Assembly: GCA_016176415.1 (NCBI GenBank)
Contig: JACOXH010000008.1
Location: forward strand, 1-32,325
Source: Candidatus Daviesbacteria bacterium
GTDB taxonomy: Bacteria; Patescibacteriota; Microgenomatia; Daviesbacterales; UBA10151
DNA: 32,325 bases
Direction: 5' to 3'
The notes beneath the pieces are model-generated. The model made no database searches and had not been told where the DNA came from. It was given only the letters and a program-made list of their open reading frames with translations. The position numbers were made by a program, and so were the translations under genes. Below are positions 1 to 32,325 of this stretch, piece by piece (position 1 is the first letter of the stretch; every line of letters begins with the position of its first letter).

Positions 1-112
1 CCGTTAGGTAATCCGCACGAGGACATCCTTGTGTTTGCCACCACCCAATATGAGCTTTTAAGCCGGGATTTACATCCTGCCGAGTAGGCGCCTCTATTGT
101 TCTTGTTTGCAT
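1..112 (-). CDS. Partial hypothetical protein, cut by window edge
   Basis: An ATG at 112 opens a frame of 37 codons that runs off the left edge without a stop. The protein begins MQTRTIEAPTRQ. The start lies 12 nt after the rpmB stop on the same strand, so it could be the next gene of an rpmB operon. I recognise no family, there is no clear Shine-Dalgarno sequence, and the piece is too short to judge codon use. It could also be non-coding. Confidence 0.35.
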   Translation of the reverse strand, partial: MQTRTIEAPTRQDVNPGLKAHIGWWQTQGCPRADYLT

Positions 113-124
113 TATTAATTAAGT

Positions 125-361
125 TTAGACAGTTGGGATCGGGGCGGGTTTGGACATGGCGGTGTTGAAGTCGCGTTTTATTATCCTTAGGCATTTTGTG
201 CAATAGGACTTGCCCTTGAATGTGTGAAGGTTTGGTTTTTGGATCCTGGAGCTGATTTGGGCTTTTAAATTCCACTCACCGCCGTGGCCCGAGGAACCTT
301 TTTTGTGCCTTGACCAGGATATTTTATGTGCTCCTTTTAAACAATTAATGCAAACTGCCAT
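125..361 (-). CDS. rpmB: 50S ribosomal protein L28 (bL28)
   Basis: A 78-aa basic protein of the large ribosomal subunit. The central KPNLHTFKGKSYCTKCLRII segment matches the bL28 core (PNLH...K.....LR). A CxxC near the N-terminus (VCINCLKG) and a second CxxC (YCTKC) make a probable four-Cys zinc site, the form of L28 kept by many bacteria. Length is as expected for the family (about 60-78 aa). The start is an ATG preceded by a TATATT box that ends 7 nt upstream, so the mRNA is probably leaderless. It is divergent from the protease gene at 380. Confidence 0.85.
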   Translation of the reverse strand: MAVCINCLKGAHKISWSRHKKGSSGHGGEWNLKAQISSRIQKPNLHTFKGKSYCTKCLRIIKRDFNTAMSKPAPIPTV

Positions 362-365
362 GTGC

Positions 366-374
366 TAGAATATA
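366..374. promoter_or_regulatory. Overlapping divergent -10 boxes for rpmB and the M50 protease
   Basis: TAGAAT (366-371, + strand) ends 8 nt before the protease ATG at 380. TATATT (374-369, - strand) ends 7 nt before the rpmB ATG at 361. The two hexamers share three base pairs. No convincing -35 was seen on either side. With these spacings both transcripts would start at or next to their start codons, and the two polymerases could not bind at once. Confidence 0.5.
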
Positions 375-379
375 CCATA

Positions 380-1012
380 ATGAACCCGGAATTGCTAGCC
401 TTATCCATTATAGTTTTACTTTTTTCCGTCATAGTGCATGAAGTGATGCATGGTCTTACTGCATTAAAATTCGGGGATCATACCGCAGAGAGGGCAGGCA
501 GATTGACTTTAAACCCTCTTCCGCATATTGATCCTGTGGGTACAATTTTACTCCCTATTCTGCTTTTTGTAACCAACTCTCCCATAATGTTCGGCTGGGC
601 CAAACCCGTTCCGGTAAACCCTTTAAATTTCACCGACCTTAGAAAAGGGGAGTTTTTGGTCTCAATTGCAGGGATCTTATCCAATTTGGCTCTGGCGCTG
701 ATTGCCGCTGTCATATACCACATTTTGAGAAATTTCGGCGCTCCTTTTTTGGTTATGGAAACCCTTTTCTTTATGGTACAAATTAACATTCTGCTGGCAA
801 TTTTCAACTTTATCCCGATTCCTCCCCTGGACGGATCAAAGGTTTTAATGTCCCAGCTTCCATATAAATTGGCCAAAGAATATCAAAAATTCGAAGCGTA
901 TGGCTTTATTGTGCTTCTAATGCTCTGGTTTATCCCTGTTGGGGGGACTTCCCTTTTAGGGTTTATTTTGAGGGCGGGGACTTCTTTTTTCATGCGGGTT
1001 TTTGGATTTTAA
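380..1012 (+). CDS. Site-2 protease family (peptidase M50) membrane protein
   Basis: A 210-aa intramembrane zinc metalloprotease. HEVMH at residues 20-24 is the HExxH zinc and catalytic motif within the first membrane segment. NFIPIPPLDG at 143-152 carries the third zinc ligand (Asp151) of the NxxPxPxLDG motif. Further hydrophobic segments lie near 55-65, 95-115, 125-148 and 172-190. There is no PDZ domain, so this is the small site-2 protease type rather than full RseP. The frame is open from a GTG at 362, but the ATG at 380 is preferred: it gives a normal N-terminus and sits 8 nt after a -10 box. The substrate is unknown; the family cleaves membrane-bound regulators or signal-peptide remnants. 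Confidence 0.88.
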   Translation: MNPELLALSIIVLLFSVIVHEVMHGLTALKFGDHTAERAGRLTLNPLPHIDPVGTILLPILLFVTNSPIMFGWAKPVPVNPLNFTDLRKGEFLVSIAGILSNLALALIAAVIYHILRNFGAPFLVMETLFFMVQINILLAIFNFIPIPPLDGSKVLMSQLPYKLAKEYQKFEAYGFIVLLMLWFIPVGGTSLLGFILRAGTSFFMRVFGF

Positions 1013-1073
1013 CTCACTTACTTTTTAGCCTCGCAAGTTTAAGTTTTTCCCCACACAAAGGGCTTTGCAGGGT

Positions 1074-1101
1074 TTGACAACTTGGGGCTCACTTTGATAA
1101 A
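1074..1101 (+). promoter_or_regulatory. Promoter for the candidate ncRNA
   Basis: A perfect -35 TTGACA (1074-1079), a 16-nt spacer and GATAAA (1096-1101) predict a start near 1108. No plausible protein start follows at a sensible distance. Confidence 0.45.
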
Positions 1102-1107
1102 GTTTTA

Positions 1108-1356
1108 TAGTCAGAAGATTTCAAAGTTTTCCGACACCTGCCTACTCGGCACGTTGAAATTGAGGATATTTTTCCTCCTCAAATTTTTAACCGATACGGG
1201 TAGACCCAAAGGTGGATGCACCATACGGTACGTCCCAGGGTTCCCACCTGAATATTCGGGGGGAAAACCTCAACCACGGTCAGAGTAGGCTGAAATTATT
1301 TTTTAAAACCAAATATTTCAAAACTAGTTGTCTTTTGGGCGGCTAGTTATTTTTTT
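1108..1356 (+). ncRNA. Candidate structured non-coding RNA, family not identified
   Basis: This region has no credible gene but looks like an independent RNA unit of about 250 nt, with a promoter at 1074-1101 and a strong intrinsic terminator at 1322-1356. A perfect 8-bp closing stem, GCCTACTC (1140-1147) with GAGTAGGC (1283-1290), encloses a 150-nt domain. Inside it are AGGTGG (1210-1215) with CCACCT (1244-1249), a GAGG...CCTC hairpin near 1163-1178, and the palindrome CCGAATATTCGG (allowing for one mismatch) near 1247-1260. I looked for RNase P, SRP, tmRNA and riboswitch signatures and found none, for example no GAGGAAAGTCC-type P4 segment. 6S RNA or a lineage-specific RNA remain possible. 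Confidence 0.45.
1322..1356 (+). terminator. Intrinsic terminator of the candidate ncRNA
   Basis: AACTAGTTGTC pairs with GGCGGCTAGTT to make an 11-bp stem (including G-T pairs) with a short loop, followed by a run of T to 1356. It stands between the ncRNA and the oppositely oriented tRNA-Thr gene. Confidence 0.75.
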
Positions 1357-1370
1357 AGAAGGGTAAGGGA

Positions 1371-1446
1371 TGGAGCCGACTACTGGATTCGAACCTGTGA
1401 CCTGCTGTTTACAAAACAGCTGCTCTAACCACTGAGCTAAGTCGGC
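1371..1446 (-). tRNA. tRNA-Thr (TGT)
   Basis: A full cloverleaf on the minus strand: acceptor GCCGACT/AGTCGGC, D stem GCTC/GAGC, anticodon loop TTTGTAA with anticodon TGT, and T loop TTCGAAT. Discriminator T is followed by an encoded CCA (1373-1371). The T stem (ACAGG/CCAGT) has one central A-A mismatch, which is unusual but does not break the fold. It reads ACA threonine codons. Confidence 0.93.
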
Positions 1447-1460
1447 AAGGAAGTGTTCAT

Positions 1461-1489
1461 ATTTTAGCAGGAAATTTATAAAAACCCAA
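1461..1489 (-). promoter_or_regulatory. Promoter of tRNA-Thr(TGT)
   Basis: On the minus strand TTGGGT (1489-1484), a 17-nt spacer and TAAAAT (1466-1461), preceded by TGc to give an extended -10. The tRNA begins 14 nt further on. Confidence 0.55.
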
Positions 1490-1491
1490 CT

Positions 1492-1644
1492 ATGTCTGAT
1501 AGAGAAAAGACTGAAGGATTAATAACAGATTTGGTCAATAGTGATGCAATTCAGACTGTACCTCCTGAATTAATTAAAAATCCAAAAGTGACTTCCATTG
1601 AAGCTTTTAGAAAGAAGAAAAAAGATAAGCCTCCAAAAGTTTAG
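1492..1644 (+). CDS. Small hypothetical protein, 50 aa
   Basis: The frame ATG 1492 to TAG 1644 encodes MSDREKTEGLITDLVNS... ending in a Lys-rich tail (FRKKKKDKPPKV). It lies between two divergent tRNA-Thr genes. A TATAAA box (1477-1482) ends 9 nt before the ATG, the leaderless arrangement seen throughout this window, which supports it being expressed. The composition is hydrophilic and soluble: an acidic first half and a basic end. I recognise no family; its existence as a gene rests on the promoter spacing and uninterrupted frame. Confidence 0.5.
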   Translation: MSDREKTEGLITDLVNSDAIQTVPPELIKNPKVTSIEAFRKKKKDKPPKV

Positions 1645-1665
1645 TTTACAGATCCGAAGCTACTC

Positions 1666-1674
1666 TGATACAAT
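1666..1674 (+). promoter_or_regulatory. Extended -10 promoter of tRNA-Thr(GGT)
   Basis: TGaTACAAT (1666-1674) is an extended -10 element 15 nt upstream of the mature tRNA 5' end at 1690. No clear -35 was seen. Confidence 0.5.
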
Positions 1675-1689
1675 TTCTAAGTTCTTTGC

Positions 1690-1761
1690 GCCGACTTGGC
1701 TCAGTGGCAGAGCAGCTCCATGGTAAGGAGCAGGTCGTGGGTTCGATTCCCACAGTCGGCT
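1690..1761 (+). tRNA. tRNA-Thr (GGT)
   Basis: Cloverleaf with acceptor GCCGACT/AGTCGGC, D stem GCTC/GAGC, anticodon stem GCTCC/GGAGC, loop ATGGTAA (anticodon GGT) and T arm GTGGG-TTCGATT-CCCAC. Discriminator T is followed by CCC, so CCA must be added after transcription, unlike the tRNA-Thr(TGT) at 1371. In many bacteria a tRNA-Thr, rpmG and tRNA-Trp precede secE-nusG; this gene keeps that order. Confidence 0.94.
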
Positions 1762-1787
1762 CCCAGTCCTTATCCGGCTCCCACCTC

Positions 1788-1817
1788 TTGCAGTTTTACC
1801 TTACTCTCATATATAAT
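1788..1817 (+). promoter_or_regulatory. Promoter of rpmG
   Basis: TTGCAG (1788-1793), an 18-nt spacer and a consensus TATAAT (1812-1817). The predicted start near 1824 is only 2 nt before the rpmG ATG at 1826, so the mRNA should be essentially leaderless. Confidence 0.65.
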
Positions 1818-1825
1818 CTCCCGAT

Positions 1826-1993
1826 ATGGCCAAAAAGGGAAACAGAAATATATTTTTATTCCAGTGTTCTGTTTGTAAAAATAAAAATTACACAGGAACT
1901 AAAAACACAGTAAATATAAAAGAAAAACTTGCTTTGAACAAATTTTGTTCTCATGACAGAAAAACTACTCCTCACAACGAGGTAAAAATTTAG
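1826..1993 (+). CDS. rpmG: 50S ribosomal protein L33 (bL33)
   Basis: A 55-aa basic protein beginning MAKKGNRNIFLFQCSVCKNK, with the bL33 pattern of an N-terminal CxxC (Cys14, Cys17), a Thr/Asn/Lys-rich middle (NYTGTKNTVN) and a Phe-Cys turn near the C-terminus followed by Lys and His residues. The usual second CxxC is replaced by Cys41-Ser-His43, so any zinc site would be Cys3His rather than Cys4. It sits between tRNA-Thr and (after an inserted HTH gene) tRNA-Trp, the standard neighbourhood of rpmG. The ATG is chosen because TATAAT ends 8 nt upstream. Confidence 0.82.
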   Translation: MAKKGNRNIFLFQCSVCKNKNYTGTKNTVNIKEKLALNKFCSHDRKTTPHNEVKI

Positions 1994-2007
1994 TAATCAT
2001 TCTCTTC

Positions 2008-2036
2008 TTGACATTCGGGTTTAATTCGCATAATAA
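2008..2036 (+). promoter_or_regulatory. Consensus promoter of the HTH gene
   Basis: TTGACA (2008-2013), exactly 17 nt, then TAATAA (2031-2036). The predicted start falls on or next to the ATG at 2044 (7 nt from the -10), so the mRNA has no room for a Shine-Dalgarno sequence. The same transcript would run into tRNA-Trp. Confidence 0.65.
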
Positions 2037-2043
2037 TTAATTA

Positions 2044-2706
2044 ATGTCCTATCCAATCGAGTTTCAAAACAAAGCTATCTCTTTGCGCAAAAAAGGATAC
2101 TCTATTAAAGAAATAGCAATTTTACTTAATATTGCAAAAAGCACCTCTTCACTATGGTTGCGCAATATTCTACTGCCTCTCCGTGCACAGGAAAGACTAA
2201 AACAACGCAAAATCTTAGGGCAATATAAGAGCATAGAAATCGCACGGAAGAAGAGAATCCAACAACAACTTTATTTTACTAGTATTGCTAAAGGGTTCTT
2301 AAGAAGAATTTCTCTGACACCCGACTTATGTAAATTATGCTGTGCCCTGATATTCTGGTGTGAAGGATCAAAAAACAATACACAAGTTAAATTTACTAAC
2401 TCGGATCCCTCTTTAATTAAAGTATTTCTTGATTTATTAAGACATGGTTTTAAGATCAACGAGTCCAAATTTAGAGTTTTAATGCACCTGCATGAATATC
2501 ACAAAGAGGAAAGACAAAAGGTTTTTTGGAATAAAATTACTAAAATACCTCTTAATCAATTCCATAAATCATATTTAAAACCTCATACTTCCAAAAGAAA
2601 ACATTTACACTACCCTGGCTGTATTACTGTAACTTACTACGATGCCAGAGTTGCAAAAGAATTAACCACAATCTACAATACTTTTGCACAAAGGGGCGTC
2701 CGTTAA
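2044..2706 (+). CDS. HTH-domain protein of unknown function, 3' end inside tRNA-Trp
   Basis: A 220-aa basic protein. Residues about 5-40 (FQNKAISLRKKGYSIKEIAI then LLNIAKSTSSLWLRNI) form a resolvase/Hin- or Sigma-70-like helix-turn-helix. The remainder has a Cys-containing core (LCKLCCALIFWCEGSKN), FTNSDP, a His-rich LMHLHEYHKEE segment and a C-terminal PGCITVTYYDARVAKEL. From memory, similar uncharacterised HTH proteins recur in CPR genomes; the His/Asp pattern hints at a nuclease-like or LAGLIDADG-like fold but this is not established. It is wedged between rpmG and tRNA-Trp, and its last five codons and stop overlap the first 15 nt of the tRNA, consistent with a later insertion into a conserved operon. 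Strong own promoter; predicted leaderless. Confidence 0.7.
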   Translation: MSYPIEFQNKAISLRKKGYSIKEIAILLNIAKSTSSLWLRNILLPLRAQERLKQRKILGQYKSIEIARKKRIQQQLYFTSIAKGFLRRISLTPDLCKLCCALIFWCEGSKNNTQVKFTNSDPSLIKVFLDLLRHGFKINESKFRVLMHLHEYHKEERQKVFWNKITKIPLNQFHKSYLKPHTSKRKHLHYPGCITVTYYDARVAKELTTIYNTFAQRGVR

Positions 2707-2763
2707 CTGGCAAACGGTCTCTCTCCAAAAGAGATCCTGCAGGTTCGAGTCCTGCCGCCCCTG
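2692..2763 (+). tRNA. tRNA-Trp (CCA)
   Basis: Acceptor AGGGGCG/CGCCCCT, D stem CGTT/AACG, anticodon stem TCTCT/AGAGA with loop CTCCAAA (anticodon CCA), and T arm GCAGG-TTCGAGT-CCTGC. Discriminator is G. The 5' 15 nt overlap the end of the HTH gene at 2044, so translation of that gene and folding of the tRNA compete for the same RNA. The finding of a single UGG-reading tRNA here says nothing against the standard code. Confidence 0.93.
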
Positions 2764-2781
2764 CATATAAGTTTTAAATGT

Positions 2782-2787
2782 TATAAT
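2782..2787 (+). promoter_or_regulatory. -10 box of the GyrI-like gene
   Basis: A consensus TATAAT ends 8 nt before the GTG start at 2796. The -35 position would fall inside the 3' end of tRNA-Trp, where nothing matches the consensus well. Confidence 0.5.
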
Positions 2788-2795
2788 TTTGGTTA

Positions 2796-3281
2796 GTGAA
2801 AATATTAAGAACTCCCAAAATCACAAAGCCAGAATTTCTTTCAGAAGTGATTGTTAAAATCAGACCGGAAATAAAAGTTGTAAGTTTATCCGGTAAAGGT
2901 GAACCTCTTGAGGCATTTAACCACAAAATTAGTAAGGTTTTTACTTACTTGGCAGATAAAAGAGTGAAGACAGGTCATGTTTTAGGAATTTTCTATCAAG
3001 ACAGGAGAAAAGTTGGTGTGGAAAATGAAACTTGGGATGCTTGTGTATCTGTTGATAAAGAAATTATTACTAATGATGAGTTTAAATATTTAAACCTACC
3101 AGAAGTTAAAGTTGCAAGCGTCATTTTAACTGGAAGTTATGCTTTAATAGGTCAGGCGCTGAGTTATTTAGAATCGGTTACACAGGTAAACGGAATCAAG
3201 ACTTCCTGGCCGCTTACTGAAATATATTTAGAAGAAGGGAAAGAACCTGTTACCGAGTTGCAGTATTTTGTAAAAGAATGA
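2796..3281 (+). CDS. GyrI-like small-molecule-binding domain protein
   Basis: A 161-aa stand-alone protein of the GyrI / AraC effector-binding fold. The C-terminal half has the characteristic pattern: a central YLADKRVKTGHVLGIFYQD strand-helix, the WDACVSV strand, ASVILTGSYALIGQALSYL and the terminal EPVTELQYFV. There is no DNA-binding domain, so this is a single-domain binder rather than a MerR- or AraC-type regulator. Such proteins bind hydrophobic cations or DNA gyrase in other bacteria; the ligand here is unknown. Start is GTG, chosen because TATAAT is 8 nt upstream; there is no Shine-Dalgarno sequence. Confidence 0.72.
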   Translation: MKILRTPKITKPEFLSEVIVKIRPEIKVVSLSGKGEPLEAFNHKISKVFTYLADKRVKTGHVLGIFYQDRRKVGVENETWDACVSVDKEIITNDEFKYLNLPEVKVASVILTGSYALIGQALSYLESVTQVNGIKTSWPLTEIYLEEGKEPVTELQYFVKE

Positions 3282-3315
3282 GGAGATTATCGGTAAAGCT
3301 TACTAATCCCTGCAC

Positions 3316-4041
3316 TTAAAAGTTCACCTTAATTCTGGCTGTATCCAAAAAGCCCTGTGTGGCATCTGAAGTTTTAGCCTGCAAGACATATGTTTGATTT
3401 CCTGAACCTAAAGTAAAGGTTGAAGAAGTGACTATGGAAGAATTGGTTGATGTGGTACTAATTGCAGAAGACACTGTTGAGCCCGAACTATTGTTAACCA
3501 ACTGGGCATACAAAGTCCCTCCCGGCTGGTTTAACCTCATATTCACTTCAAGCTGCATAGAAGTATATCCCTTATACTGATCAGGATCTAAACTGATCTG
3601 GAAAGTACTTAAATTTGTCCAGCTGTTTGTGGCTACTGTCCCCCCTGAGCCTAAAGGGATATAAAGAGGGTACTTTGAGCCTGAAGCAGCAACAGGAGCA
3701 GGAGTGGCTTTTTCCAAAGCTGCCACCCTGACCTTCAAGTCTGTAATTACTGCCTCTATTTCAGCTATTTTTGAATCATTGGAAGAGCTGCTTTGAGAAC
3801 CACCTGATTTTAAAGCATTAACTTGTGGCACCAACTTGGTTAAAGTATCCTCTAAACTCTGTACTCTCTCTTCTGTGGTAGCTCCGGGCACAGTTTTCGG
3901 CACTTCTACAGATACCTCTTCCTCTTTTTCTTGAGTAATTAAAGAAGTAACAGGGTTGGATTTACCGGCTGAGAAACGGAAGTACCACAAGCCTCCTAAA
4001 ATAAGTATTGGAATCAGTATAAAGGGCAGTAATCTGATCAC
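3316..4041 (-). CDS. Membrane-anchored coiled-coil protein with C-terminal beta domain
   Basis: A 241-aa protein. Residues 4-26 (LLPFILIPILILGGLWYF...) form one N-terminal membrane anchor. An acidic linker follows, then a coiled coil at about 58-115 (VQSLEDTLTKLVPQ...; IAEIEAVITDLKVRVAALEK). The C-terminal 110 residues are Ser/Thr/Gly-rich with strand-like alternation, ending YVLQAKTSDATQGFLDTA and a short strand, resembling a beta-sandwich. The layout suggests an oligomer held at the outer face of the cytoplasmic membrane. Function unknown. The start is GTG, 6 nt after an extended -10; divergent from the VanW-like gene. Confidence 0.65.
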   Translation of the reverse strand: MIRLLPFILIPILILGGLWYFRFSAGKSNPVTSLITQEKEEEVSVEVPKTVPGATTEERVQSLEDTLTKLVPQVNALKSGGSQSSSSNDSKIAEIEAVITDLKVRVAALEKATPAPVAASGSKYPLYIPLGSGGTVATNSWTNLSTFQISLDPDQYKGYTSMQLEVNMRLNQPGGTLYAQLVNNSSGSTVSSAISTTSTNSSIVTSSTFTLGSGNQTYVLQAKTSDATQGFLDTARIKVNF

Positions 4042-4047
4042 AAATTA

Positions 4048-4056
4048 ATCATATCA
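4048..4056 (-). promoter_or_regulatory. Extended -10 promoter of the coiled-coil protein gene
   Basis: On the minus strand TGaTATGAT (4056-4048); the hexamer ends 6 nt before the GTG at 4041. Divergent from the promoter at 4071-4100. Confidence 0.5.
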
Positions 4057-4070
4057 CAACCCCTCTAAAC

Positions 4071-4100
4071 TTGACTTACTATCCTATAATATGATAAAAT
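4071..4100 (+). promoter_or_regulatory. Promoter of the VanW-like gene
   Basis: TTGACT (4071-4076), an 18-nt spacer and TAAAAT (4095-4100). The hexamer ends 9 nt before the ATG at 4110. A second TATAAT at 4085-4090 is too close to TTGACT to pair with it. Confidence 0.55.
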
Positions 4101-4109
4101 GCGCTACTT

Positions 4110-4784
4110 ATGTCAAAGTATACGCGCTACGCACAACTTTTGACCATCTTTCCCCTAAGCTTTGGTTCTTTACTGGGGTTTTCTTCTGACACCAATTTTG
4201 CCACCCCATACCCTGCCAATGTGCTGGCCTCACATGAGATATCTTTGGAAAACCGTCAACCTGACAAGTATGTAAACAAAGTATTTAAAAATAACATCCT
4301 TTTAAATATTGCCTACATGTCAGGTAAGGTGACCAAAGCTTCTGATATTAACTGGGAAGAGATAAACAAACCCTTTGAGTACGAGTTTAAACTCAAGCCT
4401 TATGAAACTTTTGCCTATCATGAAGATGTAAAAGAAAAGTATAAAAACTCTCTGGTTAAAACTACTATAGCTCACTTTAATGCAGAAGATGGGTTTTTAA
4501 CAGACGGTTATTTATACGGGGACGGCGTATGCCACCTTGCTTCTTTAATTTACTGGGTGGCTTTGGATGCAGGCCTTTTGACAGAAGCCCCGACCAATCA
4601 TGACTTTGCTGCAATCCCTGATATTGCCAAAAAGTACGGGGTTTCTATCTATTACAACCCAGGCTCACTTTCAGCCAATGCCCGTCAAAATTTGTATATT
4701 ACCAACAACAGGGCAAAAACTGTCTCATTTAAATTTGAATACCGAAATAATACCTTAAAAGTATCGGCAATTGAGCTAAATTGA
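4110..4784 (+). CDS. VanW-like exported protein
   Basis: A 224-aa protein. A short N-terminal hydrophobic stretch (LLTIFPLSFGSLLGFSS, about 10-26) is a likely signal peptide or anchor. The C-terminal half matches the VanW core: GDGVCHLASLIYWVALDAGL (about 138-157), NHDFAAIPDIAKKYGVSIYY and a final QNLYITNN...FKFEY strand region. VanW proteins take their name from glycopeptide resistance clusters, but their activity is not established; in bacteria without van genes they occur as cell-envelope proteins. No van ligase genes are nearby. A perfect 10-bp inverted repeat follows the stop. Confidence 0.68.
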   Translation: MSKYTRYAQLLTIFPLSFGSLLGFSSDTNFATPYPANVLASHEISLENRQPDKYVNKVFKNNILLNIAYMSGKVTKASDINWEEINKPFEYEFKLKPYETFAYHEDVKEKYKNSLVKTTIAHFNAEDGFLTDGYLYGDGVCHLASLIYWVALDAGLLTEAPTNHDFAAIPDIAKKYGVSIYYNPGSLSANARQNLYITNNRAKTVSFKFEYRNNTLKVSAIELN

Positions 4785-4814
4785 CAAACTGAATACAATC
4801 TTCAATTCAGTTTG
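4785..4814 (+). repeat. Perfect 10-bp hairpin after the VanW-like gene
   Basis: CAAACTGAAT (4785-4794) and ATTCAGTTTG (4805-4814) form a perfect stem with a 10-nt loop immediately after the stop codon. There is no T tract, so it may stabilise the mRNA 3' end rather than terminate transcription. Confidence 0.6.
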
Positions 4815-4849
4815 TCATCCTGAGGAGTCTTCGACGAAGAATCTCTTTC
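4812..4849 (+). repeat. Dispersed TGTCATYCTGA repeat, copy 1
   Basis: TTTGTCATCCTGAG...CTTCGACGAAGAATCTC contains the same words as the longer inverted repeats at 12310-12412 and 23868-24001. Here only one arm is present. It lies directly upstream of the GH1 promoter and would supply its -35 region. Confidence 0.6.
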
Positions 4850-4850
4850 A

Positions 4851-4859
4851 TGCTAAGAT
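4851..4859 (+). promoter_or_regulatory. Extended -10 promoter of the GH1 gene
   Basis: TGcTAAGAT (4851-4859) ends 6 nt before the ATG at 4866, predicting a leaderless mRNA. Confidence 0.5.
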
Positions 4860-4865
4860 AGAGAT

Positions 4866-6185
4866 ATGTCCCAACATCAGCCTTTACCAAAACACGAGCA
4901 CGCCACTTTAAAATTTCCTGAAGGTTTTTTATGGGGAGCAGCTACCTCTGCCCATCAGGTAGAAGGAAATAATACTCACAGTGACTGGTGGCAGTGGGAA
5001 CAGGACAAGCCCTTCGACTTACGCTCAGGGCGAGCATGCGACCAGTATAACCGCTTTGAGCAAGACTTTGATTTAATAAAACAGCTAAACCACAACGCCC
5101 ACAGATTATCTATAGAGTGGTCAAGAATAGAACCAAAAGAAGGAGAGTTTAACCAGACAGAAATAGACCACTACAAAAAAGTTTTGAAAGCTTTAAAAGA
5201 CCGCAAAATTACAGTGATGCTGACTCTCTGGCACTGGACATTACCTGTGTGGGTAGCAGATAAAGGAGGATGGGAAAATGGGGCCACAGTTTCTTATTTT
5301 GAAAGATTTGTCCGTAAAATTGTGCCTGAAATCTCTGACTATGTAGACTTATGGATTACTTTAAATGAACCGGGGGTATATATTTATGAAACTTATATTG
5401 AAAGGGCTTGGCCTCATTCCAAAAAAAGCACATGGGGACAGGTTAAAACTTTTCTAAATCTCACTTCTGCCCATAAAAAGGTTTACAAATACCTACACTC
5501 AAAGTTCCCTGCAGGTAAACCTGTAGGTATTGCCAATAACATCCTCTCTTTTGAATCAAATCACAAGCACTCTTTTAAAGAACAACTGTCTGTGGTGTTA
5601 AATGATTTATTTGCCAACCACCTGTTTTACTTTTTTACCAGAGGCGCACATGATTTTTTAGGAATCAACTACTACTTTCATATCAGATTTAAAGATAAGT
5701 ATTTAACTCCCAACAAAAAAGATTTGGCACAACAAACTCATGATGTGTCTGATTTAGGCTGGGAAATTTACCCTGAAGGCATTTTTGAAGTATTAACAGA
5801 TTTAGCTGATGACATACCTATATATATAACAGAGTGTGGTATTGCCTCCACTAATGATGACAGAAGAAACCGTTTTTTAATTTCATATTTACAGGAAGTA
5901 GCCAGAGCAATTAAGGCAGGAGTTAATGTCCGGGGCTTTTTCTACTGGTCGCTTTTAGATAATTTTGAGTGGCATTTAGGGTTTGAACCCAGATTCGGAC
6001 TGGTTGAAATGGACTACAGCACTATGGAAAGACATATCAGGCCTTCAGCTTTAGTTTATACAGACATAATTCAGCACAACGGCATTCCCCACTCGCTTCT
6101 TCGTTTCATTGGCCACACAGTCAACGCTGAAGAGGTTTTGGAAAAAAGACAGAAAGAAATCAGGAAGGAGATTGAATCAGGGTGA
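4866..6185 (+). CDS. Glycoside hydrolase family 1 (beta-glucosidase-like)
   Basis: A 439-aa retaining beta-glycosidase with a TIM-barrel fold. The N-terminus carries FPEGFLWGAATSAHQVEG, the family's glycone-binding signature (Gln31 and His30). The acid/base Glu168 is in TLNEPG; the nucleophile Glu323 is in ITECGIAS. The usual family sequence there is TENG, so Cys replaces Asn next to the nucleophile. YWSLLDNFEWHLGFEPRFGL near 360-380 is the conserved substrate-binding end. No signal peptide, so a cytoplasmic enzyme acting on imported or internal disaccharides or glycosides; the sugar cannot be read from sequence. Full length for the family. Confidence 0.93.
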   Translation: MSQHQPLPKHEHATLKFPEGFLWGAATSAHQVEGNNTHSDWWQWEQDKPFDLRSGRACDQYNRFEQDFDLIKQLNHNAHRLSIEWSRIEPKEGEFNQTEIDHYKKVLKALKDRKITVMLTLWHWTLPVWVADKGGWENGATVSYFERFVRKIVPEISDYVDLWITLNEPGVYIYETYIERAWPHSKKSTWGQVKTFLNLTSAHKKVYKYLHSKFPAGKPVGIANNILSFESNHKHSFKEQLSVVLNDLFANHLFYFFTRGAHDFLGINYYFHIRFKDKYLTPNKKDLAQQTHDVSDLGWEIYPEGIFEVLTDLADDIPIYITECGIASTNDDRRNRFLISYLQEVARAIKAGVNVRGFFYWSLLDNFEWHLGFEPRFGLVEMDYSTMERHIRPSALVYTDIIQHNGIPHSLLRFIGHTVNAEEVLEKRQKEIRKEIESG

Positions 6186-6193
6186 AGTAATTT

Positions 6194-6222
6194 CTTTACC
6201 CTTTACGCTTTCCCCTTTACCC
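6194..6222 (+). repeat. CCCTTTACGCTTT-type dispersed repeat
   Basis: The GH1-EamA spacer contains TACCCTTTACGCTTTCCCC followed by TTTACCC. A closely similar run (CCCCTTTACGCTTTACCC) lies at about 24088-24107, inside the glycosyltransferase gene. Two copies only, pyrimidine-rich, so this may be a small repeat family or low complexity. Confidence 0.35.
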
Positions 6223-6229
6223 TAAAGTT

Positions 6230-7090
6230 ATGTCTCATCTTCCTTTTACCATTTCAGCGTATTTTTTCAATGCTTTGGCAGTTTTGGCCAATAAACACCT
6301 CCTAAACAGGGCTATTCCTGATCCTTTAGTCTATATTTTTTACATCAGCCTGGTGTCTTTACCCGCTATCTTTGCCCTGCCTTTTGTAAAAATACCTGAC
6401 TTTGAAACTTTTATCCTGGCTTCTTTATCAACTATTACCTGGACTATGGGCGCTTATTTCATGTTTAAAGCCTTAAAGTTAGGGCAAGTATCCCGGGTCA
6501 TACCTGTCATTGGAACCCTTATCCCTTTAATTCTATTAATGCTTGCAGTCAGATCCGAGGCCCTCTCTATAACTCAAATAGAAGCTGTAATCATACTTAC
6601 TTTTGGTTTAGTTTTTTTAACTGCAACTGATTGGAAAGGAAAACTGAACAAAGAGGAAATTATTTGTGAAGTTTTATCTGCTTCTTTGTTTGCCATTTCT
6701 TATGTCATCTTAAGATCTGCTTATTTAAAGCTTGATTTTCTGTCAGTTTTAGTCTGGTCAAGAATGGTGCTTTTGCCTCTGCTTTTAATCATGGTGGCTA
6801 TCCCTTTTTTGAGGATAAAAGTCATCAGCTCAAAAGGACTAAAGATTAATTTCTTATCCAAAGAAGGCTTCATTTTTTTGGGAGGCCAATTAAGCGGCGC
6901 TTTATCAGAAGTATTGATACTTTTTTCCATATCTTTGGCTAATCCTGCTTTAGTCAACTCTTTACAAGGCAGTCAGTATGTATTTTTGCTCATTTTTGAC
7001 AGAAAAAAATATCCTTTTTTAATTCTGTTATCAAAAGTTGCAGGCATTATTTTTATAGCAGCAGGTTTGTATCTATTGGCATTTTCCTAA
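6230..7090 (+). CDS. EamA/DMT-family transporter
   Basis: A 286-aa very hydrophobic protein with about ten membrane segments arranged as two EamA halves (residues about 5-135 and 150-285). The first half has the typical YFMFKALKLGQVSRVIPVIG end of an EamA repeat, with a small-residue/Pro helix; the second half ends with a matching SLQGSQYVFLLI. The family exports metabolites or exchanges drugs; substrate unknown. It follows the GH1 gene by 44 nt on the same strand and may share its transcript, although TACCCT ends 6 nt before this ATG and could be a weak promoter. Confidence 0.8.
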   Translation: MSHLPFTISAYFFNALAVLANKHLLNRAIPDPLVYIFYISLVSLPAIFALPFVKIPDFETFILASLSTITWTMGAYFMFKALKLGQVSRVIPVIGTLIPLILLMLAVRSEALSITQIEAVIILTFGLVFLTATDWKGKLNKEEIICEVLSASLFAISYVILRSAYLKLDFLSVLVWSRMVLLPLLLIMVAIPFLRIKVISSKGLKINFLSKEGFIFLGGQLSGALSEVLILFSISLANPALVNSLQGSQYVFLLIFDRKKYPFLILLSKVAGIIFIAAGLYLLAFS

Positions 7091-7170
7091 TAATATTGCC
7101 TCTTGTACAGCATAAAAGAATCTTTTAGAATGCGGCTAAATATAGTAAACTTTCTGTCCCGAGAAACAGT

Positions 7171-9393
7171 ATGCCCAGAGGACTAAGGAAAAAGGCCAGC
7201 TTTAAACCATCTCCCACAAGCCTAGCTGTTTCTTTGGTTAAATTTATCTTAAGCTTTGTAGGCAGCATACCAATCAATCTGTTTAAAATAATAGTTTTAA
7301 ACTTCCAAGCACTGCTCAAATCACTAAAAATACCTAAGGGAGGGTTAATCGAAAGAAAAAGAGGCCGTCCCAAAAAATTCCATCTGTCACGGCGCTCCAA
7401 AATTATATTTATAACGTCTGCCTCTTTGGTTTTTATTGCCTCTTATACTGCTTTTATTTTAACTGCAGCTTACCAACTGCCAACTCCCACCAGACTGACT
7501 TATTCAGGAGAGCCTTTGACTACTGAATTTTACGACAGAAACGGCAACTTACTTTACAGATTATATGAAGGAAAAAACAGAACTCTTATAAAGCTGACTG
7601 AAGTTCCAAAAGAGTTGATACAAGCAACCATCGCCACTGAAGATAAAAACTTTTACCAGCATATAGGCATAGATATTAAAGCAATATTGCGCGCCCTTTA
7701 CGCCAATTACAAAACAGGCAGCATGGAAGGAGCCTCAACCCTAACCCAACAGCTGATTAAAAATTCTCTTTTAACTCCGGAAAAAAGCTATGTCAGAAAA
7801 GCGCGTGAAGCAATTTTAGCTCTCTGGACAGAACGGATTTATACTAAAGACCAAATTTTACAAATGTATTTAAATGAAGCGCCTTATGGAGGTACTGTCA
7901 CAGGCATTGCTGCTGCCGCCCAAACCTATTTTGGTCAATCTCCTTCTCAGCTGAACTTAGCCCAAAGCGCCTACCTGGCAGGACTGCCGGCTTCACCTAC
8001 CCAGTTTTCCCCTTACGGAACTACCTCGTATTTGGCAAAACAGCGCCAAAAAGATACTCTGGAAAAAATGGTCAAAGAAGGCTATATTACCCAAGCACAG
8101 GCTGATGAAGCATACGCTCAGGATCTTAAGTTAAAACCTCCTGTTAACAATATCCTCGCCCCCCACTTTGTTTTCTACATTAAAGATTTACTGGCTGAAA
8201 AGTACGGACCCAGGGTAGTATCCCAGGGAGGATTGAAAATTTATACTACTTTGGATTTACAAGTTCAGTCTGATGTTGAAGGTATAGTAAGTGATGAAAT
8301 AAACAAACTGAATAATTTAAATGTGCAAAACGGAGCAGCTATGGTAACTGATGCCAAAACCGGACAGATTTTAGCTATGACCGGTAGCCGTGACTATCGC
8401 TACCCTGGTTTTGGCAATTACAATGTAACTCTGTCTTTGCGTCAGCCAGGCTCTTCTGTTAAACCCATAACATACGCCACAGCTTTCAAAAATGGTTTTG
8501 GCCCTGCCAGCATGATTTTGGATATACCGGTCACATTCAGAGATGAATGGGGCAACGCTTACTCGCCTGTTAATTACGACGGCACTTTTCGCGGACCGGT
8601 GACTTTACGTCAGGCTCTGGGCAGCTCATTAAATATTCCGGCAGTAAAACTGCTTGCTACTTTAGGGATTGACCCGGTAGTTGAGACTGCCCGTGATTTA
8701 GGTATTACTACTTTTGATAATCCAAAGCGTTTTGGTCTGGCTTTAACTTTAGGAGCAGCAGATGTGAAGATGATTGAAATGATGGGAGTATACGGAGCTT
8801 TTTCTCAAATGGGTGAGTTTCAACCTCCTACCGGCATATTAAAAGTAACTGATTCTGCCGGGAATGTTTTGGAACAGTACCAAAATAGCCCCAAACAGGC
8901 TCTTTCTCCGGGAGTAGCTTACCTAATTACCAATATTTTATCTGATGACAATGCCAGAAAAATGGCTTTTGGAGCAAACTCCTTACTTAATATTCCGGGA
9001 TTTCAGGTCGCAGTTAAAACCGGCACTTCTGATTTAAAAAAGGATAACTGGACCTTCGGCTATACCCCAAAATTTGTAGTAGGAGTTTGGGTAGGCAATC
9101 CTGATAATTCTCCTATGAATCCGGCCTTAACTTCCGGAATCACCGGAGCTGCGCCGATTTGGAATAAAATTATCCACTCATTGATTGACAAAACTACACC
9201 GTTAGCCTTTGAGCAACCTGCCGGCATTACAGAAGTAAAAGTGGGAGGCAAAAAAGATATTGGTATCACTGAGGCAGTACCTAAAGCCTTAGTCAGAGTT
9301 ACTAAAAAAGAAGACAAGCTCTTCTTTACAGACTCATTTTCCACTTATGCTACCTCTTCAGCACAGGCTAACCCAACACAACCCAATTTATAA
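7171..9393 (+). CDS. mrcA: Class A penicillin-binding protein (PBP1A type)
   Basis: A 740-aa bifunctional peptidoglycan synthase. A basic cytoplasmic N-terminus (1-75) with an extra hydrophobic stretch at 18-50 precedes the main membrane anchor at about 78-100. Glycosyltransferase GT51 domain at about 115-290: catalytic Glu157 in TIATEDKNFYQH, then GASTLTQQLIKN and the ERIYTKDQILQMYLNE motif. Transpeptidase domain at about 385-680: SxxK at Ser428-Lys431 (PGSSVKP), SxN at 486-488 and KTG at 616-618. All catalytic residues are present. A 60-residue tail ends in Asn/Pro/Gln. A weak TATAGT at 7141 would give a normal leader of about 20 nt. With MreB and the lytic transglycosylase here it forms the wall-building set. 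Confidence 0.95.
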   Translation: MPRGLRKKASFKPSPTSLAVSLVKFILSFVGSIPINLFKIIVLNFQALLKSLKIPKGGLIERKRGRPKKFHLSRRSKIIFITSASLVFIASYTAFILTAAYQLPTPTRLTYSGEPLTTEFYDRNGNLLYRLYEGKNRTLIKLTEVPKELIQATIATEDKNFYQHIGIDIKAILRALYANYKTGSMEGASTLTQQLIKNSLLTPEKSYVRKAREAILALWTERIYTKDQILQMYLNEAPYGGTVTGIAAAAQTYFGQSPSQLNLAQSAYLAGLPASPTQFSPYGTTSYLAKQRQKDTLEKMVKEGYITQAQADEAYAQDLKLKPPVNNILAPHFVFYIKDLLAEKYGPRVVSQGGLKIYTTLDLQVQSDVEGIVSDEINKLNNLNVQNGAAMVTDAKTGQILAMTGSRDYRYPGFGNYNVTLSLRQPGSSVKPITYATAFKNGFGPASMILDIPVTFRDEWGNAYSPVNYDGTFRGPVTLRQALGSSLNIPAVKLLATLGIDPVVETARDLGITTFDNPKRFGLALTLGAADVKMIEMMGVYGAFSQMGEFQPPTGILKVTDSAGNVLEQYQNSPKQALSPGVAYLITNILSDDNARKMAFGANSLLNIPGFQVAVKTGTSDLKKDNWTFGYTPKFVVGVWVGNPDNSPMNPALTSGITGAAPIWNKIIHSLIDKTTPLAFEQPAGITEVKVGGKKDIGITEAVPKALVRVTKKEDKLFFTDSFSTYATSSAQANPTQPNL
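9370..9386. repeat. AACCCAACACAACCCAA direct repeat, copy 1
   Basis: A 17-nt sequence at the very 3' end of the PBP gene, encoding NPTQPN. It recurs identically at 10866-10882 and, over 13 nt, at 10071-10083. Confidence 0.55.
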
Positions 9394-9399
9394 TAGTCT

Positions 9400-10013
9400 T
9401 TAACCTACTACCACAGCATCTTCTAAAGATTGGTATCTTTCAAAATAAGATATATCTCCTCCTAAAGAATCGCTGTATTCATACCCGTTGGCACTTTGGG
9501 GAATAAAAACCTCTACTGACTTTAGAGCATAAGGCAAATTCTCTTTTTGCGCCTGCCGCTCCAAAAGAGGAATCGTTTTTGTATGATCCGCTCCTGTAAC
9601 AACCGGCATTTCCCTAGCAACAAGTAAAACTGCCCCCACAGAACGGGCTTTTCTTATTGCCATCTGCACTATTCCCTGATAAATATGCGGCAACTCCGAA
9701 TTTGCATAAACAGGTTCAAGTAAGATAGCTGTTCTTTTTTCGCCTCTTTCTGAGAATGATCAACAAAAGATTGGATCACCTGCTCGTGTAGCTGATGCCC
9801 ATCAGGAGAAATTATATCTGTGGCTTTTAATCCGAGCGGAGCAAAAAGTTGATCTACTTCAGTACGGGGTATGAGTTTAGAATCAGAATTTAATTCCTGA
9901 TAACGCTTTACCCAATGCTGAAAGCGGGCAAAATTTCCCTCCGGTTGAGTAACCATCTCAGCTGAGGAGGGTTGCTGCTGAATTCCTATTACGCCTGAGG
10001 CTTCCAGTTCCAT
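9400..10013 (-). pseudogene. Hypothetical protein, frame broken by a one-base shift in a six-A run
   Basis: Two minus-strand frames overlap: 10013 to 9669 (MELEASGVIGIQQQPSSAEM...) and a second frame to the stop at 9400. The second frame continues sensibly upstream of its first ATG, as KRTAILLEPVYANSELPHIY. Reading switches cleanly at the run of six A (plus-strand T 9735-9740): a seventh A would give ...HSQKEAKKRTAILLEPVYAN... and a single protein of about 204 aa. So this is one gene with a -1 shift, from a sequencing or assembly error, a true mutation, or slippage. The reconstructed protein has no family I recognise; it is soluble, acidic, with a mixed alpha/beta pattern (SVGAVLLVAREMPVVTGADH). 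Tail-to-tail with the PBP gene. Confidence 0.6.
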
Positions 10014-10070
10014 ACTGTATTACTTACTTATTTCAATATAACAGAAATAAATGGTGATTTACATTTATTG

Positions 10071-10085
10071 CAACACAACCCAACC
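10071..10085. repeat. CAACACAACCCAACC direct repeat, copy 2
   Basis: Intergenic copy just downstream of the VapC gene. With the copy at 10866-10884 it brackets the toxin-antitoxin module as a direct repeat; both are followed by CTGA after one to two bases. Confidence 0.55.
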
Positions 10086-10104
10086 TCTGAAAAAAGGATT
10101 CCCC

Positions 10105-10530
10105 TTAAAGCAGATCTTTTGCAGTTTTAAAACCCTTATCTTTGAAAAAACCATCGAAGCTTAAGACAACTTCTGCTTTATTATTCCGGGCTAAAGCTAA
10201 AATCATAGCGTCAAAAGGTGTATTCTGCTTCGATCTATCTTTGTCAAAACAATTTATACATTCCAGATAATTTTTTTTATCCACACCTATTACCAGTAAA
10301 TCAGGTTTTTTGTAATACATAAGCAGATCACTGGCAAGATTAGGCAGATTATACCTTCTAAGAAGAGCTGTAGCCGCCTCCAAAATTGCGGTAACCGGAA
10401 AGTACACCTTAGCTTCTTCATTAACCAGCCTGCGAGCAATTGCTAAAACATTTTTATGATTAATGTCGTCTTCCTTGATTAAAGAAATCAAAAAATCCGC
10501 GTCAGTAATGCAGGTATATTTGACTTTCAT
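10105..10530 (-). CDS. vapC: VapC-like PIN-domain ribonuclease toxin
   Basis: A 141-aa PIN-domain protein, full length. The acidic metal-binding residues are in place: Asp10 (CITDADF), Glu51 (TAILEAATAL), Asp107 (NTPFDAMILALA) and Asp126 (LSFDGFF). PIN toxins cleave specific RNAs, often tRNA or rRNA. The start at 10530 is chosen because its ATG overlaps the antitoxin stop as ATGA, the usual coupled layout; a longer frame from 10548 would overlap the antitoxin by more. Target unknown. Confidence 0.88.
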   Translation of the reverse strand: MKVKYTCITDADFLISLIKEDDINHKNVLAIARRLVNEEAKVYFPVTAILEAATALLRRYNLPNLASDLLMYYKKPDLLVIGVDKKNYLECINCFDKDRSKQNTPFDAMILALARNNKAEVVLSFDGFFKDKGFKTAKDLL

Positions 10531-10817
10531 GTATCCCACTGCTCCCACATTTTTTCTATTTCTTCAACTGCGTTGGTAACTTTGCCGCGGCCGGGATATT
10601 TTTGACCTAATTTAACCAAATCCAGCAGAGCTTGAGCAGATTTTTTTTCTTTCTTCTCATCTTTTAAAATCTTGAGCTCTTCATATTCTTCCAGGCTGAC
10701 AATTACTGCCTGCGGCTTTTTTCTGGAAAGCACAAGCGTTGGTTGTTGCTCTTTTTTAACCTGATTTATGACCTTTTTTGGATTACGGGAAATATCTCTT
10801 ATATTAACTGTAAACAT
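10527..10817 (-). CDS. Phd/YefM-family antitoxin
   Basis: A 96-aa protein. The N-terminal half (TVNIRDISRNPKKVINQVKK...TLVLSRKKPQAVIVSLEEYE) is the Phd/YefM DNA-binding fold with its conserved 'PxAVIVSLEEYE' strand-helix. The charged Lys/Glu-rich C-terminal half (about 50-96) is the flexible part that wraps and inhibits the toxin. It overlaps vapC by 4 nt (ATGA), giving translational coupling. Phd/YefM antitoxins repress their own operon; a perfect palindrome lies in this promoter at 10837-10853. Confidence 0.88.
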   Translation of the reverse strand: MFTVNIRDISRNPKKVINQVKKEQQPTLVLSRKKPQAVIVSLEEYEELKILKDEKKEKKSAQALLDLVKLGQKYPGRGKVTNAVEEIEKMWEQWDT

Positions 10818-10823
10818 AATTAA

Positions 10824-10829
10824 ATTATA
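10824..10829 (-). promoter_or_regulatory. -10 box of the toxin-antitoxin operon
   Basis: TATAAT on the minus strand ends 6 nt before the antitoxin ATG at 10817. TGTCAA, the first arm of the adjacent palindrome, lies 18 nt upstream of it and is the likely -35. Confidence 0.6.
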
Positions 10830-10836
10830 CCATATT

Positions 10837-10853
10837 TGTCAATAGTATTGACA
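10837..10853. promoter_or_regulatory. Palindromic operator of the toxin-antitoxin operon
   Basis: TGTCAATAGTATTGACA is a perfect 8+1+8 palindrome. It covers the -35 region and most of the spacer of the antitoxin promoter, where a bound Phd/YefM dimer would block polymerase. Inferred from position and symmetry. Confidence 0.65.
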
Positions 10854-10863
10854 GACAAAAATG

Positions 10864-11256
10864 TCAACCCAACACAACCCAACCCCTGAGGTCCTTTTTG
10901 GGAATCTTTATAGGAGACGTGATAAATTTGGCTGAATCACCAATAAAAATTAAAGTTCCGAAACGCGCATTTTTGTGTTTTTCCCAGTAATCTTTATCTG
11001 CCGCTAGTTGCTCTCCGTATAAGTTTCTTAAGGCGCTTAAGTCACTTAAGTCTAAGTTATCATAAAAGAATACTTTTTTTACTCTGAATTGGCCGATTAC
11101 CTCTTCCCCTGAAGGCTTTATATAAACCAAATCTCCCCCTGAAATCTCCCCAAAAGGAGGATTTTTTACCCTGGAAAAACGGGATTCTATGGTTTTTTTC
11201 CCTGTTAATATCTGCTCCCCTGCTTTTCCGGTAAAAATGGCAAGATGTTTTCGCAT
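10864..11256 (-). CDS. ASCH-domain protein
   Basis: A 130-aa protein with the ASCH (PUA-like) pattern: an opening strand HLAIFTGKAGEQILTGKKTI with the conserved Gly-Lys-Lys-Thr-Ile-Glu-Ser-Arg turn, a GGDLVYIKPSG strand and GQFRVKKVFFYD. ASCH proteins are thought to bind RNA or nucleotides; some are nucleases or hydrolases. Residues 67-80 (LDLSDLSALRNL) are encoded by a 9-nt tandem repeat found elsewhere in the window, and the last residues (GWVVLG) by the CCAACACAACCCAA repeat, so two repeats shape this short gene. A TATAAT ends 6 nt before the ATG. Confidence 0.72.
   Translation of the reverse strand: MRKHLAIFTGKAGEQILTGKKTIESRFSRVKNPPFGEISGGDLVYIKPSGEEVIGQFRVKKVFFYDNLDLSDLSALRNLYGEQLAADKDYWEKHKNARFGTLIFIGDSAKFITSPIKIPKKDLRGWVVLG
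10866..10884. repeat. AACCCAACACAACCCAACC direct repeat, copy 3
   Basis: Lies across the ASCH stop region and encodes its C-terminus on the minus strand. It shares 17 nt with 9370-9386 and 15 nt with 10071-10085. Confidence 0.55.
11020..11059. repeat. 9-nt TTAAGTNAC-type repeat inside the ASCH gene
   Basis: CTTAAGGCGCTTAAGTCA followed by CTTAAGTCTAAGTTA: a degenerate 9-nt period built on the palindrome CTTAAG. On the coding strand it gives Leu-Ser-Asp/Leu-Ser-Ala triplets. The same family occurs at 27343-27381, 28347-28386 and 28740-28777. Confidence 0.55.
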
Positions 11257-11257
11257 A

Positions 11258-11287
11258 TTGCAATTATACTATGTTCTTTGTTATACT
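11258..11287 (+). promoter_or_regulatory. Putative promoter of secE-nusG
   Basis: TTGCAA (11258-11263), an 18-nt spacer and TATACT (11282-11287) predict a start near 11294. A second TTGACA at 11287-11292 has no matching -10. The predicted RNA starts just before a terminator-like hairpin. Confidence 0.4.
11263..11268 (-). promoter_or_regulatory. -10 box of the ASCH gene
   Basis: TATAAT on the minus strand ends 6 nt before the ATG at 11256. It lies within the divergent secE promoter spacer, so the two promoters overlap. Confidence 0.5.
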
Positions 11288-11296
11288 TGACAAAAC

Positions 11297-11319
11297 GCCT
11301 CCAAGAATGGAGGCTTTTT
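11297..11319 (+). terminator. Terminator-like hairpin in the secE leader
   Basis: GCCTCCA-AGAA-TGGAGGC is a perfect 7-bp stem followed by TTTTT. No upstream gene on this strand needs a terminator here (the nearest ends at 9393), so it is a candidate attenuator of the secE-nusG transcript; a boundary element is the alternative. Confidence 0.6.
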
Positions 11320-11339
11320 CGTGAACGAATGCATTTACT

Positions 11340-11531
11340 ATGGTAATAGCAAACTTGTTTAGTTTTCTAAAGGAGGTAAAGGAAGAGTTAGCAAAAGTTG
11401 CCTGGCCCAGCAGAGAACAAACTATTCGCTATACAATTTTGGTTATTATTGTAGCTGGCGCTGTAGGTTTGTTTTTAGGCGGTCTGGATTATATCTTAAC
11501 TGCGTTAACAGCCTTTTTCGTAAACAAATAA
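11340..11531 (+). CDS. secE: Preprotein translocase subunit SecE
   Basis: A 63-aa minimal SecE with one membrane helix. The cytoplasmic amphipathic segment FLKEVKEELAKVAWPSREQT carries the conserved KVxWPxxxE motif, followed by the transmembrane helix TILVIIVAGAVGLFLGGLDYIL. It clamps SecY in the SecYEG channel. It is upstream of nusG as in most bacteria, but a block of 28-nt repeats separates the two. Confidence 0.95.
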   Translation: MVIANLFSFLKEVKEELAKVAWPSREQTIRYTILVIIVAGAVGLFLGGLDYILTALTAFFVNK

Positions 11532-11640
11532 GCAAAGCTTGCGATCCTTCGGATCTAAAGCAAAGCTTGCGATCCTTCGGATCTAAAGCAAAGCTTGCGA
11601 TCCTTCGGATCTAAAGCAAAGCTTGCGAGCTAATAGCTCT
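11531..11640 (+). repeat. Tandem array of 28-nt double-hairpin units between secE and nusG
   Basis: Three identical 28-nt units start at 11531, 11559 and 11587, and a fourth variant at 11615. Each unit has a fixed part, AGCAAAGCTTGC (stem GCAA/TTGC), and a second hairpin. In units 1-3 the second hairpin is GATCC-TTC-GGATC; in unit 4 it is GAGCT-AAT-AGCTC, so the stem changed but pairing is kept. The array fills the entire secE-nusG spacer. Related units occur at 12433-12444 and, in frame, inside rplL at 22196-22225. Confidence 0.85.
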
Positions 11641-11645
11641 AAAAT

Positions 11646-12308
11646 ATGGATGACACACAAAAAATAATAACAGAAGAAAAAACTTCAGAAGTATCAAACA
11701 CTTCTGAGGAACAGACACAGGCTGACCAGCCGGCCAAAGAAACACCGGCCGAAGAACCTGCTGACGCAGCTAAATCAGACAACCCGAATGCTAAGTGGTA
11801 TGTTGTCCATACCTATTCAGGTCATGAAAACAAAGTAGCTTTAACTTTAAAACAAAGAGTGGAATCAGAGCATCTGGAGGATAAAATTTTGGACGTTTTG
11901 GTCCCCATGCAGGAAAAAATTGAAATAAAGAGCGGTAAAAAGGTCAATGTTAAAGAAAAGATCTTTCCGGGCTACATTTTAGTAAAAATGGTGCTTGATG
12001 ATATTTCATGGCTGGCTGTCAGAACCACCCAAGGGGTAACAAGTTTTGTGGGTATGGGCAATAAACCAACTCCTATTTCTGAATCTGAAGTTCAGACTAT
12101 TGTTAAATTCACTCAATCTGAAGCCCCAATGTACAAGCAGGTGTTTACTGTAAATGACACAGTTAAAATTGTGGATGGTCCTTTTGCTGACTTTATCGGT
12201 AAAATTGATTCTGTTGATGAGGAAAAAGGCAAAGTCAGGGTCCTGGTGTCCATATTCGGACGCGAAACGCCGGTGGAACTGGACTTTTTGCAAATTAAAA
12301 AGATATGA
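11646..12308 (+). CDS. nusG: Transcription termination/antitermination factor NusG
   Basis: A 220-aa NusG. Residues 1-48 are an acidic Glu/Thr/Pro/Ala-rich extension not found in standard NusG. The NGN domain runs from about 50 (AKWYVVHTYSGHENKVALTL) with VLVPMQEKIEIKSGKK and KIFPGYILVKM, followed by RTTQGVTSFVG. The C-terminal KOW domain (about 165-220) has FTVNDTVKIVDGPFADFIGK. It binds RNA polymerase and couples it to the ribosome or Rho. It ends just before a dispersed inverted repeat that lies between it and rplK. Confidence 0.95.
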   Translation: MDDTQKIITEEKTSEVSNTSEEQTQADQPAKETPAEEPADAAKSDNPNAKWYVVHTYSGHENKVALTLKQRVESEHLEDKILDVLVPMQEKIEIKSGKKVNVKEKIFPGYILVKMVLDDISWLAVRTTQGVTSFVGMGNKPTPISESEVQTIVKFTQSEAPMYKQVFTVNDTVKIVDGPFADFIGKIDSVDEEKGKVRVLVSIFGRETPVELDFLQIKKI

Positions 12309-12309
12309 T

Positions 12310-12412
12310 CATTGTCATCCTGCGTCTGACGAAGTCAGACAAAGGATCTCTTGTGAATACAAGATTCTTTAACAAGTAAAGAGATTCTTCGTTTCACTCA
12401 GAATGACAGAAA
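12310..12412. repeat. Dispersed inverted repeat between nusG and rplK (TGTCATYCTGA family)
   Basis: The left arm starts TTGTCATCCTG and reaches GGATCTCTT near 12352; the right arm, read backwards, is CTGTCATTCTGAGTGAAACG followed by AAGAATCTCTT. The arms face each other across about 25 nt and would form one long imperfect hairpin. Nested in the left arm is GTCTGAC-GAA-GTCAGAC, a perfect 7-bp hairpin. Same family as 4812-4849 and 23868-24001. No T tract. Confidence 0.7.
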
Positions 12413-12418
12413 GAAAAT

Positions 12419-12472
12419 ATGGCTAAGAAGATAAGCAAAGCTTGCCTTTTTGGCCAGGAAAGAAAAAAATAA
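12419..12472 (+). CDS. Possible 17-aa upstream ORF of rplK
   Basis: ATG GCT AAG AAG ... TAA encodes [17 protein letters not shown]. Its stop is 1 nt before the rplK ATG, so ribosomes could re-initiate. Its first four residues repeat those of L11 (MAKK), and it contains the AGCAAAGCTTGC repeat word at 12433-12444. It looks like an older rplK start that was displaced when the repeat inserted. Whether it is translated is unknown. Confidence 0.35.
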
Positions 12473-12473
12473 A

Positions 12474-12896
12474 ATGGCCAAAAAGGTAAAAACATTAATT
12501 AAACTAAATATTCCTGCAGGCACCGCTACACCTGCTCCTCCTGTTGGCCCTGCTTTGGGACAACATGGTTTACCTATTATGGAGTTTGTTAAAGCTTTTA
12601 ATGATAAAACCCAGGACAAAAAAGGCAATATTTTGCCGGTAGTAATTACAGTTTACGAGGACCGGACATTTTCATTTATCACCAAAGAACCTCCTGTTGC
12701 TGAAATGATCAAAAAAACCTTAAGTTTGGAAAAAGGTTCAGGCACTGCTTTAAAACAACCTGTAGGAACCTTAACACAAGCTCAGGTAAAACAAATAGCA
12801 GAAGCTAAGCTGCCTGATTTAAACACTAAAAATGTAGAAGCTGCTATGAAAGTAGTAGAAGGCACTGCAAAATCAATGGGGGTAAAGGTACAATAA
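12474..12896 (+). CDS. rplK: 50S ribosomal protein L11 (uL11)
   Basis: 140 aa, the standard length. N-terminal domain [20 protein letters not shown] with [23 protein letters not shown]-terminal RNA-binding domain with [21 protein letters not shown] and [18 protein letters not shown]. It forms the GTPase-associated centre with 23S rRNA and L12. The frame is open from a TTG at 12450, but the ATG at 12474 gives the family's N-terminus. Stop and rplA start overlap as TAATG. Confidence 0.96.
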
Positions 12897-13717
12897 TGGG
12901 ACGACCAAAAATAGCAGTTATTGATGATTCAGCAGCAGAAGAGTCAGAGAGTCAGAGAGTCAAAAAGAGTCAAAGGGACTCTGACTCAGTTGACTCTAGC
13001 GAGCTAAAGGCGAGCGATGACTCTAGCCCGAAGGGTGGTGACTCTAAAAAGGCTACTGCTAAATCTCAAAAACCCGGCAAAGCCAAACCAAGAAGCAAAA
13101 AGTACCAGGAAATCTCCAAAGATCTGGACAGAAGCAAAACTTACCCTTTAAATGAAGCTTTGGAAGTTGTAAAAAAATTATCCTACTCTAAATTTGAAAG
13201 CTCTTTAGAGGCTCACATTAACACTGCTCAAACAGGAATAAGAGGCTTGGTTTCTTTACCCTTTGCTTCTGGTAAAAAACTTAAAATTTTAGCTTTTGGT
13301 GAAGATGCCAAAGATTCAGGGGCAGATGTTATAGGAACTGATGAAGTTATAGAACAAATTAACAAAGGTAAGGTTGATTTTGATTTAGTGGTAACTACCC
13401 CTCAATGGATGCCCAAACTGGCTAAAGTAGCCAGAATTTTAGGGCCCAGAAGCTTGATGCCTAATCCTAAAAATGGAACAATCACTTCTGATCTAAAAAA
13501 AGCAGTAGAAGGCTTTCAGGCCGGAAAAACAGAATATAAAACAGAATCAAAAGCTCCTGTTATACATATAACTTTGGGGAAATTAAACCAGCCGACAGAG
13601 GAACTTTCAGCCAACATTAAAACACTGGTTCAAACTGTAGGAAAAACCAGAGTTAAAAAGATTTCTCTTACCCCCACCATGGGACCATCTGTTAAAGTGG
13701 ATCTGACTTCTGTTTAA
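12896..13717 (+). CDS. rplA: 50S ribosomal protein L1 (uL1) with repeat-derived N-terminal extension
   Basis: 273 aa, about 40 more than usual. The L1 body starts near residue 68 (KKYQEISKDLDRSKTYPLNE) and contains the rRNA-binding signature RSLMPNPKNGTIT and the C-terminal GKTRVKKISLTPTMGPSVKV. Residues about 15-50 are Ser/Asp/Lys-rich (SESQRVKKSQRDSDSVDSSE) and encoded by GACTCT/AGAGTC repeats. The start ATG overlaps the rplK stop by one base, so translation is coupled. L1 shapes the L1 stalk and in many bacteria represses this operon. Its 3' end overlaps the convergent flippase gene by 26 nt. L10-L12 do not follow directly, as they usually do. Confidence 0.95.
   Translation: MGRPKIAVIDDSAAEESESQRVKKSQRDSDSVDSSELKASDDSSPKGGDSKKATAKSQKPGKAKPRSKKYQEISKDLDRSKTYPLNEALEVVKKLSYSKFESSLEAHINTAQTGIRGLVSLPFASGKKLKILAFGEDAKDSGADVIGTDEVIEQINKGKVDFDLVVTTPQWMPKLAKVARILGPRSLMPNPKNGTITSDLKKAVEGFQAGKTEYKTESKAPVIHITLGKLNQPTEELSANIKTLVQTVGKTRVKKISLTPTMGPSVKVDLTSV
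12941..13050. repeat. GAGTCAGA / GACTCT repeats inside the rplA extension
   Basis: A tandem GAGTCAGA run (12941-12961) faces CTCTGACTC (12979-12987) to form a 9-bp stem. Then TGACTCTAGC occurs twice (about 12991 and 13017) and GTGACTCT once, between small hairpins such as CCCGAAGGG. All are in frame within rplA, consistent with expansion or insertion of short repeats in a permissive part of the gene. Confidence 0.55.
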
Positions 13718-14687
13718 AAACTTTTTTCCAGACTACCCCTAAATTAATTTTTAAAAAGTATATTGATATAAGTCCAAAGATCAATACAAAAATGGCAGAC
13801 AAAACATGAAATAATACTGTCATTGCTGAAGCAAAGTTTGGCTCTATACCAAATACTCCTGAAAGTATCAACAGTCCCGAAGCTTCAGCTGAACCTACAT
13901 AACCCGGAGCTGCAGGCACAAGATATGTTAAAGCTGACAAAAGCTGCCCTAAATACATCTTTACAAAGCTTTGATTTACCCCCAAAGCTACAAAAGTAAA
14001 ATACCAAATAGCTGCATCAGCAGCATAAGCCAGGACTGTTACCCCCATCATTAACCCTAAATCTTTTGGGTGTCTGTTTAAAATAGAAAAAGACTCTAAA
14101 ATGAAGGTTGTAAACCTATCAAAATATATCTTAATAGACTTTATTATTAAAAAACTCCTCAAAAAATTGAACAACTTTCTGGCAGCACTTACCCTGCGAA
14201 CAATCAGATAACTTAAAATCAGAGAAAACACCAGTAAAATACTAATTACAGTTACGAATGTCATATTCAAAGTAGTCGGCACTACGAAAAATAATATACT
14301 CGCCAAAAGCAGCACTGCCAGAAAATCCACAAACCTGTCTATAAATATCCAAATCACAGATTTTCCCAGGGGCAGATTATAAGTGGTGTTAAGATAAACC
14401 CCTTTTAAAATCTCCCCTGCCCTTACAGGTATAAAGAAATTTAGAATCTGGGCTGCCCCATTTAGAAAAATTAAATCCAAAAGCTTAATCTTTTTGATTT
14501 CAGACAAAAAAATTTTAAGCCTTACAGCTCTGATAACCGGAGAAAGCAGCATAAAGAAAAAAACAGGTATTAAATAATAAATGTTTACTTTGGATAAATT
14601 AGAGGCAATTTCACCCAAATTTACAAATCTGGACCAGATGAAAATTAAAATTACACCTAAAATTGTATTGAAAAGGATTTTAACCAT
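13692..14687 (-). CDS. Flippase-like membrane protein (LPG synthase TM / AglD family)
   Basis: A 331-aa protein with about eight membrane helices and the family's conserved points: PVIRAVRLKIFL in the first loop, FLNGAAQILNFFIPVRAGE (Asn-Phe-x-x-Pro-x-Arg-x-Gly-Glu) near 75-93, FIDRFVDFLAV, and a C-terminal YLVPAAPGYVGSAEASGLLI. This is the integral membrane domain of lysylphosphatidylglycerol synthase without the catalytic C-terminal domain, as in AglD-type proteins. Likely role is movement or modification of lipid-linked sugars or phospholipids; the substrate is unknown. Convergent with rplA (26-nt overlap) and divergent from the dockerin gene. Confidence 0.85.
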   Translation of the reverse strand: MVKILFNTILGVILIFIWSRFVNLGEIASNLSKVNIYYLIPVFFFMLLSPVIRAVRLKIFLSEIKKIKLLDLIFLNGAAQILNFFIPVRAGEILKGVYLNTTYNLPLGKSVIWIFIDRFVDFLAVLLLASILFFVVPTTLNMTFVTVISILLVFSLILSYLIVRRVSAARKLFNFLRSFLIIKSIKIYFDRFTTFILESFSILNRHPKDLGLMMGVTVLAYAADAAIWYFTFVALGVNQSFVKMYLGQLLSALTYLVPAAPGYVGSAEASGLLILSGVFGIEPNFASAMTVLFHVLSAIFVLIFGLISIYFLKINLGVVWKKVFKQKSDPL

Positions 14688-14688
14688 A

Positions 14689-14716
14689 TTGCCAACTCTG
14701 CTAAATTAAATATACA
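14689..14716 (+). promoter_or_regulatory. Promoter of the dockerin protein gene
   Basis: TTGCCA (14689-14694), a 16-nt spacer and TATACA (14711-14716). The hexamer ends 8 nt before the ATG at 14725. Confidence 0.5.
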
Positions 14717-14724
14717 CTATTTAT

Positions 14725-15606
14725 ATGTTTACAACTTTAACACAAAAGATACTTTTAGGAGTATATGTCTTTGTTTTAGTGTCAATTCCTGTAGGAGCCT
14801 ATTTAGTATCCCAGTCTCAAACTACCAAAAGCGAGGCAACCCAAAAAGCGCCTAAAACAATAGCGCAGGTAACACCCCGTCCTCTCCCTACCCCTATAAA
14901 ACAGCTGCTTAACGCTTCAGCAGATCAAGCCTCAAAATCAGGAGCTTTGGGAACAATAACTTCTTCACCCGAACCCTCACCCTCCACTCCCACCATTGCT
15001 ACTTCTTTTGGCCCGACCATGAGTTTTAAAGTTAGCATTGAAGGCAGGCCCGCTGCAAATCAGGCAGCCAAAGTATTCGTGGGTATTGCCGAAGGAACTT
15101 TAACTTCAAATCCTAAATTTCTGCTTAATTTTAATGTTGACGTACCTGCTTCAGGTGAATATTCAGGCCTTTCTTTGGCAGGACTGACCACCGGGTCGAC
15201 ATATACGGCTTTAATCAAAGGCCCTGCTCAACTTGCAAGTACAATTTCTTTTACTATGTCTCCCACAGTTACTAATTTAAATGGCGGCGAAGCGGTAAAA
15301 TTAACCAGCGGAGACTTAAATGATGACAATGTAGTAAACACTGCTGACTACTCTATTGCCCAAAAAGCAGCAGGCACTGCTCCCGGGTCATTAAACTGGA
15401 ATGAAAATGCAGATCTAAATAAAGACGGCCTGATTAATGCTTTTGATTTAGGAATTATTTCCAAAAACATGGGTAAAACAGGACTATCAGGGGCATGGAC
15501 TTCTCCCCTCCCCAAAGTTGCTACCCCCTCTGCCAGCCTTAATTCCCCACCAGTGGGAGGACCACAGGAAGAAGATAACGGCTATTGGATTTGGATACCA
15601 AAATAG
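14725..15606 (+). CDS. Membrane-anchored dockerin type I domain protein
   Basis: 293 aa. A hydrophobic segment at about 9-29 (ILLGVYVFVLVSIPVGAYLV) is a signal anchor. A Pro/Ser/Thr linker follows (45-95), then a beta-rich domain at about 100-190 (MSFKVSIEGRPAANQAAKVF...). At 195-255 are two dockerin calcium loops: GDLNDDNVVNTADY and ADLNKDGLINAFDL, each with the DxNxDxxxNxxD spacing. The C-terminus is Pro-rich, ending NGYWIWIPK. Dockerins normally dock onto cohesins; none is visible in this window, and single dockerin pairs also occur in unrelated surface proteins as calcium-stabilised modules. It is followed 66 nt later by the giant exported protein, suggesting a joint surface role. Confidence 0.8.
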   Translation: MFTTLTQKILLGVYVFVLVSIPVGAYLVSQSQTTKSEATQKAPKTIAQVTPRPLPTPIKQLLNASADQASKSGALGTITSSPEPSPSTPTIATSFGPTMSFKVSIEGRPAANQAAKVFVGIAEGTLTSNPKFLLNFNVDVPASGEYSGLSLAGLTTGSTYTALIKGPAQLASTISFTMSPTVTNLNGGEAVKLTSGDLNDDNVVNTADYSIAQKAAGTAPGSLNWNENADLNKDGLINAFDLGIISKNMGKTGLSGAWTSPLPKVATPSASLNSPPVGGPQEEDNGYWIWIPK

Positions 15607-15609
15607 TTC

Positions 15610-15638
15610 TTGACAAGTATTTTGTTTTAATTTACGCT
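15610..15638 (+). promoter_or_regulatory. Promoter of the giant exported protein gene
   Basis: A perfect TTGACA (15610-15615), a 17-nt spacer and TACGCT (15633-15638). Start near 15645 leaves a leader of about 28 nt, so this gene is an exception to the leaderless pattern. Confidence 0.5.
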
Positions 15639-15672
15639 TAAATTAAGCAGATAAATACAGACGGGTCAACCT

Positions 15673-18600
15673 GTGGTTAACCCAAAAAATTTATTTAAAG
15701 CCTTTGTTGGTTTTTTAGTTGCAGTTTCTACCTTCTTTTCTCAACCTGTTTTTGCTTCGCAAAACCAATATTTTGACTATGGTCCGTATTATTCAACCCC
15801 CTCTGTTTTAGGATTGTCATTATCAAGCCTGGAAAACCTGCCTGTTCCAAAAATACCGGATAATTTAATGCCTGCTCCAGCCAAAGGAATCCTCCCGGGC
15901 AATCTGTTTTATGGCCTGGAAAGAGCATGGGAAAATACTCAGGTTGCTTTCACCTTTAACCCTGTTGCAAAAGAGGAGTTAAGATTAAAACAGGCCGAAG
16001 AAAGATTAAGCGAAGCTAAAAGCTTAATGGACCAGGGCAAAATCCAGGCTGCTTCTCAAGCTTTGGGTGATTACGGCAGGACTATCAATGACATTGCCGA
16101 AAACCTGACCGCAATTGCTAAAATCAATACTCCGGCATCCCAGGATCTTATTAATAAGGTAGAACAGGCTGCCGCTGCCCAAACCGTAGCTGCTACTGCT
16201 TTAAGTTTATCTACTACTCCTGCTCAAGCTGAAAACTGGACAGATGCAGGCAATGCCTCAAGAGATGTTTTGGATAAAATTGCCGAAAGTCGGGGCGAGC
16301 CGGCTATTCCGGAAAACCTCTCAACAGGCCTGCAGCAGCTGAAAGAGCAGGGCCTAATTTCAGAAGAAGAAAGCAATAAAATCTATGGATTAAAAAACCG
16401 GAGTGAAGTCAGGGAAGAATTAATCAGATTAAACTCTTCCGGTGGATTGCCCCCTTCAGAAATTGCCAGACTTGATGAAGGTGTTTCCAAATACTATCCC
16501 GAAGTCCAAAACCAGCAAATTGCCAACTGGCAGATTGTAGAACTGCGCTCTTACCAGGCCCGAACTCAACCCACCCAAAAACAAATTGAAGAGATGGAAA
16601 AGTGGCAGGATAACCCTAACACACCCCCCTCAAATGATATCAAACCTTATCTTTGGTACAACAGAGCCCGGGATTTAGCCAAAGAAGTTGATTTGTCAAA
16701 CTTTTCGGAGAACCAGCAGGCAGATTTGTCTAAATATTATTCGCAGATCCAGGATAATCCGACATACTCACCTCCCCCCACACCCTCTCCCAGCCCGGCT
16801 CCCGTTGCCAGCCCTTCTTCCTCTGATGATCAAACAGTTACTCCCTCACCCCTTGCCTCACCATCTCCTTCTGCTACTCCTGTCCCTGCTGATCCGTACC
16901 TACAAGACCCCGGCGCCTTACCCGGTCAACCTACATATATTATAAAGCAGTTTGGGGAAACCTTCAGTTCAGCCCTTACTTTTAACGCCACCGAAAAAGC
17001 CAGACTGCGTTTCGAGCAATCCGAACGCCGGCTCGCCGAAGCTGCTGCTTTATCAAAAGATCCCAAAAAAGCCGGTCTTTACGAGTCAGCCTTAAAAGCT
17101 TACCGGGAAACTTTAGCTGATGCCTCAAATAAAGTCAAAAATCTACCGGAAGGAAGAGAAGCCAGAAAAGCAGCAGAGAAACTGGAAGCTCAAGCCTCAA
17201 GACACGAAGTAATTTTTGAAAAAGGACTGCTTCCTGCACCTGCTAAAAACCCAAAGCTTTTGGCTGAAGTAATTAAGACCACCGAGGATGCTTTGGATAA
17301 AAGCGCGGATGCATTGGGTCGCCCGGCTGTGCCTCCTATTTTAGCTTCGCGTTTGGATGATTTGAAAGCTCAGGGACTCATTTTAGAAGAAGAGGTTCAG
17401 AATCTGGTAAATTCCAACTCCAGAGAAGAAACCCGCGAAAAAGTACGGGAACTGGTTGAGCAAAAAGGCTTTCCTTTAGCAGATGCAAAAAAGCTGGATG
17501 AAGCCCAATCCCGTATCTCCCCTGCTGACTACAATCAACTGGTTGAAGTCAGAAAAGTCGAAGAATTGCAAAACTTAAGGGCAGTCCAGACTGACTTGGC
17601 CCAAACCCCGACTTTAAAGGCGCAGGTTTCCACTTTAGGACAAAAAGAGGCAATATTAACTAATTCTTTTGACCCAAGCCTGATCAAACCCGAGGATTTA
17701 AAAGGCAGAGAAAATCTGGTTAAGGCTTACGATAAACTCTCCTCTATTGCAAGACCCATCAATGGCGGACAATTTGGAGCAGAAGCCACACCCGGCGCTC
17801 AACCCATAGTTACTCCACCTGCACCTGGGGACGCCGCCCTAACCACTTGTCCTGAAGGAGCAACTTTTAAGCAATCAGAGGGTTGTGTTTGGGCAGAAAC
17901 TGGCAAAAAAATCAATGATTATGACCAATATAAGTGCGACGGTCCCGGGCAATATTATTCTTTTGCTGCCAAAAAATGCGTGGATTATGATCCAACCAAA
18001 GGTTATCAGGAAGACAGCCAGCCCATTTGTCCTGTAGGTTACCAATGGAGCTGGCAAAGCCAAAGCTGTCAAACTTCTACCGGCGGGATTTTACCTTATC
18101 CCAGCCCCAGCGCCGAGCCTGAACCAAAAGATGATCAGGAACGGGAGGAAAGATCGAAAAGTTGTCCGGAAGGTTCTTCCTATCAAGCGCCGAACGGCTG
18201 TGTTTGGGACGATAACGGCAAATCAGTCTATGATCCGCAGCAGTACCGCTGCAATGGGCGCGGTCAATATTATTCTTTTGAAGAACACAAGTGTGTAGCA
18301 GCGCCCAAAGAAGGAGAAGCATATCCTAAAGATACTGCCCCTGTCTGTAAAGAACAGGGAACTTTCTGGAATTGGTCAGTCGGCAAATGTCTGCCACCAC
18401 CCCAATCATCCGGTGACGAAACCAGGATTACCGATGAAGTTAAACCGGCTTTTGTCGCCCGGGGAAATCCATTGTACTTCTTAAAACAGGCAGGAGAAAG
18501 AGCCCAACAATTTCTGGCTTTTACTCCACAAGCCAAAGAGCAAGTCAGCCTTGCTCACGCCAAAGAAAGACTTGCCGAAGCAATTGACGCTTTAAAGAAA

Positions 18601-21360
18601 AATGATGAAAAAGAAGTCAAAAATGCCTTAAACTCTTACACCACCACGATGCAAAATCTGGTAAGTGATTTGTCTAAACAAAATCTTGGAGAAAATACTA
18701 AAAAAGAAATTGGTAAACGGTTAAGCGAACAGGCAGCCGAACAAAATTTGCTGCTGCAAAAACTTCAGGCGCTGGCGCCGGCTGAACAGGATATTCCAAT
18801 CAGTGCTGCTGTATCAGCTTCAATTTTAGGGGTAGATAAAGCAGCGGATATTGCAGGAAAACCGGCGATTCCTGATGAGGTAAAAAGTAAAATCGAAAGC
18901 CTGCCGGAAGATATGATTTCCGAAGAAGATAAAAAAACGCTTTTGGAAACTGATTCACGGGTAGATGCCAGACTCAAATTAAGCGGTCTTATTCAAAACG
19001 GAGCTTTAACCCAAACTGACAGCAAATTTTTAAATGAGGATTTTGATGCAGCCCCCAAACAAGCCAAACTCAAGGTAGAAGAACTGAAGAAGCTGGAAGA
19101 AATTGCTACTGCTTCAGACGATAAAGAAAAACTGGTAGAAAAAGTTACCAAAAATGAAGAAATTGCTCAAAAGTTACAGGAATTTGAAAATACTTTTGAG
19201 GTAGGTAAGGAAGTTCCGGCTGAAATCCGCCCCTATGTCAGACTGACCAGAATCAACGAGGTGGCTCAAACAGTGAGACCTGACATTGTCAGGCTGGAAG
19301 ATTTCCAAAACCGCAAAGACGTGCTTTTGGCTGTGGCAACACTCCAGGAAGAGTTTAAACCTACAAAGGAATCATGGGCAAGGGTGGAAGATTACAGAAG
19401 AAGAAACCCTTATTCACCTTTACCGCCGGAGCTGGCCCGGATCGAAGCCTTGTCTTTTAGTTTAGGAGTGAGAAATCAAGCTGAAAGCTGCTACTTACCT
19501 ACCCCGCCTTTCCCAGCCAATACTCCCTGCCCTGCCCCGGGCGCAGCCATCCCAATTACCTCATATGCCAGTTATAACATCGCTCCTGCCTATGAGGATT
19601 CTGGCAGTCTGGCGCCTGCAAGGGATAAAGATGGCAAACCTTTTGTCTATGGCCAGGGTCCTGCTACTAAAAGCGCCGGCATTTGTCCGGATGGCTATCA
19701 TTGGATGTATGATAGCGGTGGTTGGTGTATGAACAATACCGGCAACTACAGCTCATCTTACAACTACACGCCAACAGGACCGCAAACTGCCGGATACACT
19801 CCTTACAGTCCGTACTATAATGCTCCCGGCGCGCCTCCGGCTACTTACGGCTACCCCACAGGCGGCAGCTTCTCCGGCTCACCCTACTCATATAGCCCAC
19901 CCAGTTATTATGGTCCGGGTTCCACCGCCTATACCACTACCCCGCCTCCCGGCACAGTTCCCGGTTCAGGACCCAGACCTACGGCCCCTGGCCGGTGCCC
20001 GTCCGGTTTCCACTGGATGTCAGATTCAGGTGGCTGGTGCATGGCTGATGGTCCGACTTATGTAGCTCCCGGCGCTTACCCGACCGGAACCGCTACCAGC
20101 GGAACACCTCCTCCGGGGGGTTATAATTGCGGCAGCCAGCCTTACGATCCGATCACTAAAAAATGTAAAGACGGCGCTTGTCCGGGCGGGTTCAACTGGG
20201 ATGGCTCAAAATGCGTATCAGGCGGTTATTCCAGCAGTAATTATATCTATTCCGGCTCTTCGTATCCCAGCTGTCCACCAGGTCAGTATTATTCCAACGG
20301 GACTTGTGTAAACTCCTCAACAGGATCTGTCAATTGCGGCAGCGGGTATTCCTGGAACGGCTACAGTTGCCAACCTTCATCCGGACAAGGATCAACATGC
20401 ACTTATCCTGCCGGAGGCTGCCCTGGTGTTGGAGCCTGGTATGATTATTCCAGCTGCAGTTGCAAGACAACAACTTCCGGCGGCAGCTACTATTCTCCCA
20501 GCTCATACCAGTATGGTTGCACCCCTGGTTATTACTGGAACGGCTCAAAATGTGTGGCAGGCAGCAATGAAGGTTCAGGTTGGTCAGATACTGCTGCCAG
20601 GTCCCAATCCTGGTGTCAGCCTCCCTCAAACGGCTGTGGCTCTAATTCTTACTGGGATTATGGCAGTTGTTACTGCCGAAGCTCAAGCACTTATTATGGA
20701 GGTAGCGGTCCCTCACCCAGCAATCAATGCCAGGGTCTAAGCTGTGGCGGAGGCGCATGGTTAGATTACTCAACCTGTAGTTGTAAGTATTCAGGTGGTT
20801 CCGGAACTACCCCTACAGGATCTCCCATCACTTGTTATCCTCCTTCTGCAGGTTGCCCGGGCGGCTGGTATGACTATGGCACTTGCAGCTGCAAAACCAG
20901 CTACTCCGGCACAAGCTCCGGTTCAGGCGGAAGCAGTTATTGTTCTCCTCCTGGCGGAGGATGCGGTTCAGGCTGGTGGGATAGCGCCTCCTGTTCCTGC
21001 AGACAGGCTTCATCACAAGGATGTTCCAACGTATCAGCATCAAGTTGCGGGTCAGGTTGGTACTTTGATTCTGCAGCCTGCACTTGCCGTCAGAGTTCAA
21101 CAAGCAGCGGATCGACCTCCGGCGGAACTTCCTCAGGCGGCTCATCGACCGGTTCTTGCCCTTCAGGCTATCACTGGATGTCTGAAAACGGCGGTTATTG
21201 CATGCAGGATGGCGGAGGCGGAGGCGGATCAACTTCTACGTCAACTACCACATCCCAACCTTCAACTTCAGAACCGGCCCCTGCGCCTACCAGCGCTCCG
21301 GCCAGCGAACCGGCTCCTGCTCCCCCCTCGGAACCGGCACCAGCCCCTTCCGGCGGGTAA
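15673..21360 (+). CDS. Giant modular exported protein: three DUF5667 blocks plus Cys-rich modules
   Basis: 1,895 aa. Signal peptide at 1-29, with likely cleavage after PVFA. Three DUF5667-like helical modules at about 74-150, 417-490 and 930-1005; each opens with G(N/Q)xxYxxxxxxE and contains a helical run such as EELRLKQAEERLSEAKSLM. Each is followed by about 200 residues with a shared helical pattern (P-A-I/V-P, then GLI.EEE.......SR.E.R.KL). Two Cys modules with CPEG...GCVW...GQYYSF..(K/H)KCV lie at 726-780 and 831-880. The last 560 residues are Gly/Ser/Tyr/Pro-rich: three copies of CPxG(Y/F)HWMxxxGG(W/Y)CM (near 1338, 1443, 1829) and about eight GxWYDY.SCSCK units (1577-1810). The tail is Ser/Pro/Ala/Glu-rich; no LPxTG signal. 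GTG start. Likely a surface adhesin or sheath protein; function unknown. Confidence 0.82.
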   Translation: MVNPKNLFKAFVGFLVAVSTFFSQPVFASQNQYFDYGPYYSTPSVLGLSLSSLENLPVPKIPDNLMPAPAKGILPGNLFYGLERAWENTQVAFTFNPVAKEELRLKQAEERLSEAKSLMDQGKIQAASQALGDYGRTINDIAENLTAIAKINTPASQDLINKVEQAAAAQTVAATALSLSTTPAQAENWTDAGNASRDVLDKIAESRGEPAIPENLSTGLQQLKEQGLISEEESNKIYGLKNRSEVREELIRLNSSGGLPPSEIARLDEGVSKYYPEVQNQQIANWQIVELRSYQARTQPTQKQIEEMEKWQDNPNTPPSNDIKPYLWYNRARDLAKEVDLSNFSENQQADLSKYYSQIQDNPTYSPPPTPSPSPAPVASPSSSDDQTVTPSPLASPSPSATPVPADPYLQDPGALPGQPTYIIKQFGETFSSALTFNATEKARLRFEQSERRLAEAAALSKDPKKAGLYESALKAYRETLADASNKVKNLPEGREARKAAEKLEAQASRHEVIFEKGLLPAPAKNPKLLAEVIKTTEDALDKSADALGRPAVPPILASRLDDLKAQGLILEEEVQNLVNSNSREETREKVRELVEQKGFPLADAKKLDEAQSRISPADYNQLVEVRKVEELQNLRAVQTDLAQTPTLKAQVSTLGQKEAILTNSFDPSLIKPEDLKGRENLVKAYDKLSSIARPINGGQFGAEATPGAQPIVTPPAPGDAALTTCPEGATFKQSEGCVWAETGKKINDYDQYKCDGPGQYYSFAAKKCVDYDPTKGYQEDSQPICPVGYQWSWQSQSCQTSTGGILPYPSPSAEPEPKDDQEREERSKSCPEGSSYQAPNGCVWDDNGKSVYDPQQYRCNGRGQYYSFEEHKCVAAPKEGEAYPKDTAPVCKEQGTFWNWSVGKCLPPPQSSGDETRITDEVKPAFVARGNPLYFLKQAGERAQQFLAFTPQAKEQVSLAHAKERLAEAIDALKKNDEKEVKNALNSYTTTMQNLVSDLSKQNLGENTKKEIGKRLSEQAAEQNLLLQKLQALAPAEQDIPISAAVSASILGVDKAADIAGKPAIPDEVKSKIESLPEDMISEEDKKTLLETDSRVDARLKLSGLIQNGALTQTDSKFLNEDFDAAPKQAKLKVEELKKLEEIATASDDKEKLVEKVTKNEEIAQKLQEFENTFEVGKEVPAEIRPYVRLTRINEVAQTVRPDIVRLEDFQNRKDVLLAVATLQEEFKPTKESWARVEDYRRRNPYSPLPPELARIEALSFSLGVRNQAESCYLPTPPFPANTPCPAPGAAIPITSYASYNIAPAYEDSGSLAPARDKDGKPFVYGQGPATKSAGICPDGYHWMYDSGGWCMNNTGNYSSSYNYTPTGPQTAGYTPYSPYYNAPGAPPATYGYPTGGSFSGSPYSYSPPSYYGPGSTAYTTTPPPGTVPGSGPRPTAPGRCPSGFHWMSDSGGWCMADGPTYVAPGAYPTGTATSGTPPPGGYNCGSQPYDPITKKCKDGACPGGFNWDGSKCVSGGYSSSNYIYSGSSYPSCPPGQYYSNGTCVNSSTGSVNCGSGYSWNGYSCQPSSGQGSTCTYPAGGCPGVGAWYDYSSCSCKTTTSGGSYYSPSSYQYGCTPGYYWNGSKCVAGSNEGSGWSDTAARSQSWCQPPSNGCGSNSYWDYGSCYCRSSSTYYGGSGPSPSNQCQGLSCGGGAWLDYSTCSCKYSGGSGTTPTGSPITCYPPSAGCPGGWYDYGTCSCKTSYSGTSSGSGGSSYCSPPGGGCGSGWWDSASCSCRQASSQGCSNVSASSCGSGWYFDSAACTCRQSSTSSGSTSGGTSSGGSSTGSCPSGYHWMSENGGYCMQDGGGGGGSTSTSTTTSQPSTSEPAPAPTSAPASEPAPAPPSEPAPAPSGG

Positions 21361-21371
21361 TCATCAGGGTA

Positions 21372-21399
21372 TTGAACATTGAAAAAAATGTGATACAAT
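21372..21399 (+). promoter_or_regulatory. Promoter of rplJ-rplL
   Basis: TTGAAC (21372-21377), a 16-nt spacer and TACAAT (21394-21399), preceded by TGa as an extended -10. Start near 21406, giving a leader of about 125 nt. Confidence 0.55.
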
Positions 21400-21405
21400 T
21401 ATTTA

Positions 21406-21530
21406 GCTTGAGACAGTGAGTCCTTCAGAGAACAATCTGATCGTAAATCTCACCGAGGTGTAAACTAGTGACTAGGGTTTAGATTGCTATACCCCTAACC
21501 CCTAAAAACTCCTCGAAAGGAGTTTTTTTA
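21406..21530 (+). promoter_or_regulatory. Ribosomal protein L10-type leader
   Basis: A 125-nt untranslated leader before rplJ. It contains CTCACCGAGGTG (21451-21462), resembling the GCCGAGGUG segment of the L10 leader known from Gram-positive bacteria, with paired segments such as GTTTAG/CTAAAC-like words around it, and ends in an intrinsic terminator. In the known system the L10-L12 complex binds the leader and favours termination. Assignment is by resemblance and position. Confidence 0.55.
21506..21529 (+). terminator. Attenuator hairpin directly before rplJ
   Basis: AAACTCCT-CGAA-AGGAGTTT followed by T to 21529; the rplJ ATG is at 21531. The stem also contains AGGAG, which would serve as the Shine-Dalgarno sequence 8-12 nt before the ATG, so the hairpin could control both termination and translation. 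Confidence 0.75.
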
Positions 21531-22058
21531 ATGGCAAAAACACGAGCGCAAAAAGAAGAACAAGTTAACAAATTGACAGAAAAATTAAGCCGTGCCAAGG
21601 CTTTGGTTTTTGCAGACTATAAAGGCATGAGCATGAAGCAGTTATCAGATTTAAGAGATAAACTGCGTGAACAAAATGCAGAGTTGTCTGTAACCAAAAA
21701 TACTTTGCTTGAACGCGCCTTTCCAGCTTCCAGCTTCCAACCTCCAGCCCCTAGCTTACAAGGTCCAACTGCTACCCTATTTGCTTATGATGATGAAATT
21801 TCCCCTATCAAACTACTTGTTAAAACATTAAAAGACCTCTCTATTGGAAAAATCAAAAGTGGTTTTTTAGGGACAAATCCTTTAGATGAGGCAAAAATTA
21901 TACAACTTTCTACCCTGCCTACCAAAGATGAATTAAGAGGTAAAACAGTAGGAGTTTTGGTCGCTCCTTTGCAAGGCATACTTTCGGTTTTGCAGGGTAA
22001 TTTAAGAAATTTAGTGTACGCGCTTTCAGAAATACAAAAACAGAAGGGGGGTGTTTAA
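21531..22058 (+). CDS. rplJ: 50S ribosomal protein L10 (uL10)
   Basis: 175 aa. N-terminal rRNA-binding domain [20 protein letters not shown] with [23 protein letters not shown] and [12 protein letters not shown]-terminal helix that carries L12 dimers ([20 protein letters not shown]). Residues about 64-80 ([15 protein letters not shown]) are a Pro/Ser-rich insertion encoded by CCAGCTTCCAGCTTCCAACC-type repeats (21723-21752), where other L10 proteins have a short loop. The start follows an attenuator that also holds AGGAG. rplL follows directly. Confidence 0.95.
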
Positions 22059-22059
22059 A

Positions 22060-22617
22060 TTGTCAGACGACACACAAGCACAAGCAGAAGAAGTGAAAAC
22101 TGAGGAAGCCCCCGTGGAGGAAGTGAAGGCTGAAGAAACACCCGCTGAAGCTCCCAAAACAGAGGAAACTCCCAAAGAATCCAAAAAAGAAAGTAAGCAA
22201 AGCTTGCGATCTAACGATCTTAAAGCGGTTTCAGCAAGCCTGGAAAAGATTATAGAACAGATTGAAAAATTATCAGTTTTAGAACTTGCTGATTTAGTTC
22301 ATGCTTTAGAAGATAAATTTGGTGTTTCCGCTTCAGCTCCTGTAGCTGTAGCAGCAGGCCCAGCAGCCTCCGGAGCAGCAAATGGCGAACCAGCAGAAGA
22401 AAAAACAACCTTCAATGTTATTTTGGCTTCAGCTGGAGCTAATAAAATTGCAGTTATTAAAGCTGTAAGAGAATTAAATCAAACTTTGGGTCTTAAAGAA
22501 GCTAAAGATTTGGTAGAAGCAGCTCCAAAACCTGTAATGGAATCAGTTAATAAACAAACCGCTGAAGAAGCTAAGACAAAATTGACAGCCGCGGGAGCCA
22601 CTGTAGAACTACAGTAA
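22060..22617 (+). CDS. rplL: 50S ribosomal protein L7/L12 (bL12) with long acidic N-terminal extension
   Basis: 185 aa from the TTG at 22060; bL12 is usually about 120-125 aa. Residues 1-60 are Glu/Pro/Ala/Lys-rich repeats ([19 protein letters not shown]). They end in [12 protein letters not shown], encoded by a palindromic repeat unit. The dimerisation domain is near 63-93 ([20 protein letters not shown]), the hinge is Ala/Gly-rich, and the C-terminal domain includes [20 protein letters not shown] and [17 protein letters not shown] is chosen because AGGGGGG lies 9 nt upstream; a GTG at 22051 is the alternative. The last 60 nt of the gene are duplicated at 22702-22761. L12 recruits translation factors to the ribosome. 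Confidence 0.94.
22196..22225 (+). repeat. Double-hairpin repeat unit in frame inside rplL
   Basis: AGCAAAGCTTGC then GATC-TAAC-GATC and TTAAA: the same layout as the secE-nusG units, with a different second stem and loop. It is translated as [10 protein letters not shown] at the junction between the acidic extension and the L12 dimerisation domain. Confidence 0.75.
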
Positions 22618-22761
22618 TTCCACCTTCATGTTGGGTTTGTTTGCGAGAACTTCACTACTATCAAAATCGTTGTTTTGATAGTGTTCCGTTCTCTAAAAGC
22701 TACCGCTGAAGAAGCTAAGACAAAATTGACAGCAGCAGGCGCAACAGTGGAGTTGCAGTAA
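22558..22761 (+). mobile_element. Probable remnant of an element integrated at the 3' end of rplL
   Basis: The last 60 nt of rplL (22558-22617) recur at 22702-22761. The first 32 nt (22558-22589 and 22702-22733) are identical. The remaining 28 nt differ at nine positions, all synonymous, and both copies end AAGATVELQ-stop. Between the copies are 84 nt with a nested hairpin (22645-22693: GAGAAC/GTTCTC outside, CTATCAAAA/TTTTGATAG inside) and no ORF. This is the signature of site-specific integration that restores a gene with a recoded 3' end, as with phages in icd; here only the junctions and a small core remain. No integrase is present. Gene conversion with a divergent rplL is the alternative. 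Confidence 0.6.
22702..22761 (+). pseudogene. Displaced 3' fragment of rplL
   Basis: Encodes [19 protein letters not shown]-stop, identical at protein level to the rplL C-terminus but with nine synonymous base differences in its last 28 nt. It has no start codon or upstream frame. It is probably the original gene end, cut off by the insertion. Confidence 0.75.
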
Positions 22762-22771
22762 TCCATTCGTT

Positions 22772-22833
22772 TCTCGTAGCTCGTTTACTCGTTTTCTCGA
22801 GTTTGCGAGTTACGAGCATTCGAGTTAGCGAGA
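22772..22833. repeat. Palindrome-rich TCTCG/CGAGA region
   Basis: Repeated CTCGT/ACGAG words, with outer TCTCG (22772-22776) facing CGAGA (22829-22833) and CTCGTAGCTCG facing CGAGTTACGAG inside. It can form a long imperfect hairpin just upstream of the HTH gene promoter. No T tract; possibly a further dispersed-repeat copy. Confidence 0.5.
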
Positions 22834-22839
22834 TTCCCC

Positions 22840-22869
22840 TTGACACTCTATGTTTTGTTATGATATACA
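22840..22869 (+). promoter_or_regulatory. Promoter of the small HTH gene
   Basis: TTGACA (22840-22845), an 18-nt spacer and TATACA (22864-22869). The hexamer ends 10 nt before the ATG at 22880, leaving only about 3-4 nt of leader. Confidence 0.55.
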
Positions 22870-22879
22870 TTGAATCAGA

Positions 22880-23110
22880 ATGGCTGACAAGTTATCACTC
22901 GAAAATCTCCCTGATTTACTCACAGTTAAAGAAGTTGCAGAAGTTTTACGCGTCTCCCCCTTAACTATCAAACGCTGGGGCAAAAGAGGTAAACTACCTG
23001 CTATCAGGATCAACTCCAGAGGAGACCGCAGGTACAAAAAAGAGGCAGTTTTGTGGTTATTGGGAATAACACAAAAATCCGCTTCAGTTGAACCTGTAAC
23101 CTCTTATTAG
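22880..23110 (+). CDS. Small excisionase/MerR-type HTH DNA-binding protein
   Basis: 76 aa. LLTVKEVAEVLRVSPLTIKR followed by WGKRGKLPAIRI and GDRRYKKEAVLWLL is the winged-helix 'DNA-binding domain, excisionase family' pattern. The domain fills residues 12-65, with a short polar tail. It could be a transcription regulator (BldC-like) or a recombination directionality factor. Its place just outside the rplL 3' duplication makes the second option worth noting, but no integrase is nearby. Confidence 0.8.
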   Translation: MADKLSLENLPDLLTVKEVAEVLRVSPLTIKRWGKRGKLPAIRINSRGDRRYKKEAVLWLLGITQKSASVEPVTSY

Positions 23111-23160
23111 GCTATTTTTAGCACTGTACTCTTCTTAATTGCTAAATGGGGTTGAATATG

Positions 23161-23859
23161 TTATCCGGACGCCAAAAACCATAAATACTTTATCAGGGAA
23201 ACTTGTCTTTTTATCCTCCATGGTTCCAGTATCAATCTGAATAACCATTCCAGCCCTAAACTCCTTAAAACCTTGGGGGGGCGCAATACTTTACCTGATA
23301 AATAATCAAAAGAACCACCTACTCCCATTATTACATGGGCTGGTATTTTATTCAAATTTTTAGCAATCCATTTTTCCTGCTTTTGGTGACCAAAAGCTAC
23401 AAACAATAAATCACAGGGTGGCAAAGAGTTGTCACCTATTCTCATATTGCCATCCTTATCCACCTCTCCACCAGACTCCGCAAAAACAACCTTAAGTCCA
23501 GGATACTTTTTCTTTAAGCGCTCTGCGCATTTTTCTGCTACCCCTTCCCTGCCTCCCAAAAAGCTTGTTGTAAAGCCTTTTTCTGTAGCCGCTTTTACCA
23601 ACTGTTCCATAAAATCAACTCCTGCAAAAGTATTTTTAACTTTTCCTGACAACTTTAACCCCACCCCGTCAGGAATAGATAAATCTGCACTATTTAACAC
23701 CTCTTTAAAAATTTCATCTTTTTGCGCTGCCACAATCATTTCAGGATTAGGGGTAACAATATAGTGCTTCCCCGGGCTCCAAACCCATTTTTCCACAACC
23801 ATTAAGGCTTCCGGCATACTTATATCATCAATTTTGACTCCCAAAACTTGTACTTTCAT
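23161..23859 (-). CDS. WecG/TagA/CpsF family glycosyltransferase (GT26)
   Basis: 232 aa. Family hallmarks: YIVTPNPEMIVAAQKD near 40, ADLSIPDGVGLKLS near 65-78 (catalytic Asp), FLGGREGVAEKCAERLKKKYP, and LFVAFGHQKQEKWIAKNLN with HVIMGVGGSFDYLSGK. It transfers N-acetylmannosamine or a related sugar onto a lipid-linked disaccharide for wall or capsule polymers. The first ATG (23877) lies in a dispersed repeat; the ATG at 23859 is preferred, with AGGAAA 8 nt upstream. A GT4 gene precedes it on the same strand, separated by the inverted repeat. Confidence 0.88.
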   Translation of the reverse strand: MKVQVLGVKIDDISMPEALMVVEKWVWSPGKHYIVTPNPEMIVAAQKDEIFKEVLNSADLSIPDGVGLKLSGKVKNTFAGVDFMEQLVKAATEKGFTTSFLGGREGVAEKCAERLKKKYPGLKVVFAESGGEVDKDGNMRIGDNSLPPCDLLFVAFGHQKQEKWIAKNLNKIPAHVIMGVGGSFDYLSGKVLRPPKVLRSLGLEWLFRLILEPWRIKRQVSLIKYLWFLASG

Positions 23860-23867
23860 AGATTTAT

Positions 23868-24001
23868 TTCCTGTCATTCTGAACGTAGTGAAGAATCTCT
23901 AAGAACTTGCTCACAAGTTCGCAAAACCTTGCGACGCAAGCGTCTTAGATTAATTCTAGAACCAGTCTAGAGATCCTTCGGCTAGTCGCCTCAGGATGAC
24001 A
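23868..24001. repeat. Dispersed inverted repeat between two glycosyltransferase genes
   Basis: The left arm CTGTCATTCTGAACG...GAAGAATCTCT (23870-23900) faces the right arm ...AGAGATCCTTCGG...CCTCAGGATGACA (23969-24001). Between them are further inverted words (GAACTTGC/GCAAGTTC-like and TCTAGA). It is the third and longest copy of the family. The right arm supplies the last two codons and the TGA stop of the GT4 gene; the left arm covers an alternative start of the GT26 gene. Confidence 0.7.
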
Positions 24002-25121
24002 ACAACACTTCTAATGTTTCTTCAGCGCATTTCTCCCAACTAAACCTTTTTATATTCTCAAACCCCGCTTCTATTAACTTTCCCCTTACCCCTTTACGCT
24101 TTACCCTTTCAATACCTTTAACTATATCATCAATACTGTAAGGATCTACATATACTGCTCCTTTGCCTGCTACTTCAGGCAGGCTGGAGCTACTGGAAGT
24201 TAATACCGGACAGCCACAAGCTTGAGCTTCCAAAACAGGCAAGCCAAATCCTTCAAAAAGTGACGGAAAAGTAAAAGCCAGCGCGCCTGAATATAAAACA
24301 GGCAGATCTTCTTCAGACACGAATCCCAAAAATTTTACTCTCTCCTCTATTCCCAGCTGTTTAGGCAGCTTGTAAATCTTATCAGAAAGCCATCCTTTCT
24401 GACCAGCAATCACCAGCTTGATCACACCTCCGAGGTGAGCGTAAGTATCAGACTGGATCGCACCTCGGAGGTGAAGCACAAAAGCTTTTATCAGCCTTTC
24501 TAAATTTTTCCTTGGCTGAACAGTTCCTACAAACAAAAAATATTCTCCAATTTTTAATCCATACTGTCTCAAACTATTAACTAATACATCATCTTTGACT
24601 GGTTTAAACAAATTTTTGTCATAACCTTCATAAACCACAGTGATTTTATCAGGATTTATCCCCACCCTTTGAACCAAATCGTCTTTTGTAGCTTTGGACA
24701 CAGCAATTAATCTGTCAGCAGTTTTAAGTTGATACTTTTGCATCAGACTCAAATAAAGCCTTTGTTTAACCTGGTGCATAGAAGGGAGATACTCTGATCC
24801 TAAATCGTGAACAGTCACTACTGTTTTTAATCCGGGCCGCCGGAAAAGAGGTAAAGTATGAGCAGGTACAAACAAAACATCCAGACTGTCTTTAAAAGTT
24901 TGTAAAGCCAAACCGCCTTGTGTCCATAACCTTGGCCAGTTAATTATCTTAAGGTGAAAGTTTTGTGGCCACTTTTCTGTTTGTCCTCCTGAACGAAGGT
25001 AAACAATATACTGATTCTTTTGATCAATTTGAGCTAAAGCTTTAAGAAGTTGATAAGAGTAATTTTCTGTACCTGTTCTGCCACTAACAAAAGCCCTTGA
25101 ACCATCAAAACCAATCGTCAT
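23991..25121 (-). CDS. GT4-family glycosyltransferase
   Basis: 376 aa, GT-B fold. N-terminal MTIGFDGSRAFVSGRTGTEN with a glycine-rich acceptor loop and TVVTVHDLGSEYLPSMH; C-terminal donor-binding domain with FLFVGTVQPRKNLERLIKAF, VKFLGFVSEEDLPVLYSGAL and the E-x7-E motif FEGFGLPVLEAQACG, typical of mannosyl- or other NDP-sugar transferases. The frame is open to 25199, but the ATG at 25121 fits the family and avoids overlap with mreB. Residues about 218-235 (HLRGAIQSDTYAHLGGV) are an insertion encoded by two 13-nt palindromes. The stop codon comes from a dispersed repeat. Confidence 0.88.
   Translation of the reverse strand: MTIGFDGSRAFVSGRTGTENYSYQLLKALAQIDQKNQYIVYLRSGGQTEKWPQNFHLKIINWPRLWTQGGLALQTFKDSLDVLFVPAHTLPLFRRPGLKTVVTVHDLGSEYLPSMHQVKQRLYLSLMQKYQLKTADRLIAVSKATKDDLVQRVGINPDKITVVYEGYDKNLFKPVKDDVLVNSLRQYGLKIGEYFLFVGTVQPRKNLERLIKAFVLHLRGAIQSDTYAHLGGVIKLVIAGQKGWLSDKIYKLPKQLGIEERVKFLGFVSEEDLPVLYSGALAFTFPSLFEGFGLPVLEAQACGCPVLTSSSSSLPEVAGKGAVYVDPYSIDDIVKGIERVKRKGVRGKLIEAGFENIKRFSWEKCAEETLEVLLSS
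24425..24473. repeat. Paired 13-nt palindromes inserted in the GT4 gene
   Basis: CACCTCCGAGGTG (24425-24437) and CACCTCGGAGGTG (24461-24473), each a perfect 6-bp hairpin, in direct orientation with similar flanks (ATCA/ATCG before, A after). They encode HLRGAI and HLGGVI on the minus strand, in a surface loop of the donor domain. Confidence 0.7.
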
Positions 25122-25128
25122 ACCAATA

Positions 25129-26145
25129 TTATCGCCTGCTGACAGACCGTTTGTACAGATCAAGGTTTTCCAAAGCCAATCCCGTACCCAAAGCCACACA
25201 GAGCAAAGGATCTTCTGCCAATGCTGCAGGCACTCCCAAAGAATCTGTTAAAGATTTATCTAAATTACGAAGAAGCGAGGTTCCCCCGCTCATCACAATG
25301 CCTTTATCAATAATATCTGAAGCCAACTCCGGAGGAACCTGTTCCAGTACTCCTTTGGCTGCAGAGATAATTTTATTTACCACATCAGCAATAGCTTCGG
25401 TTACCTCATCAGATGTAACTTCAACAGTCCGCGGCAACCCGGAAAATGCATCCCTGCCCCTTACTTCCATTTTTTGCGCCTCGCCGGGTTTAAGCTTAGT
25501 GGCAGAACCGATCCTGATCTTAACTTCTTCTGCCATTCTTTCACCAATAATCAGATTGTGTTTTTTACGGATATAGCTTTGAATCGCCTCATCAATCCTG
25601 TTGCCTCCTACCCTTACTGATGAGTGCACCACTACCCCGCCAAGGCATACCACAGCAGCTTCAGTAGTCCCTCCGCCAATATCTACAATCATATTACCTG
25701 AAGGATTAGCAATAGGGATTTTGGCTCCGATTGCTGCAGCCAAAGGCTCATCAATTAAAAAAGCAGTTCTGGCTCCTGCTGACAAAGTAGCATCCAAAAT
25801 AGCCCTTTTTTCTACAGAAGTAACCCCTGCAGGGGCGCACACCATCACTTCGGGTTTAAAAATTCTGCTGGAACCACAAACTTTATCCAAAAAGTAGCGG
25901 ATCATGGCTTCAGTGATGACATAATCGGCAATTACGCCGTTTCTCATCGGCCGGGAAGCAGTAATATTACCGGGAGTCCTGCCCAACATCTCTTTAGCCT
26001 CATTACCCACAGCCAAAACCTTGTGGTCATCAGTAGTAACTGCCACTACAGTTGGCTCGTTTAAAACAATACCCGTACCTGCCAAATAAACCAGTGAGTT
26101 AGCAGTACCAAGATCAATTCCCACTCTTTTGGAAAAGTTAAACAT
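25129..26145 (-). CDS. mreB: Rod shape-determining protein MreB
   Basis: 338 aa, full length. Actin-fold nucleotide-binding motifs: phosphate 1 KRVGIDLGTANSLVYLAG, phosphate 2 MIVDIGGGTTEAAVV, and the adenosine motif GIVMSGGTSLLRNLD, with the MreB-specific IDEPLAAAIGAKIPI. It forms membrane-associated filaments that guide lateral wall synthesis. No mreC, mreD or rodA is adjacent. TATAGT ends 8 nt before the ATG. The GT4 gene starts 7 nt after its stop, so the two are probably co-transcribed. Confidence 0.97.
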   Translation of the reverse strand: MFNFSKRVGIDLGTANSLVYLAGTGIVLNEPTVVAVTTDDHKVLAVGNEAKEMLGRTPGNITASRPMRNGVIADYVITEAMIRYFLDKVCGSSRIFKPEVMVCAPAGVTSVEKRAILDATLSAGARTAFLIDEPLAAAIGAKIPIANPSGNMIVDIGGGTTEAAVVCLGGVVVHSSVRVGGNRIDEAIQSYIRKKHNLIIGERMAEEVKIRIGSATKLKPGEAQKMEVRGRDAFSGLPRTVEVTSDEVTEAIADVVNKIISAAKGVLEQVPPELASDIIDKGIVMSGGTSLLRNLDKSLTDSLGVPAALAEDPLLCVALGTGLALENLDLYKRSVSRR

Positions 26146-26153
26146 CCGGAAGT

Positions 26154-26159
26154 ACTATA
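26154..26159 (-). promoter_or_regulatory. -10 box of mreB
   Basis: TATAGT on the minus strand, 8 nt before the ATG at 26145. No clear -35. Confidence 0.45.
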
Positions 26160-26202
26160 CCTTACCTTTAACTGGGTCACAAGATATACTAAATGGATCA
26201 GA

Positions 26203-27324
26203 CTACTTAAGATTTATTCCGTACAAGTTTGGTTCTGAGGCTGTGGGAGTTGGGAAAGAAGTAATAATTGCTAGTCTTGATGAATCCAGCCAGGGAAAAA
26301 CAAAGTTATCCTGGAAGCTGCCTGCATATATTACAGCTTTATTTGTACCGTCAAAATCAACTATCGAGATAGTTTGATCCTCTACCAGAATTATATGTCT
26401 TGAATCGGGCAGCCAAACATGAGACCTTGCTGCAGGCAGAGGATATTCTTTTCTTTCATCAATATCATAAACTTTAAAATCCTCTATTACTTTTCCTTTA
26501 TCTTTGTCAGTCAGCTTCTCTTTTCTGGCCATAAATTTAGTTCCGTCAGGTGACCAGCGCACAGTGGCTGAAGCAGAAGCAATCCTCCGTAAGTTTGTAT
26601 CTTTAATTGCCAGAATTAAAGATTCATCCTGACTTCGCGCATCTTCTTCCCAGTCTTTAACTGTAATATCCAGCATTGGAGTAATATCACGCGGATCTGT
26701 GTTTAATTTTTCAGCATCCAAAAGATAATTATTTGCGCCTACTTTAGCAATTATCTGTTTTGAATCAGCAGACCACTGCAGGGTAGCTTTGGAAAAATCT
26801 ATAAACTGACTTTGGGCAATTTGATGCGGTTCTGCTGAACGGGCAAAAGAGATGGGCTGGCTGCGGCTTTGCGTCCAGATCCAAATCCCTGCTTTTTTGG
26901 CAGGCATAGGCACAATGTAGGCTAATTTACTGTTATCAGGACTCAAAACCGGAGCAGTAATTCCGCTAAAGGTCAAAGGATATATTGTAGGGATAGCCGG
27001 AAAAAGCCGAACTTTAATATCTGTAACTAAACCCTCTTTTATGGTAATTTTCCTCTCCCATGGGATCAACCCTTCTTTGACTATTTTAACAGTGTAATCT
27101 TTGGGAGCAAGTGAAGCTATGGTAGTATTGGTGGCAGTAGTTAAGTGTCCGTCAATAAAAACTGAAGCCGCATCAGGTTCGCTCGTTATAGTTAAGATCC
27201 CGGTCCCTACTATCCTTTTTTCTTTGGTGGAAAAAGTATAACCTTTGGCTAAAAATATGGCTAAAGCACCGATAACTGCTATCAGCACTAAAGTTAAAAT
27301 TGTAAAAAGAAAACGCTTGCTCAT
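26203..27324 (-). CDS. Membrane-anchored PEGA and beta-propeller protein
   Basis: 373 aa. N-terminal membrane segment at 5-28 (FLFTILTLVLIAVIGALAIF). PEGA domain at about 40-112: LTITSEPDAASVFIDGHLTT, LAPKDYTVKIVKEGLIPWER. After that, TolB/WD40-like propeller blades with Ser-Pro-Asp/Ser-Ala-Asp turns (APVLSPDNSKLAYIV, LQWSADSKQIIAKV, VRWSPDGTKFMARKE, HVWLPDSRHIILVE). PEGA is an extracellular surface domain; the propeller suggests protein or glycan binding. A TAAAAT box ends 6 nt before the ATG. Confidence 0.82.
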   Translation of the reverse strand: MSKRFLFTILTLVLIAVIGALAIFLAKGYTFSTKEKRIVGTGILTITSEPDAASVFIDGHLTTATNTTIASLAPKDYTVKIVKEGLIPWERKITIKEGLVTDIKVRLFPAIPTIYPLTFSGITAPVLSPDNSKLAYIVPMPAKKAGIWIWTQSRSQPISFARSAEPHQIAQSQFIDFSKATLQWSADSKQIIAKVGANNYLLDAEKLNTDPRDITPMLDITVKDWEEDARSQDESLILAIKDTNLRRIASASATVRWSPDGTKFMARKEKLTDKDKGKVIEDFKVYDIDERKEYPLPAARSHVWLPDSRHIILVEDQTISIVDFDGTNKAVIYAGSFQDNFVFPWLDSSRLAIITSFPTPTASEPNLYGINLK

Positions 27325-27330
27325 CTTTTC

Positions 27331-27339
27331 ATTTTAGCA
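27331..27339 (-). promoter_or_regulatory. Extended -10 promoter of the PEGA gene
   Basis: TGcTAAAAT on the minus strand; the hexamer (27336-27331) ends 6 nt before the ATG at 27324. Confidence 0.5.
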
Positions 27340-27342
27340 TTT

Positions 27343-27381
27343 AAAGTTACTTAAGTCACTTAGGTTACTTAAGTTACTTAT
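27343..27381. repeat. Tandem 9-nt CTTAAGTNA repeat between PEGA and sortase genes
   Basis: GTTACTTAAGTCACTTAGGT followed by TACTTAAGTTACTTA: about four 9-nt periods. The sortase TAA stop lies inside it. It is upstream of the PEGA promoter and would provide its -35 region. Confidence 0.7.
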
Positions 27382-28079
27382 GAACTCACTAATCTAGCTC
27401 TGACAATCAACCTTCTTAGCAGTGTACCGGGCGGATCGCAAGTTTGCAGAGTTAAAACAGGAGCATCGTATTTATTGGTCAGATATGAAATATCAGTGGG
27501 ACTGACAATTGTTTTATCAAATACCACATAATCATATCTTCTGTTCTGGTAGAAAATAATTATTTTATCTCCCGGTTCAAGCTCTCTTAAAAGAAAAAAT
27601 ACAGCATTGTAACGGACAATATTCCAGGGAGCATCTGTAGAGTGAGAAAAAAGGTATAAATTACCGGGTTGTCCGGGCAAAGTTGAACCTGCAGCTGCTG
27701 CTACCCCCTCTTTTAGGGCAGTCAAATACTCCCTTTCGTTGGCAGGATTAACGTCAGGGACAATTTTGGCATTGGCATTAATTTTTTCAATTACAATGCC
27801 ATAGTCTGTAGAAGCAGGAATAATAGAGTTTTCTGAAGCAGTAACATTACTAAAATCAACCGGTGCGCCCTGTCCGTTATCCTGAGGGGGTGCAGCAGGT
27901 TGGGCAGGAGTTACTATATTAGGTACAGTTCTTTTAACCCCTTTAAGTTTATCTATTCTGTAACTGGCCTCTGTTTGCACTACCGGTCCCAGCATAAAAA
28001 CAATGCTGGACAAGCCCAGCAAAAATACAAAGTAACCTAAAAAACGGATCAAAAGTATTATTTTAAAACGCTTAGTCAT
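27378..28079 (-). CDS. Sortase
   Basis: 233 aa from the ATG at 28079. Membrane anchor at about 8-32, a Pro/Gln linker, and a sortase domain at 90-233: catalytic His146 (LYLFSHSTD), Cys214 (TLQTCDPPGTLLRR) and Arg222/223 or 227. TLQTC is the family's TLxTC active-site strand. It joins exported proteins carrying a sorting signal to the surface, or cleaves them; no LPxTG-like protein is evident here. The longer frame to 28106 runs into tRNA-Arg, so the ATG at 28079 is used. It lies 6 nt after the tRNA 3' end with no promoter between, so it is likely co-transcribed with the tRNA. Confidence 0.9.
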   Translation of the reverse strand: MTKRFKIILLIRFLGYFVFLLGLSSIVFMLGPVVQTEASYRIDKLKGVKRTVPNIVTPAQPAAPPQDNGQGAPVDFSNVTASENSIIPASTDYGIVIEKINANAKIVPDVNPANEREYLTALKEGVAAAAGSTLPGQPGNLYLFSHSTDAPWNIVRYNAVFFLLRELEPGDKIIIFYQNRRYDYVVFDKTIVSPTDISYLTNKYDAPVLTLQTCDPPGTLLRRLIVRARLVSS

Positions 28080-28085
28080 TCTAAG

Positions 28086-28158
28086 TACCCCTGGAGGGAA
28101 TTGCACCCCCGGCCAACCCCTTAGGACGGGGCTGCTCTATCTACTGAGCTACAGGGGC
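28086..28158 (-). tRNA. tRNA-Arg (CCT)
   Basis: Acceptor GCCCCTG/CAGGGGT (first pair G-T), D stem GCTC/GAGC, anticodon loop GTCCTAA (anticodon CCT), discriminator A, no encoded CCA. The T loop is TGCAATT: G replaces the nearly universal U at position 55, so the usual T-loop/D-loop contact may be altered. It reads AGG. The flanking genes are on the same strand with 6-9 nt gaps. Confidence 0.9.
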
Positions 28159-28166
28159 AAGCTGTA

Positions 28167-28739
28167 TTAATGAATTTTACTCTCTAGCCTTCTTTTAAAC
28201 AAGTTTTCAGAGTATCCACCTTCTGTAATGAAAGTTTCTTCGGCTTTCCTGATTTGCTTATTAAGAAGAAAGGTCGCAAGATGACAGAGAGTAAGAAGAA
28301 AATTAGCAGCTTCTTCTGGATTTTCCGGAAGTTCTGGCTTTTCTTTTAAGTTACCTAAGTCACTTAAGTTACTTAAGTGACTTAACCGGTAAGCCGTTTG
28401 TCTAAACCGGGTTACCCTGGGATCATCTTTAGGATAGATTCTAAATCCTCTTTGCCTTAAGAAATCCTCCAAATCAACGATTAACTCTTCTAATGAAGCA
28501 TTGGCCACTCCTAAAAGTTTTATTTCACCCTTTTTAGAAGTTTGACTCTGACCAACTGCTTCAACGATATTTTGCTTTCCGGACCTTGCAGCTTGGTTCA
28601 TCTGATCAGCAGAACGGTAATCTGGCCTACCTAGGTTGCTAAAACTGCCTAAAACATACTTTTTAATAAATACCACTATTAAATCGTGAATGATCTCTGA
28701 ATAACGGTAAGTTAAAAGATATTTGTATTTGGCTAGCAT
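28167..28739 (-). CDS. Four-helix-bundle (23S rRNA intervening-sequence type) protein
   Basis: 190 aa. The helical core ADQMNQAARSGKQNIVEAVG and ANASLEELIVDLEDFLRQRG matches the four-helix-bundle 'IVP/S23' family; the C-terminal helix ends LLNKQIRKAEETFITEGG. The family is common in CPR and associated with rRNA intervening sequences or diversity-generating systems, with no proven activity. Residues about 118-132 (LSHLSNLSDLGNL) are encoded by four 9-nt repeat units, placed in a loop between helices. It probably shares a transcript with tRNA-Arg and the sortase gene. Confidence 0.78.
   Translation of the reverse strand: MLAKYKYLLTYRYSEIIHDLIVVFIKKYVLGSFSNLGRPDYRSADQMNQAARSGKQNIVEAVGQSQTSKKGEIKLLGVANASLEELIVDLEDFLRQRGFRIYPKDDPRVTRFRQTAYRLSHLSNLSDLGNLKEKPELPENPEEAANFLLTLCHLATFLLNKQIRKAEETFITEGGYSENLFKRRLESKIH
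28347..28386. repeat. 9-nt repeats in frame inside the IVP-type gene
   Basis: CTTAAGTCA, CTTAAGTTA and CTTAAGTGA units with flanking variants. On the minus strand they translate as Leu-Ser-His, Leu-Ser-Asn, Leu-Ser-Asp, Leu-Gly-Asn. The 9-nt period keeps the frame for any copy number. Confidence 0.75.
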
Positions 28740-28777
28740 TTTAAGTTACTTAGGTTGCTTAAGATACTTAAGTCACT
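28740..28777. repeat. 9-nt repeats between the IVP-type gene and tRNA-Pro
   Basis: AAGTTACTTAGGTTGCTTAA followed by GATACTTAAGTCACTTA: the same family as at 27343 and 28347, slightly degenerate. It forms the -35 and spacer of the tRNA-Pro promoter and the upstream region of the divergent gene. Confidence 0.65.
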
Positions 28778-28783
28778 TATAAT
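28755..28783 (+). promoter_or_regulatory. Promoter of tRNA-Pro
   Basis: TTGCTT (28755-28760), exactly 17 nt, TATAAT (28778-28783). Transcription would start at the tRNA 5' end (28791). Confidence 0.6.
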
Positions 28784-28790
28784 CTTACCA

Positions 28791-28862
28791 CGGAGACTAG
28801 TTCATCGGTAGAACGCTCGCTTCGGGTGCGAGAAGCACGGGGTTCAATTCCCCGGTCTCCGA
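28791..28862 (+). tRNA. tRNA-Pro (CGG)
   Basis: Acceptor CGGAGAC/GTCTCCG, D stem GTTC/GAAC, anticodon stem CTCGC/GCGAG with loop TTCGGGT (anticodon CGG), T arm CGGGG-TTCAATT-CCCCG, discriminator A; no encoded CCA. It reads CCG. Confidence 0.94.
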
Positions 28863-28891
28863 CTGAATCTCCGATCCTTTTCTATTTTTGC

Positions 28892-28897
28892 TATACT
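28892..28897 (+). promoter_or_regulatory. -10 box of the lytic transglycosylase gene
   Basis: TGcTATACT, an extended -10; the hexamer ends 6 nt before the ATG at 28904. Confidence 0.55.
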
Positions 28898-28903
28898 GGA
28901 TTA

Positions 28904-29974
28904 ATGGACAATCCGGCAATAGATAACTTTCTAGATCTTCCTAAACCCTCCCAAACAAGTACTTTTTCTGAACTCAAATATATAGGGAAAGAATTGGCCT
29001 TGTTGGGGGCTAAGGGGATCCGCCGAGGCTCGCAGCGTATCTGGGATGGCTTTTGGGAGTCCCCTGTCCAGCAAAGAGTAGCAAGACACATGGTAATACT
29101 GGGTATCGCAGCAACTACTGCTTTTATCTTAAAACCTGCAGCTCCCCAAAATATAATCACTTATCAGAATAACCAAATGCCTGCAACAGAAGTCTCTGTA
29201 CCTGCTTCTGCATCTGTTGCTCCTCCTGTTTTTGCCCCCGCTGAAATCCAATCACTTCCTGCCAGCCAAGAAAACTTTGCCCAGCAAATCTTTGCCGGTT
29301 TAAATCAGGAGCAAAAACAAAAATTTCAGGAGGAAATCAATAAACAATTTGAACTATATCGAAATGATGAAATCAGAATCAAAAATACTTTAAGGTGGGA
29401 ATCAACGCTTAATTTGATCGTGCAGGATAAAAGATTAGGTATTCCTGCTGACCAAAGAGACTGGTGGAAAAAAAGAATGCTGGAAATTATTTTTGTAGAA
29501 AGCGAGGGAAACCCCAAAGCATCATCAGGAATCGCGCACGGTTTAACCCAGCTGAAAACCTCTACTGCCAAAGAATCTGCCCGGAGAAGTGGTGTTTTAA
29601 AGTTTGATATTTATAACAGTTGGGATAACGCTTTTTTAGGGCTTGAACATCAGCTTAATTTAGCACAAAGGTTTGGAACTTTAAGTCTGTGGGCTCATCA
29701 TCTGGGTTGGGGTAACATGGATCTGGCTGTTCAAACCTATCTGGTAAAGGTAGTAAAAATGCCCGTGAGAGATTTTGATGATCAAAAACTACCTGAATAT
29801 ATCAACCAGTATAAAATTACCCCTTTTGTCCTTTTAAAAGAACCTGCAGTTACTGCTGCCTTGAAAAGTGTAGGAGCTTTTGAAGATAAAACTGAAAAAT
29901 ATTTTGCCTGGCTGGTAGCAGCAGGAAAAGCAATGGGTATTGAAGATCTTAATCAGACCCAAACCAGAGGTTAA
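28904..29974 (+). CDS. Lytic transglycosylase (SLT-like) membrane protein
   Basis: 356 aa from the ATG at 28904; the longer frame to 28826 reads back into tRNA-Pro and is rejected. A membrane segment lies at about 62-79 (HMVILGIAATTAFILKP), then a Pro/Ala linker and a helical region (130-165). The lysozyme-like domain starts near 185: catalytic Glu199 in IIFVESEGNPKASSG, then IAHGLTQLKTSTAKESAR and the C-terminal helices. It cleaves peptidoglycan strands outside the membrane, complementing the class A PBP. Its 3' end overlaps ndk tail-to-tail by 26 nt. Confidence 0.78.
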   Translation: MDNPAIDNFLDLPKPSQTSTFSELKYIGKELALLGAKGIRRGSQRIWDGFWESPVQQRVARHMVILGIAATTAFILKPAAPQNIITYQNNQMPATEVSVPASASVAPPVFAPAEIQSLPASQENFAQQIFAGLNQEQKQKFQEEINKQFELYRNDEIRIKNTLRWESTLNLIVQDKRLGIPADQRDWWKKRMLEIIFVESEGNPKASSGIAHGLTQLKTSTAKESARRSGVLKFDIYNSWDNAFLGLEHQLNLAQRFGTLSLWAHHLGWGNMDLAVQTYLVKVVKMPVRDFDDQKLPEYINQYKITPFVLLKEPAVTAALKSVGAFEDKTEKYFAWLVAAGKAMGIEDLNQTQTRG

Positions 29975-30455
29975 TTTCTTTTTGAGCTTCCTGCTGTGAC
30001 CCTGAAGCATGAATTAAATTATAAACAGGTCTTTCTTCACGGTTGGCATCTAAAATATTATCCGTGCCCAAATCTCCCCTGATGGTGCCTTTTTCAGCAG
30101 TAGCAGGGTCTGTAAAACCAGTGGTTTTCCTGGCTACTTTTACTGCATCCCCTCCTTCCAACACCATAGCTGTAATTGGTCCTGAGGTAATAAATTTCCT
30201 GAGCCATGTTACCACTTTTCTGCCCTGATCTTTTGCAGAAGTTACTTGTTGTCCTGCTGCTATGGTTTTTTCACCAATTGATTTTAAGTAATCAGGATCC
30301 ATCGGATAGTGCTTCTCCACTATATTCAGAGGAGCCATCATATCTTTTCTTTTAACAACTTTAAGACCAGCAGCTTCATAACGCTTGATTATTTCATCAG
30401 TTAACCCTCTTTGTACCCCATCAGGTTTGACGATAATTAAAGTTTGCTCAATCAT
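29949..30455 (-). CDS. ndk: Nucleoside diphosphate kinase
   Basis: 168 aa. EQTLIIVKPDGVQRGLTDEI is the N-terminal NDK signature; the catalytic His is in VYNLIHASGS (usual family motif N-x-x-H-x-S-D/G-S). It also has ARKTTGFTDPATAEKGTIRG. At 168 aa it is longer than the usual 135-150, with an insertion around residues 45-75 (YPMDPDYLKSIGEKTIAAGQ), also seen in some archaeal enzymes. It transfers phosphate from ATP to other NDPs. Start ATG at 30455: TATAAT ends 9 nt upstream. The frame extends to 30506 but lacks support there. Confidence 0.94.
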   Translation of the reverse strand: MIEQTLIIVKPDGVQRGLTDEIIKRYEAAGLKVVKRKDMMAPLNIVEKHYPMDPDYLKSIGEKTIAAGQQVTSAKDQGRKVVTWLRKFITSGPITAMVLEGGDAVKVARKTTGFTDPATAEKGTIRGDLGTDNILDANREERPVYNLIHASGSQQEAQKEINLWFGSD

Positions 30456-30464
30456 GTTCCAAGT

Positions 30465-30470
30465 ATTATA
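30465..30470 (-). promoter_or_regulatory. -10 box of ndk
   Basis: TATAAT on the minus strand, 9 nt before the ATG at 30455. No convincing -35. Confidence 0.5.
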
Positions 30471-30524
30471 AGTAAAATAGTGACAAGTGTCCAGAGTCAG
30501 AGTCAAGATTTCTCTTCCCAGCCT

Positions 30525-31562
30525 CTACTTTATCTCTATGTCTTCTGCTCTCAAACTTCCATCCTCAAAAACTGTCACTATGGCAAAACGGGGAACTTGG
30601 GGATTCCTTTCCAAAGTCACAGCTCCCACCGTACTCATTGTCAAATTTGTTTTAGGTTCCTGATATCTTGATGTGAAATGAGTGTCTCCGGCAAAAACTT
30701 CTGTTGTATTAAATTCTTTAAGCTGAAAGATTAATCCTCCTGCCTGATTTTTCAAAGATTTTTCCACTGCTCCCATAACATGATCAGAAGAAGGATGATA
30801 TAAAGGCTTATGCAAAAATACTAAAACACCCTTATTCCCCTCCTGTTTTACCTTCTCTAATTCAGTTGTTATCCACTCTGACTGAGTATTATCAAAACCT
30901 TTATAATTATCACTGTTATCAAGCATCAGGAATTTAAAGTTTTCAAAGATAAAAGACTGATATGAAGAACCAAAAACTTCTTCAAAACAGGAGATTGGTG
31001 CCAAAGAGCGGTTACGGCAATCCCAAAGATCATGATCTCCGGGTATTAAAAAGTAGCGTAAATTACCGCTGTCAAAAACTTTCTTGGCAGCCTTCAGCTC
31101 TGCAATTGTCCCCACTTCTGTGTAATCTCCCAAACCAATTAAAAATTTTAAATCAGGATAAGCAGAAGTAGCCTGTATTAGAGCTTTAGCCAAATTAGCA
31201 TTATCACTGTGCGAATCAGCCACCATTAAAAACCTGAATAAAGAACGCTTATTTGATTCTTTACTGTCAGACTGACTGCCTGTTTTGGCTGCTTCCCCCA
31301 GTATGGTTTTTTCAGGCTGTGAAGTTTTGGAATCAAATTTAAAAGAAGGTATGGCTTTAACAAACTGCTGCGGGGTTCTGGCTGCCAGCAGGCTTTTTGC
31401 TATAGATAAAGGGTCAAGTTTTAAAGGGTCTGTACCTGAAAACTGCTTGTAAGCTGCATAGCTGCCTCCCAAAAGAACGGTGAGCATCACAAAACTTAAA
31501 ATCAGTCTAAATATAACAAACAGTATATTAGAAGATCGTTTTTTATGATGTTTACCAAACAT
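30525..31562 (-). CDS. Membrane-anchored calcineurin-like metallophosphoesterase
   Basis: 345 aa. N-terminal membrane segment at 12-38. A low-complexity linker runs to about 108. The phosphoesterase domain has all metal-binding motifs in order: DSH (116-118), GLGDY (143-147), PGDHD (174-178), a LHKPLYH His motif and FAGDTHF. A protein tail forms beta strands. It is active outside the membrane, on an unknown phosphoester; the nearest relatives include envelope phosphatases and nucleases. It follows argS on the same strand by 12 nt. Confidence 0.88.
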   Translation of the reverse strand: MFGKHHKKRSSNILFVIFRLILSFVMLTVLLGGSYAAYKQFSGTDPLKLDPLSIAKSLLAARTPQQFVKAIPSFKFDSKTSQPEKTILGEAAKTGSQSDSKESNKRSLFRFLMVADSHSDNANLAKALIQATSAYPDLKFLIGLGDYTEVGTIAELKAAKKVFDSGNLRYFLIPGDHDLWDCRNRSLAPISCFEEVFGSSYQSFIFENFKFLMLDNSDNYKGFDNTQSEWITTELEKVKQEGNKGVLVFLHKPLYHPSSDHVMGAVEKSLKNQAGGLIFQLKEFNTTEVFAGDTHFTSRYQEPKTNLTMSTVGAVTLERNPQVPRFAIVTVFEDGSLRAEDIEIK

Positions 31563-31574
31563 AGTTTATCAGGA

Positions 31575-32027
31575 TTACATCCTTTCAGGTGCTTCTATTC
31601 CTAAAAGATACAGACCCTGTTTTAAAATAGAAGCCACCGCGGCAGTTAAAGCCAACCGCATCTCTTTTTTGTCCCCTTCAGCATTAATGATTCTGTGCTT
31701 TTGGTAAAAAAGATTAAACTGTCTTGCCAAATTAGTTAAGTATTGGGCAATTATATTAGGAGAATAGCTTAATGCAGCCTCATTTACTAAATCTTCAAAA
31801 TACTCAATTGACCTTAAAAGCTCCCTCTCCTCTTTCTCCAAAGGAGCGGTATTGATTTCTTTATCAGCAAACCGGGCAGATTTCAGCACTGATTTTGATC
31901 TGGCATAGGTATATTGTAAATATGGGCCGCTGTCACCCTGCAGAGAAATTGAATCTGCAAAGGAAAAGGTAATATCGGATGTTGTGGAAAATTTGAGCAT
32001 AGAATATTTCACTGCTCCTGCTCCTGC
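31575..32027 (-). CDS. argS: Arginyl-tRNA synthetase, C-terminal fragment (5' end missing)
   Basis: About 150 residues of the ArgRS C-terminus: AVKYSMLKFS and SISLQGDSGPYLQYTYARSK (end of the catalytic region), then the DALR anticodon-binding domain (NEAALSYSPNIIAQYLTNLA, RQFNLFYQKHRII) and the terminal LYLLGIEAPERM. A complete enzyme has roughly 550-580 aa, so more than 400 N-terminal residues should lie beyond 32027. Instead the frame meets a TGA at 32030-32028 and the upstream sequence has no ArgRS similarity in any frame. Either the gene is truncated or the contig is chimeric here. It charges tRNA-Arg, one of which is at 28086. Confidence 0.85.
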   Translation of the reverse strand, partial: AGAGAVKYSMLKFSTTSDITFSFADSISLQGDSGPYLQYTYARSKSVLKSARFADKEINTAPLEKEERELLRSIEYFEDLVNEAALSYSPNIIAQYLTNLARQFNLFYQKHRIINAEGDKKEMRLALTAAVASILKQGLYLLGIEAPERM

Positions 32028-32325
32028 TCAGGTCAAACTTGGAATGGAACTTTTTCAGGAAATTCGTCACAGTTGTGGCACTGCTGTTTTTGTTCCTGTC
32101 AATTTTCGGTGTGCAATTCACTTATTATTTGCTCAAAAGGCTCAAATTCCAATTTGTCCTTACTGCCTTCCTGCTTGTTCTTTTGAATGTCCTGATTAAT
32201 TTCTTCTACAATTCCTGGATTGCATTTGCAGGCCTTACAATCACAATAGTCTACAACCTGCTAAAATTGAGCTTCCAGAATGTTACCCTAGACCTTTCAA
32301 ACCCTGCACAGCCAATAATTGGCTT
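32003..32325 (+). CDS. Possible membrane-protein fragment beyond the argS breakpoint
   Basis: The plus-strand frame is open from after a stop at 32000-32002 to the window edge. From about 32030 it encodes SNLEWNFFRKFVTVVALLFL and continues with two or more hydrophobic helices separated by a basic loop (KRLKFQF). Both 5' and 3' ends are missing. Codon choice differs from neighbouring genes (more CTG, GTG, AGG, TTC). A minus-strand frame with Cys pairs (CDCKACKC) overlaps it and would also be open for 57 codons, so the coding strand is not certain. Confidence 0.35.

Follow-up and report, generated by a model that had tools for sequence, protein, structure and literature searches.

The gene and its genomic place

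The window, that is the whole stretch of DNA analysed here (32,325 nucleotides), represents one entire contig of a Candidatus Daviesbacteria assembly that comprises 675,768 bp in 17 contigs and is 84% complete. The close relatives that carry names are Candidatus Daviesbacteria, several of them of groundwater origin, and these Microgenomates are ultra-small bacteria. On the forward strand, a single open reading frame at positions 15673–21360 starts with GTG, runs without internal stop codon and encodes a giant exported protein of 1,895 amino acids; all parts of the protein described below refer to this strand. The GTG codon aligns with the ATG start codons of homologues, and the 5,688 bases account for 17.6% of the window, in agreement with the ~18% given by an earlier sequence-only reading. 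Comparison with the nearest relative yielded dN/dS ratios of 0.09–0.18 in each region of the protein and a second pair behaved alike, these ratios being approximate because synonymous sites are well diverged. Taken together with the intact full-length homologues, these values show that the reading frame is real and conserved, beyond what chance would produce.

The gene is located between rplA (L1) and rplJ (L10), where it follows a membrane protein gene and, directly upstream, a gene for a dockerin-type protein identified by Pfam (14725–15606, forward strand). Relatives devoid of the giant retain the dockerin gene at this site, often directly before rplJ, and the link between the two genes is therefore positional only. 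A dockerin partnership of the giant was rejected for this reason. Among Daviesbacteria, L1 and L10 are 1.9–9.5 kb apart, and this gap or its surroundings contain other large exported-type proteins, e.g. one of 2,413 amino acids in the gap of another genome of the genus (G009). The rplA–rplJ interval (window 12896–22617; loci L044–L058) is insertion-prone for large exported-type proteins in Daviesbacteria, and the size of the giant, which had been considered striking for this lineage, is not unusual at this site.

In most of the Daviesbacteria carriers examined the giants adjoin rplJ-rplL. Outside Daviesbacteria, no conserved neighbours were seen for 10 proteins scanned, with the exception of a Levyibacteriota contig (L105) that carries the giant beside rplJ-rplL. 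Between the giant gene and rplJ, neither an L10 leader nor any other RNA element was detected at gathering score, and scans for promoters and terminators gave results only moderately above shuffled sequences and were set aside. Just downstream of rplL, positions 22696–22762 of the window contain a partial repeat of the rplL 3' end.

Export signal and termini of the protein

The N-terminus carries a predicted signal peptide (15673–15759) with cleavage expected after VFA at about residue 28, as judged from hydropathy and from inspection of the A-x-A motif. It has a positively charged n-region, and no strong hydropathy peak occurs elsewhere in the protein. A conserved Y[YF]DxGPYY...[VI]LG motif follows the predicted cleavage site, and in homologues, too, the A-x-A site stands directly before the Y[YF]D residues. 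Hence the hallmarks of a Sec/SPase I substrate, i.e. n-region, hydrophobic core and A-x-A site, are found by inspection and hydropathy across homologues. Cysteines are confined to exported modules, and the same cysteine modules are also present in other signal-peptide-type proteins. These features uphold the signal peptide and the export proposed in the sequence-only reading, and Sec export with removal of the signal peptide is a well-supported prediction. No known cytoplasmic family matched the modules, and none of the evidence spoke against export.

The protein ends in a cysteine-free stretch rich in Pro, Ala, Ser, Thr and Glu (21223–21357) that contains neither an LPxTG motif nor a transmembrane segment. 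A sortase gene is present in the window at 27378–28106; an LPxTG-like motif and a hydrophobic C-terminus, as used for sortase anchoring, are both absent from the giant. The mature N-terminus lacks a lipobox cysteine, the first cysteine of the protein being residue 726. As neither LPxTG, lipobox nor C-terminal membrane helix was found, the giant might be released. In four proteins, including a giant and a DUF5667 protein, we observed a C-terminal tail in which V[QRE]G[AVT]S[TK] precedes a short terminus of amphipathic or hydrophobic character (end of the giant in L100, up to 14095; L127:2431–4089; L026; L020). This tail, which may be a surface-retention signal, is absent from the window giant.

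Helical blocks and cysteine modules

The long N-terminal part is organized into three helical blocks. Block 1 (15886–16707) was delimited by Pfam and block comparison and contains a DUF5667 domain at residues 72–165, with the block extending to about residue 345. Block 2 (16888–17778; DUF5667 at residues 414–511) and block 3 (18445–19470; residues 931–1032) were assigned by Pfam and AlphaFold. DUF5667 (PF18915) matches the whole protein with 144 bits (2e-42) in three stretches above the Pfam gathering score of 27 bits, and the single domains score 75, 54 and 51 bits, which bears out the three DUF5667 blocks described before. In an AlphaFold model of residues 405–1300, blocks 2 and 3 are all-helical with pLDDT values of about 80–90 (mostly 70–93 in block 2), and the cysteine modules between them appear as beta-hairpins. 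The three blocks of the window protein share 26–31% identity with each other. In a tree they form three separate, well-supported clades, each monophyletic across genera; thus, the triplication predates the split of these genes.

DUF5667 is a domain without known function, for which no paper turned up in the literature searched. The giant resembles DUF5667 proteins in that its three domains pass the curated cut-off and in that small exported-type DUF5667 proteins are encoded in the same genome, but it differs by combining three long blocks and cysteine-hairpin modules in one protein. The models suggest that DUF5667 may serve as a stalk-forming block.

All 54 cysteines of the giant reside in 21 short hairpin-type modules, and the helical blocks have none. 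Two six-cysteine modules with the elements CPEG, GQYYSF and CPVGYQW (17848–18390; residues 726–906), each predicted from the AlphaFold model and the cysteine pattern to form three beta-hairpins, are both placed between blocks 2 and 3. A cysteine-free Pro/Ser-rich linker (16708–16887) connects block 1 to block 2, so that the placement of such modules between the blocks, as originally described, holds for blocks 2 and 3 only. From residue 1267 onwards follows a Gly/Ser/Tyr-rich tail of short hairpins. It includes three HWM hairpins recognized by their motif, namely CPDGYHWMYDSGGWCM (19684–19731), CPSGFHWMSDSGGWCM (19996–20043) and CPSGYHWMSENGGYCM (21157–21204), as well as a region of Gly/Ser/Tyr linkers, simple C-x10/11-C hairpins and six C-x(4-8)-C-x(8-12)-C-x-C modules (20128–21087), whose copy number differs among homologues. 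The HWM...CM and WYDY..CSCK units of the Gly/Tyr/Cys-rich tail were thus recovered; however, the modules are of more than the two kinds counted previously: besides the two six-cysteine modules, which together comprise six hairpins, and the three HWM hairpins, there are six C-x(4-8)-C-x(8-12)-C-x-C modules and another six hairpins of the simple type. Apart from these small errors in the placing and kinds of modules and in the weight given to size, the sequence-only reading was a good account of the protein.

Cysteine makes up 2.8% of the giant and 9.7% of its tail. The low-confidence model of the tail (mean pLDDT 57) resembles a disordered string that carries the hairpins like beads. Of 13 complete distinct giants, 11 have an even number of cysteines, as do all five complete single-block relatives; since the proteins are related, this is supportive only. 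Confinement of cysteines to exported modules and their mostly even numbers agree with the proposed disulfide-type repeats. VKOR is encoded in the source genome, and no VKOR match was obtained in the giant carriers G014, G028, G035, G012 and G052; VKOR as an obligatory partner was rejected in view of its absence from several carriers.

The number of modules is variable. Six Daviesbacteria homologues that are 58–76% identical to the window giant contain 54, 48, 42, 34, 40 and 32 cysteines, respectively; the body is conserved and the variation resides mostly in module number. The C-x(4-8)-C-x(8-12)-C-x-C module is in addition portable, as it occurs in 13 tandem copies in an 849-amino-acid protein that has a hydrophobic segment at its C-terminus (L128) and in three copies in a 553-amino-acid protein (L127).

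Relation to known proteins

DUF5874 (PF19202) scored 16.2 bits against the whole protein and 18.2 bits against the tail alone, both below the gathering score of 27.1 bits. No fold match was obtained in PDB or among the viral models of BFVD at E <= 0.001, and no sequence relative in PDB was convincing. The closest precedent is provided by large, cysteine-rich, exported proteins of groundwater CPR bacteria, the Peribacteria, which have on average 1,655 amino acids and 7.2% cysteine, include a 14-gene cluster, vary between strains and have been proposed to function in attachment (PMC4736985). The likeness is one of description, and the giant differs by its 2.8% cysteine, its occurrence as one gene and its DUF5667 blocks. 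Giant extracellular proteins of fructophilic lactobacilli are likewise very large surface proteins of bacteria with small genomes; yet they comprise 3,000–8,000 amino acids and are encoded by five genes in a row (PMC12863079), and again the resemblance is one of description.

Distribution and mosaic structure of the giant gene

When 95 genomes were searched, 38 had some match and nine, including the window's genome, had long matches. A profile search of 374 genomes of the class returned matches in 48; three-block giants occur in several families, and single-block relatives of 650–950 amino acids are found in other families. Across the phylum (380 genomes), giants were restricted to the window's own class, and four other classes had DUF5667-sized matches. 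In this sample the family is confined to one class, the Microgenomates, with carriers named Daviesbacteria, Levybacteria, Blackburnbacteria, Gottesmanbacteria and Woykebacteria. The search for the HWM motif in other genomes that had been suggested earlier was carried out at the DNA level: 12 of 281 genomes matched and a reversed control gave 0, all matches lying inside giants and, in one case, in a fragment of the tail where a contig ends. A contig labelled Dehalococcoidia (L092; JAUYHV010000314.1) encodes a giant 57% identical to that of the window in the best segment and is probably a misbinned CPR contig. On a Levybacteria contig, a single-block DUF5667-type protein of 693 amino acids with no cysteine is encoded directly upstream of the giant (L103:4631–6709).

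A tree built from L11, L1 and the membrane protein shows the carriers dispersed within a single bacterial family, and their placement needs five changes. Patchiness by itself could also come from losses. Comparison of a Blackburnbacteria giant (L095) with a Daviesbacteria giant (L091) in 60-residue windows revealed 22–63% identity, mostly below 50%, before residue ~600, as compared to 57–88% from there to residue 1480. A max-chi2 scan placed a break at window residue 614–615 in L095, L096 and L099, with none of 2000 shuffles scoring as high. Across this break, nucleotide identity between L095 and L091 rises from 50% to 75% and pS falls from 0.79 to 0.61, and since pS drops, the change in identity is not due to constraint only. 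The L1 proteins of the same two genomes are 42% identical, and GC at fourfold-degenerate sites amounts to 44% in the giant gene versus 23–39% in the other window genes measured. These observations jointly indicate that the giant gene is mosaic, having probably undergone horizontal exchange with intragenic recombination between Microgenomates lineages. Assembly chimerism is possible for any single copy; the same break is common to three copies from separate assemblies. In the window's own copy, max-chi2 detected no such break against L090/L101 or L091/L101, and one significant break against L089/L090, which falls into the repeat-rich tail, a region of uncertain alignment. Large cysteine-rich exported proteins were known before in CPR bacteria; the mosaic exchange is the new and testable point.

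Possible function of the giant protein

How can these features be accommodated in a single picture? In our preferred explanation, which we consider to have about an even chance of being correct, the giant is a multi-domain contact protein, secreted or displayed on the surface, that resembles an adhesin. Following Sec export and removal of the signal peptide, the step with the best support, the three cysteine-free DUF5667 blocks would, going by the models, form a long stalk or spacer. The cysteine pattern and the hairpin models suggest that some 21 disulfide-locked, Trp/Tyr-rich beta-hairpin modules may provide a robust multivalent contact surface; most of them would be strung along a flexible Gly/Ser strand, so that gain and loss of modules could tune reach and avidity. 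The gene appears to move between Microgenomates lineages and to swap segments by recombination. Cell-surface traits often move between lineages and recombine, and the combination of a conserved stalk, module turnover and exchange between lineages is the pattern expected of a contact protein. Contact might finally be made with another cell, a surface or a polysaccharide, as we infer. The adhesive role in host attachment put forward in the sequence-only reading is therefore plausible and strengthened by variation in module number and by exchange with recombination, with adhesion itself being deduced indirectly.

The same blocks and disulfide hairpins could instead make up a coat, sheath or extracellular matrix by which the cell surface is strengthened, with no specific partner involved. 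The repeats, the Gly/Ser/Tyr-rich tail, the many disulfide-type modules and the lack of a recognised anchor or ligand-binding domain would suit such a structural envelope or matrix protein. However, a single gene with long matches in a minority of relatives (nine of 95) does not look like a core coat, and recombination between lineages fits interaction proteins better, for which reasons we regard this explanation as rather unlikely. The sheath that had been suggested along with adhesion found nothing specific in its favour, given one gene and patchy carriage.

More specifically, the hairpins might bind carbohydrates in multiple copies, working like the chitin-binding CBM14/peritrophin-A domains, with which they share a short disulfide hairpin with aromatic residues. 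Among known domains, CBM_14 (PF01607) was matched most often by the hairpins of residues 715–915, where the CPxGxxF....GC(V)W hairpin matched the second half of the profile in 11 of 14 homologues with a best E of 0.0059, and none of 10 cysteine-preserving shuffles matched CBM_14. In Avr4, which is a CBM14 protein, the Trp that stacks on the sugar immediately precedes the second cysteine of a hairpin disulfide (PMC6128652), an arrangement resembled by GGWC of the HWM module. But the giant reached 16.0 bits over profile positions 25–49 of 53, below the gathering score of 22.1 bits, with another cysteine pattern and with similarity over one hairpin only. Matches of 13–17 bits are moreover background across the relatives' genomes, none of 95 exceeding the cut-off; one shuffle gave E=0.002 with another short cysteine family, and a profile search found no CBM14 structure. 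Membership in CBM_14 was rejected on account of the sub-threshold, background-level score, and carbohydrate binding, for which this score is a lead only, appears improbable. Still less credible, indeed very improbable, is a cell-surface scaffold of the cohesin-dockerin type assembled from the giant and its dockerin-type neighbour. It would draw on the adjacency of the two genes, on a protein with dockerin next to the giant in G028 and on two cohesin matches in the genome, but the Pfam scan detected neither cohesin nor dockerin in the giant, and the neighbour stays where it is when the giant is missing. The two cohesin matches of the source genome are adjacent (G000:C12:65852–66678) and, along with the dockerin protein, possibly constitute a small cohesin-dockerin system in a CPR bacterium.

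Returning to the contact protein, a bolder and doubtful extension, which we put forward tentatively, is that the giants represent an undescribed Microgenomates family in which DUF5667 stalks and portable, disulfide-locked aromatic hairpins are traded horizontally and segment-wise between CPR families and set the specificity for partner or surface in presumed episymbionts. To our knowledge, the means by which uncultured CPR lineages such as Daviesbacteria hold their partners are largely unknown. The giant family provides a concrete, conserved candidate for partner attachment in CPR bacteria, and HWM...GGWCM offers a diagnostic DNA signature that occurred, among the 281 genomes scanned, only in those with the giant or a tail fragment. 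The mosaic copies, in turn, allow asking which segment sets partner specificity.
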